From Shimia sagamensis (GTDB lineage: Bacteria; Pseudomonadota; Alphaproteobacteria; Rhodobacterales; Rhodobacteraceae): a stretch of 64,000 nt of DNA. The stretch is from NCBI RefSeq assembly GCF_900182745.1, contig NZ_FXTY01000002.1:496001-560000 (forward strand), written 5' to 3'. Both the position numbers and the translations under genes were made by a program. Of this stretch, positions 1 to 64,000 are shown piece after piece; position 1 is the first letter of the stretch; every line of letters starts with the position of its first letter. The notes beneath the pieces are model-generated. The model worked only from the letters and a program-made list of their open reading frames with translations, was not told the origin of the DNA and did not search any database.

Positions 1-200
1 TGCCGCCTGTGCGGGAGTGATACACAATCAAAACCTGTGCCAATTTTTGCCCCTTGGCCGTGTCTTCGCCCCCACCATACCCGCGCAACGACCATCAAAA
101 CAATCACACTCAACGATTGAAGCGCGCCACAGCCTGCACTACGCTTCCTCCAACGTCTCTGCGTTGATCCTGCGCGTATTAGTCCCAAGGGAGACCCACT

Positions 201-641
201 ATGAAAGCCGTCTTTACCGCCGCAGCTCTTGTATTAAGCACCGCGCCCTGGGCCTCAGCTCAGTCCATCCTTGGCACCTGGACATGTGCACGCAGCACAG
301 CGGACAATGATGCGGTGTCCAACGTCACATTCTCAGAAAACGGGCGGCTGGATGCGCTGGTGAACATTGACTTCTTGGGTCTGGACCAAGTGGTCGCGGC
401 ACAGGCCCGCTACCGCTCTGATTTCCAACTAGACGACGGCTTGCTCAGCGATACACCAGTCTCCGCCTATGTCAGCAAACTGACCATTGACGGCCAAGAT
501 GCCCGTCGCAGCGAACACGCGGAAACCCTGCGTCAGGCCCTACTAGAAGGCAGCGATGCCAGCGCCAAAGTGACGTTCACCTCTGAAAACTACATGATCC
601 TCTCGGCCGACAAGGCGCCGATCAACTGCGTGCGCATGTAA
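201..641 (+). CDS. Small secreted protein of unknown function
   Basis: A 146-residue protein with a clear Sec signal peptide: MKAV followed by a hydrophobic stretch ending in WASAQS, so cleavage is expected near residue 20. The mature part has two cysteines, one in the GTWTCAR motif near its start and one near the C-terminus (INCVRM), which could form a disulfide in the periplasm. The GTWTC beginning resembles small lipocalin-like or META-like secreted proteins, but I do not recognise a family. The start is supported by an AAGGGAG ribosome site 8 bases upstream. It converges with the next gene, leaving an 18-base gap. The first 200 bases of the window show no supportable gene. Confidence 0.7.
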   Translation: MKAVFTAAALVLSTAPWASAQSILGTWTCARSTADNDAVSNVTFSENGRLDALVNIDFLGLDQVVAAQARYRSDFQLDDGLLSDTPVSAYVSKLTIDGQDARRSEHAETLRQALLEGSDASAKVTFTSENYMILSADKAPINCVRM

Positions 642-659
642 GCCCACGCAGCCAAAAGA

Positions 660-1025
660 TTACTTCATCAGATCGCCAACAATGCCCACCGCATCTACTA
701 CGGTGGACAGGTCATCAGAGACCTCCAAAATCTCATCATCCACACGGATATAGCGATTGCCTTTGCCCGGAGCCTTCAGGTTCCAGTTGTCCAAATCGCC
801 AATGTCGTCCCAGTCCAAATCGGTCGGCAGCTTGGCGCCTCGGGTGTAGCGTTTGATCTGTCCCGGCGGGATGGCTTTGCCATTGCCATTGCCTTTACCC
901 GGCTTGTCGATCTTCACTTTCTTGCTGTTGCCTTGACCACCTTTGTCTTTTGCCAAGGCTCCATCAGCCACAAACAGCCCCACAGACAATGCCAGTGTTG
1001 CTGCCAAAACGCTTCTAAAAATCAT
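660..1025 (-). CDS. RcnB-like secreted protein
   Basis: A 121-residue exported protein. After a signal peptide ending in GALAK comes a lysine/glycine-rich linker (residues about 25-50, KDKGGQGNSKK and GKGNGNGK), then a compact C-terminal part with the pattern GNRYIRVDDEILEVSDD. That pattern is typical of RcnB-like periplasmic proteins, a family named for a nickel/cobalt homeostasis factor. Most members are uncharacterised, so a metal role is only suggested. I chose the ATG at 1025 because GAGAGGA lies 5-7 bases upstream; the longer reading adds five residues before the signal peptide. It is divergent from the dipeptidase gene. Confidence 0.65.
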   Translation of the reverse strand: MIFRSVLAATLALSVGLFVADGALAKDKGGQGNSKKVKIDKPGKGNGNGKAIPPGQIKRYTRGAKLPTDLDWDDIGDLDNWNLKAPGKGNRYIRVDDEILEVSDDLSTVVDAVGIVGDLMK

Positions 1026-1193
1026 CTTTTGTCCTCTCAACGGGGTGCAATGTCCAACACTGTGCCACGGGGTTTGCCATCCTCAAAGCACCGTTTGAGA
1101 AGGTTGCGACATTCCGCTTTCGTCACGTCAGGCTTTGACAAACCCATCTCCCCGCCTAGGCTGCGGCCAAACACACGTTTTAGGGGAGAGAAC

Positions 1194-2381
1194 ATGCGCA
1201 CCTTGGGAAAATGGCTGGGCCGGTTGCTGCTGATTGTTGGGGTCGCCGTGGCGGCCTTTTTGATTGTCGCGCCGGGACACGTGGAAAAATCACGCAACAC
1301 AGTGAAAGACCACGCCCCCTATGAGGTCAGCGATGCAGCTCAAGATTTGCACGCCAGCTTGATCGTGGGCGACTGGCACGCCGACACGCTGCTGTGGAAA
1401 CGTGACCCACTGGAATTCGCCAATCGCGGCCAGGTCGATCTGCCCCGCCTGATCGAGGGCAACGTCGCGGTGCAGGTTTTCACCGCCGTGACCAAATCCC
1501 CGGCGGGCCAGAACTACGACAGCAACACGGCGGACGCGCGCGACAACATCACATTGCTGGCAGTGGGCCAGATGTGGCCACCCCGCACCTGGAATTCGAT
1601 TTTTGAACGCGCTGTCTATCAAGCCGAACGCCTGCACAAGGCCGTAGCGGAGTCTGATGGCAAACTGCGCATCGTGCGTAATAAGGCCGAGTTGGACGCC
1701 GTGCTGGCAGACCGCGCCGCAGGCAAAACCGTGGTGGCGGGTATGTTGGGCATCGAAGGTGCGCATCCGCTGGAAGGCAACCTCGACAACTTGCAAAAGC
1801 TGCAAGACGTCGGCTACCGCGTGATCGGCCTACAACACTTCTTTGACAACGCACTTGGCGGCTCGCTGCATGGCATTGGCAACAAAGGCCTGACCGAGTT
1901 TGGCCGCGAGGTGGTGAAAGCGGTAGAAGCGCGCAATCTGGTGATCGACGTGGCCCACTCCAGTCCGCAGGTCGCGCGTGACGTGATCGACATGACCAAC
2001 ATGCCGATGATCGTCAGCCACACCGGCATCTACGGAAACTGCCCGGTGAAGCGGAACTACGAAGACGCGCTGATGCAGGCGATTGTGCAGAACGGCATGG
2101 GCCAAGGCGGCGGCGTGGTTGGCATCGGCTATTGGTCCGATGTGACCTGTGACGACAGCCCGACAGGCGTGGCCAAAACCGTGAAAGCGGCGGTGGACCT
2201 GCTGGGGGAAAACCACGTGTCGCTGGGCTCTGATTTTGACGGCTCCGTTGGTACAGCGTTTGACACCTCAGAACTGGCGGCTTTGACGCAAGCGCTGATG
2301 GACGCGGAATTGAGCGAGACGCAAATCCGCAAGGTCATGGGCGAGAATATGTTGAGGGTACTGCGGGCGCGGTTGGAGTGA
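1194..2381 (+). CDS. Membrane dipeptidase, peptidase family M19
   Basis: A 395-residue zinc dipeptidase of the renal dipeptidase family (M19), which hydrolyses dipeptides, including some D-amino-acid dipeptides. A single N-terminal membrane segment (LLLIVGVAVAAFLIVA) would anchor it facing the periplasm. Family motifs in order: GDWHADTLLW near residue 59 (first zinc-ligand HxD), GIEGAHPLEG with the bridging glutamate, IDVAHSS and IVSHTG with metal-binding histidines, and LGSDFDGSV near the C-terminus. An open reading frame extends farther upstream, but the ATG at 1194 has GGGGAGAG just before it and gives the normal family start. A second, quite different M19 enzyme lies at 30935-32182. Confidence 0.9.
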   Translation: MRTLGKWLGRLLLIVGVAVAAFLIVAPGHVEKSRNTVKDHAPYEVSDAAQDLHASLIVGDWHADTLLWKRDPLEFANRGQVDLPRLIEGNVAVQVFTAVTKSPAGQNYDSNTADARDNITLLAVGQMWPPRTWNSIFERAVYQAERLHKAVAESDGKLRIVRNKAELDAVLADRAAGKTVVAGMLGIEGAHPLEGNLDNLQKLQDVGYRVIGLQHFFDNALGGSLHGIGNKGLTEFGREVVKAVEARNLVIDVAHSSPQVARDVIDMTNMPMIVSHTGIYGNCPVKRNYEDALMQAIVQNGMGQGGGVVGIGYWSDVTCDDSPTGVAKTVKAAVDLLGENHVSLGSDFDGSVGTAFDTSELAALTQALMDAELSETQIRKVMGENMLRVLRARLE

Positions 2382-2652
2382 TTGAAAAATTGCCACCCAA
2401 TGTTGTCGGAACCCTTCCAAAGTGTTTCGGCAACAGGTTTCCTCCCACACCGCTGCGGTGCACATCAAGCTACGAAAGCGAAGCTCTTTTTGAGGGCTGA
2501 CGTTCGCGGCGACTGCCAAGGCATTGTGAGCACCAAGAAAAAGTGGACTTTTGAAGCCAAAATCAAGATAATTCTAGAGCATACCTTCTTACTCTAGTCG
2601 TTTTGAAACTAGCCACGCCAGGATTTCTAAAGGTTCTCCCAAGGTTCCCAGA

Positions 2653-3198
2653 ATGCAGACGGCATACATACTGAACCCAGAAAACCAAATTTGCCGGACT
2701 GAAGGTCCGTGGGATGAATTTGCGTTGCAAAACGATGGAGCGGAAGCAATAGAGGACAAGGTCGTTGGACATTCAATTTGGAACTTCACGGTTGGCTTTG
2801 AAGTTCAGAGTTTCCTAAATGCGGTCTTTTTCTTTGTTCGACGATCAGGTGCTATGTTCGAAACAAAATACCGATGTGATAGCAGCGACAGTCAACGCCT
2901 GTTCTCAATGGCGGTAAGCCCGATCGCAGATGGAGGCGTCAGAGTAGATCACGAACTGTTGCGGCAGTTTGAGCCACAACCAGCGGGGAAACTCGCGGTA
3001 CTTGAGCACCATCGCTGCTTCAACCGTTGCTCCATGTGCTGTCACTTCAAGGTCGGAAACGAATGGATAGATCCTTTCGCCACCCCCGAAGAAGCCTTCT
3101 TCCCGAAAAGTCACACCATCTGTCCGAGCTGCAAGAATTCAGCACGTGAGAGTCTCGGCATCATAATCGACTTCCCCAGACATTCTCGCTCCGAGTAA
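2653..3198 (+). CDS. Orphan protein with CxxC...CPxC zinc-ribbon-like C-terminus
   Basis: A 181-residue protein I cannot assign to a family. The C-terminal third has two cysteine pairs, in RCSMCCHFKVGNEWIDPF and TICPSCK, with an aromatic/acidic stretch between. This spacing resembles the cysteine motif found at the end of some PAS/GAF signalling proteins, where a CxxCKKIR... half is followed by ICPxC, so a metal site is plausible. The N-terminal half (YILNPENQICRTEGPWDEFALQN) could be a small sensor-like domain. The gene and the 270 bases before it look more AT-rich than the surroundings, and no neighbour suggests a function, so recent acquisition is possible. The start has a weak AAGG site 10 bases upstream. 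Confidence 0.55.
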   Translation: MQTAYILNPENQICRTEGPWDEFALQNDGAEAIEDKVVGHSIWNFTVGFEVQSFLNAVFFFVRRSGAMFETKYRCDSSDSQRLFSMAVSPIADGGVRVDHELLRQFEPQPAGKLAVLEHHRCFNRCSMCCHFKVGNEWIDPFATPEEAFFPKSHTICPSCKNSARESLGIIIDFPRHSRSE

Positions 3199-3302
3199 TT
3201 ACAGTATTTTCGGGAACTCAATGACTTGGACCTGCGCAAGCAAAGTGCAATGTCGTGCGGTCTCAGACATTTTCGCTCAAGCCTTTCCCGCGGCCTTCTC
3301 TC

Positions 3303-3331
3303 ACAAAAAAAGGCGGCCCAAAGGCCGCCTT
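3303..3331 (-). terminator. Intrinsic terminator after the iron-binding protein gene
   Basis: Nine-base perfect stem AAGGCGGCC/GGCCGCCTT with a four-base loop, followed on the minus strand by a run of seven Ts. It lies 24 bases beyond the stop codon of the iron ABC substrate-binding protein gene. Confidence 0.85.
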
Positions 3332-3354
3332 CTTCGTCTCTCTCAACAGCCAGT

Positions 3355-4368
3355 TTAGCCGTCGAAATCAACCTGCTCGGTGATTTTCAGCGCTTGGGAG
3401 CGGTTGCCTGCCAGCGTCATCAGGTTCACGTCGTCCGCTGTGAATTCACCCCAACCAGACACCAAAGCGTCGGCTTCGGTGCCCGGAGCAACGGGGTACT
3501 CGAAGTTGGCTTTGGCATAGATTTCCTGTGCTTTTGGCGAGGTCAGGAACTCCATCATCTTGATAGCGTTTTCTTTGTTCGGGGCGGCTTTGGTCAGCGC
3601 CACACCAGACACGTTCACGTGGGTGCCTGCGTTTTCAAAGGTTGGGAACACGATGCGCACGCTGTCCGCCCATTCTTTCTGCTCTTCGTCAGACAGCATT
3701 TTGCCCATGTAGTAGGTGTTGCCTACGGAGATGTCACATTCGCCAGCCCAGATCGCTTTTACCTGTGCGCGGTCATTGCCCTGTGGCTTGCGTGCGAGGT
3801 TGGCTTTCACGCCTTCCAGCCAAGTTTTTGCGCCTTCTTCACCGTGGTGCTCGATCATGGCGGAGGTCAGTGCCACGTTATATGCGTTGGTGCCGGAACG
3901 GGTGCAGATACGGCCTTTCCACTTAGGGTCAGCCAGATCTTCGTAGGTGGTGACTTCACCGTCTGCCACACGGTCTTTGGAGGCGTATACAATGCGCGCA
4001 CGGGTGGTCAGGCCAAACCAGTGGTTCTCTGGGTCGCGGTACTGTGCAGGCACGTTTTCATTGATGCTGTCGCTGACAACCGGTTGGGTCAGGCCTGCGT
4101 TCACAACACCGGCCAGACGGGAGATGTCCACGGTCAGAACCATGTCTGCAGGGGAACGGTCGCCTTCCGCTTCCAAACGCTCGATCATACCTTTTTTCAG
4201 GTAAGCCACGTTCACTTTGATGCCGGTTTCGGCGGTGAATGCATCGGTCAGCGGCTTGATCAGCTCAGGCTGGCGATAGGAGTATACGTTGACTTCGTCA
4301 GCCAGAACAGGCGCAGCAACGGCTGCAGCGGCGGCAAAGAAGATCGACGTGGAAAGAAATTTGGTCAT
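3355..4368 (-). CDS. Periplasmic Fe(3+)-binding protein of an ABC transporter (FutA/FbpA type)
   Basis: A 337-residue class of extracellular solute-binding protein that captures ferric iron in the periplasm. It has a signal peptide ending in PVLADE (cleavage about residue 23), then VNVYSYRQPELIKPL, the usual beginning of FutA/FbpA proteins. The paired tyrosines in GNTYYMGKM match the iron-liganding Tyr-Tyr of this family. Length is normal. The translation can be read from a GTG 12 bases earlier, but the ATG at 4368 gives the standard MTKFL-type signal peptide. No permease or ATPase gene follows, because a terminator closes the transcript, so its transporter partners must be encoded elsewhere. 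Confidence 0.9.
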   Translation of the reverse strand: MTKFLSTSIFFAAAAAVAAPVLADEVNVYSYRQPELIKPLTDAFTAETGIKVNVAYLKKGMIERLEAEGDRSPADMVLTVDISRLAGVVNAGLTQPVVSDSINENVPAQYRDPENHWFGLTTRARIVYASKDRVADGEVTTYEDLADPKWKGRICTRSGTNAYNVALTSAMIEHHGEEGAKTWLEGVKANLARKPQGNDRAQVKAIWAGECDISVGNTYYMGKMLSDEEQKEWADSVRIVFPTFENAGTHVNVSGVALTKAAPNKENAIKMMEFLTSPKAQEIYAKANFEYPVAPGTEADALVSGWGEFTADDVNLMTLAGNRSQALKITEQVDFDG

Positions 4369-4404
4369 GTCATCACTCACGGTGGAACGGTTTCGATGAC
4401 GCCG

Positions 4405-4433
4405 CTTTAATCCGAGTTTTTTAATCAGGTCAA
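4405..4433 (-). promoter_or_regulatory. Probable sigma-70 promoter of the iron-binding protein gene
   Basis: On the minus strand TTGACC (4433-4428) is separated by 17 bases from TTAAAG (4410-4405), about 37 bases before the start codon. Directly upstream, at 4436-4454, is the inverted repeat CCTGAATGATTTATTCAGG (seven-base arms), which overlaps the mazG stop codon. It could be an operator for an iron-responsive regulator or simply an end-of-gene hairpin. Confidence 0.4.
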
Positions 4434-4445
4434 TACCTGAATGAT

Positions 4446-5279
4446 TTATTCAGGATTATCTTTCCGTGCTTTTTCCTCAACTTTCACCTCATCCCACAGT
4501 GCATCCATCTCTTCCAGATTACTCTCGTTTGGGGTCTTTCCGCGTTGCTTGAGTTTTGCTTCGACCCCCTCAAAGCGCCTGACAAACTTGGCGTTTGTGG
4601 CCCGCAGTGCCGCTTCGGGTTCGATCTTGAGATGCCGCGCCAAATTGGCAATCACAAACAGCATGTCGCCGAACTCTTCCTCAACCTCTGCCTGCGTCAG
4701 CTTGTCTCGGGCCTCGGCCAGCTCGCCCGCCTCTTCGACAATCTTGTCCACCACCTGCGAAATGTCCGGCCAGTCAAACCCCACGCGCGCGGCGCGGTTT
4801 TGCAGCTTCACTGCCCGCAACAACGCTGGCAATCCCAAAGCCACGCCATCCAGCGTGCCTTGCTGCGCCTTCCCTGCCCGTTCCGCCGCTTTCACGGCTT
4901 CCCAATCGCGGGTTTGCTGCTCTGCGGATTTGTCCCGGCTTTCATCGCCAAACACATGCGGATGCCGCGCCACCATTTTGTCCGACATGGTGTCTGCCAC
5001 CTCGTCAAAGGTGAACAAGCCCCGCTCGGAGGCCATCTGCGCGTGAAACACCGACTGAAACAGCAAATCGCCCAACTCGCCTTTCAACTCATCCCAAGCT
5101 TCCCGCTCAATGGCATCGGCCACCTCATAGGCCTCTTCGATGGTATATGGCGCGATGGTGGCAAAATCCTGCTCAATATCCCAGGGACAGCCAGTCTCCG
5201 GATCGCGCAGACGCCGCATGATCTCCAAAAGACGCGGCAATCCGCCGTTGGGATTGAGGATAAGGGGATCTTCGGCCAT
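4446..5279 (-). CDS. mazG: Nucleoside triphosphate pyrophosphohydrolase MazG
   Basis: A 277-residue MazG, which hydrolyses (d)NTPs to NMP and pyrophosphate and helps clear abnormal nucleotides. The N-terminus has the family signature LLEIMRRLRDPETGCPWD. Two MazG helical repeats follow: TIEEAYEVADAIE with GELGDLLFQSVFHA, then EEAGELAEA with EEFGDMLFVIANLARH. Both carry the EExxE...ExxD magnesium-binding residues. Length and start match bacterial MazG. It is transcribed away from the M20 amidohydrolase gene, with 63 bases between the start codons. Confidence 0.95.
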   Translation of the reverse strand: MAEDPLILNPNGGLPRLLEIMRRLRDPETGCPWDIEQDFATIAPYTIEEAYEVADAIEREAWDELKGELGDLLFQSVFHAQMASERGLFTFDEVADTMSDKMVARHPHVFGDESRDKSAEQQTRDWEAVKAAERAGKAQQGTLDGVALGLPALLRAVKLQNRAARVGFDWPDISQVVDKIVEEAGELAEARDKLTQAEVEEEFGDMLFVIANLARHLKIEPEAALRATNAKFVRRFEGVEAKLKQRGKTPNESNLEEMDALWDEVKVEEKARKDNPE

Positions 5280-5342
5280 TGCGTCGTGCTCCGGAATTTG
5301 CTTTGGATGGCGGTGAACAAATATTCAGAAAGGTGTCCACCC

Positions 5343-6503
5343 ATGCCTGTTGTAAACCGTATTGCCGATTTTGCCGACGAAATGAAGGGCTGGCGGCGTC
5401 ACCTGCACGCCAACCCGGAGTTGGAGTTCAATTGCCACGAGACCGCCGCCTTTGTTGTGCAGCGTCTGAAAGAGTTTGGCGTGGATGAAATCCACGAGGG
5501 CATCGCCACATCCGGTGTTGTCGCGATCATCACCGGTCAGGGCGACGGCCCCACCATGGGCCTGCGCGCCGATATGGACGCATTGCCAATGGACGAAATC
5601 ACCGGACTGGACCACGCCAGCACCGTAGACGGCAAGATGCACGCCTGTGGGCATGACGGCCACACCACCATGCTGCTTGGCGCCGCCAAATACCTCGCTG
5701 AGACCCGCAAGTTTTCCGGCCGTGTCGCGCTGTTCTTCCAGCCCGCCGAAGAAGACGGCGGCGGCGCAGGTGTGATGGTCGAAGAAGGGGCGATGGAGCG
5801 CTTTGACGTGAAAGACATCTACGCCATCCACAACGTCCCCGGCCTGCCACTTGGCGAGTTTCACACGACGCCTGGTCCGATCATGGCCGCCGTGGACAGC
5901 TTTACGATTAAGCTACAGGGCAAAGGTGGCCACGGTGCCTACCCGCAGGACACCGTCGACCCGGTGGTGGCCGCGGTCGCCATGGTCAACGCCATCCAAA
6001 CCATCGTCAGCCGCAACCACGACACCCGCAACGAATGTGTTGTCTCTGTCACGCAAATTCACGCCGGCTCGGCCGACAACGTGATCCCCGATGGCGGCTT
6101 CATCAACGGCACCATCCGCACCTTTGACAAAGACGTGCAGGCCATGATCCACCAACGTTTGAAAGAGATCACCACCGGCACAGCCGCCGCCTATGGCCTC
6201 ACCGCAGACCTCGACATCGACATCGGCTATCCCGCCACAATAAACCACGAGACACAAACCGCCTTTGCTGCTGATGTGGCGCGTGACATTGCCGGCGACG
6301 TGGCAGTGAACGCAGATCAAGGCATGGAAATGGGGGCGGAAGACTTCTCCTACATGTTGGAGGCGCGCCCCGGCGCCTACCTGTTCTTGGGCGCGGGCGA
6401 AGGCGCAGGTCTGCACCACCCTGCGTTTGATTTTAACGACGACATCTCACCCATCGGCGCCTCATTCTTTGCGCGTTTGGTGGAAACGGCCCAACCGCTG
6501 TAA
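5343..6503 (+). CDS. M20 family amidohydrolase (hippurate hydrolase type)
   Basis: A 386-residue zinc amidohydrolase of peptidase family M20D, whose members cleave N-acyl or N-carbamoyl amino acids and related amides. Landmarks are GLRADMDALPM (residues 73-83, catalytic Asp), HACGHDGH (100-107, metal ligands), QPAEEDGGG (133-141, catalytic and bridging glutamates), GKGGHGAYP (dimerisation-domain His) and GAEDFSYML near the C-terminus. The reading frame is open far upstream, antisense to mazG, but the ATG at 5343 follows an AAAGGTG site and begins the normal domain. The next gene is an agmatinase-family enzyme in the same direction, so both may serve amide/guanidine nitrogen use, but the substrate is not evident. 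Confidence 0.9.
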   Translation: MPVVNRIADFADEMKGWRRHLHANPELEFNCHETAAFVVQRLKEFGVDEIHEGIATSGVVAIITGQGDGPTMGLRADMDALPMDEITGLDHASTVDGKMHACGHDGHTTMLLGAAKYLAETRKFSGRVALFFQPAEEDGGGAGVMVEEGAMERFDVKDIYAIHNVPGLPLGEFHTTPGPIMAAVDSFTIKLQGKGGHGAYPQDTVDPVVAAVAMVNAIQTIVSRNHDTRNECVVSVTQIHAGSADNVIPDGGFINGTIRTFDKDVQAMIHQRLKEITTGTAAAYGLTADLDIDIGYPATINHETQTAFAADVARDIAGDVAVNADQGMEMGAEDFSYMLEARPGAYLFLGAGEGAGLHHPAFDFNDDISPIGASFFARLVETAQPL

Positions 6504-6613
6504 GCACATTTCGGGCGGTCTGACAAAACAGATCGCCCGCATGTCGTCTTCAGGCTTGACCTTTCTGTGGGATTTGCGAAATTTGATCAAATTCTACAGG
6601 AAGGAACGTACCC

Positions 6614-7573
6614 GTGGCTCTAGAAGACGCAAAAACCCAAGTTGATATGGCCTTCACCCGTGACAACCCACGCGGTTTGAGCTTTGAAAACACCTTTGGC
6701 GGGGCCACCTCTTTCCTGCGCCGCCGCTATTCCAAGGATCTCACCGGCGTGGACATCGCCGTCACCGGCATCCCCTTTGATCAGGCCGTGACCAACCGCC
6801 CCGGCACCCGCCTTGGCCCCCGCGCCATCCGCGAGGCCAGTGCCATTCAGGCGTTTGATCCGCCCTATGGCTGGGGCTACGATCCCATGAGCGAATTCAG
6901 TATTGTGGATTATGGTGACGTTGCCTTTGACTATGCGCGCGTGGCTGACTTTCCCGAAGCACTGACCAACCACATTCGCAGCATTCTTGCCGGTGGTGCA
7001 GCCAGCATCGCTCTGGGCGGCGATCACTATATCACCTACCCGATCCTCAAAGCATATGCTGAGAAGTTTGGCCCGCTGAGCCTATTACAATTTGACGCCC
7101 ACACAGACACCTGGGCTGACGATGAACCCAACCGCATCGACCATGGCACCATGTTCTATAAGGCCGTGAAAGATGGTCTGATTGATCCCAAACGCTCTGT
7201 TCAGGTTGGCATTCGCACCGAAAACCCGGACACGCTGGGTTTCAACATCATTGACGCGCGCGAAGTGCATGAGACCGGTCCTGTGGCGGTGGCGCAGAAA
7301 ATCCGCGACATCCTGGGCGATCATCCGACTTATCTGACCTTTGACATCGACGGTCTGGACCCGGCCTTTGCGGCCGGCACCGGCACACCTGTCTGGGGCG
7401 GTCTCACCAGTGGTCAAGCCAGCATCATCCTGCGCGACATCGCCGGCATCAATCTTGTCGGCGGTGACGTGGTAGAGGTCTCCCCACCCTTTGACACCAC
7501 CGGTGCCACTGCCATTGCAGGGGCTCACATTGCCCTGGAATTGATTTGTTTGTGGGGGTGGACGCGGCGTTAG
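6614..7573 (+). CDS. speB: Agmatinase/arginase-family ureohydrolase
   Basis: A 319-residue manganese ureohydrolase. It has the family motifs GGDHYIT (135-141), FDAHTDTW (160-166) and DIDGLDPAFAAGTGTP, which hold the binuclear manganese ligands. Agmatinase would convert agmatine to putrescine and urea, but other members use guanidinobutyrate or related guanidino compounds, so the substrate is open. The start is GTG, chosen because AGGAAGG lies nine bases upstream. One deviation is Tyr after GGDH, where many family members have Ser. It follows the M20 amidohydrolase with a 110-base gap. A second family member sits at 61287-62246. Confidence 0.85.
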   Translation: MALEDAKTQVDMAFTRDNPRGLSFENTFGGATSFLRRRYSKDLTGVDIAVTGIPFDQAVTNRPGTRLGPRAIREASAIQAFDPPYGWGYDPMSEFSIVDYGDVAFDYARVADFPEALTNHIRSILAGGAASIALGGDHYITYPILKAYAEKFGPLSLLQFDAHTDTWADDEPNRIDHGTMFYKAVKDGLIDPKRSVQVGIRTENPDTLGFNIIDAREVHETGPVAVAQKIRDILGDHPTYLTFDIDGLDPAFAAGTGTPVWGGLTSGQASIILRDIAGINLVGGDVVEVSPPFDTTGATAIAGAHIALELICLWGWTRR

Positions 7574-7671
7574 TTCGCCCCCCTCTGGAAAATGGCCAAA
7601 CCACCGCATAAGTTGCAGGCGTCGGGCGATCTTCCGGCGAACTCTAGCGGATGATTTCAGGTGTGTGGAAA

Positions 7672-8067
7672 ATGAATTTTCTTTGGCTCGTTCCAATATT
7701 GGCCATCGGCTTTGTGCTTTACGTGCGTTTGGCACCCAGCGATCCAGCCCGCTGGCACAAGGAACCTCAGATTGCCCATGACAGCGACACCGAAAACTCC
7801 GCACGCCGTCTTGTTATGTCTGGCCGCGACGGCCTTGCCCGCTTTCATCAGGTGGCCGTTGGCACCCCTCGCACCACGGCGCTTGCTGGCTCCGTAGAGG
7901 CGGGCATGGTCACCTATGTGACGCGTTCCAAAACAATGGCCTACCCCGACTACACCACCGCCTATCAGGACGGAGACATGCTCAAAGTCTACGGCCGATC
8001 ACGATTTGGGCGCAGGGATTTTGGTGTAAACGGCGCCCGCGTCGATGGTTGGATCGACGCTCTGTAA
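7672..8067 (+). CDS. DUF1499-family membrane-anchored protein
   Basis: A 131-residue protein of the DUF1499 family, function unknown. One N-terminal membrane segment (FLWLVPILAIGFVLYVRL) is followed by a periplasmic domain ending in YGRSRFGRRDFGVNGARVDGWIDAL, the usual DUF1499 end with its basic/aromatic pattern. I chose the ATG at 7672, which has AGGTG eight bases upstream, rather than the in-frame ATG at 7651. The 3' end overlaps the convergent gene by 69 bases. Confidence 0.75.
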   Translation: MNFLWLVPILAIGFVLYVRLAPSDPARWHKEPQIAHDSDTENSARRLVMSGRDGLARFHQVAVGTPRTTALAGSVEAGMVTYVTRSKTMAYPDYTTAYQDGDMLKVYGRSRFGRRDFGVNGARVDGWIDAL

Positions 8068-8310
8068 CGGCGCATTCAAGCTGGAACTCAGGCAACCAGG
8101 CGAGACCTCTCGCCACATCGGCACATTCAGCGACATCTGGCACTGCGCCATGAACATGCGCCCATCGACCTGCAAACAGATGGTCTCACCCACCTCAATG
8201 CGCTGGCCTTGTTTGTCGGTGCAATAACAATCCACAGGCACGCCATTCATCATCCCATCAGCCGCCGCTGAGGATGCAATCAGAGCAAATATCAAGGTTA
8301 GGTGTCGCAT
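7999..8310 (-). CDS. Small secreted cysteine-containing protein
   Basis: A 103-residue exported protein with signal peptide MRHLTLIFALIASSAAADG. The mature part contains five cysteines (DCYCTDKQG, GETICLQVDG, FMAQCQMS, SPGCLSS), which suggests disulfide bonds in the periplasm. I do not recognise a family. Starting at 8310 gives the signal peptide; the longer reading to 8373 would place 21 unrelated residues in front and overlap the prfA start. It converges on the DUF1499 gene with 69 bases of overlap, so the two 3' ends are antisense to each other. Confidence 0.65.
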   Translation of the reverse strand: MRHLTLIFALIASSAAADGMMNGVPVDCYCTDKQGQRIEVGETICLQVDGRMFMAQCQMSLNVPMWREVSPGCLSSSLNAPLQSVDPTIDAGAVYTKIPAPKS

Positions 8311-8371
8311 GGCCCTAGTATAGCGCAAACCGCGCCCTTGACCAAACCCGCGTATTGTCTCACTTAGCAGC

Positions 8372-9421
8372 ATGGTACCAATAGAACGACTGCATCAGAT
8401 CACCCAACGTTTTGAGTTCCTTGAGGCACAAATGGCCGAAGGCAGCGGCGACATTGCTGCGCTCGCCAAGGAATACTCCGACCTCAAGCCTGTGGTGGAG
8501 CAGGTTCTCGCCTATCAAAGGCTTCTGAGTGACATCGAAGACGCCGAAGAAATGCTGTCCGACCCGGACATGAAAGATTTGGCCGAAGAAGAGCTGCCAG
8601 AGTTGCGCGCGGCTCTGCCCGAAGCGGAACACGCCTTGCAGCTGTCGTTGTTGCCCAAAGACGCCGCCGACGCCCGCCCCGCCATTTTGGAAATCCGCCC
8701 CGGCACGGGTGGCGACGAAGCAGCCCTGTTTGCCGGTGATCTCCTCCGCATGTATCAGCGCTACGCCGAAAACCGCGGCTGGAAGCTCGACATCCTCGAA
8801 GAAAACGCCACCGAACTGGGCGGCATCAAAGAGGTGGTGGCTCATATCAAAGGTGAAAACGTCTTTGCTCGCATGAAATACGAATCCGGTGTGCATCGTG
8901 TGCAGCGCGTGCCCACCACCGAAAGCGGCGGGCGCATTCACACATCCGCTGCCACCGTGGCTGTGTTGCCCGAAGCCGAAGACGTGGACGTGAAAATCGA
9001 CGCGGGTGACATCCGCATCGACACCATGCGCGCCTCAGGCTCCGGCGGTCAGCACGTGAACACCACCGACTCCGCCGTGCGCATCACCCACTTGCCCACC
9101 GGCATCATTGTGGTCAGCTCGGAAAAATCCCAACACCGCAACCGCGAGATCGCGATGCAGGTTCTGAAAACCCGCCTTTTTGATCTGGAACGCCAGCGGA
9201 TTGACGATGAACGCGCCGCCGACCGCGCCGGCCAAGTGGGCTCAGGTGACCGGTCCGAACGCATCCGTACTTACAACTTCCCTCAAGGCCGCATGAGCGA
9301 CCACCGCATCAACCTGACGCTCTATAAACTGGATCAGATCATGCAGGGTGACCTTGATGAGATCATCGACGCGCTCACTGCGGATGCGCAGGCCACAGCC
9401 CTGGCGGAGATGAACGGGTGA
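8372..9421 (+). CDS. prfA: Peptide chain release factor 1
   Basis: A 349-residue class I release factor that terminates translation at UAA and UAG. The stop-codon-reading motif is PxT-type (Pro181-Thr-Thr183, in [15 protein letters not shown]), which identifies RF1 rather than RF2. The peptidyl-transferase-centre motif GGQ is at residues 225-227 (GSGGQHVN). Length and the [19 protein letters not shown] start are normal. The stop codon overlaps the start of prmC, whose product methylates the GGQ glutamine, a standard functional pairing. Confidence 0.97.
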
Positions 9422-10251
9422 AAGGCACCATCGCAGCATTGGTGAAGCGCGCCGTAACCGTGTTGCAGGACATCCCCGTCGACAATCCAGTCGGCGAGGC
9501 ACGCCTGTTGGTAAGCCATGCAACCGGCATTCCCGTGGGTCGATTGACGCTGGAGTTGCGCGAAGCTGCCACAGCGGCGCAGGAAGCGGCACTGGAGACC
9601 CTTCTCACACGGCGCACCGCCCACGAGCCTGTTTCCCATATGCTTGGCAAACGCGCCTTCTTTAATCACGAATTTATTGTCACTCCGGATGCCTTGGACC
9701 CGCGCCCCGACACAGAGGCGCTTGTCCTGCAGGCGCTTGGAGCGCGATTTTCAACCGTGCTCGATTTGGGCACAGGCACGGGCGCAATCATCCTTTCCCT
9801 GCTTGCTGAACGGCCTGAGGCAACAGGCGTGGCGACCGATCTGTCCCCCGCCGCGTTGGGTGTCGCCCATCAGAATGCAGACCAAATTGGCCTGACCGAT
9901 CGGCTGACCCTGCTTGAAAGCGACTGGTACACCGCTGTCACCCGCACTTTTGATCTGATCGTGTCCAATCCACCATATATCGCACTCGACGAGATGCCTT
10001 ATCTCGGTCGTGAACTGTCTTATGAGCCACGCATGGCGCTCACCGATGAAGGTGACGGCCTGTCCGCCTACCGTACAATCATCGACGGCGCCGCGGCTCA
10101 TCTCAGCTCAGATGGCTGGTTGATGGTTGAAATTGGCTGGAAACAAGGACCGGCTGTAGAATCCCTCTTCCACAAGGCCGGTTTCCAGAATGTCGCCATT
10201 CACGACGATCTGGACCACCGCGACCGTGTCGTGATTGGCCAAAAGGGCTAA
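9418..10251 (+). CDS. prmC: Release factor glutamine methyltransferase PrmC
   Basis: A 277-residue S-adenosylmethionine-dependent methyltransferase that modifies the glutamine of the GGQ motif in release factors. The N-terminal helical domain is followed by a Rossmann-fold domain with [16 protein letters not shown] (SAM-binding loop) and NPPY at residues 184-187, the glutamine-binding motif. The start is GTG and overlaps the prfA stop by four bases (GTGA), so translation is probably coupled. Confidence 0.95.
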
Positions 10252-10473
10252 ATCCCACGCAAATTTTCCTTTTTGCAAGCTTTTGCGCGATAATAGCACT
10301 TGTGCGAATGCCAAAGGCACAATATCAAGTTCTTGTCCTATTGGTGGATGCCCGCTCTGCGGGCGGTCCCGACTGGACATCAAGCCACAAATTGTCGCCC
10401 CCGGAATACTGATCGCAAGAGGCGTGAAACGGGACGAGCGACCGCAGTTATTTAAGGCTGGATTGCAGATAAA

Positions 10474-11142
10474 ATGAGATCTTCGAAGTCACGCTCGCGG
10501 AATAAGTCAAACCGCAATCGCCCAACATCGGGCAATATTGTCAACCGTGTGTTTGACAGCTCTGGTCCTGAAGGCAAAGTGCGCGGCACCCCTCAACAGG
10601 TGATCGACAAATATAATCAGCTCGCACGCGACAGCCAGCTGGGCAATGACCGCGTTGCCACCGAAAACTTCCAGCAGCACGCCGAACACTATCAGCGCAT
10701 GTTGAACGAAGCGCAGCGCGAACAAGATGCGCGGCGCGAGGAACAAGACCGCCAGAACCGCGAACGCCAGGCCGAGCGGGACCGCGAACGTCGCGAACGC
10801 ATGGAACGTCAGGAGCGCGAAGGCAACAGTGGTGGTGGCAACCGCGACAAAGCCCCTGCCCCGCAAAACACCCCTGATGCGCCAGTGGACCTCTCAGAGG
10901 CGGATCAACCTGACCTGATCGTCGACGTGGCTGAAAGCAGTCTTGTGGTGGACACACCAGAGGCGGAAGCGCCAGCAGCCAAAAAGCCCCCGCGCAAACG
11001 CGCCCCGCGCAAAAAGCCCGAGGACAAGGCAGAGGCATCCGGCGAGAAAACCGAAAAGAAGCCGCGCCGGGCACCAAAGAAAACAGAAGCCCCCGCAGAA
11101 CCTGCAGCGGCTCCGGCTGAGGACAGCAAAGCCGCGGAGTGA
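10474..11142 (+). CDS. DUF4167-family protein
   Basis: A 222-residue alphaproteobacterial protein. The conserved DUF4167 region covers about residues 1-75: a basic start (MRSSKSRSRNKSNRNRP), VNRVFDSSGPEGKVRGTP, then helices with YNQLARDSQ and HAEHYQRML. The rest is low-complexity: an Arg/Glu-rich, probably helical stretch (residues 82-115), and a tail rich in Ala, Pro, Lys and Glu. The strongly basic N-terminus suggests nucleic-acid binding, but no function is established that I know of. It follows prfA-prmC after a 222-base gap that holds a small GCCCGC/GCGGGC hairpin, and it is closed by a strong terminator. Confidence 0.85.
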   Translation: MRSSKSRSRNKSNRNRPTSGNIVNRVFDSSGPEGKVRGTPQQVIDKYNQLARDSQLGNDRVATENFQQHAEHYQRMLNEAQREQDARREEQDRQNRERQAERDRERRERMERQEREGNSGGGNRDKAPAPQNTPDAPVDLSEADQPDLIVDVAESSLVVDTPEAEAPAAKKPPRKRAPRKKPEDKAEASGEKTEKKPRRAPKKTEAPAEPAAAPAEDSKAAE

Positions 11143-11162
11143 TCTCGCGCTGCTAGACACAA

Positions 11163-11198
11163 AAAACCCCTCGCCGGCTTATACCGGCGAGGGGTTTT
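11163..11198. terminator. Strong bidirectional terminator
   Basis: A 15-base perfect stem AAAACCCCTCGCCGG/CCGGCGAGGGGTTTT with a six-base loop, T-rich on both strands. It lies between the stop of the DUF4167 gene (11142) and the stop of the convergent oxidoreductase gene (11214), so it can end transcription from both sides. Confidence 0.92.
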
Positions 11199-11213
11199 CT
11201 TTTGGCCAGCCGC

Positions 11214-12182
11214 TTATCCTTGCGCCAGAACCTGATCCATCATCATCTGCGTGCCCTGTGCCTGCTCCAACGGCCAAGCATAAGTTTCGCCCGTGCGGAT
11301 CGCCCGGCCAAAGGCCTCCACCTGTTGCACATATTGGTTCACCACTGGGAACCGCTCAATGCGCACGGTTTGATCCGGCATCGACAGATGTAATTCCGCC
11401 TGATCAAACTTGCCTGCATTAAACGGGCATGTCAGCGTCATCAGGCCCTTTTCGCCATGAAAATGCATTTCCTGACGAGGTGCCGACCGGATCGAGGTAT
11501 AGGCCTGATAGGTGAACCCCTCAAAGGCAAACCCCATGTCAGCAAACGTATCCACCCCATGCTCCCACTGCACCCGCGCGTAATCGAGCTGCACCGGCTC
11601 CTGTCCAGTGACAAACCGCACGCCGCCCAGCACATAAACGCCAATATCACGCAGTCCACCACCACCGGACGCCGCCTGATTGCGGATATTGCCGGTATCA
11701 TTGTTAAAAAACGAAAACGCCCCGTTCACATGCACCAACTTGCCAATAGTGCCGTCCGCCAACAACGCCTTGGCCCGCTGCCACTGTGGGTGATGCACAA
11801 TCATGTAAGCTTCCGCCGCCAACAGCCCGGCTGCGTCCCGCGCCGCTATCAGGCGATCAATCTCGGCCACATCCATGCCCACAGGCTTCTCAATCAGCAC
11901 CGATTTGCCCGCCTCAAGCGCCTTGATGCCCCATTCCACATGCAGATGGTTGGGCAGTGGGACGTAAATTGCGTCAATGTCTGGATCGTTGAGCATGCCC
12001 TCATAGCTCTCATGATGCCGCACGCCTGGCGCAAAAGCCGCAAACCCAGCGACTTTCTCTGCACTGGACGAGGCCACCGCCGCAAGCTCTGCACTTGTTG
12101 CTGCATGGATCGCTGGCCCCATGGTTGTTTTGGCAAAATTGGCGGCCCCGAGGATGCCCCAACGGACGGGTGAGGTGGTCAT
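11214..12182 (-). CDS. Gfo/Idh/MocA-family oxidoreductase
   Basis: A 322-residue NAD(P)-dependent oxidoreductase. The Rossmann fold is at the N-terminus (VRWGILGAANFAKTTMGPAI), the conserved EKPVG motif with its cofactor/catalytic lysine is in SVLIEKPVGMDVAEID, and the C-terminal substrate domain starts after AAEAYMIVHHPQWQ. Members oxidise sugars, inositols and related polyols; the substrate cannot be read from the sequence. The start at 12182 has GGAG nine bases upstream. The longer reading to 12242 would add a 20-residue stretch with no family resemblance. Confidence 0.85.
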   Translation of the reverse strand: MTTSPVRWGILGAANFAKTTMGPAIHAATSAELAAVASSSAEKVAGFAAFAPGVRHHESYEGMLNDPDIDAIYVPLPNHLHVEWGIKALEAGKSVLIEKPVGMDVAEIDRLIAARDAAGLLAAEAYMIVHHPQWQRAKALLADGTIGKLVHVNGAFSFFNNDTGNIRNQAASGGGGLRDIGVYVLGGVRFVTGQEPVQLDYARVQWEHGVDTFADMGFAFEGFTYQAYTSIRSAPRQEMHFHGEKGLMTLTCPFNAGKFDQAELHLSMPDQTVRIERFPVVNQYVQQVEAFGRAIRTGETYAWPLEQAQGTQMMMDQVLAQG

Positions 12183-12257
12183 GATAGCGCTCCCATTTGA
12201 TGTTGGGAGGCTATGCCGCAGACTCTCGGCGTGCAACAGCACAATCGGCCCAAAGGT

Positions 12258-13196
12258 TTAGTTCAGCCCTTTCAAAGCGAACACTCCCATGCGTTTGTTC
12301 AACTTGTCGCGCCATGTCTTGGCCTTCATATCCAGACAGTGATGGCGGAAAAACCAAAACAGGAAGGGTTCAAATGGCCAATCGCGCGTCCACGCAGCCT
12401 CTATCGCGTCAGGCACCTGCAACAAGTCTTGCACCGTTTGCGTGCAATGATGGAAATCCACCCGCCCAAAGGTCAGCGACGGCACCCTGTGCAACATCGC
12501 TTCCACAGCTACGCTGGAACTGATCGATGCACAGAGCGCCGCGTTCTTCAAAATGTCATGCAGATTGCCATCCACAATTTGCACGCCATCTGACTGCGCC
12601 GCCAGCGCTTCAATTTGGGGCCAGCTTTCCTCAGCCTTGTTGCGGGGATGGCGCTTAATCAACACTTCACGTCCCCCACGTGCGGCAATCAACGCCGCCA
12701 CCATGCTGGCTTCATCGGTATACGCCGCCCGCTTTACCGGCAGCGACTCGCCTTGCAAGAACACTGCGATTGCACCCGATGGATACTCAGTCGCCTCTGC
12801 AGGCTGCCCATGCTTGGACAGGCGCGGCTCCAATAGCCGCTCACGCAACCACCCACTGAACTTGGCCGCGCGTTCGGGCCGCACAGTTTCAGGATCAAAC
12901 TCCAAGTCATAAATCGAACTCAACCCAAACACGCCGTTGGGGTCGGCGTACCAGAAATCTTGCAAATAACTTGGCCCAGTGTTGAGCACATTGGACATCT
13001 CAACCAGGCCTTGATGCACAAAATGGAACGCCTCCGGCTCAAACCCGGCATGCGCCCGCAAATACATCCGCTCGCGCAGCTCCACTTCACCACCTGCATT
13101 GCTCAGTGCAGCCCCCAGTTGCCGGTAAAACGCGGCAGGCCCGTTGCGGACACCGGGGAGTTGGTGGGCTGGTAAATGAATAACAAAGCGCGTCAT
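12258..13196 (-). CDS. Capsule-polysaccharide-biosynthesis-like protein (KpsS/KpsC related fold, inferred)
   Basis: A 312-residue protein. The C-terminal half has a layout like that of the Kdo-transferase-type capsule proteins: EVLIKRHPRNK (a Lys-x-His-Pro motif), a helix-rich gap, then SISSSVAVEAMLHRVPSLTFGRVDFH, comparable to KAHP and VNSTAAQQVLWRGIPIKAFG in the KpsS of this same window (35444-36736). That supports a GT-B-like glycosyltransferase of surface polysaccharide synthesis, but the exact role is inferred. No signal peptide or membrane segment is seen. It lies alone between an oxidoreductase and rpoH, away from the kps genes. A gap of 75 bases separates it from the oxidoreductase start. 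Confidence 0.6.
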   Translation of the reverse strand: MTRFVIHLPAHQLPGVRNGPAAFYRQLGAALSNAGGEVELRERMYLRAHAGFEPEAFHFVHQGLVEMSNVLNTGPSYLQDFWYADPNGVFGLSSIYDLEFDPETVRPERAAKFSGWLRERLLEPRLSKHGQPAEATEYPSGAIAVFLQGESLPVKRAAYTDEASMVAALIAARGGREVLIKRHPRNKAEESWPQIEALAAQSDGVQIVDGNLHDILKNAALCASISSSVAVEAMLHRVPSLTFGRVDFHHCTQTVQDLLQVPDAIEAAWTRDWPFEPFLFWFFRHHCLDMKAKTWRDKLNKRMGVFALKGLN

Positions 13197-13256
13197 GCCC
13201 CTTCATGGCACCCCACGCGCACCACGTCTAGTTGCGGAACAAAGCCCCCAAGCGCA

Positions 13257-13291
13257 CAAAAAAACCGACCCGAAATTGGGCCGGTTTCTAT
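13257..13291 (-). terminator. Intrinsic terminator after rpoH
   Basis: On the minus strand AACCGGCCC and GGGTCGGTT form a nine-base stem with one G-U pair and a six-base loop, followed by TTTTTTG. It starts 19 bases past the rpoH stop codon. Confidence 0.8.
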
Positions 13292-13309
13292 ATCTTTCAT
13301 TTAGAAGCG

Positions 13310-14206
13310 TCAGTGCGCCGTCAACATCCCGCGTGTGGCGGCCAATTCCCGCATGCGTTTCTGCAGCTTTTCAAAGGCCCGCACTTCAATCTGACGGATC
13401 CGCTCACGGCTCACATCATATTGACCGCTCAGGTCTTCCAATGTGACCGCCTTCTCCGTCAAACGGCGTTGGGTCAGGATGTCTTTCTCCCGATCGTTCA
13501 GCACATCCATGGCCTCCGTCAGAAGCTCACGGCGGGCATCCAGCTCGTCTTTGGCCTCGTAGTCGCGCGCTTGGTTGGCGGTTTCATCCTCCAGCCAATC
13601 CATCCACTCCATAGTGCCTTCACCTTCGGAGCCAACCTGTGCGTTCAACGAAGCATCTCCGCCGGACATGCGCCGGTTCATCGAGATCACTTCTTTCTCC
13701 GTCACACCAAGATCGGTGGCAATCCGCTGCACGTTTTCCGGGCGCATATCGCCATCTTCCAAAGCACCAATCCGCGCTTTGGCTTTCCGCAGGTTGAAGA
13801 ACAGCTTCTTCTGCGCCGACGTGGTGCCAAGTTTCACCATGGACCAGCTGCGCAGCACATATTCCTGAATACTCGCGCGGATCCACCACATCGCATACGT
13901 CGCCAGACGGAAGCCTTTTTCCGGATCAAACTTCTTCACAGCTTGCATCAGACCAACGTTGGCCTCGGAAATCACCTCAGCCTGTGGCAGGCCGTAGCCG
14001 CGATAGCCCATGGCAATTTTGGCCGCGAGACGCAGGTGCGAGGTGACCATTTTATGGGCGGAATCAGCGTCCTGCTCTTCGACCCAGCGTTTGGCCAGCA
14101 TGTATTCTTCTTCCGGCTCCAAAAGCGGGAATTTGCGGATTTCCTGAAGATACCGGTTGAGACCACCTTCTGGTGTGGGTGCCGGCAGATTTTTGTAATT
14201 GCTCAT
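13310..14206 (-). CDS. rpoH: RNA polymerase sigma factor RpoH (sigma-32)
   Basis: A 298-residue heat-shock sigma factor that directs RNA polymerase to chaperone and protease genes. Region 2 is GYGLPQAEVISEANVGLMQAVKKFDPEKGFRLATYAMWWIRASIQEYVL. The RpoH-specific box follows as QKKLFFNLRKAKA, which separates it from RpoD-like factors. Region 4.2 ends in [21 protein letters not shown]. The start has GGGAGG upstream. The closest paralogue here is rpoD at 44011-46005, which is far longer. Confidence 0.95.
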   Translation of the reverse strand: MSNYKNLPAPTPEGGLNRYLQEIRKFPLLEPEEEYMLAKRWVEEQDADSAHKMVTSHLRLAAKIAMGYRGYGLPQAEVISEANVGLMQAVKKFDPEKGFRLATYAMWWIRASIQEYVLRSWSMVKLGTTSAQKKLFFNLRKAKARIGALEDGDMRPENVQRIATDLGVTEKEVISMNRRMSGGDASLNAQVGSEGEGTMEWMDWLEDETANQARDYEAKDELDARRELLTEAMDVLNDREKDILTQRRLTEKAVTLEDLSGQYDVSRERIRQIEVRAFEKLQKRMRELAATRGMLTAH

Positions 14207-14411
14207 GGCGAATGCCTCCCTTGTCTGTCTTACGCTGATTGTCTTGGGCGTATGTTTATGTCGTTAACATCAATGTAGGACGCTCACAGACCGTTTCAAC
14301 CAGCACGCGCAAATTTCTGACTCCTAGAGTAAGGTTTTTTGCAGATCCATACTATGACAGTCGCTGTACTTCACGTGCATGTGCGTTTTGTTGCAGCCGC
14401 AAATCCGCCAG

Positions 14412-15440
14412 TCACGCGCCGCCAAGATCGGCAATCAACTGCGTCATATCCTCCGGCAACGGGGCTTCAAACCGCAAATCTTCGCCGGTCACGGGATGCT
14501 CAAAGCCCAACACCGCCGCGTGCAACGCTTGCCGTTCAAAAGACTTTGCTGCCATCACCCCTTTGGGTCCAATGGCCTTCTCCGCCAGCTTGCGTCGCCC
14601 GCCGTATACCGGATCGCCAATCAACCCGTGCCCTGCATGGGTCATATGCACGCGAATTTGGTGTGTACGTCCGGTTTCCAGCCAGCACTCCACCAAACAG
14701 GCCACGGCCGGGTCACCAAGCGGTTCCACAATCCGCACACGGGTCACCGCATGCCGTCCGCCTTCAAACAACACCGCCTGTCTCTGGCGGTCGGTCTTAT
14801 GCCGCGCCAAATGAGTGGTGACTTTCATGATGTTGCCTGGCTCAAAATTCACGCCACGCACCCCGCGCAGGCGTGGGTCATTGGCATCTGGCACCCCGTA
14901 ACACACCGCGCGGTAATAGCGCTCTACGGTGTGCGCTTCAAACTGCGCCGCCAGGCCTTGATGGGCCGCATCGGTCTTCGCCACAACCAGCAAGCCGCTG
15001 GTTTCTTTATCGATCCGATGCACAATCCCAGGCCGCTTCATCCCCCCCACACCAGACAGTGTGTCGCCACAGTGATGCAAGAGCGCATTCACAAGCGTGC
15101 CATTGGGCGTCCCAGGGGCCGGATGCACCACCATGCCAGCGGGCTTGTTGATCACAATCAGATCGTCATCTTCCCAGATCACATCCAGCGGGATGTCTTC
15201 TGGCCCAATGTGACTGTCTTCGGCAACCGGCACGGTGATCGCAACCGCCTCACCGCCAGCCACCTTGTGTTTGGGATCATTCACAACAACGCCATCCAAA
15301 GTGACGCTGCCCCCTGCGATCAGCTTGGCAAGCCGGGTGCGGCTCAAGCTCGCTTCCACTGGCACATCCCGCGAAAGCGCCTTATCAAGGCGCTTGGGCG
15401 GATTTTCCGCAATCACAAATTCTACAAGGGCCTCTGCCAT
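14412..15440 (-). CDS. rluD: RluA-family 23S rRNA pseudouridine synthase (RluD type)
   Basis: A 342-residue pseudouridine synthase. It has an N-terminal S4 RNA-binding domain (RLDKALSRDVPVEASLSRTRLAKLI) and a catalytic domain with GIVHRIDKETSGLLVVAKT, where the Asp in HRID is the catalytic residue. RTHQIRVHMTHAGHGLIGDPVYGG is typical of RluA/RluC/RluD enzymes. RluD modifies helix 69 of 23S rRNA; its assignment over RluC rests on general resemblance. The ATG at 15440 is supported by CGGAGAC about nine bases upstream. That ribosome site lies inside the coding sequence of the divergent DUF6476 gene, and the two ATGs overlap by two bases. Confidence 0.9.
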   Translation of the reverse strand: MAEALVEFVIAENPPKRLDKALSRDVPVEASLSRTRLAKLIAGGSVTLDGVVVNDPKHKVAGGEAVAITVPVAEDSHIGPEDIPLDVIWEDDDLIVINKPAGMVVHPAPGTPNGTLVNALLHHCGDTLSGVGGMKRPGIVHRIDKETSGLLVVAKTDAAHQGLAAQFEAHTVERYYRAVCYGVPDANDPRLRGVRGVNFEPGNIMKVTTHLARHKTDRQRQAVLFEGGRHAVTRVRIVEPLGDPAVACLVECWLETGRTHQIRVHMTHAGHGLIGDPVYGGRRKLAEKAIGPKGVMAAKSFERQALHAAVLGFEHPVTGEDLRFEAPLPEDMTQLIADLGGA

Positions 15441-15762
15441 GGATGAGTCTCCGGAACCAATTGAACCCGCCAACCTCCGCTTTCTGCGCCTGCTGGTGAC
15501 AGGGCTGACGGTGGTGATGATGGTCGGGCTTGTAACCGTGGTTGCACTGATTGTCATGCGCTTCCGTGATGACGGTCCCATCTTACCAGAAAACCTTGCT
15601 TTGCAAGACGGAGTGATGGCCCAAGCTGTGACCATGGGGGACGGCTGGGTGGCCGTTGTTACGGATGACAACCGCATTCTGATTCACGATCGCATTACCG
15701 GCGCATTGCGCCAGGAAGTGGTTCTGTCTCCCGAGGCGTTTGGAGTGTCTGTGAGCGAATAG
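15439..15762 (+). CDS. DUF6476-family small membrane protein
   Basis: A 107-residue protein with one membrane segment (LLVTGLTVVMMVGLVTVVALIVM, residues about 18-40) and a short periplasmic domain (GDGWVAVVTDDNRILIHDRITGALRQEVVL) that resembles part of a beta-propeller blade. It matches my memory of DUF6476, a Rhodobacterales family without known function. AAGGG lies eight bases before the ATG. Its start codon overlaps the divergent rluD start codon within CCATGG. Confidence 0.75.
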   Translation: MDESPEPIEPANLRFLRLLVTGLTVVMMVGLVTVVALIVMRFRDDGPILPENLALQDGVMAQAVTMGDGWVAVVTDDNRILIHDRITGALRQEVVLSPEAFGVSVSE

Positions 15763-16108
15763 GCTGGGGTTTAGCCCTCACCGGCTTTGGAAACAAAATC
15801 GCAACAGACCTAGCATTATCCCACAAACAGAAACAGATTTCGCACTTCCACACGCCCCTCCAATTGCTTCCCTGCAATTGGAGGCCAGTCGCCCTGCTAG
15901 AAACATCAGTCTCGGCAACCGCGCTTTGAGTCTTTTGGCCGTTAACAAATCGTGATTCCGTTAATTTCTCCGCATCACATGTGACGCAGTTCGGCCAGTT
16001 TTCCCCTTATTTTGTTCGTAAACACGCGTGTTTGCGCGAGTTTGATTGATTTTATCTCAAATTCGAAATTCCCGATAAAGTGGTGTCAGCAACCAAAAGG
16101 ACTGAGCC
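15763..16108. other. Intergenic region with two inverted repeats
   Basis: No gene is supported here. It contains an 11-base perfect inverted repeat, CCTCCAATTGC (15857-15867) with GCAATTGGAGG (15874-15884), but no T-run follows, so terminator function is doubtful. It also holds a 14-base perfect palindrome, AAACACGCGTGTTT (16020-16033), 75 bases before the peroxidase gene, which is a candidate operator. The rest is AT-rich and probably carries the peroxidase promoter. Confidence 0.6.
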
Positions 16109-17686
16109 ATGTCGCACCGTGACCTCGAAATCGATGATGTCTTCGCCGCAACCGGTGACACATCACAGCCGTCACCTCTCACCGAAGAGATGACGGTCTA
16201 TCTGGCGACATTGCTCAACAACAACAACAGCACAACCAACGCTTCCAAAGGCTTCCTCAACCAAGCACAGGGCGCCCATCTCGGCGTGCCCGCTGGCTAT
16301 TCCTATCTGTTCCAACTCGCGGGCCATGATCTGGTGTTCAGCTCTCTGGTGCCCCGCGCCTTTGACGATATCGGCGGACGGTCCCAAAACCTGCGCCAGG
16401 AGAAACTCGCGCTGGAAACTCTGTTTGGAGGTGGCCCGATTGTCTGCCCGCACGCTTTCGACATGCAACATCAGGACGGCACGCACCGGTTACGTCTGGG
16501 CAAATTCCGCCCCGCCGGGCGCATGTCTGATGACCGTTTGTCCCCGTCAGCAGATCTGCCCCGCAATCGCTACAGCGCTGATAGTCCAGACGCTGACGGG
16601 CCCTTTACCGACGTGCTGATCCCGGACTCGCGCAACGATGACAACAATATCCTCGCCCAGCTCACCGCGTTTTTCCATGCGGTCTACAACACACTTGTGG
16701 CGCATACAGCGACGGCTCAGATGCCTGGCACCGGGGGCCCTATCCCGCCACATCACCGCGCCCGCGTCGCGCGACTGGCCACGGCACGCCTCTACCGTCG
16801 CGTCCTACGCCACGACCTGTTGCCGCGCATCATGCCTGCGAACGTCTTGGCCCTGTTTGACGCCAACGCCGGTCTGGACCCCCTTGGACGCACGCCCTCT
16901 GAGACAAATGACCTCTTCGCCTATGGCATTGCCCGCATGGCGCACAGCATGGTGCGCCCGGAGTATATGCTGAACAATGGCGTCGATGGTCATGATCTTG
17001 GCGAGGTCGATCTGCGAAAAATCATCAACCATTCGTCGCTGCATGAGCCCGGTATGGTGCCCACCCCAATTGACTGGAAGATCGACTGGGCTCTGTTCTT
17101 CACCGCCCCCGGCGCGCAGTTGCCAAACAACTTCAACTGGGCGATCCGCTTTGGGCCACATACAGCAGATGGCATGACGCTTGCCACCGCTGGCAAGCCC
17201 ACCAAAGGCAGCTACCCCGCGGGCACCGCGATGCGGGATCTTTTGCGCGAAAAATGGATTGGTTTGGGCCGGGTGCAAGACCTGATCCAATCGGCCGCCG
17301 CCGCGCTCACGGCACAGGGCGTCGCCGTGCCTTTTGACGCGGCCACACATTACAACCGCATCGCCACTACCGGCATGGCTGCCCTCGAGGCCGCTGTGCG
17401 TCCGGGCCACAAACCGCCCATGTCAGATGCGGACAAGGCAACCATCACCGCCAACTTGCCGCTGGTCACATTCCTAGCGTTGGAAGCGCAAATCGATGGC
17501 AACAATGGCGCCACCTACGGCCCGCTTGGCGGTCTTATCCTCGGCGCGGCCTTTGCCCCGGTCTTTGGCGATGACACGCCGTCCAGCACAGACGCTCACT
17601 TCGCCCAAGCCCTCGAAATTGCCGCCTATGGCAGCACGCCAATCCGCGACATGCCCACGCTGGTCGCGGCCACCCCCATTACCTGA
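16109..17686 (+). CDS. Animal-type haem peroxidase family protein
   Basis: A 525-residue protein of the peroxidase-cyclooxygenase (animal haem peroxidase) superfamily. The distal haem region is LAGHDLVF with His73-Asp74, comparable to the HD of animal peroxidases. The central signature is DSRNDDNNILAQLTAFFHAVYNTLV (residues about 171-196). The proximal-His candidate is in FAYGIARMAHSMVRPEYML. There is no signal peptide or membrane segment, so it is cytoplasmic or leaves by a non-Sec route. Bacterial members can oxidise halides, lipids or aromatic compounds; the substrate here is unknown. It is followed after 29 bases by a 123-aa protein gene with a strong ribosome site, so the two are probably co-transcribed. 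Confidence 0.85.
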   Translation: MSHRDLEIDDVFAATGDTSQPSPLTEEMTVYLATLLNNNNSTTNASKGFLNQAQGAHLGVPAGYSYLFQLAGHDLVFSSLVPRAFDDIGGRSQNLRQEKLALETLFGGGPIVCPHAFDMQHQDGTHRLRLGKFRPAGRMSDDRLSPSADLPRNRYSADSPDADGPFTDVLIPDSRNDDNNILAQLTAFFHAVYNTLVAHTATAQMPGTGGPIPPHHRARVARLATARLYRRVLRHDLLPRIMPANVLALFDANAGLDPLGRTPSETNDLFAYGIARMAHSMVRPEYMLNNGVDGHDLGEVDLRKIINHSSLHEPGMVPTPIDWKIDWALFFTAPGAQLPNNFNWAIRFGPHTADGMTLATAGKPTKGSYPAGTAMRDLLREKWIGLGRVQDLIQSAAAALTAQGVAVPFDAATHYNRIATTGMAALEAAVRPGHKPPMSDADKATITANLPLVTFLALEAQIDGNNGATYGPLGGLILGAAFAPVFGDDTPSSTDAHFAQALEIAAYGSTPIRDMPTLVAATPIT

Positions 17687-17715
17687 AAACACTGTTCAAA
17701 CAAGGAGGACGAACA

Positions 17716-18087
17716 ATGGATCCCTATGAAATCAAAATCAAAAACTACCTGAAGATGGGTGAAATCTTGCAGGGTTGGGCGCGCAATGCGGACACGGTGC
17801 CACAAACCGTCGGCGACTTCCGAGACCAAGTGCCCAGCAACGTTGCAGAACTGGCCGAGGAATTTGCCAGCGAAGATCCGCTTAAAATCTTCAATGCGCC
17901 GGATCAGAAAGTGGTGAGCATCATGTTGCCACATCCCGACGACCTCGATCTGCCACCGCCCAGCCCTTATACACTGCCGGATTTTTACGACGAAGCCTAC
18001 GACGCGACATTGGTCACACCATCGGAAGAGGAACATAACTTCCGGTCCAAACGCATCGCAGATTACGCCTTGCGCAAATGCGTGTGA
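17716..18087 (+). CDS. Small acidic protein downstream of the peroxidase
   Basis: A 123-residue protein of no recognised family. The ribosome site is near-perfect (AAGGAGG, eight bases before ATG). The N-terminal half is helical in character (YEIKIKNYLKMGEILQGWA, then VAELAEEFASEDPLKIF). A proline-rich middle (DLDLPPPSPYTLPDFYDEAYD) leads to a basic end RIADYALRKCV with the only cysteine as the penultimate residue. It has no signal peptide. Being paired with the peroxidase, it could be its substrate, a partner or a precursor peptide for the nearby YcaO protein; none of these is shown. It converges with the BTAD regulator gene, with 15 bases between. Confidence 0.6.
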   Translation: MDPYEIKIKNYLKMGEILQGWARNADTVPQTVGDFRDQVPSNVAELAEEFASEDPLKIFNAPDQKVVSIMLPHPDDLDLPPPSPYTLPDFYDEAYDATLVTPSEEEHNFRSKRIADYALRKCV

Positions 18088-18102
18088 CGGGCGCTTAGTA
18101 CA

Positions 18103-20130
18103 TTAGGATTTGCCGGGATCCAATTGATATCCAAGAGCAATTTTGTCGCTTTGAATCAAATCTGGCACCGGCATATCCGCCAATCGCAACCCGTCCCGCA
18201 ATGCAAGCCAGACCTTGCGATTGCGGATCGGGAAGCCGGACACCAACCAACGTGTGATTTCGGCCCGCTCAGGCGGTGCTTCGGCCACCCAATTGGACCG
18301 CGCAATGCTTTCAAACCGCCGCGCCACCGAAGCCGCCTCAGGCAAGCGCCCGACCAATCCCAATGCGGAGGCGTGCCAGGCGGGCACGTCGTGAGAAATC
18401 TCATCTGATTTCTCAGACGCCGCGATACAGCCCTCATAATCCCCTGCCATAAACCGGGAGGCCGCGACATAGCTCCAATGCGACGGCTGCAGGCGGAAAT
18501 TCAGCTTAAACAGCAGATCGAGCAGGCGGTTTGAGGCGTCAAGTTGATCACAAAAGGCCAGCCCCACCGCGGAGGACGTCATCGTCCAAGGGTCATTTTC
18601 ATTGTACTGAAACGCCAGATCAAAGGCCAATTCCGCCTGCTCAAACTGCCGCGACATCGCCGCTGACCACCCCATGGCCAACTGCCCTCGGCTATCCATC
18701 GGGTCCAACTCAATCGCCCGTCGTGCCAGCCGCAGCCCTTCGACATGTAGATCAGGCGAACTGTAGAGCCCGGGAAAGGAAATCTGACGCATATTCTCAA
18801 TCGATGCGCGGCTCGAATAGGCCCGGCTGAACTCCGGGTAGTCGCGGATCAGCGCGTCAAGCAACCCCTCCGCGGTCTTCCATCCCTCAAGCGTAAACTG
18901 CAGAATATACCCCTGCGCCTCAACCCAACGCTCGTACGCACTTGGTGCGGTCTTGTTGGTGGCATTCAGCGGTCCTTTGAAAGCCGACAGATGCAGGTTC
19001 AACGCCACCGCCAGTCGTTCCGCCGCCCCCGGCCCTTCAGCCAAAGCCATCTGTCCTGCGTCGCTCAGCGCCTCAGACCACAACAGCTCGCCCGTACTGC
19101 GATCAGACAGGACCGCGCGGCAGGTCAAATTGTTGCCACGGACCTGCGGTTGCAACACCAACGAATAGCTCGCGGCGCCCGACTCACCTACAGGGGCATT
19201 TTCCGCCATCAATGACGCATCAAAAATCTGCCATTCACGGAATCTGGAGAGATTGGCACAAAGCGCTTGGCGCAATGCTTCGGCCTCACCCGTCCGCTCC
19301 GCCGACAAATGGCCGTAGCTCGGCTGTGCCACAACAATCACCGGCCGTAAGGTCTTGGACACCGGCGCACTCATTGGCGACTTGATGTCGACCACAAGTT
19401 GCTGAGTTTCCTCAGAAGGCTCCTCGCCATACTCCTGATCCAACAGGCTCCACAGCGACTGGTACACGGTCAGTGCATTCGCCATTTGACCACTCTGCCA
19501 ATACGCTTTGATCAACCGCCGCGCGGCGCCTTCGTCGGCTGGGTCCATGCTGGCCACAAACCGCAGGACGTCCAGGCGCTCTTCCGGCGAGGCCGCTGCA
19601 TCTGCCGTCGCGTTTAGTCGGTGCCGCATCACCCCGCAAACATGCTGAACCGAGTCCTTCACCCGCACCGAAAACATGTCGTTGATCTCGACTTGGTCGC
19701 GATCAAATTGCGCCAGCTTTTGGGGATCTATCCGCAAAATCGGAGCCATGTCTCCGCGATCCGCCGCATCAAGCAGCACATCCAGATCCACATCAACCCG
19801 CTCTTGCGCGAGCCACACATCGCTGCGATCGCTAAAAATGCCGTCAAATCCTGCATCATGCAGGGCAGCTTTTAGCGCCCAAACTGCGTTGCGCAGGCTG
19901 GTCTGCGCCGCCGTCTCTGAGCTGTCCGGCCACAGAACACCGCGCAGTTTTTCCCGCGTCATGCGCAAATCAGGTGACAAGGACAACAGCACCAAAATGG
20001 CGGCGGCTTTTTTCTTTTTGATCTCAACACGCCCGCCGTCACAACGGGCCTGAAACCCGCCGACTACGTCAATCCGAAGCCGCTCCGACGCTGTGTCAGG
20101 CGCTGCAAAATTGGTCTGGTCCCGCTCCAT
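18103..20130 (-). CDS. BTAD/SARP-like transcriptional regulator with C-terminal TPR-type repeats
   Basis: A 675-residue regulator. Residues about 17-110 form an OmpR-type winged helix (LRIDVVGGFQARCDG..., MTREKLRGVLWPDSSETAAQTSLRNAVWALKAAL). A bacterial transcriptional activator domain follows (LDVLRFVASMDPADEGAARRLIKAYWQSGQMANALTVYQSL, with EEPSEETQQLV). The middle (LRPVIVVAQPSYGH to LAVALNLHL) resembles the TolB-like/adenylate-cyclase-associated domain found between DNA-binding and TPR parts. The C-terminus has tetratricopeptide-like helices (AYSSRASIENMRQ, ARRAIELDPMDSRGQLAMGW). This architecture is known from SARP, AfsR and CadC-like activators. Its ATG overlaps the YcaO stop codon by one base (TAATG), so it is translationally coupled and probably controls this locus. 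Confidence 0.85.
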   Translation of the reverse strand: MERDQTNFAAPDTASERLRIDVVGGFQARCDGGRVEIKKKKAAAILVLLSLSPDLRMTREKLRGVLWPDSSETAAQTSLRNAVWALKAALHDAGFDGIFSDRSDVWLAQERVDVDLDVLLDAADRGDMAPILRIDPQKLAQFDRDQVEINDMFSVRVKDSVQHVCGVMRHRLNATADAAASPEERLDVLRFVASMDPADEGAARRLIKAYWQSGQMANALTVYQSLWSLLDQEYGEEPSEETQQLVVDIKSPMSAPVSKTLRPVIVVAQPSYGHLSAERTGEAEALRQALCANLSRFREWQIFDASLMAENAPVGESGAASYSLVLQPQVRGNNLTCRAVLSDRSTGELLWSEALSDAGQMALAEGPGAAERLAVALNLHLSAFKGPLNATNKTAPSAYERWVEAQGYILQFTLEGWKTAEGLLDALIRDYPEFSRAYSSRASIENMRQISFPGLYSSPDLHVEGLRLARRAIELDPMDSRGQLAMGWSAAMSRQFEQAELAFDLAFQYNENDPWTMTSSAVGLAFCDQLDASNRLLDLLFKLNFRLQPSHWSYVAASRFMAGDYEGCIAASEKSDEISHDVPAWHASALGLVGRLPEAASVARRFESIARSNWVAEAPPERAEITRWLVSGFPIRNRKVWLALRDGLRLADMPVPDLIQSDKIALGYQLDPGKS

Positions 20131-21182
20131 TAGTAAAGAGGCCCCTGCGTCCGTCGTTTTTTCCCAAAAAGCGCCGCCTGCAACCGTGGGCATACGTGAA
20201 TTTCCCGGCCACTCTGCAAAGCTGTGCTCGTCGCTTTGATGACCTGAAATACCCCCTCAACACAACCCAGATCGACAATACCGACATCGCTTTTGGCACA
20301 AACCGCACCCCATTCCTCTTTCGCGATCACACCCCGCATTTGAACCTGCGCCTCAAGCGCGGTTTTCTGCGTCACAAATGCAGCGTTAAACTGGTCCAAT
20401 GTAAGTGTGTTGACGGTCAGAGTTGCCCCCCCGTCCTTAGGCAAGACGTTCCGAGAGACGTCCAACTGGCGCCCAAACTCCGCCGCTCCCAGTTCGCGCA
20501 CCGCAGACACCACTGCATCCCTTAAATGCGCGCCCGCAGCAGCTCCAAAACAAAAGCCGCCGCCACTCTGATCAAACGAGGCCGCAACAACCGCAGGCAC
20601 CTTCGTGTCACAGGTCACATCCAACACCCGTGTCTGACGCTTTGCCCGATGCCCAATCCCCTCGGCCACGAGCGCCTCAACACCCAACAGCTCCACAGCC
20701 TCTGTAGCTCCAGCCCACCAATGCGCCGCCGCGTCCCGTTCAAACAGCTCCAACACGCCGTGCCTTTGCGCCGCATCGACGTCCGTGTGCACCGCCAAGC
20801 CTTCGGAAAACCCAGCTGTCTCAGCCTCTGACGTAGGCAAAACCGATCGCGCCACAGGCGTTGCGTTCAGTCCCTGCCAGTCGCAAGCCAGAACAGGCGC
20901 CCGCTCCGGCAACTTGCCCAAATAGGTGCGAAGCCCAACTTGCTCGGCGGCTTCTCCGGCCAATCGTACCAATGCCGCATCAACAGCGTCTCCTGCGCCT
21001 GAAACCGGCGTGCCATCCGGCAAAACACCCCCGGCAATCACCAGCGCAGGCACACAAGAAGGACGCCCGACAAAAACATAGTCCAACCGCCTTAGAACCG
21101 GCGCGCAAAACCCTGGCGTTGCTTTTGGCAACACCATCTCGCCAGACGCAGACCGCTCGTACTCCCGCAGTTCCGTGAACAT
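20130..21182 (-). CDS. YcaO-domain protein
   Basis: A 350-residue protein whose middle matches the YcaO ATP-binding fold. Three acidic motifs are in order: SGAGDAVDAALVRLAGEAAEQ (61-81, Glu77/Glu80), HTDVDAAQRHGVLELFERDA (132-151, Glu145/Glu148) and GAHLRDAVVSAVRELGAAEFG (217-237, Glu230/Glu235). YcaO enzymes use ATP to activate peptide backbone amides and make azolines, thioamides or amidines; partners select the substrate. No TfuA, E1-like or Ocin-ThiF partner is visible nearby. The C-terminus (CPRLQAALFGKKRRTQGPLY) lacks the usual proline-rich end of azoline-forming YcaOs. I chose the ATG at 21182; a TTG at 21212 would add 10 residues. Its stop overlaps the regulator start. Confidence 0.8.
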   Translation of the reverse strand: MFTELREYERSASGEMVLPKATPGFCAPVLRRLDYVFVGRPSCVPALVIAGGVLPDGTPVSGAGDAVDAALVRLAGEAAEQVGLRTYLGKLPERAPVLACDWQGLNATPVARSVLPTSEAETAGFSEGLAVHTDVDAAQRHGVLELFERDAAAHWWAGATEAVELLGVEALVAEGIGHRAKRQTRVLDVTCDTKVPAVVAASFDQSGGGFCFGAAAGAHLRDAVVSAVRELGAAEFGRQLDVSRNVLPKDGGATLTVNTLTLDQFNAAFVTQKTALEAQVQMRGVIAKEEWGAVCAKSDVGIVDLGCVEGVFQVIKATSTALQSGREIHVCPRLQAALFGKKRRTQGPLY

Positions 21183-21330
21183 CCCGCCCCGATTCCCCTC
21201 ACAACACGCCAAAACACACCGTCAATCACCCGCTCCAGCCCCAAGGATACAAGGTAATTCCCGCAAATCACGCAAGAATAACGGTGGCTCTGGCACATTT
21301 GTCTCAAAGACGACCAAACTGGAGGATCCA

Positions 21331-22716
21331 ATGTCCCGCCCCCGCCCAACAGAGACCACAACAGCAGCCCAAACCGCCACCAACGACGCCCACAAAGAGG
21401 CGTTGGAAGCGCTGCGCGACATGTATTGTGATCGTACTGACGTGACCGGCTATGACATTGGCTTCAAACGTGTGGGTGGGCTGGCGACCAACAAGCTATG
21501 CTTACGTGTGCATGTACATTCCAAATTGCCCGAAGACGAACTTGATCCGGGCAACCACATCGTGCGCCGAATCAATGGCTTTCCTGTCGATGTGGTTGCC
21601 AGCACCTACAAAGTGCATCGCGACCAAGGGGATGGGCAAGGCAGCTATACCACCACTTTACTCTCTGGAAGCCCCTGCCAACGTCGCGGGGCCCATGGCG
21701 GCACCATTGGCGCGATTGCCATTGACCGGTCCACTGGCTCTGCCGGGATTCTGTCCAACTGGCATGTGCTGTCCTCGCCAGAAGGCGCCGACAGCGATCT
21801 GGTTTATGGCGGCAAGACAACCGATCTGCCCATTGCCCGTTTGAGCAAATCCATGTTGTCGCGCCATGGCGATGCCGCTTTTGCGCCTTTGACCGGCGCA
21901 ACCCCGTGGCAGCCCACATTGAAACACCTCAATCTGACCTTGACCGGCGTGGCACCGGCGGCCTTGGGGCGTAATCTATACAAATATGGCCGCACCACCG
22001 GCCTGACCCATGCCCGCGTGGATGGCATTGGCACATACAAAGTTGTGCACAGCCATGCTGATGGCCGCCGTAAAACTGTCGAGGTCGACGGATTCCGTCT
22101 TGTTCCACAAGACATTTCGGCCCCGATGGCAGCCCTGTCCCTGCCCGGTGACAGTGGCGCCTGCTGGGTAGACCCGGACACGGGCGCTGCCGTCGGTCTG
22201 CATATGGCCGGAGAAGGTGATGACTGGCCTGGTGGCGACTGTGCCTTGGCCTGCCACATGGACAGCGTGCTGGAGCGGCTGGATCTGCGATTGGCAACCC
22301 TGTGTGACCTGCCCAAACAGACGATCTCGGACGGTGCAACCGGCCTCCCAAAAATCGCGCCTCCCCTGCATATGATGATGCGCCCTACGCATTCCTTTGC
22401 CCCTCAGAGCATCTCGGATCCACAGCGGGTGTTCAGTGTGCAAGGCAACATTTGGGCCGAGTTCCTGCGCACCATGCTGACACAACATCCGGAATTTTCT
22501 CAGGTGCCGTTCGACATCGAGGACGCCGTGGCTGACTACTTTGGCTACGGCACTTCCGGCGAAGCGCTGCACACAATCATCCTCGCCTCCGCAGAATTCC
22601 TGCGCGACGGCGCAGTACCCGACATCGACGTGCTGACCAAAGAGGTGACCTTCCGTGGCGTGTGTTTCCGCATTGCAGAGGCGTATCGCGCCCGTGGCTA
22701 TTGCATCACCGCCTAG
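21331..22716 (+). CDS. Trypsin-like serine protease with unknown flanking domains
   Basis: A 461-residue protein with a chymotrypsin-fold core. The triad is readable: His145 in GILSNWHVL, Asp181 in RHGDAAFAPL and Ser275 in LPGDSGACWV. Residues 1-100 (ALRDMYCDRTDVTGYDIGFKRVGG..., LCLRVHVHSKLPEDELDPG) resemble the N-terminal part of bacterial proteins that precede such a protease core. The C-terminal 130 residues (VFSVQGNIWAEFLRTMLTQHPEF...YFGYGTSGEALHTIILASAEFL) are a helical domain I do not recognise. No signal peptide is present, so the protease is probably cytoplasmic. GGAGG lies five bases before the ATG. It is divergent from the YcaO gene (148 bases between starts) and is followed after 37 bases by an unknown gene. 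Confidence 0.8.
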   Translation: MSRPRPTETTTAAQTATNDAHKEALEALRDMYCDRTDVTGYDIGFKRVGGLATNKLCLRVHVHSKLPEDELDPGNHIVRRINGFPVDVVASTYKVHRDQGDGQGSYTTTLLSGSPCQRRGAHGGTIGAIAIDRSTGSAGILSNWHVLSSPEGADSDLVYGGKTTDLPIARLSKSMLSRHGDAAFAPLTGATPWQPTLKHLNLTLTGVAPAALGRNLYKYGRTTGLTHARVDGIGTYKVVHSHADGRRKTVEVDGFRLVPQDISAPMAALSLPGDSGACWVDPDTGAAVGLHMAGEGDDWPGGDCALACHMDSVLERLDLRLATLCDLPKQTISDGATGLPKIAPPLHMMMRPTHSFAPQSISDPQRVFSVQGNIWAEFLRTMLTQHPEFSQVPFDIEDAVADYFGYGTSGEALHTIILASAEFLRDGAVPDIDVLTKEVTFRGVCFRIAEAYRARGYCITA

Positions 22717-22753
22717 GCCGCAGCTCGCTGATTTGCCAGAGGATTCCGCCCGC

Positions 22754-23383
22754 ATGAGCCAACGTATTTACGCCATCGACACGGTGACGCTAACCCAGCA
22801 AGAGGGCCAATCACCCAACCTGTTGGTTCAGGTGCAGGCCAGAGCTGTCTCCTCCGGCTGGCGCGCGCCAACCTTGGCATTGCACCGTTACCGGCAGCCG
22901 CCAGAGGACGGTATTTTGTCCTTTGATTTGATCGGTACCGCACCGGATTCACTTAGCACCACGCTGCCTGTGCTCACTCATACCTGCGCTGACACAGTTT
23001 TGCCTGATGTGGACCTTGCCAACTATTGGGGCCCGGACCAGCCGCTAGTTGGGGTGCGCTGTCATGCACAAAGCAACACCAAATTGGCGCTTCTGCAACC
23101 CAAACTTGGCATTCCAGAAGTCACCCTGATCCCCAAGATCACCATGTCAGAGGATTTTTGCCCCCAGTTTTCCCGGGATATTCGCCCGCTGTTTCGCCCC
23201 TATGACATTGCCATGATGATCATGGTGCGCGATTTGGACCTCGGGTCTTATGAAGCCGTGAGCCAACACGGAGCGTTGATTTTATCGCGCCTGAAAGATG
23301 GCAGCATGCCCAGCGACGGCCCTTGGCCCGCTAGCGACATCGCGCTGTTTGAACAATGGCTGGCACAGGGCAAAGCACCTTAG
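22754..23383 (+). CDS. Conserved hypothetical protein with IRPLF...SYE...MP-DGPWP end
   Basis: A 209-residue protein without signal peptide. The N-terminal 140 residues (RIYAIDTVTLTQQEG..., SSGWRAPTLALHRY) look like a beta-sandwich. The C-terminal 65 residues carry FSRDIRPLFRPYDIAMM, LDLGSYEAVSQHGALILSRLKDGSMPSDGPWP and FEQWLAQG. A closely similar end is familiar from small helical domains that accompany oxidative enzymes and look like c-type cytochromes without the haem motif. There is no CxxCH here. It lies 37 bases after the protease gene in the same direction and is probably in one operon. Its function is unknown. Confidence 0.65.
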   Translation: MSQRIYAIDTVTLTQQEGQSPNLLVQVQARAVSSGWRAPTLALHRYRQPPEDGILSFDLIGTAPDSLSTTLPVLTHTCADTVLPDVDLANYWGPDQPLVGVRCHAQSNTKLALLQPKLGIPEVTLIPKITMSEDFCPQFSRDIRPLFRPYDIAMMIMVRDLDLGSYEAVSQHGALILSRLKDGSMPSDGPWPASDIALFEQWLAQGKAP

Positions 23384-23492
23384 AAACCAAGCGCGGCAAA
23401 GCACACAAACGCCACGTTCCTCCCTGTTGATGGGTCATCCCCCCATCAACTGCTGTTGAAACACTTACATCCCCATTGGTGTTTCGACATCC

Positions 23493-23529
23493 GGGGCGGT
23501 TGCCGGGTCTGTCCCCCCGCAACCGCCCC
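23493..23529. terminator. GC-rich hairpin between the unknown gene and tRNA-His
   Basis: Eleven-base perfect arms GGGGCGGTTGC (23493-23503) and GCAACCGCCCC (23519-23529) with a 15-base loop, followed on the plus strand by AAATATTTT. It could end plus-strand transcription from the 22754-23383 gene. Its flank resembles the short intergenic repeat family described at 24533, 30002, 34550 and 61205. Confidence 0.5.
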
Positions 23530-23604
23530 AAATATTTTGGGACGCAAATAGCCCACGACACCACATGCGCAGGCAAATTGTCTTCAAATGGATGGGGGGG
23601 GGGG

Positions 23605-23681
23605 TGGTACCGCCTCCCCGGCTCGAACGGGGGACCCCTGGTTCCACAAACCAGTGCTCTAACCAACTGAGCTAAGGCGGC
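23605..23681 (-). tRNA. tRNA-His (anticodon GTG)
   Basis: A complete 77-base cloverleaf on the minus strand with encoded CCA. Acceptor strand GCCGCCT pairs with AGGCGGT (first pair is G-U). The D arm is GCTC/GAGC, the anticodon stem CTGGT/ACCAG encloses TTGTGGA with anticodon GTG (23647-23645), and the T arm CCCCG/CGGGG encloses TTCGAGC. The gene encodes no extra 5' G opposite a C73; the discriminator is A73. This is the non-canonical tRNA-His known from many Alphaproteobacteria. A run of 11 Gs on the plus strand (23594-23604) abuts its 3' end. Confidence 0.95.
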
Positions 23682-23723
23682 AACAAGGGCGATTTACCGC
23701 CCCCGTTCGGGGATTGCAAGCAT

Positions 23724-24212
23724 CTAAAACACAATTTTGTAGGTTTGTTCGATCAGATCGCAACCAAAGCTTTGCGCCGGCTTCTCCGCCTCAAGCGCAA
23801 AGCCGTTTTTTTCATAGAGCGCACAAGCTGCCACGTGGCTTTTGTGCGTCCAAAGCGTCAAACCATCATAGCCTACGCCGCGCGCATACCCCAAACAGGT
23901 GTCCAGCAAATGTTGCCCAAGACCGAATCCCCGCGCCTGTGGCATCACCAGAAACAACCGTAATTTGGCCCAGTTTGTTTGCGGGCCTTGTACGCAAAAA
24001 ATGCTGCCCAGCCTGTGGCCATCCCGATCCGCGACCCAGCCCTGCTCCCGCGTAGGATCGTGATCCAAGAGAAACCGCTTCAGGATGGTTTCCACCAGCG
24101 GTCCAAAGCTGTCGTCAAAGCCTTCGTCGCGCGCATAGAGCGTGGCATGGGCCTCCACCAGCCAATCCAGATCAATCTCTTCAAATGGACGAACAGCGAT
24201 ACTGCCAAGCAT
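23724..24212 (-). CDS. GNAT-family N-acetyltransferase
   Basis: A 162-residue acetyltransferase. The acetyl-CoA-binding motif A is LRLFLVMPQARGFGLGQHLLDTCL, with the RGFGLG version of the Q/RxxGxG/A loop. The end has HVAACALYEKNGFALEAE, the usual motif B. The family transfers acetyl groups to amines of small molecules or proteins; no substrate can be named. It is a single gene between tRNA-His and a divergent DUF6324 gene. Confidence 0.85.
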   Translation of the reverse strand: MLGSIAVRPFEEIDLDWLVEAHATLYARDEGFDDSFGPLVETILKRFLLDHDPTREQGWVADRDGHRLGSIFCVQGPQTNWAKLRLFLVMPQARGFGLGQHLLDTCLGYARGVGYDGLTLWTHKSHVAACALYEKNGFALEAEKPAQSFGCDLIEQTYKIVF

Positions 24213-24336
24213 TTTCCCCTCCCCGCCCTACACGGGACGGCCCGCATTCTTGCCTTTGGGTCACGATCAGGATACCCGATTTGGCAACATATGAGAACGC
24301 AGCCCTTCGGGGCCCCAAATCCGCCAGGAGATCACC

Positions 24337-24525
24337 ATGGGCATCAACACCGAAAGCGACATCGAAGCCAACCTGCAGATCGGCCCAACCGATCAGGGGT
24401 TTGTGCGTATTTTCATCGAAGGCGAGGGCATTGAAATTCCGATGGATTTTGACCCTGAAGAAGCCGAAGAAATTGCCGAGGAAATCCGTGCGGCTGCCGC
24501 CACGGCACGCCAGATGGCCAAGTAA
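24337..24525 (+). CDS. DUF6324-family small acidic protein
   Basis: A 62-residue protein, MGINTESDIEANLQIGPTD at its start, then a beta-hairpin (VRIFIEGEGIEIPMDF) and a strongly acidic helix (PEEAEEIAEEIRAAAATAR). This matches the small Rhodobacterales family I know as DUF6324, function unknown. The start has CAGGAGAT nearby as ribosome site. The gene runs into a pair of GC-rich hairpins that belong to the repeat at 24533. Confidence 0.8.
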   Translation: MGINTESDIEANLQIGPTDQGFVRIFIEGEGIEIPMDFDPEEAEEIAEEIRAAAATARQMAK

Positions 24526-24532
24526 ACGCAGT

Positions 24533-24599
24533 GGAGGGGCCAGCCCCTCCGGCACAGCCCGCTGTGCCACCTCCCCGGGGTATTTGGGGAATATGAATG
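24533..24599 (-). repeat. Intergenic repeat family, copy 1: CATTC...AAATA-CCCCGGGG plus hairpins
   Basis: Read on the minus strand it begins one base past the mmcB stop codon: CATTCATATTCCCC, AAATACCCCGGGG, then two short hairpins, GGCACAGC/GCTGTGCC and GGAGGGGC/GCCCCTCC with two-base loops. Other copies are at 30002, 34550 and 61205. Three of the four start within 1-6 bases after a minus-strand stop codon, so it may serve as a 3'-end or terminator element. Confidence 0.6.
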
Positions 24600-25067
24600 T
24601 TAGGGGGTCTCATCCGGCATTGGTGCCAGTTTGGGATCTCGGAATCGCTGCAGACGTCGTGCCGCGTCCGTAGCAAACTTCTGGATCATCTTTTTGCGCC
24701 GCGCGGGGGCCAGTTTCTCCTCCGGTGCCATACGGATGATTTCCGCATCATAAGCATCAGCAAAGATCAACCCCGTGCCCTCTGGCAGCAAATCTGTGGG
24801 GAACTCCGTGTCCACCGCCCAGAAATACCGGTCACACCACTCCAGATAGCCCTGCCATTTACTGTCAGACTGAAAATCTGCCCGGCTGGATTTGCACTCA
24901 ATCACCCAAAGCTCACCTTTGGGGCCAAGCGCCATCACATCCACGCGCAGCCCCCGCGCGGGCACAAATTCCTCAATGGACACATAGCCATGGCTGCGCA
25001 GATGGCGGCTCACACCACGCGCAAGAAGCTGTCCCGCCTGTAAGGTCTGTGGTGGTGTATCATCCAT
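24600..25067 (-). CDS. mmcB: MmcB-family DNA repair protein
   Basis: A 155-residue protein of the MmcB family, named from an alphaproteobacterial DNA-repair gene that is part of the damage response. The core VDVMALGPKGELWVIECKSSRADFQSDSKWQGYLEWCDRYFWAVD has the D...ECK arrangement of a PD-(D/E)xK nuclease-like fold. The start at 25067 gives MDDTPPQTLQAGQLLARGV; a longer reading to 25148 adds a stretch without family resemblance. No SOS box was recognised directly upstream. It is a single gene. Confidence 0.8.
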   Translation of the reverse strand: MDDTPPQTLQAGQLLARGVSRHLRSHGYVSIEEFVPARGLRVDVMALGPKGELWVIECKSSRADFQSDSKWQGYLEWCDRYFWAVDTEFPTDLLPEGTGLIFADAYDAEIIRMAPEEKLAPARRKKMIQKFATDAARRLQRFRDPKLAPMPDETP

Positions 25068-25392
25068 ACACCCAACGTGAACATTTAGAGAACAAAATGC
25101 AAGTCGCAATTTTGGTCCAGCCCCTTGCGCCACGCCGATGGCAGGCATAGATAGAAAGGCGGCGGGTTCTGCCCTTCTCGTAATTCGGTTGCATTCCGGT
25201 GGCCTTAAGCAATTCCGAGGGAGCTGGCTCTGTTCTGGTCCTGGCCTGATTACCTGGCGCCCACCTGTACATACAGGTCCTCGGGAATGAGATAACCCTA
25301 CGGCTGCGTTTGCGGGCCCGCCACTTTTCCTTTGCAGCTCTGCTCAAACACCCCTTCCACAGGGAGCCCGCATCACGCCCGGTACATCATAA
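25068..25392. other. Intergenic region upstream of arsR-type gene
   Basis: I see no supportable gene, RNA or clear terminator in this stretch; short frames across it have no family resemblance or ribosome sites. The following bases hold the promoter and operators of the ArsR gene. Confidence 0.5.
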
Positions 25393-25399
25393 TTGACGC

Positions 25400-25429
25400 T
25401 TGACTCAATACCAAATGGTATCATATATA
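25400..25429 (+). promoter_or_regulatory. Promoter of the ArsR-SRPBCC operon
   Basis: TTGACT (25400-25405) and TATATA (25424-25429) are spaced by 18 bases. The first operator copy fills the spacer and the second begins about where transcription would start, a layout typical of repression by blocking polymerase. Confidence 0.55.
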
Positions 25430-25448
25430 TTGAGATACCAAATGGTAT
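25408..25448. promoter_or_regulatory. Twin operators ATACCAAATGGTAT
   Basis: Two identical 14-base sites, ATACCAAATGGTAT at 25408-25421 and 25435-25448, each with six-base inverted arms ATACCA/TGGTAT. Their centres are 27 bases apart. They flank the -10 element of the ArsR gene promoter, and the regulator is the first gene of the operon, so they are very probably its own binding sites. Confidence 0.7.
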
Positions 25449-25466
25449 CACTTATGCGAGACAGCT

Positions 25467-25811
25467 ATGCCCGACCACCTGCAACCCGTGTTCCGCGCCC
25501 TAGGCGACCCCACCCGCCGCGACATCCTGCGTCTATTGGGCCAGGAACCGATGACCATCGCCGAAGTGGCGGACAACTTCGACATGACCCGCGCAGCTGT
25601 GAAAAAGCACCTCGTGGTGCTCAGCGACGGCGGCCTGATCGAGGTTGCCCCACGCGGCCGAGAAAAGGTCAATTCTCTCAACGCCTTGGCGCTCAAACCT
25701 GCACTGGAATGGATAGGTTGGTTTGACCAGTTCTGGGACGCGCGTCTCGACGCCTTGAAAACCGCAATTGAAAAGGAAACGACTGATGACACTGGACACA
25801 ACAATGGCTGA
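25467..25811 (+). CDS. ArsR-family transcriptional regulator (SRPBCC-linked)
   Basis: A 114-residue winged-helix repressor. The start MPDHLQPVFRALGDPTRRDILRLLG and the recognition helix region AEVADNFDMTRAAVKKHLVVLSDGGLIEV are typical of ArsR members that pair with a downstream SRPBCC gene. No cysteine metal site is present, so it is not a classic metal sensor. The reading frame overlaps the SRPBCC gene by 26 bases. The 5' region carries two exact operator copies. Confidence 0.9.
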   Translation: MPDHLQPVFRALGDPTRRDILRLLGQEPMTIAEVADNFDMTRAAVKKHLVVLSDGGLIEVAPRGREKVNSLNALALKPALEWIGWFDQFWDARLDALKTAIEKETTDDTGHNNG

Positions 25812-26223
25812 ACTCTCCCAAGACACCACCATTCGCAAATCGGTCTTTCTGGCCGCACCAAAGGCCCGCGTCTGGGACTTCCTGACCAAAGCTGACTTGC
25901 TCAACGAGTGGTTCCATCCAGCTGAAAAAGACCTCGCAAAGGGTGAAGACTACACGCTGAGGTCGCAGAAAGATGGCGATCGCATGTGCTGGGGCAAAGT
26001 GGTGGACGCCACCCCGCATGACTACATGAAGTGGGATTTCACTGTGGGGCCAATGAATGGCCAAATGTCTTCGGTGGAATGGGAACTCGCGGACGCCCCC
26101 GGCGGCACACGGTTGACGTTGATCCATTCCGGCCTACCCACCAATGTCGATGGCTTTGGTTTGGTCATGGCGCTCGACAAAGGCTGGCACGGCTTTTTGG
26201 CCAACCTGCACGACATGCAGTGA
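25786..26223 (+). CDS. SRPBCC (AHSA1-like) domain protein
   Basis: A 145-residue START/SRPBCC-fold protein. Motifs: SVFLAAPKARVWDFLTKADLLNEWF at the start, WELADAPGGTRLTLIHSG, and GWHGFLANL at the end. Such proteins bind hydrophobic ligands in a deep cavity and often sit in an operon with an ArsR repressor. I chose the ATG at 25786, preceded by AAAAGGA, inside the end of the regulator gene. A strong terminator follows. Confidence 0.85.
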   Translation: MTLDTTMAELSQDTTIRKSVFLAAPKARVWDFLTKADLLNEWFHPAEKDLAKGEDYTLRSQKDGDRMCWGKVVDATPHDYMKWDFTVGPMNGQMSSVEWELADAPGGTRLTLIHSGLPTNVDGFGLVMALDKGWHGFLANLHDMQ

Positions 26224-26230
26224 CCAAAAC

Positions 26231-26259
26231 AAAAGCGCCCCAAATGCGGGGCGCTTTTT
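26231..26259. terminator. Bidirectional terminator after the SRPBCC gene
   Basis: Eleven-base perfect stem AAAAGCGCCCC/GGGGCGCTTTT with a six-base loop, followed by another T on the plus strand and preceded by As, so it can act on both strands. It lies eight bases after the SRPBCC stop and 17 bases before the end of the convergent membrane protein gene. Confidence 0.9.
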
Positions 26260-26275
26260 AAACTTGTTGAAGGAG

Positions 26276-26602
26276 TTAGCGACGGATCTGGCGCGACTGC
26301 GGCTTGCGGTCAATCTTGACCGGCACGGGCTCCGCCAGCATCACCGGCAGCGCGCTGCGCTTGCCACCACCCGGATGGTCATCCTCTTTCATACGCATGA
26401 TTGCGATGCCAAATTGCACGCCGGCAAACACAATCCCGTTGAGCACCCACATCACGACAACCGCCAGAATGCCTTCCGAACTACCGCTCACCAGATGCCA
26501 GAGATTGGCAATGTTGAAGTAGAGCAGCATCGTCACAAAAGCGGCGGAAATGGCAAATCCGATAGCCACTTGGCGAATATAGAGCGAAATCAGCTTTGGC
26601 AT
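26276..26602 (-). CDS. Conserved small membrane protein, two predicted membrane segments
   Basis: A 108-residue protein. Segments about residues 12-30 (VAIGFAISAAFVTMLLYF) and 45-67 (ILAVVVMWVLNGIVFAGVQFGIA) look membrane-spanning. A basic cytoplasmic tail follows (RMKEDDHPGGGKR, KIDRKPQSRQIRR). The beginning MPKLISLYIRQVAIGF is conserved in similar proteins of Rhodobacterales. Its function is unknown. It is a single gene facing the terminator at 26231. Confidence 0.7.
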   Translation of the reverse strand: MPKLISLYIRQVAIGFAISAAFVTMLLYFNIANLWHLVSGSSEGILAVVVMWVLNGIVFAGVQFGIAIMRMKEDDHPGGGKRSALPVMLAEPVPVKIDRKPQSRQIRR

Positions 26603-26746
26603 GGCAGTGCCTCCTCAAACACCATTAAACGGCAGCCCCATCAAAACGGCAAGTCACAGCTGCGCGACACGCGCCACAATGACACAGGGCAGCCCGCTTT
26701 GCGGGCCACCCTGCCCCACCGTCCTTAACAACTGTTTAAAACAGCT

Positions 26747-27190
26747 TCACTCCGCCGCCATCATCTCTGCCATAACCTCTGGCGGAATCTCAGCCTCAAA
26801 CCCCATCAGCTTTTTGTCGACCGGATCAAAGGCCGTGGCGCGTTTGGTCCACACCACGAGCTGGGCTTCCAATTTCTCCGGCTGATCCACAACCGACGCC
26901 CGCAGGAAAATGTTCCCCGGCCGCGCGGCGTTAGTGGAGTACACCGGTGATCCACAGGTGCCGCAGAAATGCCGGCTCACCAAATTACCACTGTCCGCCG
27001 GTTTCTCAAACGCCGTGACTGAGCCATTCAATGACAGCGCATCTTCACGCACCGCCACATGGGTGCAATGCCCCGTACCGCTGGACTTGCGGCAATCTTC
27101 ACAATGGCAATGGCCCACCGCCATCGGCTCCATTTCGCTCTCAAATGTCACCGCACCACACAGGCAGCTTCCCGAAAATCCTACAGTCAT
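26747..27190 (-). CDS. GFA-family (glutathione-dependent formaldehyde-activating enzyme-like) protein
   Basis: A 147-residue protein of the GFA fold, which binds structural and catalytic zinc through cysteines. The motifs GSCLCGAVTFE, GHCHCEDCRKSSG and FCGTCGSPVYS contain all the usual ligands. The founding member was proposed to speed S-hydroxymethylglutathione formation, but most homologues are uncharacterised. The ATG at 27190 has AGGAGA six bases upstream, so I reject the GTG at 27205. It is divergent from an HxlR regulator with a shared operator between, and is followed by a hairpin at 26687-26716 that lacks a T-run. Confidence 0.85.
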   Translation of the reverse strand: MTVGFSGSCLCGAVTFESEMEPMAVGHCHCEDCRKSSGTGHCTHVAVREDALSLNGSVTAFEKPADSGNLVSRHFCGTCGSPVYSTNAARPGNIFLRASVVDQPEKLEAQLVVWTKRATAFDPVDKKLMGFEAEIPPEVMAEMMAAE

Positions 27191-27228
27191 ACCATCTCTC
27201 CTCACTGAATATGCTTGACCCTAGAGTG

Positions 27229-27253
27229 AGTCGCTTGCAAAATGCAAGTGACT
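27229..27253. promoter_or_regulatory. Inverted-repeat operator between GFA and HxlR genes
   Basis: Arms AGTCGCTTGCA (27229-27239) and TGCAAGTGACT (27243-27253), 11 bases with one mismatch and a three-base centre. It lies 38 bases before the GFA start and 27 bases before the HxlR start, so it is well placed for the HxlR protein to control both genes. Confidence 0.65.
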
Positions 27254-27280
27254 TCTCAAACAGGCATTGCGAGCCTCCAA

Positions 27281-27673
27281 ATGACTAAGAAAAACAGATC
27301 AGGATGCCCGATTGCCTCTGGCCTTGAAATTGTTGGGGATCGTTGGACGTTGGTGATCCTGCGGGACATGCTCACCGGCAAATCCAAATATGCCGACTTT
27401 CTCGACAGTCCCGAAAAGATCACCACAAATATTCTGGCGTCACGGCTTTCGCAGATGGAAGAGAACGGACTTGTTTCAAGACGTGAATATCAAACGAATC
27501 CAAAGCGCTACAGCTACCACCTCACCCCAAAAGGCGCAGACTTATTGCCACTGGTGCAAAGCCTTACACGCTGGTCCAATGTGCATTTGTCGCACACCTG
27601 GACCCCGCCGGCCTATTTTATGGAAATGACACCGCAACAAGCGGCAGAGGCTGGCGCAAAACCGCCGGCCTGA
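27281..27673 (+). CDS. HxlR-family transcriptional regulator
   Basis: A 130-residue winged-helix regulator. The family signature is complete: GCPIASGLEIVGDRWTLVILRDML at the start, then PEKITTNILASRLSQMEENGLVSRREYQTNPKRYSYHLTPKGADLLPLV. HxlR members often sense aldehydes or electrophiles and control a neighbouring enzyme gene, which fits the divergent GFA gene. I chose the ATG at 27281, since the upstream 13 residues of the longer frame overlap the operator. Confidence 0.88.
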   Translation: MTKKNRSGCPIASGLEIVGDRWTLVILRDMLTGKSKYADFLDSPEKITTNILASRLSQMEENGLVSRREYQTNPKRYSYHLTPKGADLLPLVQSLTRWSNVHLSHTWTPPAYFMEMTPQQAAEAGAKPPA

Positions 27674-27683
27674 TTGGGCGACC

Positions 27684-28154
27684 TTAAAAGTCTTCCGGCT
27701 TGGCTTCGCGCGCCATGTGATCCAGCACAGCGTTCACAAACTTGCCCTCTTTCCCTTCGGGGAAAAACGCATTGGCAATGGCCACATATTCCGTGATCGC
27801 CACTTTGGCAGGGACATCACTCTGCAACAGTTCAGCGCCAGCAGCACGGAACAACGCCCGTATTGTCGGATCGATCCGGTCAATTGGCCAAGCTGCCACC
27901 AACGCACGGTCGGTCATTTGGTCGATTGGCGCCTGATAGTTCACCGCATCCTCAAGCGTTTTGCGGAAATGATCCACATCGCCCTCAATCATATCGGTAG
28001 CATCATCCACTTCGGCCCCAAACCGGTGATCCAAAAACTCCACCCGCACCTGATCCACCGTCTGGCCAGAGCTTTCCATCTGAAAGAGCGCCTGCACCGC
28101 ATAAAGGCGGGAAGCGGATTTCATCTTACGTTTCTGGTTACCGGATAGGGTCAT
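27684..28154 (-). CDS. nusB: Transcription antitermination factor NusB
   Basis: A 156-residue all-helical NusB. With NusE (S10) it binds boxA RNA and supports antitermination in rRNA operons. Motifs are RLYAVQALFQMESSGQ near the N-terminus and KVAITEYVAIANAFFPEGKEGKFVNAVLDHMAR near the C-terminus, the best-conserved NusB end. Its start overlaps the ribH stop by four bases (ATGA), the usual ribH-nusB coupling. Confidence 0.95.
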   Translation of the reverse strand: MTLSGNQKRKMKSASRLYAVQALFQMESSGQTVDQVRVEFLDHRFGAEVDDATDMIEGDVDHFRKTLEDAVNYQAPIDQMTDRALVAAWPIDRIDPTIRALFRAAGAELLQSDVPAKVAITEYVAIANAFFPEGKEGKFVNAVLDHMAREAKPEDF

Positions 28155-28702
28155 GCCGTTGGGTTGTCCTTGAGTTCGCCTGCCAGCTTGTATTCCTCAG
28201 CATCGGGCAAAAACCCAACGCTTTTGCGCTGAGCGCCCCACTTACGGCCCAATGCCACAAGATGCAAGGCCGCAGCTGCCGCCCCACCACCTTTGTTTTG
28301 ATCTTCTGGATCTGCCCGAACTTCGGCCTGTGTGCGATTTTCCACGGTCAGGATGCCGTTGCCGATGCACAGACCTTGCAGGCCTAACATCTGAATGGCG
28401 CGACTGCTGTCGTTGCACACGGTTTCATAATGCGTGGTCTCGCCACGAATGACACAGCCCAAAGCGACATAGCCATCAAAGTTGCTCATGCGCTCAGCAA
28501 TGCCAATCGCCGTGGGGATTTCCAGCGCGCCAGGCACCTGCACCACGTCATAGGTGCCGCCCGCAGCCTCGATCTCAGCCACAGCACCGGCCAGCATATT
28601 GTCCGCGATATCTTTGTAATAAGGCGAAATCACAATCGCGAGCTTCACCGGCTTATCAAATTCCGCACGTGGCATGATGTAGTGTTTTTCTGCGCCAGCC
28701 AT
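28151..28702 (-). CDS. ribH: 6,7-dimethyl-8-ribityllumazine synthase
   Basis: A 183-residue lumazine synthase that condenses the pyrimidinedione intermediate with dihydroxybutanone phosphate, the step before riboflavin synthase. Motifs are VPGALEIPTAI and YVALGCVIRGETTHYETVC, with the catalytic His in the second, and NKGGGAAAAALHLVALGRKW near the end. The stop overlaps the nusB start, and ribB-type lies only three bases upstream, so ribB-ribH-nusB is one operon. Confidence 0.96.
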   Translation of the reverse strand: MAGAEKHYIMPRAEFDKPVKLAIVISPYYKDIADNMLAGAVAEIEAAGGTYDVVQVPGALEIPTAIGIAERMSNFDGYVALGCVIRGETTHYETVCNDSSRAIQMLGLQGLCIGNGILTVENRTQAEVRADPEDQNKGGGAAAAALHLVALGRKWGAQRKSVGFLPDAEEYKLAGELKDNPTA

Positions 28703-28705
28703 GAC

Positions 28706-29827
28706 TTATTCCTCCGTCAGGATTGGGCGGGTGCCCACAATGGACAGCCCGTAAGCGTCCAGACCAAGATACTTTGTTTGCGGGCTGTCTGTCAGCAGGA
28801 TCAACTCTTTGCAGCCCAGATTGGACAGAATTTGCGCGCCCAAGCCTGTGCGCTTCACCGTGCGAGGGCCTTCATCCTCTTCGGCATAAAGGCTGTGACG
28901 CACTTCGCGGAACAGGCACACAACGCCCCGGCCCTCATCAGCAATTTTGCGCATCGCCGCAGGCAGCTCATTCACGGACTTCGGCCCCAGCCCCAGAACA
29001 TCACTTGCCTCATGCAACGCATGGGTCCGTGTCAGCACCGGTTCAGGCGTTGTGATGTCACCTTTGATCATCACCACATGCTCAATGCCGTGGATCTGAT
29101 CGGTGAAAATGCGCATGTCCCAATCACCGCCATATTCCGACGCCACCGTTTCCCGCGACGTTTCGACAACCTCGTTGTCCACACGCGAGCGGTAGGCAAT
29201 CAAATCACTGATGGTGCCGATTTTGAGACCGTGTTTCTTGGCCACCTCAACCAGCTCCGGCAGGCGCGCCATGGTGCCGTCGTCGTTCATGATCTCACAG
29301 ATCACCGCACTTGGGTGACAGCCCGCAAGACGCGAAATGTCCACGGAGGCTTCGGTATGCCCGGCCCGCACCAACACGCCACCGCGTTTGGCACGCAGCG
29401 GGAACACATGCCCCGGCGTAGCCAATGACGCCATCGTGTTCTGCTCGTTGATTGCGGTGGCAATGGTCAATGCCCGGTCACCCGCGGAAATCCCGGTGCT
29501 CACGCCTTCGCGCGCCTCAATCGACACGGTAAACGCAGTCTCATGGCGCGACGAATTGTTCACCGCCATCATCGGCAGGTCCAGATGGTCAATGCGTTCA
29601 GCGGTCATCGGCAGACAAATCAATCCCCGGCCATGTGTGGCCATAAAGTTGATCGCCGTCGCATCAGCAAATTCAGCCGGGATGATAAAATCCCCTTCGT
29701 TCTCGCGATCCTCATGATCCACAAGAATATAAATGCGGCCCTGACGAGCCTCTTCGATGATCTCTTCAATGGGGCTGATCGCGTCACGCAGGCTTTGCTC
29801 GACGGGTCCGGGATTTTCAAAGGACAT
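28706..29827 (-). CDS. ribB: 3,4-dihydroxy-2-butanone-4-phosphate synthase with degenerate GTP cyclohydrolase II domain (RibBX type)
   Basis: A 373-residue two-domain protein. The N-terminal domain (to about residue 210) is an intact DHBP synthase: GRIYILVDHEDRENEGDFIIPAE, TPGHVFPLRAKRGGVLVRAGHTEASVDISRLAG. It converts ribulose-5-phosphate to the four-carbon precursor of lumazine. The C-terminal domain ends like GTP cyclohydrolase II (RTGLGAQILSNLGCKELILLT), but the zinc region is absent: no C-x10-C-x-C cysteines and no SECLTGD-like motif. GTP cyclohydrolase activity is therefore not expected. This corresponds to the RibBX variant described in Proteobacteria. The start at 29827 gives the family N-terminus; the longer frame does not. 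Confidence 0.9.
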   Translation of the reverse strand: MSFENPGPVEQSLRDAISPIEEIIEEARQGRIYILVDHEDRENEGDFIIPAEFADATAINFMATHGRGLICLPMTAERIDHLDLPMMAVNNSSRHETAFTVSIEAREGVSTGISAGDRALTIATAINEQNTMASLATPGHVFPLRAKRGGVLVRAGHTEASVDISRLAGCHPSAVICEIMNDDGTMARLPELVEVAKKHGLKIGTISDLIAYRSRVDNEVVETSRETVASEYGGDWDMRIFTDQIHGIEHVVMIKGDITTPEPVLTRTHALHEASDVLGLGPKSVNELPAAMRKIADEGRGVVCLFREVRHSLYAEEDEGPRTVKRTGLGAQILSNLGCKELILLTDSPQTKYLGLDAYGLSIVGTRPILTEE

Positions 29828-30001
29828 AGCTGTCTCCGCTTGGTTGCGGCTGAGATAGCCCATGCGGACAACAAATAAAAGTGCAGCCACGACGCCCCGG
29901 CATTCAAAAACGCAACGACACTGTGCGCCAATGCGGAGCTTTCAGGATGTTAGCGCTCGCGCTTTGATCAGAAAGCAGGCTCAGCACACGCTAAGCCTGC
30001 C

Positions 30002-30063
30002 AAGGGGCGCTGCCCCTTCTAGTCAAAGCCAACTCATCCCCGGGATATTGGGGGAAGTGAATG
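30002..30063 (-). repeat. Intergenic repeat family, copy 2
   Basis: On the minus strand it starts one base past the GST stop codon with CATTCACTTCCCCC, AATATCCCGGGG, and ends in the hairpin AAGGGGC/GCCCCTT (30002-30018, three-base loop). It has the same architecture as the copies at 24533, 34550 and 61205. Confidence 0.6.
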
Positions 30064-30064
30064 C

Positions 30065-30784
30065 TCAGCAACATCCGCTGGTGGCAGTGCCACAACCACC
30101 GGACGCCGCAATCTGCTGCGATCCGGCATCGGTCATACCGCGCCCCAAGTACGTCACATCCGCAAGATAGAAAGTGGTAAAGGCCTCCTCGAAGTCCGCT
30201 GCGCCAGCCTTCTGTGCCAGCCCCGTCGCCATGATCGCTCGCTGCCACGCCTGAACTTTGGGGCGTCCCTCAAGGAAATCAAACCCGGTGTGGTCTTTGA
30301 TGATCTGCGCCCGATGCAACAGCACCAACCAAGCGATATCAACCAACCCAATCTGCGCCCCTCCAAAAAACGGCCCGTCGCCAAGCACCTTTTCGATCTT
30401 GTCAAAGGCCGTGCCCAACTTGGCCGACTTCTCCGCCAAGGTCTCCGCGTCCCGGCTGCGCATGGTGCCACATTGCACAAGGTAGTTTTTGGCCGCCAAA
30501 TAGCTCCACGCGCGGTTCAATGCCTTCTGTTCTAGCGAGACATCCGCCTCCAGAGGGGCATAAGCCTCCTCAATATATTCAATGATGGCCTCACTCTCAA
30601 ACAACGCCACGCCGCCCTCAGTGACCATCACCGGCACCTGCCCGTTGGGCGAAATGTCCAAAAACCACTGCGGCTTGTCCGACAGCGAAATATACTCCAC
30701 CTGATACTCCAGCCCTTTGGCCTCCAGCAGCGCGGTCACCCGTTGCACAAACGGGCAGATTTTGAAGCTCACAATTTTGATCAT
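30065..30784 (-). CDS. Glutathione S-transferase family protein with Cys-rich tail
   Basis: A 239-residue GST. The thioredoxin-like N-terminal domain has [23 protein letters not shown], where Cys10-Pro marks an omega/lambda-like class that forms mixed disulfides rather than using Ser or Tyr. Then come NGQVPVMV and [14 protein letters not shown], which bind glutathione, and an all-helical C-terminal domain. It ends in an unusual tail, [13 protein letters not shown], with three cysteines not part of the GST fold; this might bind metal or form disulfides. The start at 30784 gives a normal GST N-terminus. It is divergent from the M19 dipeptidase gene. Confidence 0.85.
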
Positions 30785-30934
30785 TGTCTGTGTCCTTTTG
30801 ATCTCTCTGACGTGAAGACGCGCGGGACCGGAAAAAGACGACAGTTTTCGCAACCTTTTTTCAAACGCGCTTTGTGTTTGGCCAAACCCGCCACATACTG
30901 CTTTCAAATTTCACAGATTTATTTGGAGAGCCCT

Positions 30935-32182
30935 ATGTCTTTGCGCACCGTGTCTTTTGCAGCCCTGACCGCCGCATGTCTGGCCCTGCCCGCCTTTGGC
31001 AGCGAAGAAAGCAAGACCTGGGAGGCAAGCCCAGAAGCCACGCAGTTTGTGAAAGACACCATCGTGCTTGGCATGTTGGCCAGCCCTTATGGCACCGGCT
31101 GGACAGACTATGAGCAGCTCCACACCTATTTTCAACGCGCGCGAGACAACGGCATCACCGGTCATGAAATGACCTTGGCCGCCGCTGACATGTCCTGGGA
31201 AACCTTTCTCGAGCAGCACTACCACTTCCGTGCAGCCATGGCGCAGCAGCCTGAAAACTACCTGATCGTGAACGAGACCCGCGATATTGAGGCCGCGCAC
31301 CTACAGGGCAAAACCGCCGTGATCTGGAACAGCCAGACCGCGACCATCCTCAATGGCGACCTCAAGAAAATGGCGACGCTCAAGGACATTGGCGTGAAGT
31401 CGATGATCCTCGCTTATAACGACATCTTTCGCACCGGCTCTGGCCAATTGGCCGCCCAAAACGGCCGCGACATTGGGCTGACCCCTTGGGGCAAAAAGGT
31501 GATCGACGAGATGGTGCGCTTTGGCATCCTGCTTGATCTCAGCCACACCGGTTCCAAAACAGCCAATGACGCGATGGACTACATGGATGAAACCTACCCC
31601 GGTGTGCCCTATGTTTACACCCACTCGGTGCCGGCGGGCCTCTACAAAAGTGAGCCCAACGCCACACCACAAGGCTGCTACCGCAATATCCCCGATAACG
31701 AGGCCCTGCGCGCGGCCAAATCCGGCGGCTATATCTCGCCCACCTTCACAGAATGGATGCTGGATGGCATTTGGCCGGATGACATTTCCCCCAAACAAGC
31801 CGCCGACATGATTGACTACTATGTGAAACTGGTTGGCGTGGACCATGTGGGCATTGCCTCTGACGACATGTTCTCCACCGAACTTGTCGTCGCTTTCGCC
31901 ACCGCCAATGCGGACATGTACAACGACGGTGGTTACATGATTGACGCGTTTAACAAAGGCGCCACTGGCAGTGGGGAGCTTGCCAGAATTCTGGCTGCCA
32001 TCACCGATGATCTCTGGGCACGTGGCTATTCCAACGAGGACCTCGCCAAAATCTACGGCGGCAACAAAATGCGCGTCTTTGCGCAGGTCTGGGAAGGCAA
32101 ACCACCGGAGCAGTTCTTGCAGGAATACCCGGAACGCCTGCGTCTGCGTCAGGAGCTTGAGGGCAAATTCTTCAACCGCTAG
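30935..32182 (+). CDS. Secreted membrane dipeptidase, peptidase family M19 (second copy)
   Basis: A 415-residue M19-family enzyme with a signal peptide ([16 protein letters not shown], cleavage near residue 22). Motifs: [31 protein letters not shown] (His ligand), YTHSVPAGL (second His) and [15 protein letters not shown] near residue 300. The usual N-terminal HxD pair is replaced by [18 protein letters not shown], so part of the first zinc site may differ from classic dipeptidases. A dipeptidase-type hydrolase with unusual substrate is likely. GGAGAG lies six bases before the start. It differs strongly from the M19 protein at 1194. Confidence 0.8.
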
Positions 32183-32362
32183 AAATGGCGAATGCGCTCA
32201 GCAAAACTCGCGTTCTTTCAACCAAAGCTAGCAAAACACGACAACAAGCGGGCCAGGTACCGCAGCCAAGCACCTGGTGCACAATTGGACCAAAGTAGCC
32301 TCACCATTCCGAACCTAAGTCAACCGGCGATATCCGGTCGAAATTTTTGAAAGGAACTCATA

Positions 32363-33819
32363 GTGAAACCATCCAATTTGTTGAAACGCGCCCTTGCTGG
32401 CGTAAGCGCCGCAACATTGGCCAGCTCCCTTCTGTTTGACGCAGCACTTGCAGAGCCCCCTCCAATTCAAGAGCCGTCCACCCCCGAAGACATCCAAGCC
32501 GCCCTCACCGGTGGTGTGCCTATGGGGCGTTGGAAAGAGGGGCTGACCTTTGAAGGTATCTCGCCTCAACCTTGGCTCCGGAGTGCCGCGAACTGGTTCC
32601 CCGGCACCGAAGATGTGCAGCCCAACGAGATGCGCATCATTTTTATGGGCTCCGCGCCTTTCATTCGACCGGGCCAAATGAACACCGCTATTCTGGTAGA
32701 GCTTGGAAACGGTAAAATTTTCATGTTCGACATCGGCGAAGGCTCTCCCGCCAACATCATCGCGGGTGGCTATGCGCTCAACCAGATCAGCGATGTGTTC
32801 ATAACCCACCTGCACGTCGACCATTTTGGCGGACTGCCCTATCTGTGGATGTTTGGCACTTGGGCTGGCGGGTGGCATGAAAACCTGACCGTGCACGGCC
32901 CTTCCGGACGTACGGAGGAATATGGCACCGCCACGATGGTGGAGGGCATGAAGATGATGACCGGTTGGCATCGCGACGCCTTCAGCGTCTTCCCGGTTGG
33001 CAAAGGTTTTGACATCGAGGTCAACGAGTTTGATTTTCGCGACAACGGTGGCGTGTCTATGACGAAGACGGCGTGAAAGTCACCCACTGGCAGCGCAGCC
33101 ACGCCAAAGACGGTGCCTCCGGTTATCGGCTGGACTGGAACGACTTGTGTTTCATCTGGACCGGCGACGGCCGCCCCAACATGATCGACATTCCTTTTGC
33201 CGAAGGCTGCGACGTGTTTGTCACCGAACAGCAGCAGGAAATTCTGGAAATTTCCTCTGGTGTTCAAGGGGTACCACCATTCCTTGGTCGCTACACCGTG
33301 GACACCCACCACACGCCAAGCTACGCGGCAGGCTACATTGCCAATCTGGTGCAACCACGGCTCTTGATGAACACCCACATGAGTTATGACCCCTACCAGA
33401 TCGAAGAAACCGTGGCAGAAATCCGCGAGCACTGGAAAGGCCCCTACCACTTTGGGGCGCCCGACGGGATTGTAGTAAACGTCACCAAGGATCAAATCTG
33501 GGTGCGAGATGGCATCCTACCCCGGTTCCCCAACTCGCGCGCGCCGCAGTTCGACTTCAGCCATGGCCAGTTGGTGGTGCCACACCCACCTCACGCCCGC
33601 GAAGACATCCAGGAACCTTACGTGCGTGAGATGGAAATCGATCCCAAGCTCTACTACCCAGAAGGCTACCACCCCGAGCTGCTCACCGAATGGCCGGTGG
33701 ACGGCGATTTGGTGGTGCCCATCGACCAGCTCCCCGACAACCTGAGGGACAGCATGGGGGCAGCCTGGCGTCTGCGTGAGAAAAATCAGGAAATCCTGAA
33801 GAACCAGTCGGACAATTGA
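32363..33819 (+). pseudogene. Metallo-beta-lactamase-fold hydrolase gene with a frameshift
   Basis: Two adjacent frames make one protein of about 485 residues. The first (32363-33076, GTG start after GAAAGGA) has a signal peptide (LLFDAALAEP) and the zinc motif THLHVDHFGG (His149-Leu-His151-Val-Asp153-His154). The second (33073-33819) carries GYRLDWNDLCFIWTGDGRPN, DTHHTPSYAAG and MNTHMSYDPYQIEE. Near 33053-33060 the text GGCGTGTCTATGACGAAGAC needs one extra G (GTG GTC TAT GAC GAA GAC) to join the frames as ...NGGVVYDEDGVKVTHWQ. So one base is missing. The cause may be a true mutation or a sequencing error. The intact protein would be a periplasmic MBL-fold hydrolase resembling proteins annotated near arylsulfatase/RNase Z types. 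Confidence 0.8.
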
Positions 33820-33835
33820 CCTGACAAATTGAAAC

Positions 33836-33868
33836 GGCCCGGAGCTTTAACTCCGGGCCATTTTCTTT
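33836..33868 (+). terminator. Intrinsic terminator after the MBL-fold gene
   Basis: Nine-base perfect stem GGCCCGGAG/CTCCGGGCC with a six-base loop, followed by ATTTTCTTTT on the plus strand. It is 17 bases after the stop codon. Confidence 0.88.
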
Positions 33869-33916
33869 TGAGCGGTTACCTCTCAGGCAAACAGAATTTG
33901 ATGCAGCCCCCCGCGC

Positions 33917-34462
33917 TCAACACTTGGGGCAAGCCGCCTCTTTCCGTGTTGCCGCAATGATCTCGCCGTTTGCACCTAATTCCATCGCACAACAGGCCCG
34001 ATACTGTTCAGCCATTTTTCCCCGCGCGGCCTGCACGCGGGACTTAAGCGTGCTGTAAGCCAGCCCCATATTTGCGGCCACTTGTTTCTGGCTTTGTCCG
34101 TTCAGATCAATGGCGCGTAGCAATGCTGCGTCCTCATCAGACAACGCCGCCAAGAAAGATGCCACACAACCTTCCAAGTCTTTTAAAGCACCAGCCTCTT
34201 CCTCTGCGCCATACCACAAGTCATCCGCATTCACCGGCTGTGCCTTGGCACGCGCGCGGTAAAAATCCACGGTTGCGTTGCGCGCCACCTGAAACAGCCA
34301 CGCCCTAAGTGCCGCCGGGTCCCGCACTTCGGACAAATGCGCATGCGTTTTAATCAGGATGTCCTGCAGCAGGTCATCCACATCCGCTTCATTGGCCACC
34401 CGCTTGCGCAGAAAGCCCCGAAGCGCGCCGCCATACTCTCGCCAAATCTGATCCAGATGCAT
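33917..34462 (-). CDS. ECF-type RNA polymerase sigma factor (SigZ-like)
   Basis: A 181-residue extracytoplasmic-function sigma factor. Region 2 is HLDQIWREYGGALRGFLRKRVANEADVDDLLQDILIKTHAHL with RAWLFQVARNATVDFYR. Region 4 is LNGQSQKQVAANMGLAYSTLKSRVQAARGKM. After region 4 there is a short cysteine-bearing tail, RACCAMELGANGEI...EAACPKC, as found in SigZ-like factors, where the usual anti-sigma gene is often missing. None is seen next door here. The cysteine tail may itself sense a ligand or metal. I chose the ATG at 34462, preceded by AGGTGAG. Confidence 0.85.
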   Translation of the reverse strand: MHLDQIWREYGGALRGFLRKRVANEADVDDLLQDILIKTHAHLSEVRDPAALRAWLFQVARNATVDFYRARAKAQPVNADDLWYGAEEEAGALKDLEGCVASFLAALSDEDAALLRAIDLNGQSQKQVAANMGLAYSTLKSRVQAARGKMAEQYRACCAMELGANGEIIAATRKEAACPKC

Positions 34463-34549
34463 CTCACCTGCCCTGTGCGTGTCTAGCCCAAAACTGGGAG
34501 GCTGGAGATCAAACTGCAAGGGGCGTCAATTTCACGCCCCAAGCTTTCT

Positions 34550-34590
34550 CATTCCACAAATATCCCGGGGGCCTGGGGGCTGGCCCCCAG
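34550..34590 (+). repeat. Intergenic repeat family, copy 3 (plus orientation)
   Basis: CATTCCACAAATATCCCGGGGG followed by the hairpin CTGGGGGC/GCCCCCAG (34573-34590, two-base loop). It is in the opposite orientation to the other three copies and is not directly behind a stop codon. It lies between the ECF sigma start and the ribE end. Confidence 0.55.
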
Positions 34591-34702
34591 CCTTGCATTT
34601 CTTAACACCCACAGCCCATGCAACGGGCGCAAAATTTGCACCTCCGCAATACAGCCGTGATACAGACGCTATACCGACGTGTTGCCTCCGCCGTTCGGCG
34701 GC

Positions 34703-35293
34703 TTAAGACGACATCTCTGCCAGTCGCGCCACATAGCGTGCCAGCGTGTCGATCTCGAGGTTGATCTTGTCCCCCACCTTAGCAGTGCCCCAGGTGGTGA
34801 CCTCTTTGGTGTGCGGAATGATGTTTACGCCAAAGTCACAGCCATCCACCTCATTCACCGTGAGCGACGTACCGTTCAAGGCCACAGAGCCTTTCGGGGC
34901 AATGAATTTTGCCAATTCTTTTGGGGCCTTAAAGGTGAACCGCGTGCTGTCGCCTTCATCTTTCATCGCCACAATCTCGGCCACGCCATCGACGTGCCCC
35001 GAGACTATATGCCCGCCCAGCTCGTCGCCAACCTTCAATGCCCGTTCAAGGTTCACAGAGCGGCCTTCGGTCCAGTCCCCAAGGTTGGTTTTGGAGACGG
35101 TTTCTGCCGAAATTTCAACATCATACCAATCTTCACCCAAAGCGATAACGGTCAGGCAAACCCCCTCACTGGCAATAGATGCGCCAAGCTCAATTCCCGA
35201 TGTGTCATACGCCGTCTTGATACGCGCCTTCAGGTCGCCGCGCTGTTCCAGTGCAACAATTTCGCCAACGTCAGTGATAATTCCAGTAAACAC
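34703..35293 (-). CDS. ribE: Riboflavin synthase (alpha type)
   Basis: A 196-residue enzyme with two tandem lumazine-binding barrels. Repeat one starts FTGIITDVGEIVALEQ and contains ASIASEGVCLTV; repeat two starts GGHIVSGHVDGVAEIV and contains GSVALNGTSLTVNEVDG. It dismutates two lumazine molecules into riboflavin and the pyrimidine precursor. The start is GTG at 35293, which gives the near-universal (M)FTGI start and has GGAG eight bases upstream. The frame extends 10 residues farther but without support. It stands apart from ribD and ribB-ribH, although all are on the same strand. Confidence 0.93.
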   Translation of the reverse strand: MFTGIITDVGEIVALEQRGDLKARIKTAYDTSGIELGASIASEGVCLTVIALGEDWYDVEISAETVSKTNLGDWTEGRSVNLERALKVGDELGGHIVSGHVDGVAEIVAMKDEGDSTRFTFKAPKELAKFIAPKGSVALNGTSLTVNEVDGCDFGVNIIPHTKEVTTWGTAKVGDKINLEIDTLARYVARLAEMSS

Positions 35294-35443
35294 GGGCCGC
35301 GCTCCATAGCTGTGATCTGCCAAAGACCTACAGGCCGAACCGCCTCAAGACAAGCTGTCCAGACTGCGGCAATCAGCGACCACATTTTTGCCACGGCGTT
35401 AGGCTAACATTCCCTTAACAGAAGGCGTATAGGGTTGAGCGTT

Positions 35444-36736
35444 ATGACAATTCCGACCGGCGACAACAAAGTGTTCCTTTTCCTGCAAGGCCCGCATGGG
35501 CCATTTTTTGCAGCGCTGGCACGTATGTTGCGCCGCTCTGGCGCCACGGTTTGGCGAGTTGGCTTTAACGCGGGCGACCGCGCTTTTTGGCCACATCAAA
35601 AGAGTTTCATACCCTACCTCGATACGCCTGAAGATTGGCCAAACGCCTTCCAAAACATCGTTTCAGAGAAACAGGTTACTGACATTGTCCTCTACGGTGA
35701 CGTCCGTCCAATCCATGCCCAAGCTGTGGAGATCGCCAAAGATGCGGGCATCCGCGTGCATGTCTTTGAAGAAGGCTATCTACGCCCTTACTGGGTGACG
35801 TACGAGCGCGGCGGATCCAACGGCAACTCGCGCTTGATGGACATGGACCTTGCGCAGATGGAGAAGGCGCTGGAAGGATCCGATATGGAAACCCCTATGC
35901 CACCGGGGCACTGGGGCGACATGCGCCATCACGTGTTTTACGGCGCGCTGTACCATTGGTTTGTGATGTTCACAAACCGCAAGTTCCGCAATTTTCGCCC
36001 GCACCGAGCGCTCTCGGTCACGCGCGAATTTCAGCTGTACTTACAGCGCCTTCTGCTGATGCCTTTTCTTGCCATACAACGCCGCATCGCCACTTTGCGC
36101 ATTCGCTACGGCGGTTTTCCGTATCACCTTGCATTGCTGCAACTTGAACATGACAGCAGCTTTCAAAAGCATTCCCCGTTTTCCACAATGACTGACTTTC
36201 TGTCATTGGTGATCGAGAACTTCGCAGAAAACGCCCCAAAACATCATCATCTGGTGTTCAAAGCACACCCGCTCGAAGATGGCCGCGTGCCTCTGCGCAA
36301 AGAAATTCGAAACCTGGCCAAGTCTCACAACATCGAAAACCGTGTGCACTATGTGCGTGGCGGCAAGCTGGCACAGCTTTTGAACGACACCCGCACCGCT
36401 GTCACTGTGAATTCTACTGCCGCGCAACAGGTGCTCTGGCGCGGCATCCCGATCAAAGCTTTTGGCGACGCCGTTTATAACCAGCCGGAGTTTGTCAGTA
36501 CGCAATCCTTGGCGGGTTTTTTCTCAGCCGCAACCCGACCAGACAGCCGCGCCTACAAGACCTATCGCCGCTATCTGCTTGAAACCAGCCAGGTTCCCGG
36601 CGGGTTTTACTCCGCCCGCGGCCGCCGCCGTCTGTTGCGTCAGGTGGTCGACATGATGCTGTCTGATGACGATCCCTATCAGGCGCTCGCTGCCGGCACA
36701 GCGGCACCACGGCAACAGTTGCGGCTTGTGAAGTGA
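35444..36736 (+). CDS. kpsS: Capsule polysaccharide export/modification protein KpsS
   Basis: A 430-residue KpsS-type protein. Members transfer the first beta-Kdo residue onto the phospholipid anchor of group 2 capsules. Landmarks are FLFLQGPHGPFFAALARMLRRSGATVWRVGFNAGD at the start, VHVFEEGYLRPYWVTYERGGSN (a family hallmark), HHHLVFKAHPLEDGR and VTVNSTAAQQVLWRGIPIKAFG in the C-terminal half. No membrane segment is clear. The ATG at 35444 with AGGG nine bases upstream is preferred over a TTG nine bases earlier. It is the first gene of a three-gene capsule operon. Confidence 0.9.
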   Translation: MTIPTGDNKVFLFLQGPHGPFFAALARMLRRSGATVWRVGFNAGDRAFWPHQKSFIPYLDTPEDWPNAFQNIVSEKQVTDIVLYGDVRPIHAQAVEIAKDAGIRVHVFEEGYLRPYWVTYERGGSNGNSRLMDMDLAQMEKALEGSDMETPMPPGHWGDMRHHVFYGALYHWFVMFTNRKFRNFRPHRALSVTREFQLYLQRLLLMPFLAIQRRIATLRIRYGGFPYHLALLQLEHDSSFQKHSPFSTMTDFLSLVIENFAENAPKHHHLVFKAHPLEDGRVPLRKEIRNLAKSHNIENRVHYVRGGKLAQLLNDTRTAVTVNSTAAQQVLWRGIPIKAFGDAVYNQPEFVSTQSLAGFFSAATRPDSRAYKTYRRYLLETSQVPGGFYSARGRRRLLRQVVDMMLSDDDPYQALAAGTAAPRQQLRLVK

Positions 36737-36830
36737 CCCCCACAAGGTCTAGCGCTGGATTTTTGGTTAGGATTTCTGTAAGTTGTCTCAAAAAACTGAG
36801 GCAGAATAATCAGGTCGAGGAGACCGAGCA

Positions 36831-37967
36831 GTGAAATCCTTTGCATCCCGATTGGGGAAGTGCGCCGTCGTACTGACTATGGCGACCGTTTTGGCGTCGT
36901 GTAGTTTGGTGCCGCGCTCCGGCCCTAACAAACGCGAAATCTACGCAGGCTCTGTGCAGCGTGAAGGCGACGCCTTCATTGTTGCCGTAAACGACCGCGT
37001 CTCTCGCGCCACCGCTGTGGTACCCGCCCTTGGCTTCTCCGACGGCTTCCAGAACGCAGGCCAACTTGGCTCTGATACGATTCGCCCCGGCGATATTCTG
37101 GCGCTGACAATTTGGGAAAACGTCGACAAACCTCTTTTGGGACCAGAAGGCCAAGTGGCTGCTGTGCTTGAAGAAGTTCAGGTCGACGGCGCTGGCTTTA
37201 TCTTTGTGCCCTATGCCGGCCGCATCCGCGCCGCTGGCAACACGCCAGAAGGCATCCGCCGCATCATCTCTTCCAAACTCGAAGAGCAAACCCCCGATCC
37301 ACAGGTCGAAGTCCGCCGCGCTGCAGGCGACGGTGCCACTGTGTCTTTGGTGGGAGCCGTTGGTGCGCAAGGTGTCTATCCCATCGAGCGCCCTACTCGT
37401 ACACTGTCCACCATGCTGGCGCAGGCCGGTGGTGTGACCATTGTACCGGAGATCGCTCAGATCACCGTGTTGCGCGGCAAAGAAACCGGTCACATCTGGT
37501 TCCAGGATCTTTACGACGACCCGAAGCTCGACATCGCTCTGCGCGGCGGGGATCGCATTCTGGTCGAAGAAGACACCCGCGCCTTTACAGCCCTTGGTGC
37601 AACTGGCACCCAAAGCCGGGTTAACTTCTTCACCAAAGATCTGTCGGCCATTGAAGCTTTGGCGCAAGTTGGCGGTTTGACCCCGACCAGCTCTGACCCG
37701 ACCGGCGTGTTCATCTTTCGCAACGAAGCAGACAAAGTTGCCAACAATGTACTGGGTCGCAAAGACCTCACCGGTGCACAGCGCATGGTCTATGTGCTCG
37801 ACCTGACCAAGCCCAACGGCATGTTCATGGCGCGCGACTTTATCATCCGCGACGGCGACACACTTTATGTGACCGAAGCCCCAATCACCACATGGGACAA
37901 AACCATCTCGGCGGTCACGGGTACTCTGACATCTGCTGACACATTGAGCAGCCTCGGCGGTCTCTAA
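36831..37967 (+). CDS. Outer-membrane polysaccharide export lipoprotein (Wza/KpsD type)
   Basis: A 378-residue lipoprotein with lipobox LASC (Cys23 lipidated). The export domain starts at about residue 75 (LGSDTIRPGDILALTIWENVDK, GFIFVPYAGRIRAAGNTPEGIRRIISSKLEE). Then come SLBB-type repeats: SLVGAVGAQGVYPIERPTRTLSTMLAQAGG and the region from LDIALRGGDRILVEED. The end (FIIRDGDTLYVTEAPITTWDK) is typical. It forms the outer-membrane passage for capsule chains. It lies between kpsS and kpsC, so all three act in capsule assembly and export. Confidence 0.92.
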   Translation: MKSFASRLGKCAVVLTMATVLASCSLVPRSGPNKREIYAGSVQREGDAFIVAVNDRVSRATAVVPALGFSDGFQNAGQLGSDTIRPGDILALTIWENVDKPLLGPEGQVAAVLEEVQVDGAGFIFVPYAGRIRAAGNTPEGIRRIISSKLEEQTPDPQVEVRRAAGDGATVSLVGAVGAQGVYPIERPTRTLSTMLAQAGGVTIVPEIAQITVLRGKETGHIWFQDLYDDPKLDIALRGGDRILVEEDTRAFTALGATGTQSRVNFFTKDLSAIEALAQVGGLTPTSSDPTGVFIFRNEADKVANNVLGRKDLTGAQRMVYVLDLTKPNGMFMARDFIIRDGDTLYVTEAPITTWDKTISAVTGTLTSADTLSSLGGL

Positions 37968-37969
37968 GC

Positions 37970-39976
37970 GTGCAGAGCTATTCTGAAAATCAAGCCGCCG
38001 GGGGCGACGACCCCCGGCGGCTTTTTGCATTCAACGGCGGTTTCTTTTTTCAAAAACGCCTGCGCCGCATCCTATCTCTTGCTGGTTATGAACTCCGTTT
38101 TGGCCGCCCTTCTCCAGAGGACCTAATCGCCATCTGGGGCAACAGCCCAACCGCCCATCGCGGCCACGCTATGGCTCAGAAAACCGGCGCATCTCAGCTC
38201 TACGTCGAAGATGCCTTCCTGCGCTCCCTCTTCCCTGGTCGTATTGGCAAAGAGCCTCCAATCGGCCTGATGATCGACACCACCTGCCCGCATTTTGATC
38301 CCAGCCAACCCTCTGATTTGGAGAAGCTTCTCAAACATGAACCGCTGGATGATACGGCACTCCTAAATCGCGCGCGCGGCGCGATTGAGCGCCTTAAGCA
38401 AGGTCACCTCACTAAATACGCGGCCGTGGATCCTCACCTTCAGCCCCCTGACCCAGGCTATGTGCTGGTCATCGATCAAACCCGCGACGACGCCGCCGTG
38501 ACAGCCAGCGGCGCAGACAAGTTGCGCTTCCAGGAAATGCTGGTGATGGCGCAGGAAGAAAACCCCGGCGCACGTGTTCTGATCAAGACCCATCCAGAAA
38601 CACAACATGGTGCGCGTGCTGGCTACTACAGTGCGAGCGACACCCGCGACAACGTGCAGCTCTACACGGATCCGATCAGTCCTTGGGTGCTGTTGGAAGG
38701 CGCCATCTCCGTTTACACCGTTTCGTCGCAGCTTGGTTTCGAAGCCATTCTTGCGGGTCACAAGCCCCGCATTTTTGGGCAACCATTTTACGCCGGATGG
38801 GAGCTCACCCAAGACGAATTTCCCCTCTACCGCCGCCAACGCCGCCTGACCCGTGCGCAGCTCTTTGCCGCTGCGATGATCCTCTACCCCACATGGTACG
38901 ACCCCTGCCGTGACGGGCTCTGTGAACTTGAGGACAGCCTAGAACAACTTGCCGCTTTGTCCCGATCTTGGCGCGAGGACCGCAACGGCTGGAACGCCTT
39001 TGGCATGCGTCTGTGGAAACGCAAACCTTTGCAAGGTTTCTTTGGCCAACACAAAGCGCTCACCTTTGACAAACGCAAGTCGCCCCGCCCTGCGATGGTC
39101 TGGGCCAACAAGCAAGGCCCAGAAGGCGCCACCCGTGTTGAAGACGGGTTCTTACGCTCCCGCGGCCTTGGCGCGGAACTGGTGCCCCCGTTGTCTCTAG
39201 TCTGCGACGACCTGGGCATCTACTACGATCCCACGCGGGAAAGCCGCTTGGAAAGGTTGATCACACAGCGCACAAACCTGCGCCCGGATCAACTGATACG
39301 CGCGGAACGCATCATTAAGTCTTTGAAGAAACAACGCGTTACCAAGTACAATCTGGGCGGCACCACTTTTGACCTGCCCAAAGGCCACTGCATTCTGGTG
39401 CCCGGCCAGGTCGAAGACGACGCTTCTATCCTCACCGGCACCACGGAGATCACAACCAATCTCGACCTGTTGAAGGCCACCCGCGCCGCCAACCCAACCG
39501 CGCGCATCCTCTACAAGCCCCACCCCGACGTTGAGGCCGGCCTGCGCAAAGGACGTATCGCACGCGAAGAGGCAGAAGCTTTGGCGGACATGGTGCTGGA
39601 TCAAGCCGATATGGCGTCCCTGCTAGAACAGGTAGACGAGGTCTGGACAATGACCTCCCTCACCGGCTTTGAAGCTTTGGTTCATGGCGGCAAGGTCACC
39701 ACATTGGGTGCACCGTTTTACGCCGGCTGGGGCCTCACTGACGATCTCGGAGAAGTACCCACACGCCGCGCAGCTCAACCCACTCTCGAAGGCCTCGTGC
39801 ATGCGGCACTCATTGACTACCCGCGTTACCGGGATCCGGTATCTGGCCTACCCTGCTCTGTCGAAGTTGCACTGGACCGCCTCGCCTCTGGCGAGATCCC
39901 ACATCCTGGTTGGCGCAATCGCTTGCTGTCCAAACTACAGGGCCGCTTTGCCAGTTATCAATCACTCTGGCGCTGA
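37970..39976 (+). CDS. kpsC: Capsule polysaccharide biosynthesis protein KpsC (duplicated Kdo-transferase domains)
   Basis: A 668-residue KpsC. Two homologous halves are visible: residues about 15-325 (LFAFNGGFFFQKRLRRILSLAGYELRFG, KTGASQLYVEDAFLRSLFPG, FGQPFYAGWELTQDEFPLYRRQRRLTRAQLF) and about 345-620 (MVWANKQGPEGATRVEDGFLRSRGLG, KPHPDVEAGLRKG, LGAPFYAGWGLTDDLGEVPTRRAAQPTLE). KpsC extends the beta-Kdo linker begun by KpsS, using CMP-Kdo. The start is a GTG two bases after the export lipoprotein stop. A terminator-like hairpin with a T-run lies inside codons 9-19, which is remarkable. Confidence 0.92.
   Translation: MQSYSENQAAGGDDPRRLFAFNGGFFFQKRLRRILSLAGYELRFGRPSPEDLIAIWGNSPTAHRGHAMAQKTGASQLYVEDAFLRSLFPGRIGKEPPIGLMIDTTCPHFDPSQPSDLEKLLKHEPLDDTALLNRARGAIERLKQGHLTKYAAVDPHLQPPDPGYVLVIDQTRDDAAVTASGADKLRFQEMLVMAQEENPGARVLIKTHPETQHGARAGYYSASDTRDNVQLYTDPISPWVLLEGAISVYTVSSQLGFEAILAGHKPRIFGQPFYAGWELTQDEFPLYRRQRRLTRAQLFAAAMILYPTWYDPCRDGLCELEDSLEQLAALSRSWREDRNGWNAFGMRLWKRKPLQGFFGQHKALTFDKRKSPRPAMVWANKQGPEGATRVEDGFLRSRGLGAELVPPLSLVCDDLGIYYDPTRESRLERLITQRTNLRPDQLIRAERIIKSLKKQRVTKYNLGGTTFDLPKGHCILVPGQVEDDASILTGTTEITTNLDLLKATRAANPTARILYKPHPDVEAGLRKGRIAREEAEALADMVLDQADMASLLEQVDEVWTMTSLTGFEALVHGGKVTTLGAPFYAGWGLTDDLGEVPTRRAAQPTLEGLVHAALIDYPRYRDPVSGLPCSVEVALDRLASGEIPHPGWRNRLLSKLQGRFASYQSLWR
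37992..38026 (+). terminator. Terminator-like hairpin inside the 5' end of kpsC
   Basis: Thirteen-base perfect stem AAGCCGCCGGGGG (37992-38004) and CCCCCGGCGGCTT (38011-38023) with loop CGACGA and five Ts at 38022-38026. It encodes the residues AAGGDDPRRLF. It may act as an attenuator between the export gene and kpsC, or lower kpsC expression. Confidence 0.6.
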
Positions 39977-39979
39977 GCC

Positions 39980-41089
39980 TCAGCGTGGATGGCGCTGCGC
40001 TTCAATGCGGTGCCAAACACTCATGATGTCCTGCCCCATGCGCTGATGTGACACCAGATCAAATCGGGGCGCTTCACCCAATCGGGCCAGGCCCATTGCA
40101 CCAATCGCCGGATGACCCTCCGCCCCAATTACCACGCCCGCGGAGAAGGTGATCAACTCATCCACCATGTCTGCGGCCAAAAGCGATGCGGCCAGCGCTC
40201 CGCCTCCCTCGCAGAAAACCCGCGTAAGCCCTTTCTTACCAAGCGCTTCCAGCACGCCTTTTGCAGACAAATGAACGCCATCCAGCGGACAGGGCAACAA
40301 CTCAGCCCCAAGGTCGCGCCAGGTTTTCTGCAATGACACATCCGCGTCTGCGCCGTGCACAAGCCACAGCGGGATGTCCTGTGCGGTTTGCGCCAAAACA
40401 CTCATCAACGGCAGGTCCAGCCGTCGCGAAACGACGACGCGTACAGGCTGCGCCACGTCGCCAAACTCGCGCACCGTCAGCGACGGATCATCCGCACGCG
40501 CGGTGCCACCGCCAACTATCACCGCATCATGGCGCAGACGCATGCCATGAACCGCCCGACGAGATCCTGGTCCGGTGATCCAGCGGCTTTCACCCGTTGC
40601 TGTGGCAATCCGCCCATCCAAGGTTGTGGCGAGTTTCAGAGTCAAAAACGGGCGACCGAGATCGGTTTTTAGGAAGAACCCCTGCAAGTCTCGCGCGGCC
40701 TCATCAGCCAGTACACCGGTGGTCACCTCAATGCCCGCGTCACGTAGCATCGCCAGCCCACGACCAGACACCCGTGCATCACTGTCCTGGACGGCGACAA
40801 CAACCCGCGCCACTTTGGCCGCGATCAACGCCTCTGCACACGGCGGCGTTTGACCATGATGTGCGCAGGGTTCAAGCGTTACATAAACAGTGGCCCCCTG
40901 CGCAGCTTTACCGGCCTGTGCAAGCGCCACAGGCTCGGCGTGCGGGCGCCCACCCGGTTGGGTCCAACCGCGCCCAACAACGCGTCCATCTTTCACAATA
41001 ACACAGCCCACAGCGGGGTTTGGCCAGCAGACACCCTGACCGCGTCGGCCCATCGAGAGGGCCAACGCCATGTAACGACGATCAGTCAC
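39980..41089 (-). CDS. ribD: Bifunctional riboflavin deaminase/reductase RibD
   Basis: A 369-residue enzyme for the second and third steps of riboflavin synthesis. The deaminase domain has zinc motifs GGRPHAEPVAL and EPCAHHGQTPPC. The reductase domain begins after FFLKTDLGRPFLTLKLATTLDGRIAT and includes RHDAVIVGGGTARADDPSLTVR and VFCEGGGALAASLL. It follows nrdR with two bases between, the normal nrdR-ribD pair. Downstream come the convergent kps genes rather than ribE. Confidence 0.95.
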   Translation of the reverse strand: MTDRRYMALALSMGRRGQGVCWPNPAVGCVIVKDGRVVGRGWTQPGGRPHAEPVALAQAGKAAQGATVYVTLEPCAHHGQTPPCAEALIAAKVARVVVAVQDSDARVSGRGLAMLRDAGIEVTTGVLADEAARDLQGFFLKTDLGRPFLTLKLATTLDGRIATATGESRWITGPGSRRAVHGMRLRHDAVIVGGGTARADDPSLTVREFGDVAQPVRVVVSRRLDLPLMSVLAQTAQDIPLWLVHGADADVSLQKTWRDLGAELLPCPLDGVHLSAKGVLEALGKKGLTRVFCEGGGALAASLLAADMVDELITFSAGVVIGAEGHPAIGAMGLARLGEAPRFDLVSHQRMGQDIMSVWHRIEAQRHPR

Positions 41090-41091
41090 GT

Positions 41092-41559
41092 TTACTCCTC
41101 AGGAGATTGGTCGGGACGTAGTTCGCTTACAAATTTATCAAAATCATCGGCTGCTTGGAAGTTTTTGTAGACGCTGGCAAAGCGCACATAGGCCACGGTA
41201 TCAATCCGCGCCAAGGCTTCCATGACAATCTCACCAATGGTTTTAGACGGAATATCCGTCTCGCCCATGCTTTCCAGGCGTCGTACGATGCCACTGATCA
41301 TCTGATCAATGCGCTCTGGCTCAACTGGGCGCTTCTGCATGGAAATGCGGATCGAGCGTTCAAGCTTGTCACGGTCAAAGTCTTCGCGGCGACCATTTGT
41401 TTTCACCACAACAAGATCACGCAGTTGCACACGTTCATAGGTTGTGAACCGTCCGCCACATGCTGGACAAAACCGCCGGCGACGGATCGAAACATGATCC
41501 TCCGCAGGCCGTGAATCTTTCACCTGAGTGTCGATGTTTCCGCAAAACGGACAGCGCAT
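41092..41559 (-). CDS. nrdR: Transcriptional repressor NrdR
   Basis: A 155-residue repressor of ribonucleotide reductase genes. The N-terminal zinc ribbon ([34 protein letters not shown]) contains four cysteines. The ATP-cone domain follows ([30 protein letters not shown] ... [12 protein letters not shown]), which senses ATP/dATP. It is the first gene of nrdR-ribD. A perfect DnaA box, TTATCCACA, lies at 41634-41642 upstream, though one such match is not significant alone. Confidence 0.96.
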
Positions 41560-41787
41560 AGACTTCCCCTTGTTCCAACTGCTCTTTGCCTGTGCCGCAA
41601 TAGGTTACGGCATGGGTTGGGTATTTTCCCAAGTTATCCACAGGCACTATAGGAGAGCTACAACTCTTTGGGTAGAGGCAAAAAGCCACCCCAAGATAGG
41701 CGATACTGGGAAGCCACGCTTTGTTTTCCCCCTGATGATTTTTCACCACGTCTCTATATCATTTTCATAGACCCGACGGTCTTCCAA

Positions 41788-42204
41788 TCATGCACCTAAA
41801 TGCGCTGTCACACTCCTCGTGTGCGGCGCATTCCTGTGTTCAAACAGGTAAATTCCCTGCCAGGTTCCCAGCGCCAAACGCCCATTTGTGACTGGGATAG
41901 ACAGCGACACCGGCATCATCGCCGCTTTGATATGCGCCGGCATATCATCCGGTCCTTCATACGTGTGTGTGAGATAGCGCATAGAGTGGTCAGTTGTTGG
42001 CGGTACAAGCCGATGAAAGAAGTTCTGCAAATCCGTCTGAACTTCGGGATCTGCGTTTTCCTGAATGAGCAAGCTACAGGAGGTGTGCCGCACAAACAGC
42101 GTCAATAATCCGGAACGTTCACTGTGAGCCACCCAACGCGCAACATCCTGTGTAAACTCGTAGAGCCCGGCCCCCCGGGTGGATATCTGAAACTCTGTCT
42201 GCAA
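41788..42204 (-). CDS. YjbQ/UPF0047 family protein
   Basis: About 138 residues. The motifs QTEFQISTRGAGLYEFTQDVARWV, GLLTLFVRHTSCSLLIQENADPEVQTDL, PDDMPAHIKAAMM and LALGTWQGIYLFEHR are complete for this family. Members have been linked to a weak thiamine-phosphate-synthase-like activity, but their real role is unsettled. No ATG or GTG fits; I chose TTG at 42204, with ACAGG nine bases upstream and a start like that of homologues. TTG at 42210 is an alternative. It lies 13 bases after the first lipoprotein gene and is probably co-transcribed with it. Confidence 0.8.
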   Translation of the reverse strand: MQTEFQISTRGAGLYEFTQDVARWVAHSERSGLLTLFVRHTSCSLLIQENADPEVQTDLQNFFHRLVPPTTDHSMRYLTHTYEGPDDMPAHIKAAMMPVSLSIPVTNGRLALGTWQGIYLFEHRNAPHTRSVTAHLGA

Positions 42205-42217
42205 TGGCAATTGCCTG

Positions 42218-42643
42218 TTAGCTGGCGTCGCTGTTGCGCGGCGGTGCGCAGCTGTTGCGTGCACGACCAACGCTGTTTGCCTGACCGACACTTGGCCCCC
42301 AGTTACCGGCCCGCCCTGTGGCGCCTGAAACCTGCTCCGGTGGCTTAAGAGAAAACTGTGCGGCATCCGGGCTTTTCATGGTCACCCCCTGCCCCGCCCC
42401 ACCAACAGTGTAGACCAGAGCATTGTCCGGCGCCCCAAGCGCGCTACTGGCAAAGGACCCGGCACCGCACCAAAAATCAGATTTCCGCCCATTTGGCCGT
42501 GCAATCACTTCAAACACATCGGCGTTCACCGGATTCACGCGTACCCCATTGCGCGCTGTAAACGCCGCGCTGCCTCCGGTCTGGCACGCGACCATTGACA
42601 GGAGCGACACTGCAGAAATTCCCACTAGAACTTCATGTTTCAT
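42218..42643 (-). CDS. Lipoprotein of a tandem three-copy family, copy 1
   Basis: A 141-residue lipoprotein: lipobox VAC with Cys20. The conserved body reads RVNPVNADVFEV, FWCGAGSFA, LGAPDNALVYTVGG, AQFSLKPP and GATGRAGNWGP. Two cysteines (in FWCGAG and near the C-terminus, RNSCAP) are kept in all three copies and may form a disulfide. GGAGGG lies four bases before the start. Function unknown; likely periplasmic or outer-membrane. It shares roughly half of its residues with copies 2 and 3. Confidence 0.75.
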   Translation of the reverse strand: MKHEVLVGISAVSLLSMVACQTGGSAAFTARNGVRVNPVNADVFEVIARPNGRKSDFWCGAGSFASSALGAPDNALVYTVGGAGQGVTMKSPDAAQFSLKPPEQVSGATGRAGNWGPSVGQANSVGRARNSCAPPRNSDAS

Positions 42644-42664
42644 AATGCCCTCCACAACCAAAGA

Positions 42665-43087
42665 TTAGGACCAGAAACTGTTCTGGTCGATGTTGCAGTC
42701 CTGCCGCGTGGATCCAACCGATTTGCTGGATCCCAGTCGAGGCCCCCAACGGCCCGATCGACCTGTTGCGCCCTGTGCAACCTGTGGAGGTTTCAAAGAA
42801 AACTGTGCCGTCTCAGGATTCGACGTGACTGTGCCTGGCCCGGTGCCGCCGACGACATAAACCCGCGCATTGTTAGGTGCACCCAGCCTGCGGCTCGCAT
42901 AGTCACCTGCCGCACACCAAAAATTGGCTTCGATGGCATTGGGGCGCACGCCCACCTCAAATACGTCAGCATTCACGGGTGTCACTTGCACGCCGCCACG
43001 GGAGACAAATCCACCGCCGCTGCTCGCATCCATACAGGCGCTCAGCGCCAGGGAACCAACCATCATACATACTGAGAGTGTCTTCAT
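42665..43087 (-). CDS. Lipoprotein of a tandem three-copy family, copy 2
   Basis: A 140-residue lipoprotein with lipobox LSAC (Cys18). It shares with copies 1 and 3 VTPVNADVFEVGVRP, FWCAAGDYA, LGAPNNARVYVVGG, AQFSLKPP and GATGRSGRWGPRLG, plus a C-terminal cysteine (RQDCNID). GGAG lies about eight bases upstream. It is spaced 21 bases before copy 1, so these form one operon. Nothing identifies a function. Confidence 0.75.
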   Translation of the reverse strand: MKTLSVCMMVGSLALSACMDASSGGGFVSRGGVQVTPVNADVFEVGVRPNAIEANFWCAAGDYASRRLGAPNNARVYVVGGTGPGTVTSNPETAQFSLKPPQVAQGATGRSGRWGPRLGSSKSVGSTRQDCNIDQNSFWS

Positions 43088-43156
43088 TCTTTTTCTCCAT
43101 TGCCGCGACGTGTGCCGCGGCAGTCAGTCTAAAGTCCGGAAAACTGCGCGGCGCAT

Positions 43157-43582
43157 TTAGAAAACCGCAAAAGGATCACCAATAATGCGACAATACCGAC
43201 GTGCATCAGCCACAAATTCATCTTCGCCAATGCGTGGGCCAAACGTCCCTTTGCGCCCTGTCGCACCCGCGGCTTGCCCGGCGGGCTTCAGAGAAAACTG
43301 TGCTGTGTCACGTGCGTTACTGGTCACGCCAGGCCCTGCTTCACCAACCACATAGATTCGCGCGCCCGCAGGTGCACCGAGCACTTGTGCAGCATAATTG
43401 CCGGCGCCGCACCACAGTTGCGCATTCGGATTACCACCAGGTCTTGGAGCCACTTCAAAAACATCCGCGGACACTTGGTTTACTCGAATATTGCCAACGG
43501 TTGTAAAATTGCTGCTACCCAGACCACCTGCCTCAGAGCAGCCGGCTGCTAGAAAAATCGCTAAAGCGGAAAGTCGTTTCAT
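43157..43582 (-). CDS. Lipoprotein of a tandem three-copy family, copy 3
   Basis: A 141-residue lipoprotein with lipobox AAGC (Cys15). It shares RVNQVSADVFEVAPRPG, LWCGAGNYA, LGAPAGARIYVVGEAGPGV, AQFSLKP and GATGRKGTFGPRIG with its neighbours, and the C-terminal cysteine is in RRYCRII. A longer frame to 43708 exists, but only the start at 43582 gives the lipoprotein signal. A 69-base gap with a TGCCGCG/CGCGGCA inverted repeat (43101-43122) separates it from copy 2. Confidence 0.75.
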   Translation of the reverse strand: MKRLSALAIFLAAGCSEAGGLGSSNFTTVGNIRVNQVSADVFEVAPRPGGNPNAQLWCGAGNYAAQVLGAPAGARIYVVGEAGPGVTSNARDTAQFSLKPAGQAAGATGRKGTFGPRIGEDEFVADARRYCRIIGDPFAVF

Positions 43583-43722
43583 CAAAAATCTCTGGAGTTG
43601 TCGTCCACCCAACGTGGCGGACGTGATCAACTTACCTGCATTCGCGCTAAGAGAAAAGGCCAGCATAGCTGCTGGCCCGGTCACGTTTACTGCATATGTC
43701 CGGGCCATCGCCCTAGATACAC

Positions 43723-44007
43723 TCAGAAAATTTGATCACCCATCTGATCAATCATCTGTTTTGCTTTGCCAATAGAGGCCTCAACAGCCTCGCCATGATC
43801 GCGGATCACATCCGCACGGATCAGGGTGTGGCTTTTGGCTTCACCGTTCACAACGCCGTCAATACGCGCCGAGATGCGAAACTGACCACTTTCCGAAATT
43901 GGACAAGGGGTGATTTGGAACCCCTTATAGTCCACCGGCTGTGTGGACTTTTCGGAGGCAGCATCCTTGCTTTCACCACCACCGAAAAGCTTCTTGAACA
44001 ACGACAT
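43723..44007 (-). CDS. HlyU-family protein
   Basis: A 94-residue protein with the HlyU family beginning MSLFKKLFGG and core VDYKGFQITPCPISESGQFRISARIDG, then RADVIRDHGEAVEASIGKAKQMID. HlyU in vibrios is a winged-helix activator, but the alphaproteobacterial members carrying this Pfam name are a different, short, largely uncharacterised fold. It follows rpoD with three bases between, so it is likely part of the dnaG-rpoD transcript or read from it. Confidence 0.8.
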   Translation of the reverse strand: MSLFKKLFGGGESKDAASEKSTQPVDYKGFQITPCPISESGQFRISARIDGVVNGEAKSHTLIRADVIRDHGEAVEASIGKAKQMIDQMGDQIF

Positions 44008-44010
44008 CGT

Positions 44011-46005
44011 TTACTGATCCAGGAAGCTGCGCAGCTTGCGCGAGCGACTTGGATGCTTCAACTTACGCAGCGCCTTGGCTTCAATCTGACGGATACGCTC
44101 ACGGGTCACGCTGAACTGCTGACCAACTTCCTCAAGCGTGTGGTCAGTGTTCATGCCAATGCCAAAACGCATCCGCAGCACACGTTCCTCACGTGGCGTG
44201 AGGCTTGCCAGAACCCGCGTAGTGGTTTCTTTGAGGTTTTCCTGAATGGCACTGTCCAGTGGCAGCACAGCATTCTTGTCCTCAATGAAATCACCCAACT
44301 GGCTGTCTTCCTCGTCCCCAATTGGGGTTTCCAGTGAGATTGGCTCCTTGGCGATTTTCATCACCTTGCGCACTTTCTCCAGTGGCATCTGCAGCTTCTC
44401 GGCCAGTTCTTCCGGCGTTGGCTCGCGACCAATCTCATGCAGCATCTGACGGGAGGTCCGCACCAGTTTGTTGATCGTCTCGATCATATGCACCGGAATA
44501 CGGATGGTGCGGGCTTGGTCGGCAATCGAACGGGTGATTGCTTGACGGATCCACCAGGTCGCATAAGTGGAGAATTTGTACCCACGACGGTATTCAAACT
44601 TGTCCACCGCCTTCATCAGGCCAATGTTACCTTCTTGAATGAGATCAAGGAACTGCAGGCCACGGTTGGTGTATTTCTTGGCAATCGAGATCACCAGTCG
44701 CAGATTGGCCTCAACCATTTCTTTCTTGGCCTGACGGGCTTCTTTCTCACCCTTCTGAACCTGCTGCACGATGCGGCGGAATTCCGGGATATCCAGGCCA
44801 ACATATTGGCCCACTTGCGCCATGTCGTTGCGCAGTTCGGTCACTTTGTCGACCGAGCGCTCCATGAACATCTGCCAGCCACGACCTGACTTTGATGACA
44901 TGTCGTCCAGCCAGTTTGGGTCCAACTCGCGGCCACGGTAAGCTTCAATAAATTCACGGCGGTTGATGCGCGCTTGGTCCGCCAGCTTCACCATTGAGCT
45001 GTCGATCTGCATCACACGACGGTTGATGCCGTACAACTGATCGATCAGCGCGTCGATACGGTTGTTGTGCAAGTGAAGCTCGTTCACCAGTTCCACAATC
45101 TCGGACCGCAATTTTTGATAAATGCCTTCGTCTTTTTTGGAAAAAGACCCGTCTTCATTCAAGGTCGCAGAAATCCGAGCATCCTGCATATCCGAGAGCA
45201 TCGCAAAGTCGCGGGCGATGACATCCAATGTTTCCAGCACACGCGGCTTAAGCGCGGCCTCCATCGCGGCAAGCGACATGTTGGCCTGCTCGTCTTCATC
45301 ATCGTCATCGTCGTCTTTGGCAATTGGATTGCCGTCGGCGTCCAGTTCCTGTTGCCCGTCTTCCGATTTCGGCGCTGAGGTCACATTGGCTGCTTCTGCG
45401 GCCACAGGCGTTGCCCCGCCCTCCTCTTCATCTTCACCCATCTGGTTGCCAAAGGTGGTTTCCAGATCAATCACGTCGCGCAGCAAAATATCTTCAGACA
45501 GAAGTTCGTCACGCCAGATTGTGATCGCTTGGAAGGTCAGTGGACTTTCGCACAGTCCGGCGATCATTGTGTTGCGGCCAGCCTCGATGCGCTTGGCAAT
45601 CGCGATCTCACCTTCACGGCTCAGCAACTCAACCGAGCCCATTTCGCGCAGATACATGCGCACCGGGTCATCGGTGCGATCCAACTTCTCGCTACCGCCA
45701 CTTGAAACAGCCACGCCACGCGCCGCAGACGAGGTGTCCACTACAGCAGTGGATTTTGCCTCTTCTTCTTCTTCTTCGTCTTCGATGATGTTGATGCCCA
45801 TTTCAGACAGCATCGACATCACGTCTTCAATTTGTTCGGAGCTCACTTGATCAGGTGGCAGAACTTGGTTCAGCTGATCGTAAGTGATGTAGCCCTTCTC
45901 CCGGGCCTCAGCGATCATTTTCTTGACGGCAGTCTGGCTCATATCGAGCGAGATTTCGGCGTCCTGATCGGCGGGCTTCTGGTCGTCGGTGTCCTTGGCG
46001 GCCAT
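44011..46005 (-). CDS. rpoD: RNA polymerase primary sigma factor RpoD (sigma-70)
   Basis: A 664-residue housekeeping sigma factor. Region 1.1 is near the N-terminus ([33 protein letters not shown]), region 1.2 is [29 protein letters not shown], and there is a long acidic non-conserved insert (DDDDDDEDE near residue 220). Regions 2.1-2.4 are [61 protein letters not shown]; region 4.2 ends [39 protein letters not shown] precedes the start. Synteny dnaG-rpoD is standard. Confidence 0.97.
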
Positions 46006-46133
46006 TCAATGCTCCTGCAAGTTCGGGCTAAGGTGATTCGCTGGCTCCGAATCAACCCCGCAATAGGGTGATTCGCAACCCCACCGCGTCCGTTTTCTTC
46101 ATGTGTTGCTTACAAGGCTGCGCCGTAAGGGAA

Positions 46134-48095
46134 TTATCCCTTGCGTGGTGGCTTCCCACCCCTTGTAAAATCGATCATTTCCCGCAGCGCATCCAACGCC
46201 GCGCGTTCATCCTTGTCAATTGGCGCCCCATTGTCGCCAACAGCAAAATCGCCCCCGCCTTCTTCGTCGAGACCGCTTTGCATTGCCTTGTTTCGTGCCT
46301 CAGCCGCCTGTCCCAACCGCCACGTCATTGCCTCATCAGCAATGCTTAGGAGATCTTCTTCGGCTTCAGCGATTTCTTCGCTCAATCCCCGCTCGGTTTT
46401 GAGCTTCGCGAGCTCCTCGGTCAGCGTCATGCGCGCCAGCGCCATGTCACCGGGTTTGCGTACCGCGGGGGTGATGGCGACATGGGGTTGGCGCAGCAGG
46501 TTTTCAACCATCTCCAGCCCCAAAGCCATTTCTACATTGCTACGTGGATCCGGCGTGTTCGCATAGCGCAGCAAAACATCACGCAAATGCGCGTTGTCCT
46601 GATCCAAACAGTTCATGCTTTCAATTTCATACTCAAAATCATCCAGCAATTCTGGATTGACCAAGGCCACAGCTAAAACCACCGCCTCACGCACACGCCT
46701 CTCAACTGGCCCTTCACTGGCCGCCAACATCGACGTTTTGGTGTGGGCTTGCACCGTCGGCTCTGCGTTCCATTTGCCTTTTTTGAAAGTGCCTTTTCCG
46801 ACGCCCCGTTGCGGGCGGAACAATTGGAACCGCAATTCCTTGATTGCTTCGCCATAGTGGCTCCGAATTGACGGGTCTTGGATCAATTTGATCTTCTGTT
46901 TGAGCAACTTGTCGAGCGCAGCCCGTCGCTCGGGGCTGTCAAACACTTTGCCCTCGATTTCGCGTTGCCACAGCAGCTTGACCATTGGCATTGCCGCGTC
47001 GAGCACCTTCTGTACCGCGCTTGCGCCTTTGGCCTTGATAAGATCGTCGGGGTCTTGCCCCTCCGGCATAACAGCAAATCGCAGGGATTTGCCTGCTTCG
47101 AGCAACGGCAGTGCCAAATCCACCACCCGCATGGCCGCGCGAATACCAGCTTTATCACCGTCCAGCGCAATGATTGGTTCGTCAGAAATCCGCCACAGCA
47201 ACTGCAACTGGTTTTCGGTAACCGCTGTGCCCAGCGGCGCCACCGACGCACCAAAACCGGCGTCACACAAGGCAATCACATCCATGTAGCCTTCAGCCAC
47301 GATCAAAGGCTGGCCTTTCCCTGCCGCCTCCCTTGCCGGACCGTGGTTGTAAAGGCTGCGTCCCTTATCAAACAGTTCCGTCTCAGGACTATTGAGGTAT
47401 TTGGCGTTGTCATTCGGATCCATCGCACGACCACCAAAGGCGATGCACTTGCCGCGCGCATCGCGAATAGGAAACATAATGCGATTGCGGAACGTGTCGT
47501 AAGGCTTGCCGCCTTTGTTGGACGGTTTGGCCAGCCCAGCGCCAATGATCAAATCCGGGTCCACGCCTTTGCCGGTCAAAGCATCCCAAAGACCCTGCCA
47601 CCCGTCCGGCGCAAAGCCGATGTCAAACCGATCACGTGTCTCCTGCGCCATGCCGCGCCGATCGAGATAGGCCCGCGCCTCGCTCCCTGCCCCCGCGTTC
47701 AACATCAGCCGGAAATGCTGCACAGCCATCTCCATGACATCCGACAGCTGCGTGCGACGGTCGGCTTTCTGCTGCGCCTGAGGATCACGCTTGGGCATGG
47801 TCATCCCGGCTTCTTCTGCCAGAATTTCCACCGCTTCCATAAAACCGACATTCTCGGTTTCGGTCACAAATTTGATCGCGTCCCCTTTGGCCTGACAGCC
47901 AAAGCAATAGTAATAGCCTTTGCGATCATCCACATGAAAAGAGGCGGTTTTCTCATGGTGAAACGGACACGGTGCCCACATATCACCCTTGCCCTGATTG
48001 GACTTGCGCGCTTCCCACATGACTTTACGCCCCACCACCTGAACGATGGAAGTGCGACTGCGAAGCTCATCTAAGAATCCGGGCGGTAAGGACAT
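46134..48095 (-). CDS. dnaG: DNA primase DnaG
   Basis: A 653-residue primase that makes RNA primers for replication. The zinc-binding CHC2 domain (residues about 37-65) has CPFHHEKTASFHVDDRKGYYYCFGCQAKGD. The catalytic core has AYLDRRGMAQETRDRFDIGFAPDGW, and TOPRIM motifs LIVAEGYMDVIAL and IIALDGDKAGIRAAMR. The C-terminal helicase-binding domain is less conserved, as usual. It lies 128 bases upstream of rpoD on the same strand. Confidence 0.97.
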   Translation of the reverse strand: MSLPPGFLDELRSRTSIVQVVGRKVMWEARKSNQGKGDMWAPCPFHHEKTASFHVDDRKGYYYCFGCQAKGDAIKFVTETENVGFMEAVEILAEEAGMTMPKRDPQAQQKADRRTQLSDVMEMAVQHFRLMLNAGAGSEARAYLDRRGMAQETRDRFDIGFAPDGWQGLWDALTGKGVDPDLIIGAGLAKPSNKGGKPYDTFRNRIMFPIRDARGKCIAFGGRAMDPNDNAKYLNSPETELFDKGRSLYNHGPAREAAGKGQPLIVAEGYMDVIALCDAGFGASVAPLGTAVTENQLQLLWRISDEPIIALDGDKAGIRAAMRVVDLALPLLEAGKSLRFAVMPEGQDPDDLIKAKGASAVQKVLDAAMPMVKLLWQREIEGKVFDSPERRAALDKLLKQKIKLIQDPSIRSHYGEAIKELRFQLFRPQRGVGKGTFKKGKWNAEPTVQAHTKTSMLAASEGPVERRVREAVVLAVALVNPELLDDFEYEIESMNCLDQDNAHLRDVLLRYANTPDPRSNVEMALGLEMVENLLRQPHVAITPAVRKPGDMALARMTLTEELAKLKTERGLSEEIAEAEEDLLSIADEAMTWRLGQAAEARNKAMQSGLDEEGGGDFAVGDNGAPIDKDERAALDALREMIDFTRGGKPPRKG

Positions 48096-48110
48096 GTTGA
48101 TCCGATTAGG

Positions 48111-48446
48111 TCAGTTTGAAGCGGACTTCTGCATTTCCTGAATTTGGTCCCAATTGTCCAGACACTGTTGCTCAACTTGTGCGCCCAGATCGATCTTTTT
48201 CAGGTCTCGCTTTTTGGCACCATAGACCACCGGCGCAAAATGCAGGATTGCCGCGTTGTAGTTTTCCGGCCAGGTTGGCTCATTGGCCAGCAGATACTCT
48301 TCCAGGTCTTTGGCCTTCACCCTCTCCAGACGGGCCTCCTGAATCGCTTTGATCACTTGCCCCTGGTATTTGCAGGTGTCTTCTTTGCCATCGGCGGCAT
48401 GGGCTGCACTGCTCAGCATCAGCGCCACGAGAGTATAACGGACCAT
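48111..48446 (-). CDS. Small secreted protein, unknown family
   Basis: A 111-residue exported protein. The signal peptide (MVRYTLVALMLSSAAHAADG) is cleaved near residue 18. The mature part holds two cysteines, in DTCKYQGQV and QQCLDNWD, probably a disulfide, and the acidic/aromatic stretch EYLLANEPTWPENYN. The start at 48446 is preceded by AGGAGG. Similar proteins occur in Rhodobacterales without known role. It is 15 bases upstream of dnaG on the same strand, so it may be the first gene of the transcript. Confidence 0.7.
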   Translation of the reverse strand: MVRYTLVALMLSSAAHAADGKEDTCKYQGQVIKAIQEARLERVKAKDLEEYLLANEPTWPENYNAAILHFAPVVYGAKKRDLKKIDLGAQVEQQCLDNWDQIQEMQKSASN

Positions 48447-48480
48447 CAAGGCCTCCTGAATCACTTTAGACCCAACGAGA

Positions 48481-49026
48481 CTACCCCCGTGCGGCAAGGC
48501 TTTCCATGGCCCTTTGCAAATCGTGAACAAGTGTTTTGGCCATTGAGCGGAACGCCATGATCTGAAATGCCTGCTCCCCAACCCGCGTGATAGACACAGT
48601 CATATGCCCCAGCATGGTGCGCGCTGTGTGGCCCCGTTTAAATGTGGCACCGCGCAAATCTATAGGCACAAGCCGTGCCAACACCTCTTCCGCGCCTGCA
48701 CCTTCGAGCTTCACCACCGCCCAGGCATCACTCTGATCTACCAAGGTTGCCTCGTTCTTAAGACTCCAACTTGGAGCCGGACCAACCAACATCACTTGAT
48801 CACGCCCAAACCAAACCGCCCGAGCCTCCGTCGTGCCAGTTGCCCGATTGGGTTTTGGCATTGCCATGCCATGCGCGGACTTCAACAAGTCGGAACAGGC
48901 CTCTACGCGGCCTGCCCTTGCAGTCACCATAGACAGGCTCACTGGCAGCTCTTCGGTCAACGACACCTCGCCAACACTCAGCGGCAGCAAGCCCTCACAC
49001 GGCGTCTTGGCTCTCAACTCAACCAC
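48481..49026 (-). CDS. soxG: Sarcosine oxidase gamma subunit
   Basis: A 181-residue gamma subunit of heterotetrameric sarcosine oxidase. It has the typical core AVWFGRDQVMLVGPAP, DQSDAWAVVKLEGAGAEEVLARLVPIDLRGATFKRGHTARTMLGHM and AFQIMAFRSMAKTLVHDL. It is required to assemble the alpha-beta-delta-gamma enzyme. The start is GTG at 49026, with GGAGG eight bases upstream and an eight-base overlap with the soxA end. It is the last gene of the sox operon. Confidence 0.9.
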   Translation of the reverse strand: MVELRAKTPCEGLLPLSVGEVSLTEELPVSLSMVTARAGRVEACSDLLKSAHGMAMPKPNRATGTTEARAVWFGRDQVMLVGPAPSWSLKNEATLVDQSDAWAVVKLEGAGAEEVLARLVPIDLRGATFKRGHTARTMLGHMTVSITRVGEQAFQIMAFRSMAKTLVHDLQRAMESLAARG

Positions 49027-51949
49027 GCATCCGCCCTCCGTCTGAATCAAAGAACACCGGATCACAAACTTCACACCGCGTCGTCACGCCCCGAAGATGG
49101 TCCACCATCATCACCTGCTCTCCATGCCGCGCCCGTCCATTTCGTAGAAACGCCAGCCCAAGGAAACTCTCAAATGTCGGCGAGAAGCCAACTGAGGTGG
49201 TATATCCCTGCTCATTCTCGCGCACAGGCTCGGCATCCACCTCAAACAAATGCGCCCCGGCGGTCAGTTGTTTCACCGGCCCCACAGGCTTCAAGCCCAC
49301 CAGTTGCTCTCGCTCGTCACCATACAGCCCAGGCCGCTCGCTCATGGTCTTGCCGATGCAATCCTTCTTCGCGCTCACCATACGTTCCAGGCCAATGTCA
49401 AAAGCCGTGGTGCGTCCGTGGATTTCGGAATGGGTGATGAAGCCTTTCTCAATGCGCAACACGTTGAGTGCTTCCATCCCATAGGCCCCACCGCCCAGAG
49501 CCTCAGCTCTCTGCACCAGCGCCTGATACAGGCTCTTACCGTAACGCGCGGGCACAGCAATTTCATACGCGTGCTCCCCACTGAACGAAATTCGGAACAA
49601 CCGCCCGCGTACGCCGCCAACTGTAATCTCGCCGCAGCCCATGAATGGGAAGGTCTCGGTGTCTATCTCCTCGCCCACAATTCCAGCTAACATCTCGCGT
49701 GACTCAGGCCCTGCCACCGCAAACTGCGCCCACTGTTCTGTCACCGAAACCATCGACACGTCCAACTCCGGACGCAGGCATTGATGCACATACTCCAGAT
49801 GTCGCATCACCGGCCCCGCCGCCGCCGTTGTGGTGGTCATGACAAAATGATCTTCACCCAGTCGCGCAGTGGTGCCGTCATCCATCACCGTGCCATCTTC
49901 ACGCAGCATCAGACCATAGCGCACCTTGCCAACCTTCAGCGTACTGAAGGTGTTGGTGTAGACAAAATCCAGCAACACCGCTGCATCCGGTCCCTGTATG
50001 TCGATCTTGCCCAGCGTGGACACATCACACACCCCAACCGCATTGCGCACCATCTGTACCTCGCGATCACAGCTCTGCCGCCACTTGGTTTCGTCAGCTT
50101 TAGGGTAATAGCTCGGACGATACCAAAGCCCCGCCTCAATCATCGGCGCGCCATTGGTGACACTGGCCTCATGGCTGGTGGTCAAGCGTTCCGGCGCAAA
50201 ACCAATGCCCTGCGCCCCCGCGCCCAGCGCCGCAATGCTCACCGGAACAAACGGCGGGCGGAAGGTGGTGGTGCCCGTTTCCGGGATGCCCCGTCCTGTA
50301 GCATCTGCAAGCACCGCCAGCGCACCCATGCTGGATGTTTTACCTTGATCCGGCGCCATGCCCTGTGTGGTGTAGCGTTTCATATGTTCCACAGAGCGGA
50401 AATTCTCCTTCGCCGCCTGTTTCACGTCCTTTACTGTCACGTCATTCTGAAAATCCAGCCACGCGCGACCGCGACCGGCCACCGCCCAAAGCGGCGCCAT
50501 GTTGTAAGGCGCATCCTCTGCCGCTGGCACTTCCGCGTCTATCGACTTGAAACCCAGAGCCTGAACCGCGTCATTGGCTTTGTCTGCCCCTTCCTGCAAC
50601 GCGCCAAGCGTTGAGAAGGTTCCGTTGCAAGCCCCCGCCGTGGTCAGGCCTGGCACCATGCCCTCAACGGGACCAAAGCTCTGAATGTCATCGCGCCACT
50701 CTGGACGTCCATTCATATGACAGGTCAAGTGAACGGCTGGATTCCAACCACCAGACACCGCTAGGCAATCCGTCCCAAGCTTCTCTTCTCCGCTGACCGT
50801 TCGGTAAGTGACGCTTTCAAGCGCCTTGCGCCCTCCTGCATCACAGACCTCAGCCCCATAGATCACAGGATAGCCTTGTCCCGAAGGCCCGTCATTCCGG
50901 CTGTCCAGAACCGCAGTGACATGCACACCACACGCTTTCAAATCTCGGGCCGTGCGATGGCCGTCATCATTGTTGGTGAACACTGTCACCGCCCGTCCCG
51001 GTGCAACCCCGTAACGGTTCACGTAGGTCCGCACCGCCGCCGCACTCATTATGCCAGGCCGATCATTGTTGCGAAACGCGATAGGCCGTTCAATTGCGCC
51101 TGCGCACAAAATCGTACGCTTCGCCACGATGCGCCAGAAACACTCCAATGGACGCCCACTGGCGTCACTCAAATGATGACTAATGCGCTCAAGCGCCCCA
51201 TAGGTGCCATGGTCATAGGCTCCGGTCACTGTGGTGCGCGGCATCAGCCGCACGTTGGGCAACGACGCCAACTCTGCCACCATATCAGCGGCCCATTCCG
51301 CCGCTGCGATACCGTCTATGTCCTCACACTCTCCGTTCAGACGCCCGCCCAATGTGCTGTCTTCATCAGCGAGCAACACATCAGCCCCGGCCCGCGCAGC
51401 GGTCAAGGCCGCCATCAGCCCCGCAGGCCCGGCACCAATCACCAGCACATCACAAAACGCAAAAGCCTTCTCATAGAGGTCTGCGTTATGTTCCCGAGAT
51501 AGAGAGCCCAACCCTGCAGACCGGCGAATGACCGGCTCATACACCCGCTCCCAGAACGCCTTGGGCCACATGAACGTCTTATAATAAAACCCAGCCCCCA
51601 GAAACGGGGCTGCCAGATCATTGACTGCCAAAAGGTCTACATCCAGACTTGGCCAGCGGTTCTGGCTGCGGACCTCCAGCCCGTCATAGATTTCTTGCAT
51701 CGTGGCGCGCACATTGGGTTCCTGATGTGCCCCCCGCCCCACAGTCACCAGCGCGTTGGCCTCTTCTGAGCCCGCGCCCATCACACCGCGTGGACGGTGA
51801 TACTTAAAGGAGCGCGCCACCAGTTTGATGTCATTGGCCAGCAACGCAGAGGCCACTGTGTCCCCCGCAAAGCCCTGCACGCGACGACCGTCAAAAGTAA
51901 AACTGACCGGCTTGCTCCGATCCACACAGCCCTTGCCCGCAACCCTCAT
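49019..51949 (-). CDS. soxA: Sarcosine oxidase alpha subunit
   Basis: A 976-residue alpha subunit. The N-terminal ferredoxin-like domain begins RSKPVSFTFDGRRVQGFAGDTVASALLANDI. The NAD(P)+-binding Rossmann domain is DVLVIGAGPAGLMAALTAARAGADVLLADED with a second nucleotide motif near GRAVTVFTNNDDGH. The C-terminal aminomethyltransferase-like (GCV_T) domain binds tetrahydrofolate (EAGLWYRPSYYPKADETKW, FQNDVTVKDVKQAAKENFRSVEHMKRYTTQGM). The enzyme oxidatively demethylates sarcosine to glycine with formation of 5,10-methylene-tetrahydrofolate. The start overlaps the soxD stop by four bases. Confidence 0.95.
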   Translation of the reverse strand: MRVAGKGCVDRSKPVSFTFDGRRVQGFAGDTVASALLANDIKLVARSFKYHRPRGVMGAGSEEANALVTVGRGAHQEPNVRATMQEIYDGLEVRSQNRWPSLDVDLLAVNDLAAPFLGAGFYYKTFMWPKAFWERVYEPVIRRSAGLGSLSREHNADLYEKAFAFCDVLVIGAGPAGLMAALTAARAGADVLLADEDSTLGGRLNGECEDIDGIAAAEWAADMVAELASLPNVRLMPRTTVTGAYDHGTYGALERISHHLSDASGRPLECFWRIVAKRTILCAGAIERPIAFRNNDRPGIMSAAAVRTYVNRYGVAPGRAVTVFTNNDDGHRTARDLKACGVHVTAVLDSRNDGPSGQGYPVIYGAEVCDAGGRKALESVTYRTVSGEEKLGTDCLAVSGGWNPAVHLTCHMNGRPEWRDDIQSFGPVEGMVPGLTTAGACNGTFSTLGALQEGADKANDAVQALGFKSIDAEVPAAEDAPYNMAPLWAVAGRGRAWLDFQNDVTVKDVKQAAKENFRSVEHMKRYTTQGMAPDQGKTSSMGALAVLADATGRGIPETGTTTFRPPFVPVSIAALGAGAQGIGFAPERLTTSHEASVTNGAPMIEAGLWYRPSYYPKADETKWRQSCDREVQMVRNAVGVCDVSTLGKIDIQGPDAAVLLDFVYTNTFSTLKVGKVRYGLMLREDGTVMDDGTTARLGEDHFVMTTTTAAAGPVMRHLEYVHQCLRPELDVSMVSVTEQWAQFAVAGPESREMLAGIVGEEIDTETFPFMGCGEITVGGVRGRLFRISFSGEHAYEIAVPARYGKSLYQALVQRAEALGGGAYGMEALNVLRIEKGFITHSEIHGRTTAFDIGLERMVSAKKDCIGKTMSERPGLYGDEREQLVGLKPVGPVKQLTAGAHLFEVDAEPVRENEQGYTTSVGFSPTFESFLGLAFLRNGRARHGEQVMMVDHLRGVTTRCEVCDPVFFDSDGGRMRG

Positions 51950-52218
51950 GCACTGGCCTCCTTCAGGTCTGACGCCAGCTCGGTGCACAGAACGTCGTGG
52001 GTCACTGTGTTACGCGTGACCACAATCCAAGCCCCACAGCCCCCTTCATGATACCAGAGGTCCCGCGTCTCCCCCGCGGGATTGTCGCGATTGTGCACAT
52101 AGTCGTCCCACTCAACATCAGTTGCGTCGGGGTCGGGACGGTTCAGCGCCACGGCATCCCCTTGATAATAAAACTCACGCAGATCACGTTCGCCACAATG
52201 CGGACAGGTCAGTCTCAT
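51946..52218 (-). CDS. soxD: Sarcosine oxidase delta subunit
   Basis: A 90-residue subunit with the zinc-binding start MRLTCPHCGERDLREF, then DPDATDVEWDDYVHNRDNPAGETRDLWYHEGGCGAWIVVTRNTVTHDV, a family hallmark. The zinc ligands are the CPHC cysteines and histidines in the C-terminal half. Its ATG overlaps the stop of an upstream periplasmic-protein gene (ATGA), and its stop overlaps the soxA start. Confidence 0.94.
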   Translation of the reverse strand: MRLTCPHCGERDLREFYYQGDAVALNRPDPDATDVEWDDYVHNRDNPAGETRDLWYHEGGCGAWIVVTRNTVTHDVLCTELASDLKEASA

Positions 52219-52775
52219 TTGTTCTCCCCATCACCACTTGGGACACCTTCCGAGATATCGGTGTGATCAGAGTTATATACAGTGCGCGCAGCCTCACATT
52301 GATGCGCCGCCACCCGGTTAAGCTTGTACTTCACAGCCTTGCCCGGCACTTCCGCCAAATCCACCGCCCCGCCACAGCTGTCGGTCTCTCCCACCCACAA
52401 ATTTTCGGTCTCAATGGTCATGGCGTCACCGTTGTCACGGGTCACATAGAAATTGCCGCCATCACATTCCACCGCGCAACCTGCACGGCCTTCGTAGTCA
52501 AAACACAGCAGGAACTGGTCTAACACCTGCCCCGAATGCTTGGTCCCCGCCACATGGCCTTGCGTGGAAAACCCAACCAGCATGTTGGCCAACTTGTTGC
52601 TGTTCTCGTCTTCGTAAACCCACAATTGCATCCAATCGACCACCTGCGCTGGAGATTGCGCCAAATGCGCATCTGAGTAGTCACGCACATAACAGCCCGC
52701 ATCCGGCCCTTCCGCCAATGCAGGACCGGCCAACAAAGCACCAGTCACCGCTATGAGTTTCAACGTTGTCTTCAC
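52215..52775 (-). CDS. Periplasmic protein inserted in the sarcosine oxidase operon
   Basis: A 186-residue exported protein. Signal peptide MKTTLKLIAVTGALLAGPALAEG (GTG start at 52775, with GAGGAGG upstream). The mature part has five or six cysteines (AGCYVRDY, LLCFDYEGRAGCAVECDGGNFYV, TDSCGG, QCEAARTVY), suggesting several disulfides. Patterns such as FSTQGHVAGTKHSGQVLDQFLLCFDYEGRAGCAVECDGG occur in other small Rhodobacterales secreted proteins that I cannot name. It is coupled on both sides: it lies 10 bases after the soxB stop and its stop overlaps soxD. A role linked to sarcosine is possible but not shown. Confidence 0.75.
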   Translation of the reverse strand: MKTTLKLIAVTGALLAGPALAEGPDAGCYVRDYSDAHLAQSPAQVVDWMQLWVYEDENSNKLANMLVGFSTQGHVAGTKHSGQVLDQFLLCFDYEGRAGCAVECDGGNFYVTRDNGDAMTIETENLWVGETDSCGGAVDLAEVPGKAVKYKLNRVAAHQCEAARTVYNSDHTDISEGVPSGDGENK

Positions 52776-52785
52776 TGCCGCCTCC

Positions 52786-54042
52786 TCAATGCAAGTTGTG
52801 CTGAGAGCCGGTGCCCTCTTCATCCATGATACCGACACCCGTGCGGAACCGATCCATCCTGAACTTCGCGGCATAGTCGTGGTGCTGATCCGTCGCCATC
52901 AAATGCGCCATACACCAGCCCGAAGCTGGCACCGCTTTGAAGCCGCCGTAGTTCCAGCCGCAATCGATGTAGAGCCCGTCGATGCCTTCCATCTTGTCGA
53001 TGATCGGGCTGCCATCCGGCGTCATATCCATGATCCCTCCCCAAGAGCGCAGAACCTTGGCTTTGCCAATCATCGGCATCAGCGTCATCCCTGCCTCCAT
53101 GACATGCTCTTTCATCGGCAGGTTACCGCGCTGCGCATAAGACGCATAAAAATCCAGATCCCCGCCAAAGACCAAGCCACCTTTGTCCGACTGGCTGATA
53201 TAGAAGTGCCCCATGCCAAAGCTGATCACATGATCGATCACCGGCTTCAGCCCCTCGGTCACAAAGGCCTGCAACACATGGCTCTCAATTGGCAGTCGCC
53301 GCCCGGCCATCCCAGCCACAAGCCCGGATCGCCCAGCCACAACAATCGCCACCTTCTTGGCCCGGATCACGCCTTTGCTAGTCTGCACGCCTTTCACGAA
53401 ACCGCCTTCGATGTCGATCCCCGTCACTTCGCAGTTTTGCACCAGATCCACACCACGGTCTGACGCGCCACGGGCATAGCCCCAAGCCACCGCATCATGC
53501 CGCGCCGTGCCGCCACGCGGATGATAGAGCCCGCCATAGATCGGAAAGCGCCCCTGCTCAAAGTCAAGGTAGGGCAACTTCTTGCGCACCCCTTCCCGAT
53601 CCAGCAGCTCCGCATCATCCCCCTGATTGATCATCATATTACCGCGCCGCGCAAAGGCGTCACGTTGCCCGTCGCTGTGGAACAGGTTGATGAGACCTCG
53701 CTGAGAGTGCATCACATTGTAATTGAGGTCCTGCTCCAGCCCTTCCCACAACTTCAGCGAATGCGAATAGAATTCGCTGTTGCCCTGCAAAAAGTAATTG
53801 GCCCGCACAATGGTGGTGTTACGCCCCACATTGCCGCCACCCAGATAGCCTTTTTCCAGCACTGCAATATTGGTCATGCCGTGGTTCTTGGCGAGGTAAT
53901 AGGCGGTCGACAACCCATGCCCTCCGCCACCAATGATCACCATGTCATATTCCGGCTTCGGCTGCGCATCGCGCCAATGCGCGGCCCAGCCTTTGTTGCC
54001 GGTCAGTCCTTCTGCCAAAACCTTGAGGCCGGAAAACCGCAT
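52786..54042 (-). CDS. soxB: Sarcosine oxidase beta subunit
   Basis: A 418-residue flavoprotein that carries the sarcosine-oxidising FAD site. The Rossmann motif is EYDMVIIGGGGHGLSTAYYLAKNHG with VLEKGYLGGGNVGRNTTIVRANY. The flavin-attachment region and C-terminal SWGGIMDMTPDGSPIIDKM and DCGWNYGGFKAVPASGW are typical. I chose the ATG at 54042, giving MRFSGLKVL and a length normal for SoxB; an upstream GTG at 54090 would add 16 residues. It is the first gene of the sox operon, behind a 23-base inverted repeat at 54136. Confidence 0.93.
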   Translation of the reverse strand: MRFSGLKVLAEGLTGNKGWAAHWRDAQPKPEYDMVIIGGGGHGLSTAYYLAKNHGMTNIAVLEKGYLGGGNVGRNTTIVRANYFLQGNSEFYSHSLKLWEGLEQDLNYNVMHSQRGLINLFHSDGQRDAFARRGNMMINQGDDAELLDREGVRKKLPYLDFEQGRFPIYGGLYHPRGGTARHDAVAWGYARGASDRGVDLVQNCEVTGIDIEGGFVKGVQTSKGVIRAKKVAIVVAGRSGLVAGMAGRRLPIESHVLQAFVTEGLKPVIDHVISFGMGHFYISQSDKGGLVFGGDLDFYASYAQRGNLPMKEHVMEAGMTLMPMIGKAKVLRSWGGIMDMTPDGSPIIDKMEGIDGLYIDCGWNYGGFKAVPASGWCMAHLMATDQHHDYAAKFRMDRFRTGVGIMDEEGTGSQHNLH

Positions 54043-54135
54043 CTCTTTGCCCTCTGAATGCCCTCTAAGGCGTGTCATCAAATTCGACACGACCTCCTGA
54101 CATCAGGCGCAGAAATCACGCGTGAGGATGGTCGC

Positions 54136-54158
54136 TTAGCGACAGAATGCGTCGCTAA
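54136..54158. promoter_or_regulatory. Inverted repeat upstream of soxB
   Basis: Perfect eight-base arms TTAGCGAC (54136-54143) and GTCGCTAA (54151-54158) with a seven-base centre. It lies 94 bases before the soxB start and 58 bases after the DUF6151 gene end. No T-run follows on either strand, so a regulator site for the sox operon is more likely than a terminator. Confidence 0.5.
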
Positions 54159-54215
54159 ACGCTCAATTGCAATCAGGCTCTGGGAAACAAGGAATGAAGC
54201 TCGATAAGGCCCCTG

Positions 54216-54803
54216 CTAAGGCGTCGCGGCTTTGCGCTCTGCCTTACTTAACACACGCGGTTCCACCACAGGTTCGCCCCCCTTGAACAAGGGATTGTCT
54301 TTCACTTGTCCACGCATCAACGCTCCGAAGTGGCGCGCCAGCACGTTAAAACCAGCTTTGTTGAAACCATAGTCTTTAAGCGGTTCCGTGCCAAACGGCG
54401 CGTCTTTGGTATGTACCACCGCAATCACCTTACCAATAGCCTTGCCAACCCCGTCGCCTTGCATGGCTGGAACCGACACACCAATAAACGCCAGCTTCGT
54501 GCCCCCAAGCGTGTTGAACACCGGCGTGTCACAACAGCTTGCGTACCACCGCATAAGCCCCTTCGGGGACAAACGCAGGCAAGCCAGATGCTCCTGCCCT
54601 TTGGTAAGTTCCAAATTCGCGGGAATGGTCTGATAGATGTCAGAGCCGCCACGCGGCAAAAGCGTCTCTTCCGCACCCAGCGCCTTTGCGCCAGCCTGAC
54701 AATCTTTACAGTAGCATTGTACATGTGAGCCCGTTTTCGGGCTCACATTTTTTAGTTTTGCACCAAACTGCCCACATCGGCAGCTGATTGCCAAATCAAC
54801 CAT
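54216..54803 (-). CDS. DUF6151-family (GFA-like) protein
   Basis: A 195-residue protein related to the GFA fold: ISCRCGQFGAKL and YCKDCQAGAKALG are the first zinc ligands, ASCCDTPVFNTLGG the second cluster. The family is uncharacterised; I recall it as DUF6151. Its ATG overlaps the GDH stop by one base (TGATG), so it is translationally coupled to the dehydrogenase. Its job next to GDH is not evident. The protein at 26747 is a separate GFA homologue. Confidence 0.75.
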   Translation of the reverse strand: MVDLAISCRCGQFGAKLKNVSPKTGSHVQCYCKDCQAGAKALGAEETLLPRGGSDIYQTIPANLELTKGQEHLACLRLSPKGLMRWYASCCDTPVFNTLGGTKLAFIGVSVPAMQGDGVGKAIGKVIAVVHTKDAPFGTEPLKDYGFNKAGFNVLARHFGALMRGQVKDNPLFKGGEPVVEPRVLSKAERKAATP

Positions 54804-56233
54804 CAAAGTCCTTTTGCGCGATAGCTGGCTGCCACTTTGTCAATCGACACGAGGTAGGCCGCTGTACGCAAATCCTCTACATCGGCACGGTCGTGCCATA
54901 CATCTCGCATAGATTGATAGGCAATGCGCATGGTGTCATCAAGGCCAGAGCGCACAAGCTCCAGTTCATCCGCACCGCGCAGGTACTTCTGCTTAAATCT
55001 GTCGGTCAAACTATACTGATTGCCCAGCGCCTGACTGATCTGCTCAAGCTCATCCACCACCAACTGGTGACGCGCCTCTTCTTGGCGACGCTGCATCCGA
55101 CCAAAGCGGATGTGGCTCAGGTTTTTGACCCACTCAAAGTAGGACACGGTCACACCACCGGCATTGGCATACATGTCCGGAATGATCACGGTGCCTTTTT
55201 TGCGCAGGATGTCGTCCGCCCCAGCGGTCACCGGACCGTTCGCAGCTTCAATGATCAACGGGGCCTGAATGCGCGCGGCATTCTCCATGTTGATCACCCC
55301 TTCCAGCGCCGCCGGAATGAGGATGTCACAGGCTTCTTCCAACACTTTGCCGCCTTCGCGGGTGTAGGTTGCATCTGGGTACCCGGACACACCACCGTGT
55401 TTGGCCAACCACTGCTGCACCGCGTCAACATCAATGCCGTCTTCATTGTACAGCGCACCATCGCGCTCAATGACACCAACAATCTTGGACCCATCTTCAT
55501 CCGACAGGAACTTAGCAGCGTGAAACCCCACATTGCCGAGACCCTGCACAATGACGCGCTTACCATCAAGCGTGCCGTCCAAGCCAGCTTTTGCAACACC
55601 GCGCTCATCCCGAAAAAACTCCTGCAGCGCATATTGCACGCCACGGCCGGTCGCTTCGACGCGGCCAGAAATCCCCCCCGCGTTGAGCGGTTTGCCGGTG
55701 ACACAGGCGCGCGCGTTAATATCTGTGGTGTTCATGCGCGCATATTGGTCTGCAATCCAGGCCATCTCACGCTCCCCGGTGCCCATATCAGGCGCCGGCA
55801 CGTTTTGCGAAGGATGGATCAGGTCACGCTTGGCCAGCTCATAAGCAAACCTGCGCGTGATGCGTTCCAACTCATGTTCGTCGTATTTACGTGGATCAAT
55901 GCACAGCCCGCCTTTGGACCCCCCAAACGGCGCTTCCACAAGCGCACATTTGTATGTCATCAGCGCAGCCAGCGCCTCAACTTCGTTCTGATTCACACTC
56001 GGGGCGAAACGGATACCACCTTTTACGGGCTCCATGTGCTCAGAGTGCACAGACCGATAGCCCGTGAACGTTTGAATCTGCCCCCGCAAGCGCACGCCAA
56101 ATCGCACGGTATAGGTCGCGTTACACACGCGAATTTTCTCTTCCAAGCCCGGTGGCAAGTCCATCAGCGCAACCGCGCGATTGAACATTAGGTCAACACT
56201 TTCCCGAAAACTCGGTTCTTTAATAGCGCTCAT
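54803..56233 (-). CDS. gdhA: Glutamate dehydrogenase (Glu/Leu/Phe/Val dehydrogenase family)
   Basis: A 476-residue enzyme that reversibly deaminates glutamate to 2-oxoglutarate. Motifs: GYRSVHSEHMEPVKGGIRFAPSVN, LMTYKCALVEAPFGGSKGGLCIDPR (catalytic lysine and substrate site), PAPDMGTGEREMAWIADQY and the dinucleotide motif VIVQGLGNVGFHAAKFL. Cofactor preference cannot be judged reliably. The start at 56233 follows GGGAGG with a six-base gap; an adjacent ATG at 56236 is closer to the site. It is coupled to DUF6151, and glycine and ammonium from sarcosine could feed it. Confidence 0.92.
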   Translation of the reverse strand: MSAIKEPSFRESVDLMFNRAVALMDLPPGLEEKIRVCNATYTVRFGVRLRGQIQTFTGYRSVHSEHMEPVKGGIRFAPSVNQNEVEALAALMTYKCALVEAPFGGSKGGLCIDPRKYDEHELERITRRFAYELAKRDLIHPSQNVPAPDMGTGEREMAWIADQYARMNTTDINARACVTGKPLNAGGISGRVEATGRGVQYALQEFFRDERGVAKAGLDGTLDGKRVIVQGLGNVGFHAAKFLSDEDGSKIVGVIERDGALYNEDGIDVDAVQQWLAKHGGVSGYPDATYTREGGKVLEEACDILIPAALEGVINMENAARIQAPLIIEAANGPVTAGADDILRKKGTVIIPDMYANAGGVTVSYFEWVKNLSHIRFGRMQRRQEEARHQLVVDELEQISQALGNQYSLTDRFKQKYLRGADELELVRSGLDDTMRIAYQSMRDVWHDRADVEDLRTAAYLVSIDKVAASYRAKGL

Positions 56234-56561
56234 CATTATCCTCCCGACAAGCAACACACTGCGACTCACTGCCACATTTACCGACTTAGGTATGAGTAAG
56301 GTCATAACAGCCGCAAAGATAACAGTTGAAAATTCGCAACACCATGACTTGTCTCTGTCTCCATCTTGGAAACAGAAGCCCTCAATCCACAACAACTGTA
56401 TCCAACCACCTGCAATAATTGACAAAAATCTTAATCATCGCCTAACGAACTGCCAGCTTTCGCCCCAATTACGCCCCAATCCATTGAAATAAGAATTTGC
56501 GACGCAGACCGTCTGGAGACGGGGAGTCCCATGTCGGGTGTGTCGCAGAGAGGTATGTAAA
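56234..56561. other. Divergent intergenic region between gdhA and the tad genes
   Basis: No gene is supported. A possible plus-strand promoter is TTGACA (56419-56424), 18 bases, TAACGA (56443-56448), about 115 bases before the tad operon start. A small palindrome CCGTCTGGAGACGG lies near 56509-56522. Promoters for both divergent transcripts are expected here. Confidence 0.35.
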
Positions 56562-58424
56562 ATGAAACAGTTTCAGGCACCGAAAAGGCCACCTGTTACG
56601 CCCCTGCCAAAGGCCCTTTGGCGGTTGGGCACACACCGCTTCCGCAAGGAAGAAGACGGTGTCATGGTCGGCTTTAGCGTTTTTCTCATCATTATGATGA
56701 TCATGATTGGCGGCATTGGCGCCGACATCATGCTTGCAGAAATGCGGCGCACACAGCTGCAGCACACTTTGGATCGCGCCATTTTGGCCGCCGCGGATCT
56801 GGACCAAACGCGCCCCGCGGAAACCGTTGTTGCGGATTACTTTGACAAAGCCGGGGTCGCCCACACTCTCAACGAAGTAACGGTGTCGCAATCGCTCAAT
56901 CATCGCAGCGTCAGCGCGACCGCTGAGATTGAATCCAATCTCGTTTACAGCACGGTTGGCCGCGACCTCAAAACACTGCGCGAAAGCCCGGAACAACCTT
57001 CCAGCGGGATTTACACCAGCGCAGAAGTTCAGGAACTGGAAGCCAGGCTACCCGCGCGCACCAGCCTGACAATTGGCGCAAGCGGCACCGCAGAAGAGCG
57101 CATCGGCAATATCGAAATTTCAATGGTGCTCGACGTGTCCGGCTCAATGGGCAACAATAGTCGCTTGAGCAATCTGAAGGTTGCTGCGAAAGAGTTTGTG
57201 CAAACAATGGACGACACCACCGAGGACGACACCATGTCGATCTCGATTGTCCCCTACTCTGCGCAGGTGTCGACCCCTGACGAAGTTATGGCTGCGCTGC
57301 AAACCCAGGGCGAAAACCCGGTTGCCAATTGCCTGAATTTTGATGCCGCAGATTACAACACCAACTCTATCTCCCCAACTCAAACCTACGATCGCACGCT
57401 TCACTTTACTTGGAGCAGCAGCGAGTACGACAATCGCTCCAACAATTCTGTGGTCAACGATAGCTACATCGATTGCCGACAAGAGAGCTCTCGTGAATTG
57501 GCGCTGATGCAGAATGACACACAGGCGCTGAAAACCTACATCGACAGCTTTTTTGCCAAAGGCAACACCTCCATCGACACCGGCATGAAATGGGGTACCG
57601 CCCTGCTTGATCCGTCATTTCAACCGGTGGTCTCCAGCATGATCGACAGCACCGATGGAGACACAGGCACCATCTCCAATGTGTTTGAGGGCCGTCCATA
57701 TGACTACGGCAGCAATGAATCTCTGAAAATTGTGGTCCTGATGTCGGATGGTCAAAACACGCGTCAGCACTTTGTGACCGAAAACTACCGCTACGATGAC
57801 TCTAACGTTTGGTACAACGCGCAAGAGGACTTCTATTCGATCTATCTCGGCGAAGACGAATGGGACGACGACAATGACGGCATCTACAATGAGCCGATTT
57901 ACTTCTGGCCGTCGCAGTACAAATACAAAGACCACGCCTATGGCGAAGGCAGCTACGAGACCACAGAAACTGTGAACTCGGACGTGTGTCGGTCTTACCG
58001 TCGCAACGGCAGCTGCAAGCGGTACTACAAGATCAAAAAAACCGTGACGGTGAACGAACCAGGCGAAGCCAAAGTTCTGTCTTATGCAGACCTGTGGGCT
58101 TACACGACACCGAAATACGTGGCGGATAATATCTACGGTCCACTTATGGGCGAAAGCGCTGCACGGAACGAATGGTATTACCCTGTGGTCGACGATGTAG
58201 GCTACGGCACCAAAGACGCCCGCACCCGCAGCGTTTGTGAGGCCGCCAAAGAACAAGGCGTCATTGTCTACGCAATTGGTTTCGAAGCACCTGACGCAGC
58301 GCGCGTTGTTCTTAAAGACTGCGCAAGTTCCGACAGCCACTACTTCGATGTGCAAGGTCTCGAAATCCGGGATGCCTTTGCCGCCATCGCAACATCCATC
58401 CGTCAGCTGAGGTTGATCCAATGA
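56562..58424 (+). CDS. TadG-like protein with vWA domain
   Basis: A 620-residue membrane protein of the Tad (Flp pilus) system. The TadE/G N-terminal segment is EDGVMVGFSVFLIIMMIMIGGIGADIMLAEMRRTQLQHTLDRAILAAAD. A von Willebrand A domain starts at about residue 186, with the metal-site motif DVSGSM at 191-196 and STSIDTGMKWG-like later motifs. A large, aspartate/tyrosine-rich insert (residues about 400-500) may be periplasmic. The C-terminus ends in VRVLKDCASSDSHYFDVQG-like text. The gene overlaps the next by four bases (ATGA). No tadZ, tadA or tadB is in the window. Confidence 0.85.
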   Translation: MKQFQAPKRPPVTPLPKALWRLGTHRFRKEEDGVMVGFSVFLIIMMIMIGGIGADIMLAEMRRTQLQHTLDRAILAAADLDQTRPAETVVADYFDKAGVAHTLNEVTVSQSLNHRSVSATAEIESNLVYSTVGRDLKTLRESPEQPSSGIYTSAEVQELEARLPARTSLTIGASGTAEERIGNIEISMVLDVSGSMGNNSRLSNLKVAAKEFVQTMDDTTEDDTMSISIVPYSAQVSTPDEVMAALQTQGENPVANCLNFDAADYNTNSISPTQTYDRTLHFTWSSSEYDNRSNNSVVNDSYIDCRQESSRELALMQNDTQALKTYIDSFFAKGNTSIDTGMKWGTALLDPSFQPVVSSMIDSTDGDTGTISNVFEGRPYDYGSNESLKIVVLMSDGQNTRQHFVTENYRYDDSNVWYNAQEDFYSIYLGEDEWDDDNDGIYNEPIYFWPSQYKYKDHAYGEGSYETTETVNSDVCRSYRRNGSCKRYYKIKKTVTVNEPGEAKVLSYADLWAYTTPKYVADNIYGPLMGESAARNEWYYPVVDDVGYGTKDARTRSVCEAAKEQGVIVYAIGFEAPDAARVVLKDCASSDSHYFDVQGLEIRDAFAAIATSIRQLRLIQ

Positions 58425-58966
58425 TCCATTCGGTTCTCAAAAAAGCCCGCTCAATCCTGCGCAAGGAAGACGGCGCTGTCACGGTTGACTTTGTCATCAT
58501 GGTGCCCTTCTACCTAAGCGTTTTCCTGGCGTCCGCCGAACTTGGCCTGATGTCCTTGCGTTACGCTTATCTGGAAAGGTCACTTGATGTGGCGGTGCGC
58601 GACATTCGCCTCTCCACAGGCCATACGCCGTCGCATGATGAACTGGTTCAGCAAATTTGCGATCAGGCCAGTGTCATTCCAGACTGCACCAACAATCTGT
58701 CTCTGCAGATGTTCCAACGCGACCCTCGCAATTGGACTGAAGTGCCAGAGGCCAGCACCTGTGGCACCCTGCACGAGGACAACGCAACTGTTGATCCGGT
58801 TGTGCGCTTTGACGATGGCGCAGCCAATGAAATGATGTTCCTACGGGCCTGTGCCTCGGTTCGGGCCATCTTCCCCGGCGCCTTGTTTGTGCCGGTCGCC
58901 GTCCGCAACAGCGAGGGTGAGTACGCCTTGGTTGTTGAAAACACCTTTGTTCAGGAGCCTCGTTGA
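58421..58966 (+). CDS. TadE-like pseudopilin
   Basis: A 181-residue protein with the TadE pattern: RKEDGAVTVDFVIMVPFYLSVFLASAELGLMSLRY, a short basic N-terminus and one membrane segment. The periplasmic part has five cysteines. TadE-like pseudopilins contribute to the Flp pilus assembly system. It overlaps the TadG-like gene and is followed three bases later by a third gene. Confidence 0.85.
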   Translation: MIHSVLKKARSILRKEDGAVTVDFVIMVPFYLSVFLASAELGLMSLRYAYLERSLDVAVRDIRLSTGHTPSHDELVQQICDQASVIPDCTNNLSLQMFQRDPRNWTEVPEASTCGTLHEDNATVDPVVRFDDGAANEMMFLRACASVRAIFPGALFVPVAVRNSEGEYALVVENTFVQEPR

Positions 58967-58969
58967 TCC

Positions 58970-59557
58970 ATGTCTGTATTGAACCTACGCAAATCGCTTG
59001 CGACGTTCCGCAAGGACGCCTCGGGCTCTGTCGCAGTCGAATCTGCGATCATTTTCCCGACCCTGCTGTTTTGTCTGTTTGTCATGATGAACATCTTTGA
59101 CGCCTACCGCGCAAAGTCGACCACGGAGAAAGCCGCCTTTGCCGTTTCCGACATGTTGTCGCGCGAAACCACCGCCGTAAACGCGGAGTACCTAAATGGT
59201 ATACACGCCGTACTAGAGGAAATCTCCACAGTTCGAAGCGAACACAAGCTCACCGTGAGCCACGTGTTTTGGAGCCCTGTTTCCGGCGACTATGAACTGT
59301 CTTGGTCTCGCAGCAACGGCAGTGGCAGCGGTATCACCGCGTCAGAGTTCGAAGCGATGAAGGGCAAGTTGCCAGTTCTGGTGGACGGTGAAAGTCTGAT
59401 CGTTGTGGAAACGTCGGCTCAATACGCGCCGCCAATTCTGGCAGGCTGGAACGGTCAACGCCCCTACGGTGAAGAAAGCGCGCTGAACATGGATATCGAC
59501 ACATTTGTGTTCACCCGCCCGCGCTTTGCGCCACAATTGGCCTGGAGCAACAGCTAA
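58970..59557 (+). CDS. TadE/TadF-like pseudopilin
   Basis: A 195-residue relative of the preceding protein: RKDASGSVAVESAIIFPTLLFCLFVMMNIFDAYRAKSTTEKAAFAVSDMLSRET has the TadE/F N-terminal layout with a glutamate after the processing position and one hydrophobic segment. The periplasmic domain lacks cysteines. It closes the operon; its terminator appears to lie inside the next, opposite-strand gene. Confidence 0.82.
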   Translation: MSVLNLRKSLATFRKDASGSVAVESAIIFPTLLFCLFVMMNIFDAYRAKSTTEKAAFAVSDMLSRETTAVNAEYLNGIHAVLEEISTVRSEHKLTVSHVFWSPVSGDYELSWSRSNGSGSGITASEFEAMKGKLPVLVDGESLIVVETSAQYAPPILAGWNGQRPYGEESALNMDIDTFVFTRPRFAPQLAWSNS

Positions 59558-59583
59558 GACGGCGCTGTTGCGGCGCGGAGCTT

Positions 59584-60087
59584 TTACCCCTCGGTTTGGC
59601 TCCGTTCCGCCAGCAGTGCTTCAATGATCTGGGCCATGGATTTGGCCTCAGATCCGGGTGTTACGCCGCCAATGCCCACCCGTCGGCCAAACGCCCACCA
59701 AAGCCCCGGTTGCCACTTGCGCAACCGGGGTTTTTTTAGGTGTACGGTAAAGCCGTTGGAGGGTTTGAGATCAAACATGCCAACTTTGATCGCGGCAATA
59801 TTGTTCAACGGCACAATCATCTCACCTGACGTGCTGCGAATACCCTGATGAGTAAGCTCGATACGGTGCTCCGTCGCCCGACGGGTGGCATCTGCCAACC
59901 AAAGCACCAACCCGCCAAAGACCAGCAGAAACACCCGCCAATGCAGAGCTGGCGCGGTGGTCAGAGCGACGTAGATCAACACCCCGCCCAAGACAAACAG
60001 GGTTGCGAGGCCAAACAGGCGGCGCATTGGGGAAGCGGTGATGGTGGCCAGAACCTCTGGGAGGTCCGAAGTATCTTGCGTGGTCAT
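59584..60087 (-). CDS. Hypothetical membrane protein, two membrane segments and a PH-like domain
   Basis: A 167-residue protein with hydrophobic segments at about residues 24-43 (LFGLATLFVLGGVLIYVALT) and 50-66 (WRVFLLVFGGLVLWLAD). The remainder (HRIELTHQGIRSTSGEMIVPLNNIAAIKVGMFDLKPSNGFTVHLKKPRL) resembles a bacterial PH-like domain. The function is unknown. The coding strand contains, antisense, a strong plus-strand terminator (59704-59737). It is 16 bases downstream of the aldo/keto reductase gene. Confidence 0.65.
   Translation of the reverse strand: MTTQDTSDLPEVLATITASPMRRLFGLATLFVLGGVLIYVALTTAPALHWRVFLLVFGGLVLWLADATRRATEHRIELTHQGIRSTSGEMIVPLNNIAAIKVGMFDLKPSNGFTVHLKKPRLRKWQPGLWWAFGRRVGIGGVTPGSEAKSMAQIIEALLAERSQTEG
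59704..59737 (+). terminator. Plus-strand terminator inside the opposite-strand membrane protein gene
   Basis: Ten-base perfect stem CCCCGGTTGC/GCAACCGGGG with a seven-base loop, then seven Ts. It is 147 bases downstream of the last tad gene and would end that operon's transcript. On the minus strand the same bases encode the residues KKPRLRKWQPG. Confidence 0.75.
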
Positions 60088-60103
60088 GTTTGTCCTGACG
60101 GAG

Positions 60104-61147
60104 TTAATACGGCATCGGATGCGCGCGGTGCGCGTCGCTGATGTCTTTAAGCACTTCTGCGCTCAGCCGCAAATCAGCGCCTGCCAAAATGTGCTTGAGT
60201 TGCTCGACGGTTGTGGCCCCAAAGATCGACGAGCACATAAATGGCCGCTGCACTGTGAAAGCCATTGCCATATGTACCGGGTCCAAACCATGTTTCGCTG
60301 CGATGTCGAGATAGGCTTGAACCGCGTCAAACACCCGTGGGCTCACCCGTCCGCCCAGATCGCCATTGATCACCTTACGGGACCCATCTGGCGTTGCCCC
60401 ACCTTGATACTTCCCAGTCAGCAGCCCAGTGGCCAACGGCGAAAATGCCAGCCATCCCACATGCTCATTTACACAAAGCTCCGCCAGATCAGTATCGCCC
60501 ATGCGACAGAGTAGCGAGTATTCATTCTGTATCGACGCCACCCGTGGTCCGCCTTTTTCCTCGGACATGCGCAACCACTGTGCCGTCCCCCAGGTGCTTT
60601 CATTGGACAGGCCAAATGCACGGATACGCCCCTTGTCGACCTCGTTTTGTAAGGCCTCAAGTGCCTCTTCCATATGTGCCAGCGTGTTCTGTTTGTTTTG
60701 GCCTGATGGATCATAGTCCCAGTTTTGACGGAACATGTAAGACCCACGGTTGGGCCAGTGGAACTGATACAGATCGATGTAGTCGGTCTGAAGCCGCTTG
60801 AGCGAGCCTTCGATTGCTTCCGGAATGGTCTTGGCCGAAATCATCGCCCCGTCCCGAACATGTGCCAAACCCGCACCGGAGTGTTTGGTTGCCAGGATCA
60901 TATCGCTGCGTCGCTCGGTCTTGGCAAACCAGGTGCCGATGATTTCCTCGGTGCGTCCCTGGGTTTCCGGGCTGATCGGGTTCACCGGATACATCTCCGC
61001 CGCATCAACAAAGTTGATGCCCGCCTCTAGCGACATATCAATCTGCTGATGTGCCGCGACCACGTCGGTTTGTGTGCCAAAGGTCATGGTGCCAAGGCAA
61101 AACTCGGACACCTCGATGCCCGTTTGGCCCAAAGGGTTCATTTTCAT
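60104..61147 (-). CDS. Aldo/keto reductase (Tas-like)
   Basis: A 347-residue NADPH-dependent aldo/keto reductase. The catalytic tetrad is visible: Asp and Tyr in INFVDAAEMYPVNP, Lys in LATKHSG and His in LYQFHWPNRG. The C-terminal cofactor loop is SIFGATTVEQLKHIL. The sequence most resembles Tas-like reductases of AKR family. The substrate is unknown. It is likely read into the following small membrane protein gene. Confidence 0.9.
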   Translation of the reverse strand: MKMNPLGQTGIEVSEFCLGTMTFGTQTDVVAAHQQIDMSLEAGINFVDAAEMYPVNPISPETQGRTEEIIGTWFAKTERRSDMILATKHSGAGLAHVRDGAMISAKTIPEAIEGSLKRLQTDYIDLYQFHWPNRGSYMFRQNWDYDPSGQNKQNTLAHMEEALEALQNEVDKGRIRAFGLSNESTWGTAQWLRMSEEKGGPRVASIQNEYSLLCRMGDTDLAELCVNEHVGWLAFSPLATGLLTGKYQGGATPDGSRKVINGDLGGRVSPRVFDAVQAYLDIAAKHGLDPVHMAMAFTVQRPFMCSSIFGATTVEQLKHILAGADLRLSAEVLKDISDAHRAHPMPY

Positions 61148-61204
61148 GGAAGATCATCCTGTCACAACTGTTTGCGCTTAACTTAGGGCGTATGGCGTTG
61201 ATCG

Positions 61205-61280
61205 CAAGCGGGGTCACGGGGGCCAGCTCCCCGCTTGGGTGCGCCAATTCACCCCCGAGATATTTAGGGAATATGAATGT
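61205..61280 (-). repeat. Intergenic repeat family, copy 4
   Basis: On the minus strand it starts six bases past the agmatinase stop codon: CATTCATATTCCC, TAAATATCTCGGGGG, then the hairpin CAAGCGGGG/CCCCGCTTG (nine-base arms, 61205-61213 and 61229-61237). It shares its layout with the copies at 24533, 30002 and 34550. Confidence 0.6.
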
Positions 61281-61286
61281 AGTGGA

Positions 61287-62246
61287 TTAGCGCGTGCCGC
61301 GGGCGTGGAAAATGAACCCCAATGTGTTGAGCAACAGCTGCGCCGCCAGAATTGCCGTGGAGCCTGTGGGATCATAGTCCGGCGCCACTTCAACCAGATC
61401 AATGCCGACCACATCATGGCGCATTGATAACGCCTGCATCATCTCCAGCACGTCATAATAGAGAAAGCCACCATGACTGGGCGTGCCGGTGCCGGGCGCA
61501 ATGGACGGGCAAAAGGCGTCAATGTCCACGGTTACATAAACCCGTGCCCCTTCGGGAATACGATTGATCAACGCCTCTGCCCCAAGCTTGCGCGCTTGCC
61601 GCACGCTGAGGATGTCGCTGCCCATCACCCGCGCATCTGCGTAGCCCTCTTTGGCGGTGGAGCTGACATTGCGAATGCCCACCTGCGTGAGACCGGTGAC
61701 ATAGTCCTTTTCCGCTGCCCTTCGCATTGGGTTGCCATGACCAAAGCGCACTCCGTGGCGCTCATCCACAAAATCCAGATGCGCGTCGATCTGTAAAATG
61801 TGGATGGGCCCCTGGTCATCAAACGCATTGATACAAGGGATGTTGATCGAATGATCGCCGCCAATGGTGACCGGCAAAGCCCCCGCCTTCAGCATCGCCC
61901 GTACCCCAGCCTCGATATTGGCATGACTTTTCATCGTGTCGGTATGCACGATATCCGCGTCTCCAATGTCCACAATCCGAACCGAGCCCGGCAGATAGGT
62001 GGCGTCATCCTCATGATCATATGCGCCAGCATGGCCAAAGCTGAACAAGGTTGAGGCCTCGCGCACCGCTCGCGGCCCAAACCGCGCCCCACTGCGCCAT
62101 TGCGTGCCAAAATCATAAGGGGCACCCATCACGGCCACATCAGCCTCGATCGCCTCCCAATCCGGCTGATAAGCCCGCTTTCCAAAGGTTGAAATTCCCA
62201 CAAACGGCAAATCCAGCCGCCCACCTTCATAGCCATGTCCAGCCAT
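61287..62246 (-). CDS. Agmatinase-family ureohydrolase (second copy)
   Basis: A 319-residue manganese enzyme. Family motifs: TIGGDHSINIPC (bridging His/Asp), LQIDAHLDFVDERHGVRFGHGNPMRRA and TVDIDAFCPSIAPGTGTPSHGG. GGDHS is the canonical version, unlike the Tyr variant at 6614. Agmatinase is the default call, but guanidinobutyrase or guanidine-type hydrolases are alternatives. The ATG at 62246 is preferred, as GGGAG is six bases upstream; the ATG at 62252 would have no spacer. Confidence 0.85.
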   Translation of the reverse strand: MAGHGYEGGRLDLPFVGISTFGKRAYQPDWEAIEADVAVMGAPYDFGTQWRSGARFGPRAVREASTLFSFGHAGAYDHEDDATYLPGSVRIVDIGDADIVHTDTMKSHANIEAGVRAMLKAGALPVTIGGDHSINIPCINAFDDQGPIHILQIDAHLDFVDERHGVRFGHGNPMRRAAEKDYVTGLTQVGIRNVSSTAKEGYADARVMGSDILSVRQARKLGAEALINRIPEGARVYVTVDIDAFCPSIAPGTGTPSHGGFLYYDVLEMMQALSMRHDVVGIDLVEVAPDYDPTGSTAILAAQLLLNTLGFIFHARGTR

Positions 62247-62305
62247 TGTCATCTCCCTGTTTGCAACGACGGTGACGGATTTTTACCCCGCCGTAAAGCA
62301 CGTGC

Positions 62306-62328
62306 TATATTGAGAACGAAAGCGGAAC
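62306..62328 (+). promoter_or_regulatory. LexA (SOS) box and -10 element upstream of imuA
   Basis: GAAC (62314-62317), seven bases, GAAC (62325-62328) is the direct-repeat SOS box of Alphaproteobacteria, here read as the complement of GTTC-N7-GTTC. It directly follows a TATATT -10 element (62306-62311), with TTTACC (62282-62287) as a possible -35. It lies 17 bases before the imuA ATG. Confidence 0.75.
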
Positions 62329-62344
62329 ATGCTACATTGCCATC

Positions 62345-62962
62345 ATGGCCACCCACCTCCTCAAACGCGCACCGTCCCGCCCGGCAGATGCCCTTTCTCC
62401 CTTGCCCGAGGTGGCGCTGATCTTGGCACGCCTACACGAAGCCTGCGGCCCGGCGCGGTACAGCTTTGCTTTGTGGCTGGCACATCAGGCCAAAGGCCCG
62501 CTGTTCTGGATTGCCCCGGATTGGGGCGCCGCCCCGCTCCATCCGGCGGGCATGGCGCCTTTTCTCAACCCTGGCAGTGTGACCTTTGTCAGCCCCCGTC
62601 GTCCGGAAGAAGTGCTCTGGACCATGGAAGAGGTTCTGCGCGCCGGCACCGTGCCTCTGGTGGTGGCCGACCTGCCCGGCCCGCCTGCACTTACCCCCGT
62701 GCGCCGTCTGCATCTGGCCGCCGAAACCGGCGCAAAGGCCAGCGGCATGGCCCCTCTGGGATTGATCCTGACCCCCGGCGAAGGTGGCGCGCAAGGCATC
62801 GAAAGCCGCTGGCACATGGCGCAGGATCACCGCGCCAACACAGACGCCTGGTCCCTCACCCGCCTGCGCGCCCGCAACGCGCCCCCACAAAGCTGGCAAC
62901 TCACCGGGTTGCCCCATGCTCCCAAGCTGACCTCACGCGGCAGCGATGCCGAGATAGCCTGA
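62345..62962 (+). CDS. imuA: ImuA-like SOS mutagenesis protein
   Basis: A 205-residue protein related to RecA but without its Walker A motif: LPEVALILARLHEACGPARYSFALWLAHQAKGPLFWIAPDWG, then VVVADLPGPPALTPVRRLHLAAETGAKASGMAPLGLILTPG. ImuA, with ImuB and DnaE2, forms an error-prone repair polymerase system induced by DNA damage. An SOS box 17 bases upstream supports this. The partners are not adjacent: the next gene is a convergent TetR regulator overlapping by 30 bases. Confidence 0.75.
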   Translation: MATHLLKRAPSRPADALSPLPEVALILARLHEACGPARYSFALWLAHQAKGPLFWIAPDWGAAPLHPAGMAPFLNPGSVTFVSPRRPEEVLWTMEEVLRAGTVPLVVADLPGPPALTPVRRLHLAAETGAKASGMAPLGLILTPGEGGAQGIESRWHMAQDHRANTDAWSLTRLRARNAPPQSWQLTGLPHAPKLTSRGSDAEIA

Positions 62963-63553
62963 CGCCGCCCGCATCACCCGTGCCTGCAACGCGGCTGTAT
63001 CAGTCTCCCCACGCAGCAAAGCACCATCAATCATACCACGACACAGCGACAACAGATCCAGCGCCGCCACCTCCACATCTGTCACCGCATGCCGCCGCAA
63101 CACCCGCTGCAACACGTCCAAAATTGCCGCCGTCAGGGCCGCGCCCTCTTCCGACAACGGCACCAAAGCCGCCGCGCGATCCAAAGCTTGCGACAACTGC
63201 GGCCAACCCTTCTGATGTGCAATGGTCGCCGCCACCAAAGCTGCCAAAGCCTCCGGCAACTCTTCCTCCTGATGCACCACCTCCGCCGCTTGCAACCCGC
63301 TCAACAGCCGCGCCCGCTTAGCCCGCACCATCTCCGCAACGATCGATTCCTTGTTGGGGAAATACTGATAGAGCGATCCCACGGACACACCCGCCCGCTC
63401 CGCCACCGCATTGGTGTTAAACCCTTCAAAGCCCTGCGCCACCAGAATGTGAGCCGAGGCTTGCGTGATGGCATCCACTGTTGCTTGCGCACGCGCCTGA
63501 CGCGGCTTTTTGCGTGGTTTTGCAGGAGGTTGCACAGAAATCTTCACAGGCAT
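62933..63553 (-). CDS. TetR-family transcriptional regulator
   Basis: A 206-residue regulator. The DNA-binding helices are ATVDAITQASAHILVAQGFEGFNTNAVAERAGVSVGSLYQYFPNKESIVAEMV. The C-terminal ligand domain is poorly conserved, as usual. A basic stretch (KPRKKPRQARAQ) precedes the helix-turn-helix. The ATG at 63553 gives MPVKISVQPP. It is divergent from an SDR gene, with a GTGAG-N6-CTCAC operator between them, so it probably controls that gene and itself. Confidence 0.88.
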   Translation of the reverse strand: MPVKISVQPPAKPRKKPRQARAQATVDAITQASAHILVAQGFEGFNTNAVAERAGVSVGSLYQYFPNKESIVAEMVRAKRARLLSGLQAAEVVHQEEELPEALAALVAATIAHQKGWPQLSQALDRAAALVPLSEEGAALTAAILDVLQRVLRRHAVTDVEVAALDLLSLCRGMIDGALLRGETDTAALQARVMRAASGYLGIAAA

Positions 63554-63572
63554 AGCAAAGCGAGTCCAAAAC

Positions 63573-63588
63573 GTGAGCAATAACTCAC
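63573..63588. promoter_or_regulatory. Inverted-repeat operator GTGAG-N6-CTCAC
   Basis: Five-base arms GTGAG (63573-63577) and CTCAC (63584-63588) with a six-base centre, between the divergent TetR and SDR start codons. This spacing is common for TetR-family dimers. Confidence 0.55.
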
Positions 63589-63625
63589 ATATTGACTGAA
63601 ACACGCAGCAACACAAGGCTTACCT

Positions 63626-64000
63626 ATGCCACACTTCGCCCACCACAGTATTCTGATCACTGGCGCCACCGGCGGCATTGGCCGCGCGCTCACCCGCGCC
63701 CTCACAGAGGCCGGGGCATTGGTCATCGCCACGGGCCGCAGCGCGCAAGCTTTGGACCGTCTGACAGGTGCCTCACCGGAAGCACTGAAGAAAATTCAGG
63801 CGGATCTCTCCAATGCCGAGGGACGTGACGCCCTGCTGGCACAAATTCAAGGCTACCATGTCTCCGGCATCATCCACGCAGCGGGCGTGCAGTTTGCCCA
63901 AAACATCCCTGAAGGCCTCACCAAACATCCACGCCAATCCGAGCTGGAACTGGCCCTCAACCTGCAAGCTCCAATCCATCTGACCAGCGCCCTGCTCCCC
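63626..64000 (+). CDS. Short-chain dehydrogenase/reductase (partial, runs off the window)
   Basis: The first 125 codons of an SDR. The cofactor motif TGATGGIG is at residues 12-19, and IIHAAGVQ (the NNAG-like motif) is near residue 85. The catalytic Tyr-x-x-x-Lys lies beyond the window, so activity cannot be judged. AAGG is upstream of the ATG. It is divergent from the TetR gene, which probably controls it. Confidence 0.85.
   Translation, partial: MPHFAHHSILITGATGGIGRALTRALTEAGALVIATGRSAQALDRLTGASPEALKKIQADLSNAEGRDALLAQIQGYHVSGIIHAAGVQFAQNIPEGLTKHPRQSELELALNLQAPIHLTSALLP

Follow-up and report, generated by a model that had tools for sequence, protein, structure and literature searches.

A BTAD regulator, a stand-alone YcaO protein, an animal-type haem peroxidase (PEROX) and a small divergent protein with a Cys-containing tail (SMALL) form a conserved gene unit in Alphaproteobacteria, and together they probably constitute a four-gene, RiPP-like cassette for protein modification. 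One representative lies in a 64,000-nt stretch of Shimia sagamensis DNA (contig NZ_FXTY01000002.1; "the window"). The RiPP-like reading draws on the co-occurrence of the genes, gene fusions, active-site residues, the Cys tail of SMALL and the constraint on this protein, loci that lack the peroxidase, and similarity of SMALL to nitrile-hydratase-like leader peptides (NHLP). In full-text searches of the open-licence literature, no listed title or consulted passage describes the cassette as a unit, and in Phaeobacter inhibens P78 its four genes, at 103298-108232 of plasmid pP78_a, carry individual annotations.

The locus in the window

Positions 16109-23383 contain six open frames (Table 1), as an earlier sequence-only reading had described; YcaO and BTAD are recognized by Pfam, and the peroxidase and protease by profiles. 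Four starts are corrected: BTAD probably begins at 20130, YcaO at 21182 (alternatively 21212), the protease at 21328 and the final gene at 22754. The stop codon of YcaO and the start codon of BTAD overlap (TAATG, 20132-20128), making the previously suggested translational coupling of the two genes plausible. The cassette site beside tRNA-His is occupied here and empty in sister strains; a tRNA-His also adjoins the distant cassettes L026 and L027, and two cassette copies are plasmid-borne. A phage origin was considered and rejected; the protease alone has a PHROG match.

Table 1. Features of the cassette locus (positions in the window)
Feature	Position	Strand	Basis or remark
PEROX, animal-type haem peroxidase, 525 aa	16109..17686	+	profile matches, conserved His/Arg
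SMALL, Cys-tailed protein, 123 aa, candidate precursor/substrate	17716..18087	+	ends ADYALRKCV
Codon of conserved penultimate Cys122, proposed modification site	18079..18081	+	invariant column C122, alignment A9
BTAD, SARP/BTAD-TPR regulator, 675 aa	18103..20130	-	Pfam BTAD; start overlaps YcaO stop
YcaO, stand-alone	20130..21182	-	alternative start TTG 21212; Pfam YcaO
NARROW LEAF 1-like trypsin-fold protease, 462 aa, accessory	21328..22716	+	profile match
U209, 209 aa, accessory, without assigned function	22754..23383	+	relatives at some cassette loci
tRNA-His (gtg), edge of insertion site	23605..23681	-	

Conservation of the four-gene unit

YcaO and PEROX lie within 6.8 kb of each other (maximal span) in 64 non-redundant loci from several orders of Alphaproteobacteria, 63 of which also have a BTAD match. 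Of nine raw gene arrangements, three are set apart merely by a gene that is fused, cut or unlisted, which leaves six distinct ones; thus, the linkage outlasts rearrangement. YcaO is fused to PEROX in one genome (L176), and PEROX to SMALL in another (L078). Pairwise identities of the cassette genes are correlated (0.59-0.72, with 0/200 permutations each), and the cassette is recovered whether BTAD, PEROX or SMALL serves as the starting query. With SMALL as the sole query, 329 genomes from the phylum yield five non-self matches; all four of the loci retrieved for these have PEROX, BTAD and YcaO matches (the last partial in L258) and a Cys at -2. Since the loci were gathered through BTAD, PEROX, YcaO, protease or SMALL queries, such counts are not random samples.

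Of 20 peroxidase regions retrieved from a class-level search, 15 are without YcaO within the retrieved stretch (some contigs being short), an observation that weakens full unity. Among 16 regions that carry weaker relatives of BTAD, L089 alone is a full cassette; in L094, another of them, YcaO-TfuA and peroxidase are matched separately. A 23-row BTAD alignment used as a query found no conserved stretch, and a 9-row peroxidase alignment (A8) took its place. L080 and L083 retain YcaO and a Cys-tailed SMALL without PEROX.

The enzymes, the regulator and the accessory genes

The window YcaO matches the Pfam family (E 6.4e-18). Among 23 YcaO sequences E77, E80 and E145 are invariant, and E148, E230 and E235 nearly so; we take these glutamates to be the Mg/ATP site. 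The YcaO profile is closest to TruD/LynD (TruD, 3.4e-33), aligning with TruD residues 413-746 only, that is, with its YcaO part, and is nearer to these than to the archaeal YcaOs 6ci7 and MJ1094. The PDB chain named S12 methylthiotransferase accessory factor YcaO is matched at 8.8e-7; on this comparison an E. coli-type YcaO acting in the S12 pathway, which had been raised as a possibility, is rejected. YcaO is the fastest-evolving cassette gene (dN/dS 0.21-0.33). As had been noted for TfuA and ThiF, Pfam and NCBIfam detect no TfuA, C-protein/ThiF-type partner or flavin dehydrogenase among the six window proteins. The conserved glutamates, together with a neighbouring precursor-like gene whose product keeps a modifiable residue close to its C-terminus, suggest a RiPP locus of the YcaO type.

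The single PEROX sequence from the window has no Pfam or NCBIfam match. However, a relative matches An_peroxidase at 1.1e-5, slightly below the cut-off, and a 26-row PEROX profile finds lactoperoxidase in the PDB (2.1e-13). Two histidines, His73 and His279, show no variation, and Arg175 is almost invariant; these are presumably the distal His, the proximal His and the Arg of the family. Together, the residues and the profile match indicate an animal haem peroxidase, as first proposed.

The regulator matches Pfam BTAD (1.2e-10), and its relatives at L090 and L094 lie near a YcaO with TfuA (Pfam 7.1e-39 and 3.8e-41). The single protease sequence from the window matches neither Pfam nor NCBIfam, but its profile matches NARROW LEAF 1 (NAL1; 1.6e-5) and, weakly, alpha-lytic protease (0.015). 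The trypsin fold first ascribed to it agrees with these matches and with its NWHV, GDAA and GDSG motifs, which we take to be the catalytic triad. A relative of this protease adjoins 10 of the 64 cassette loci; the protease is therefore accessory and outside the core, and a general system that includes it is rejected. U209, without a Pfam match, has relatives (among the matches listed, read by eye) that adjoin L068, L069, L128, L181, L186 and L188. Thus, the sequence-only reading of all six genes as one undescribed system, in which YcaO plus an oxidase follow the logic of peptide or protein modification, is consistent with the conserved cassette for BTAD, YcaO, PEROX and SMALL (64 loci, two fusions), and does not extend to the protease pair.

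The small protein and its tail

Counted over all small genes located, Cys occupies position -2 in 60/63 SMALL tails (-1 or -3 in the other three), and Tyr occupies -7 in 54/63; in the core enzymes, used as a control, Cys is found at -2 in 1/191. The initial choice of the small frame used the Cys as part of its criterion. The count to trust comes instead from a position-only rule, which picks the frame just downstream of PEROX and ignores Cys: with 64 loci examined and a frame obtained in 59, 54 of the frames end in Cys-x. In four of the five misses (L085, L086, L178, L183) the rule took some other frame in place of the small gene, and the fifth (L128) has its Cys at -3; no frame was obtained at L087, L078, L174, L138 and L142. 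A tail-blind SMALL model finds 51 of the 64 loci, 50 with Cys at -2, although it mostly recovers its own 47 training rows; beyond those rows it finds 22 loci, mostly near-duplicates, all with Cys at -2. A frame ending in [YFI]x4Cx is present within 1.5 kb in 57/64 cassettes, compared with 2/19 peroxidase loci without YcaO.

SMALL has the lowest dN/dS of the cassette genes (0.01-0.05) and is thus conserved, unlike a diversifying natural product. Its last residue varies among loci, which obscures the identity of the final product. AF2 models of two SMALL proteins are folded (pLDDT 83.8 for the window protein), and Foldseek and VIA find no PDB fold relatives for them. None of the aligned small proteins has a GG cleavage motif before the tail. 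A crosslink between Tyr -7 and Cys -2 made by the peroxidase is conceivable, although Tyr -7 persists in the peroxidase-less L080 and L083 and is thus not peroxidase-specific.

SMALL appears to be remotely related to NHLP, the precursors of known YcaO peptides, whose fold is represented by the solved structure 8TB1. In hhalign, SMALL and NHLP match at 87.6% over 28 columns, with 40 shuffled controls at <=0.7%; an NHLP profile run against 4805 sequences, 75 of them SMALL, ranks SMALL proteins 1-6, with decoys from rank 7 on and a best single score of E 0.0066. The larger SMALL group gives 1.9% against NHLP and 12.8% against the window group. With TIGR03793 the best of 10 small proteins (L142, 12.3 bits, E 0.12) lies below the curated cut-off of 50.9 bits, and the window SMALL has no match. 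The Cys tail and the leader-peptide similarity suggest that SMALL is the likely substrate of YcaO; the sequence-only reading, which listed SMALL as one of "two unknown proteins", had missed this.

Alternatively, SMALL could be an adaptor or activator whose C-terminal Cys is catalytic, docking or metal/haem-ligating, with the real substrate encoded elsewhere. We consider this rather unlikely. The constraint over the whole of SMALL, its folded models, its fusion to the peroxidase and the absence of a separate core peptide would all suit such a protein. However, YcaO enzymes classically act on backbone amides, often at Cys, Ser or Thr; SMALL has its remote NHLP similarity; and the peroxidase-less loci L080 and L083 keep the Cys tail together with a second Cys (SCAQCT, TCSQCA), which fits a core more than an adaptor.

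An improbable reading is a conflict or antimicrobial cassette, in which the peroxidase makes toxic oxidants or the modified protein is bacteriocin-like, and variable hydrolases serve as effectors or immunity proteins. The tRNA-His neighbour with its empty sites in sister strains and the plasmid copies are in its favour, as are, within the genus, a YcaO dN ~2-5x the values for peroxidase, regulator and protease, and the occurrence at some loci of proteases, of a murein endopeptidase-like protein, or of domains of the amidase and nuclease types. Yet the PADLOC models match no family for any of the six window proteins, the four core genes include no transporter, conserved protease or recognized immunity gene, the window-protease relative is limited to its 10 loci, and SMALL is conserved rather than diversifying.

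That the genes are independent neighbours by chance, or that unrelated genes flank a housekeeping YcaO of the E. coli type, is rejected as extremely improbable: the YcaO-less peroxidase regions and the single cassette among the weaker-BTAD regions would agree with independent occurrence, the refuting condition named at the outset, but for the regulator, YcaO, peroxidase and 123-aa protein this fails against their co-occurrence at 64 loci, rearranged linkage, two fusions, recovery from three queries and correlated identities.

A proposed modification pathway

In the favoured RiPP-like reading, SMALL would be a dedicated substrate whose folded NHLP-like domain presents a C-terminal helix, mostly ...Y-x4-C-x-COOH. 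YcaO, as a predicted ATP-dependent, amide-activating enzyme closest to the azoline-forming cyanobactin heterocyclases, would act on the backbone amide beside the penultimate Cys, most likely closing this residue to a thiazoline, with a thioamide also possible. The haem peroxidase may then oxidize the group made by YcaO. Control of the set would fall to the BTAD regulator, whose translation here is apparently coupled to that of YcaO. In this lineage the NAL1-like protease and U209 have been added, perhaps for processing or releasing the tail. A more tentative version would amount to a ribosomal modification of a new class: the peroxidase and the partnerless YcaO would share as their target the sole C-terminal Cys of a folded carrier, and the modified tail would stay unreleased as a built-in cofactor or signal.

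YcaOs without a known partner are a recognized question, and the available part of PMC4603692 states that many uncharacterized YcaOs may make novel products. The cassette predicts a substrate to the residue level in the cultivable P. inhibens P78 and Paracoccus denitrificans DSM 413, and so is directly testable. If the proposal is right, the known chemistry would be extended both by the use of a haem peroxidase for RiPP tailoring and by a folded precursor whose core is about one residue long.

Comparison with known systems

The TfuA-YcaO thioamide systems share a YcaO with an ATP site, and some BTAD relatives lie near YcaO plus TfuA (L090, L094). However, TfuA is not matched by any of the six window proteins, and the YcaO profile is nearer to TruD/LynD than to 6ci7 or MJ1094. 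The accessory protease resembles the NAL1 family in its profile, but is bacterial and cassette-linked, beside 10/64 loci. In classical thiazole/oxazole peptides a flavin dehydrogenase takes the step proposed here for the peroxidase.

Bottromycin, as described in the passages available from PMC5103208, also combines a YcaO without a cyclodehydratase partner (BtmE) with a haem enzyme, the P450 BtmJ, which acts on a Cys-derived thiazoline; action on a thiazoline in the cassette is a proposal. The cassette differs in having a peroxidase fold instead of a P450, a different precursor, and neither a follower peptide nor a second core YcaO.

The NHLP/proteusin-type thiazole/oxazole RiPPs (MprE/MprC, NHLP-TOMM), insofar as the available parts of the sources describe them, share with the cassette a structured domain, remotely NHLP-like in SMALL, an azoline-type YcaO profile and an oxidizing enzyme. 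MprC binds its NHLP via an RRE domain (PMC12455567), whereas the cassette YcaO aligns to the YcaO part of TruD only and is without a recognized RRE/ThiF part (compared with PMC12455567, PMC4603692 and the usual features of such systems). The cassette also has a haem peroxidase where NHLP-TOMM has a flavin dehydrogenase and, in place of a GG site and a long core, a putative core of about one C-terminal Cys.

Genes of the cassette in the window

Open frames correspond at all six positions where the sequence-only reading placed a YcaO/BTAD/protease/peroxidase system (listed below). Searched as single window sequences, YcaO and the SARP/BTAD-TPR regulator (BTAD) are named directly by Pfam; the animal-type haem peroxidase (PEROX) and the protease have no match as single sequences in Pfam or NCBIfam searches. 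The identities proposed for these two are borne out at the profile level: a PEROX relative matches An_peroxidase (1.1e-5), the PEROX profile matches lactoperoxidase (2.1e-13), and the protease profile matches NARROW LEAF 1 (NAL1; 1.6e-5). In an alignment of 26 PEROX sequences, His73 and His279 are invariant and Arg175 is nearly so. The stop of YcaO and the start of BTAD overlap within TAATG.

Genes of the cassette and its neighbors (window coordinates)
Gene	Position	Strand	Basis
PEROX	16109-17686	+	open frame
SMALL (123-residue Cys-tailed protein)	17716-18087	+	open frame
BTAD	18103-20130	-	open frame; Pfam BTAD
YcaO	20130-21182 or 21212	-	open frame; Pfam YcaO
NAL1-like protease	21328-22716	+	open frame; profile match to NARROW LEAF 1
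U209 (209-residue protein)	22754-23383	+	open frame

Four core genes form one unit

Relatives of YcaO, PEROX, and the protease are rare in an initial set of 120 family members, the source genome counted in (7, 10, and 4 genomes, respectively), but in two genomes, G099 and G005, two of them are adjacent. The same cassette is present in G099, G005, G038, and G031, with BLAST matches of 23-37% identity. A BTAD search across the order (390 genomes) yielded 38 further regions. Among the 22 with the strongest BTAD matches (L066-L087), 20 contain YcaO and PEROX, and the other two, L080 and L083, have YcaO without PEROX; among the 16 weaker ones, the full cassette is found in L089 only. In L094, where no small protein could be identified, YcaO and TfuA occur together and a PEROX match lies some kilobases off. 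BTAD relatives lie near YcaO and TfuA (the latter by Pfam) at L090 (7339-11432) and L094 (8518-12786), which suggests a role for this clade of regulators at other YcaO loci as well.

A PEROX search across the class (385 genomes) gave 20 further places. YcaO adjoins PEROX in five (L127, L128, L129, L138, and L142); in the other 15 no YcaO is present within the fetched stretch, and thus the PEROX family is wider than the cassette. Scanning of named genomes gave 55 loci, 47 with both PEROX and YcaO; in four of the remaining eight (L175, L177, L192, and L196) the cassette may be cut by a contig end. A search with SMALL alone, covering 329 genomes of the phylum, produced six matches, the source genome included, all within the window's class. 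Four of the five non-self matches were fetched, and each has a PEROX, a BTAD, and a YcaO match, the last being just a 96-residue piece in L258 (10707-10994).

In total, 78 loci carry PEROX and YcaO, or 64 after removal of near-duplicates (95% PEROX identity). BTAD is matched in 63 of the 64, weakly in L138 and L142. The cassette spans no more than 6.8 kb and occurs in six distinct gene arrangements; nine were counted at first, three of which reflect only fused, unlisted, or cut genes (L176; L078 and L183; L174). Two fusions, each seen once, join cassette genes: a single 848-residue frame contains YcaO (iE 9.6e-48) and PEROX (1.8e-98) in Shimia sp. CNT1-13L.2 (L176), and a 675-residue frame contains PEROX (2.5e-111) and SMALL (5.9e-24) in L078. 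Identity matrices of the four core genes correlate pairwise at 0.59-0.72 (0 of 200 permutations each), a correlation due in part to shared host ancestry. The four core genes are one unit. Thus, the proposal of a single system holds for the regulator, YcaO, peroxidase, and SMALL, which co-occur in the 64 loci, but not for the protease, an accessory whose relatives adjoin 10 of them. An E. coli-type YcaO had been named as a case against one system; the YcaO profile is far from that type.

A second PEROX of the same family lies divergent from YcaO in L260 (12011-13858). Just past the cassette, Paracoccus denitrificans and a relative have another YcaO match, which is more distant than the first (L159, 13764-15329; L155, 13767-16157; L257, 10764-12329).

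Distribution, accessory genes, and insertion site

In the named-genome scan, genomes that carry the cassette include those of Phaeobacter, Pseudophaeobacter, Shimia, Pelagimonas, Primorskyibacter, Roseobacter, Sulfitobacter, Pseudooctadecabacter, Tateyamaria, Gemmobacter, and Paracoccus (Rhodobacterales); of Belnapia and Falsiroseomonas (Acetobacterales); of Oricola (Hyphomicrobiales) and Inquilinus; and MAGs, one a Rhizobiaceae and two others Hyphomicrobiales. Of 10 records from a plasmid search, two were examined and both carry it: plasmid pP78_a of P. inhibens P78 and a P. denitrificans replicon of 1.7 Mb. The P78 annotation names the genes singly as YcaO-like, peroxidase, hypothetical, and BTAD.

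U209-like proteins adjoin seven loci, the window counted in. In L034 (10839-16083) two large proteins are encoded divergently from YcaO, one with GDSL, Amidase_3, and M15 domains and the other with trypsin and endonuclease/phosphatase domains. L080 and L083 have trypsin-like proteases near the cassette, and L080 has a murein endopeptidase-like protein as well. At the other loci, no mutual relation is apparent by eye among the neighbors listed.

In the window's genus, rluD and tRNA-His flank the cassette, and the intergenic region between them (window 15465-23605; L202-L213) is an insertion hotspot. Among 12 further regions from this site in the genus, two (L202 and L203) contain the cassette, nine contain none of it, and in L212 the 19 kb fetched include the protease alone; in L204, L205, and L213, rluD and tRNA-His are 333-390 bp apart. 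Distant versions of the cassette occupy the same tRNA-His in L026 and L027.

The small protein and its Cys tail

Among the first five loci compared, SMALL has just two invariant residues, its initial Met and the Cys at the penultimate position. Cys is present at -2, counted from the C-terminus, in 60 of 63 loci with a known tail, although some of these frames had been picked with the help of the Cys; the others have Cys at -3 (L128) or at -1 and -4 (L138 and L142). Position -7 is Tyr in 54 of the 63 and -9 is Gly or Ala in 58, and -1 is variable. Because the Cys had helped in picking frames, the count was repeated by position only, taking the longest frame that begins near the PEROX stop on the PEROX strand. 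Such a frame exists in 59 of the 64 loci, with Cys at -2 in 54. A SMALL model deprived of the last 14 residues matches 51 loci, mostly its own training rows, with Cys at -2 in 50; outside the training rows it matches 22, many of them near-duplicates, all with Cys at -2. The four new loci from the SMALL-only search also have it. By comparison, core enzymes have a Cys at -2 in 1 of 191 cases and stop-to-stop frames of at least 100 residues in 196 of 4635, and a similar-ended frame lies within 1.5 kb at 2 of 19 PEROX loci without YcaO.

SMALL is the most constrained cassette gene within the window's genus (dN/dS 0.01-0.05) and YcaO the least (0.21-0.33), with the others at 0.03-0.13, values in which several pairs have dS near or past saturation. 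The dN of YcaO (20130-21182) is about two to five times that of PEROX, the regulator, and the protease. AlphaFold2 models of two SMALL proteins are folded (pLDDT 83.8 and 85.3), with a C-terminal helix whose tip is less certain; comparison of both with the PDB gave no convincing match.

Relation to RiPP leader peptides

One of 10 SMALL proteins scanned matches nearly the whole of TIGR03793, the model for nitrile-hydratase-like leader peptides (NHLPs). The match (E 0.12) lies far under the cut-off, and SMALL does not score as a member of that family. In profile comparisons with ten genuine NHLPs, a 14-row SMALL alignment reaches 87.6%, the window's SMALL group 62.5%, and the larger SMALL group 1.9%, versus 0.35% for a PEROX control and at most 0.7% for 40 column-shuffled controls; the two SMALL groups reach only 12.8% with each other. 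Among 75 SMALL and 4730 decoy frames, the latter mostly spurious, the NHLP model ranks SMALL proteins 1-6 (best E 0.0066), with decoys intermixed from rank 7; a rough count by three lineages puts the chance of this at ~1.4e-6. The common stretch lies around IPxxxxIxVxxxxxxxHxxLPP. SMALL is thus likely to be a remote homolog of NHLP leaders. Elsewhere in the source genome (contig C4, L249 239-901), a protein with a CTLCSC motif resembles nitrile hydratase alpha, which accounts for its sub-threshold match to the NHLP model.

The YcaO profile is nearest to TruD and LynD, followed by MusD and two archaeal YcaOs, and its alignment to TruD is confined to TruD's YcaO part. The glutamates that we take to be the ATP/Mg site are conserved. 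For MprC, binding of the NHLP by an RRE is reported (PMC12455567).

Proposed mechanism

L080 and L083 retain YcaO and a SMALL tail (GYSCAQCT or AYTCSQCA) without PEROX; thus, the minimal pair would be YcaO and the Cys tail, with PEROX as added tailoring. These PEROX-less versions (L080, 7468-14569; L083, 11331-16284) combine two-Cys tails with trypsin-like proteases. From these loci and the bottromycin precedent we infer a scheme that goes beyond the adjacency and conservation of SMALL. SMALL would present its C-terminal tail, YcaO would activate the amide preceding Cys(-2), closing a thiazoline, and PEROX would then oxidize it; the BTAD regulator would control expression of the cassette.

No description of this cassette was found in searches of open-licence papers, and there is a real chance that this RiPP-like YcaO pathway represents a new class. 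According to PMC5103208, the bottromycin cluster is without a cyclodehydratase partner, formation of the thiazoline is assigned to BtmE by inference, and the thiazoline is oxidized by a P450. To that extent, bottromycin is a precedent for a partnerless YcaO together with oxidation of a thiazoline by a haem enzyme.
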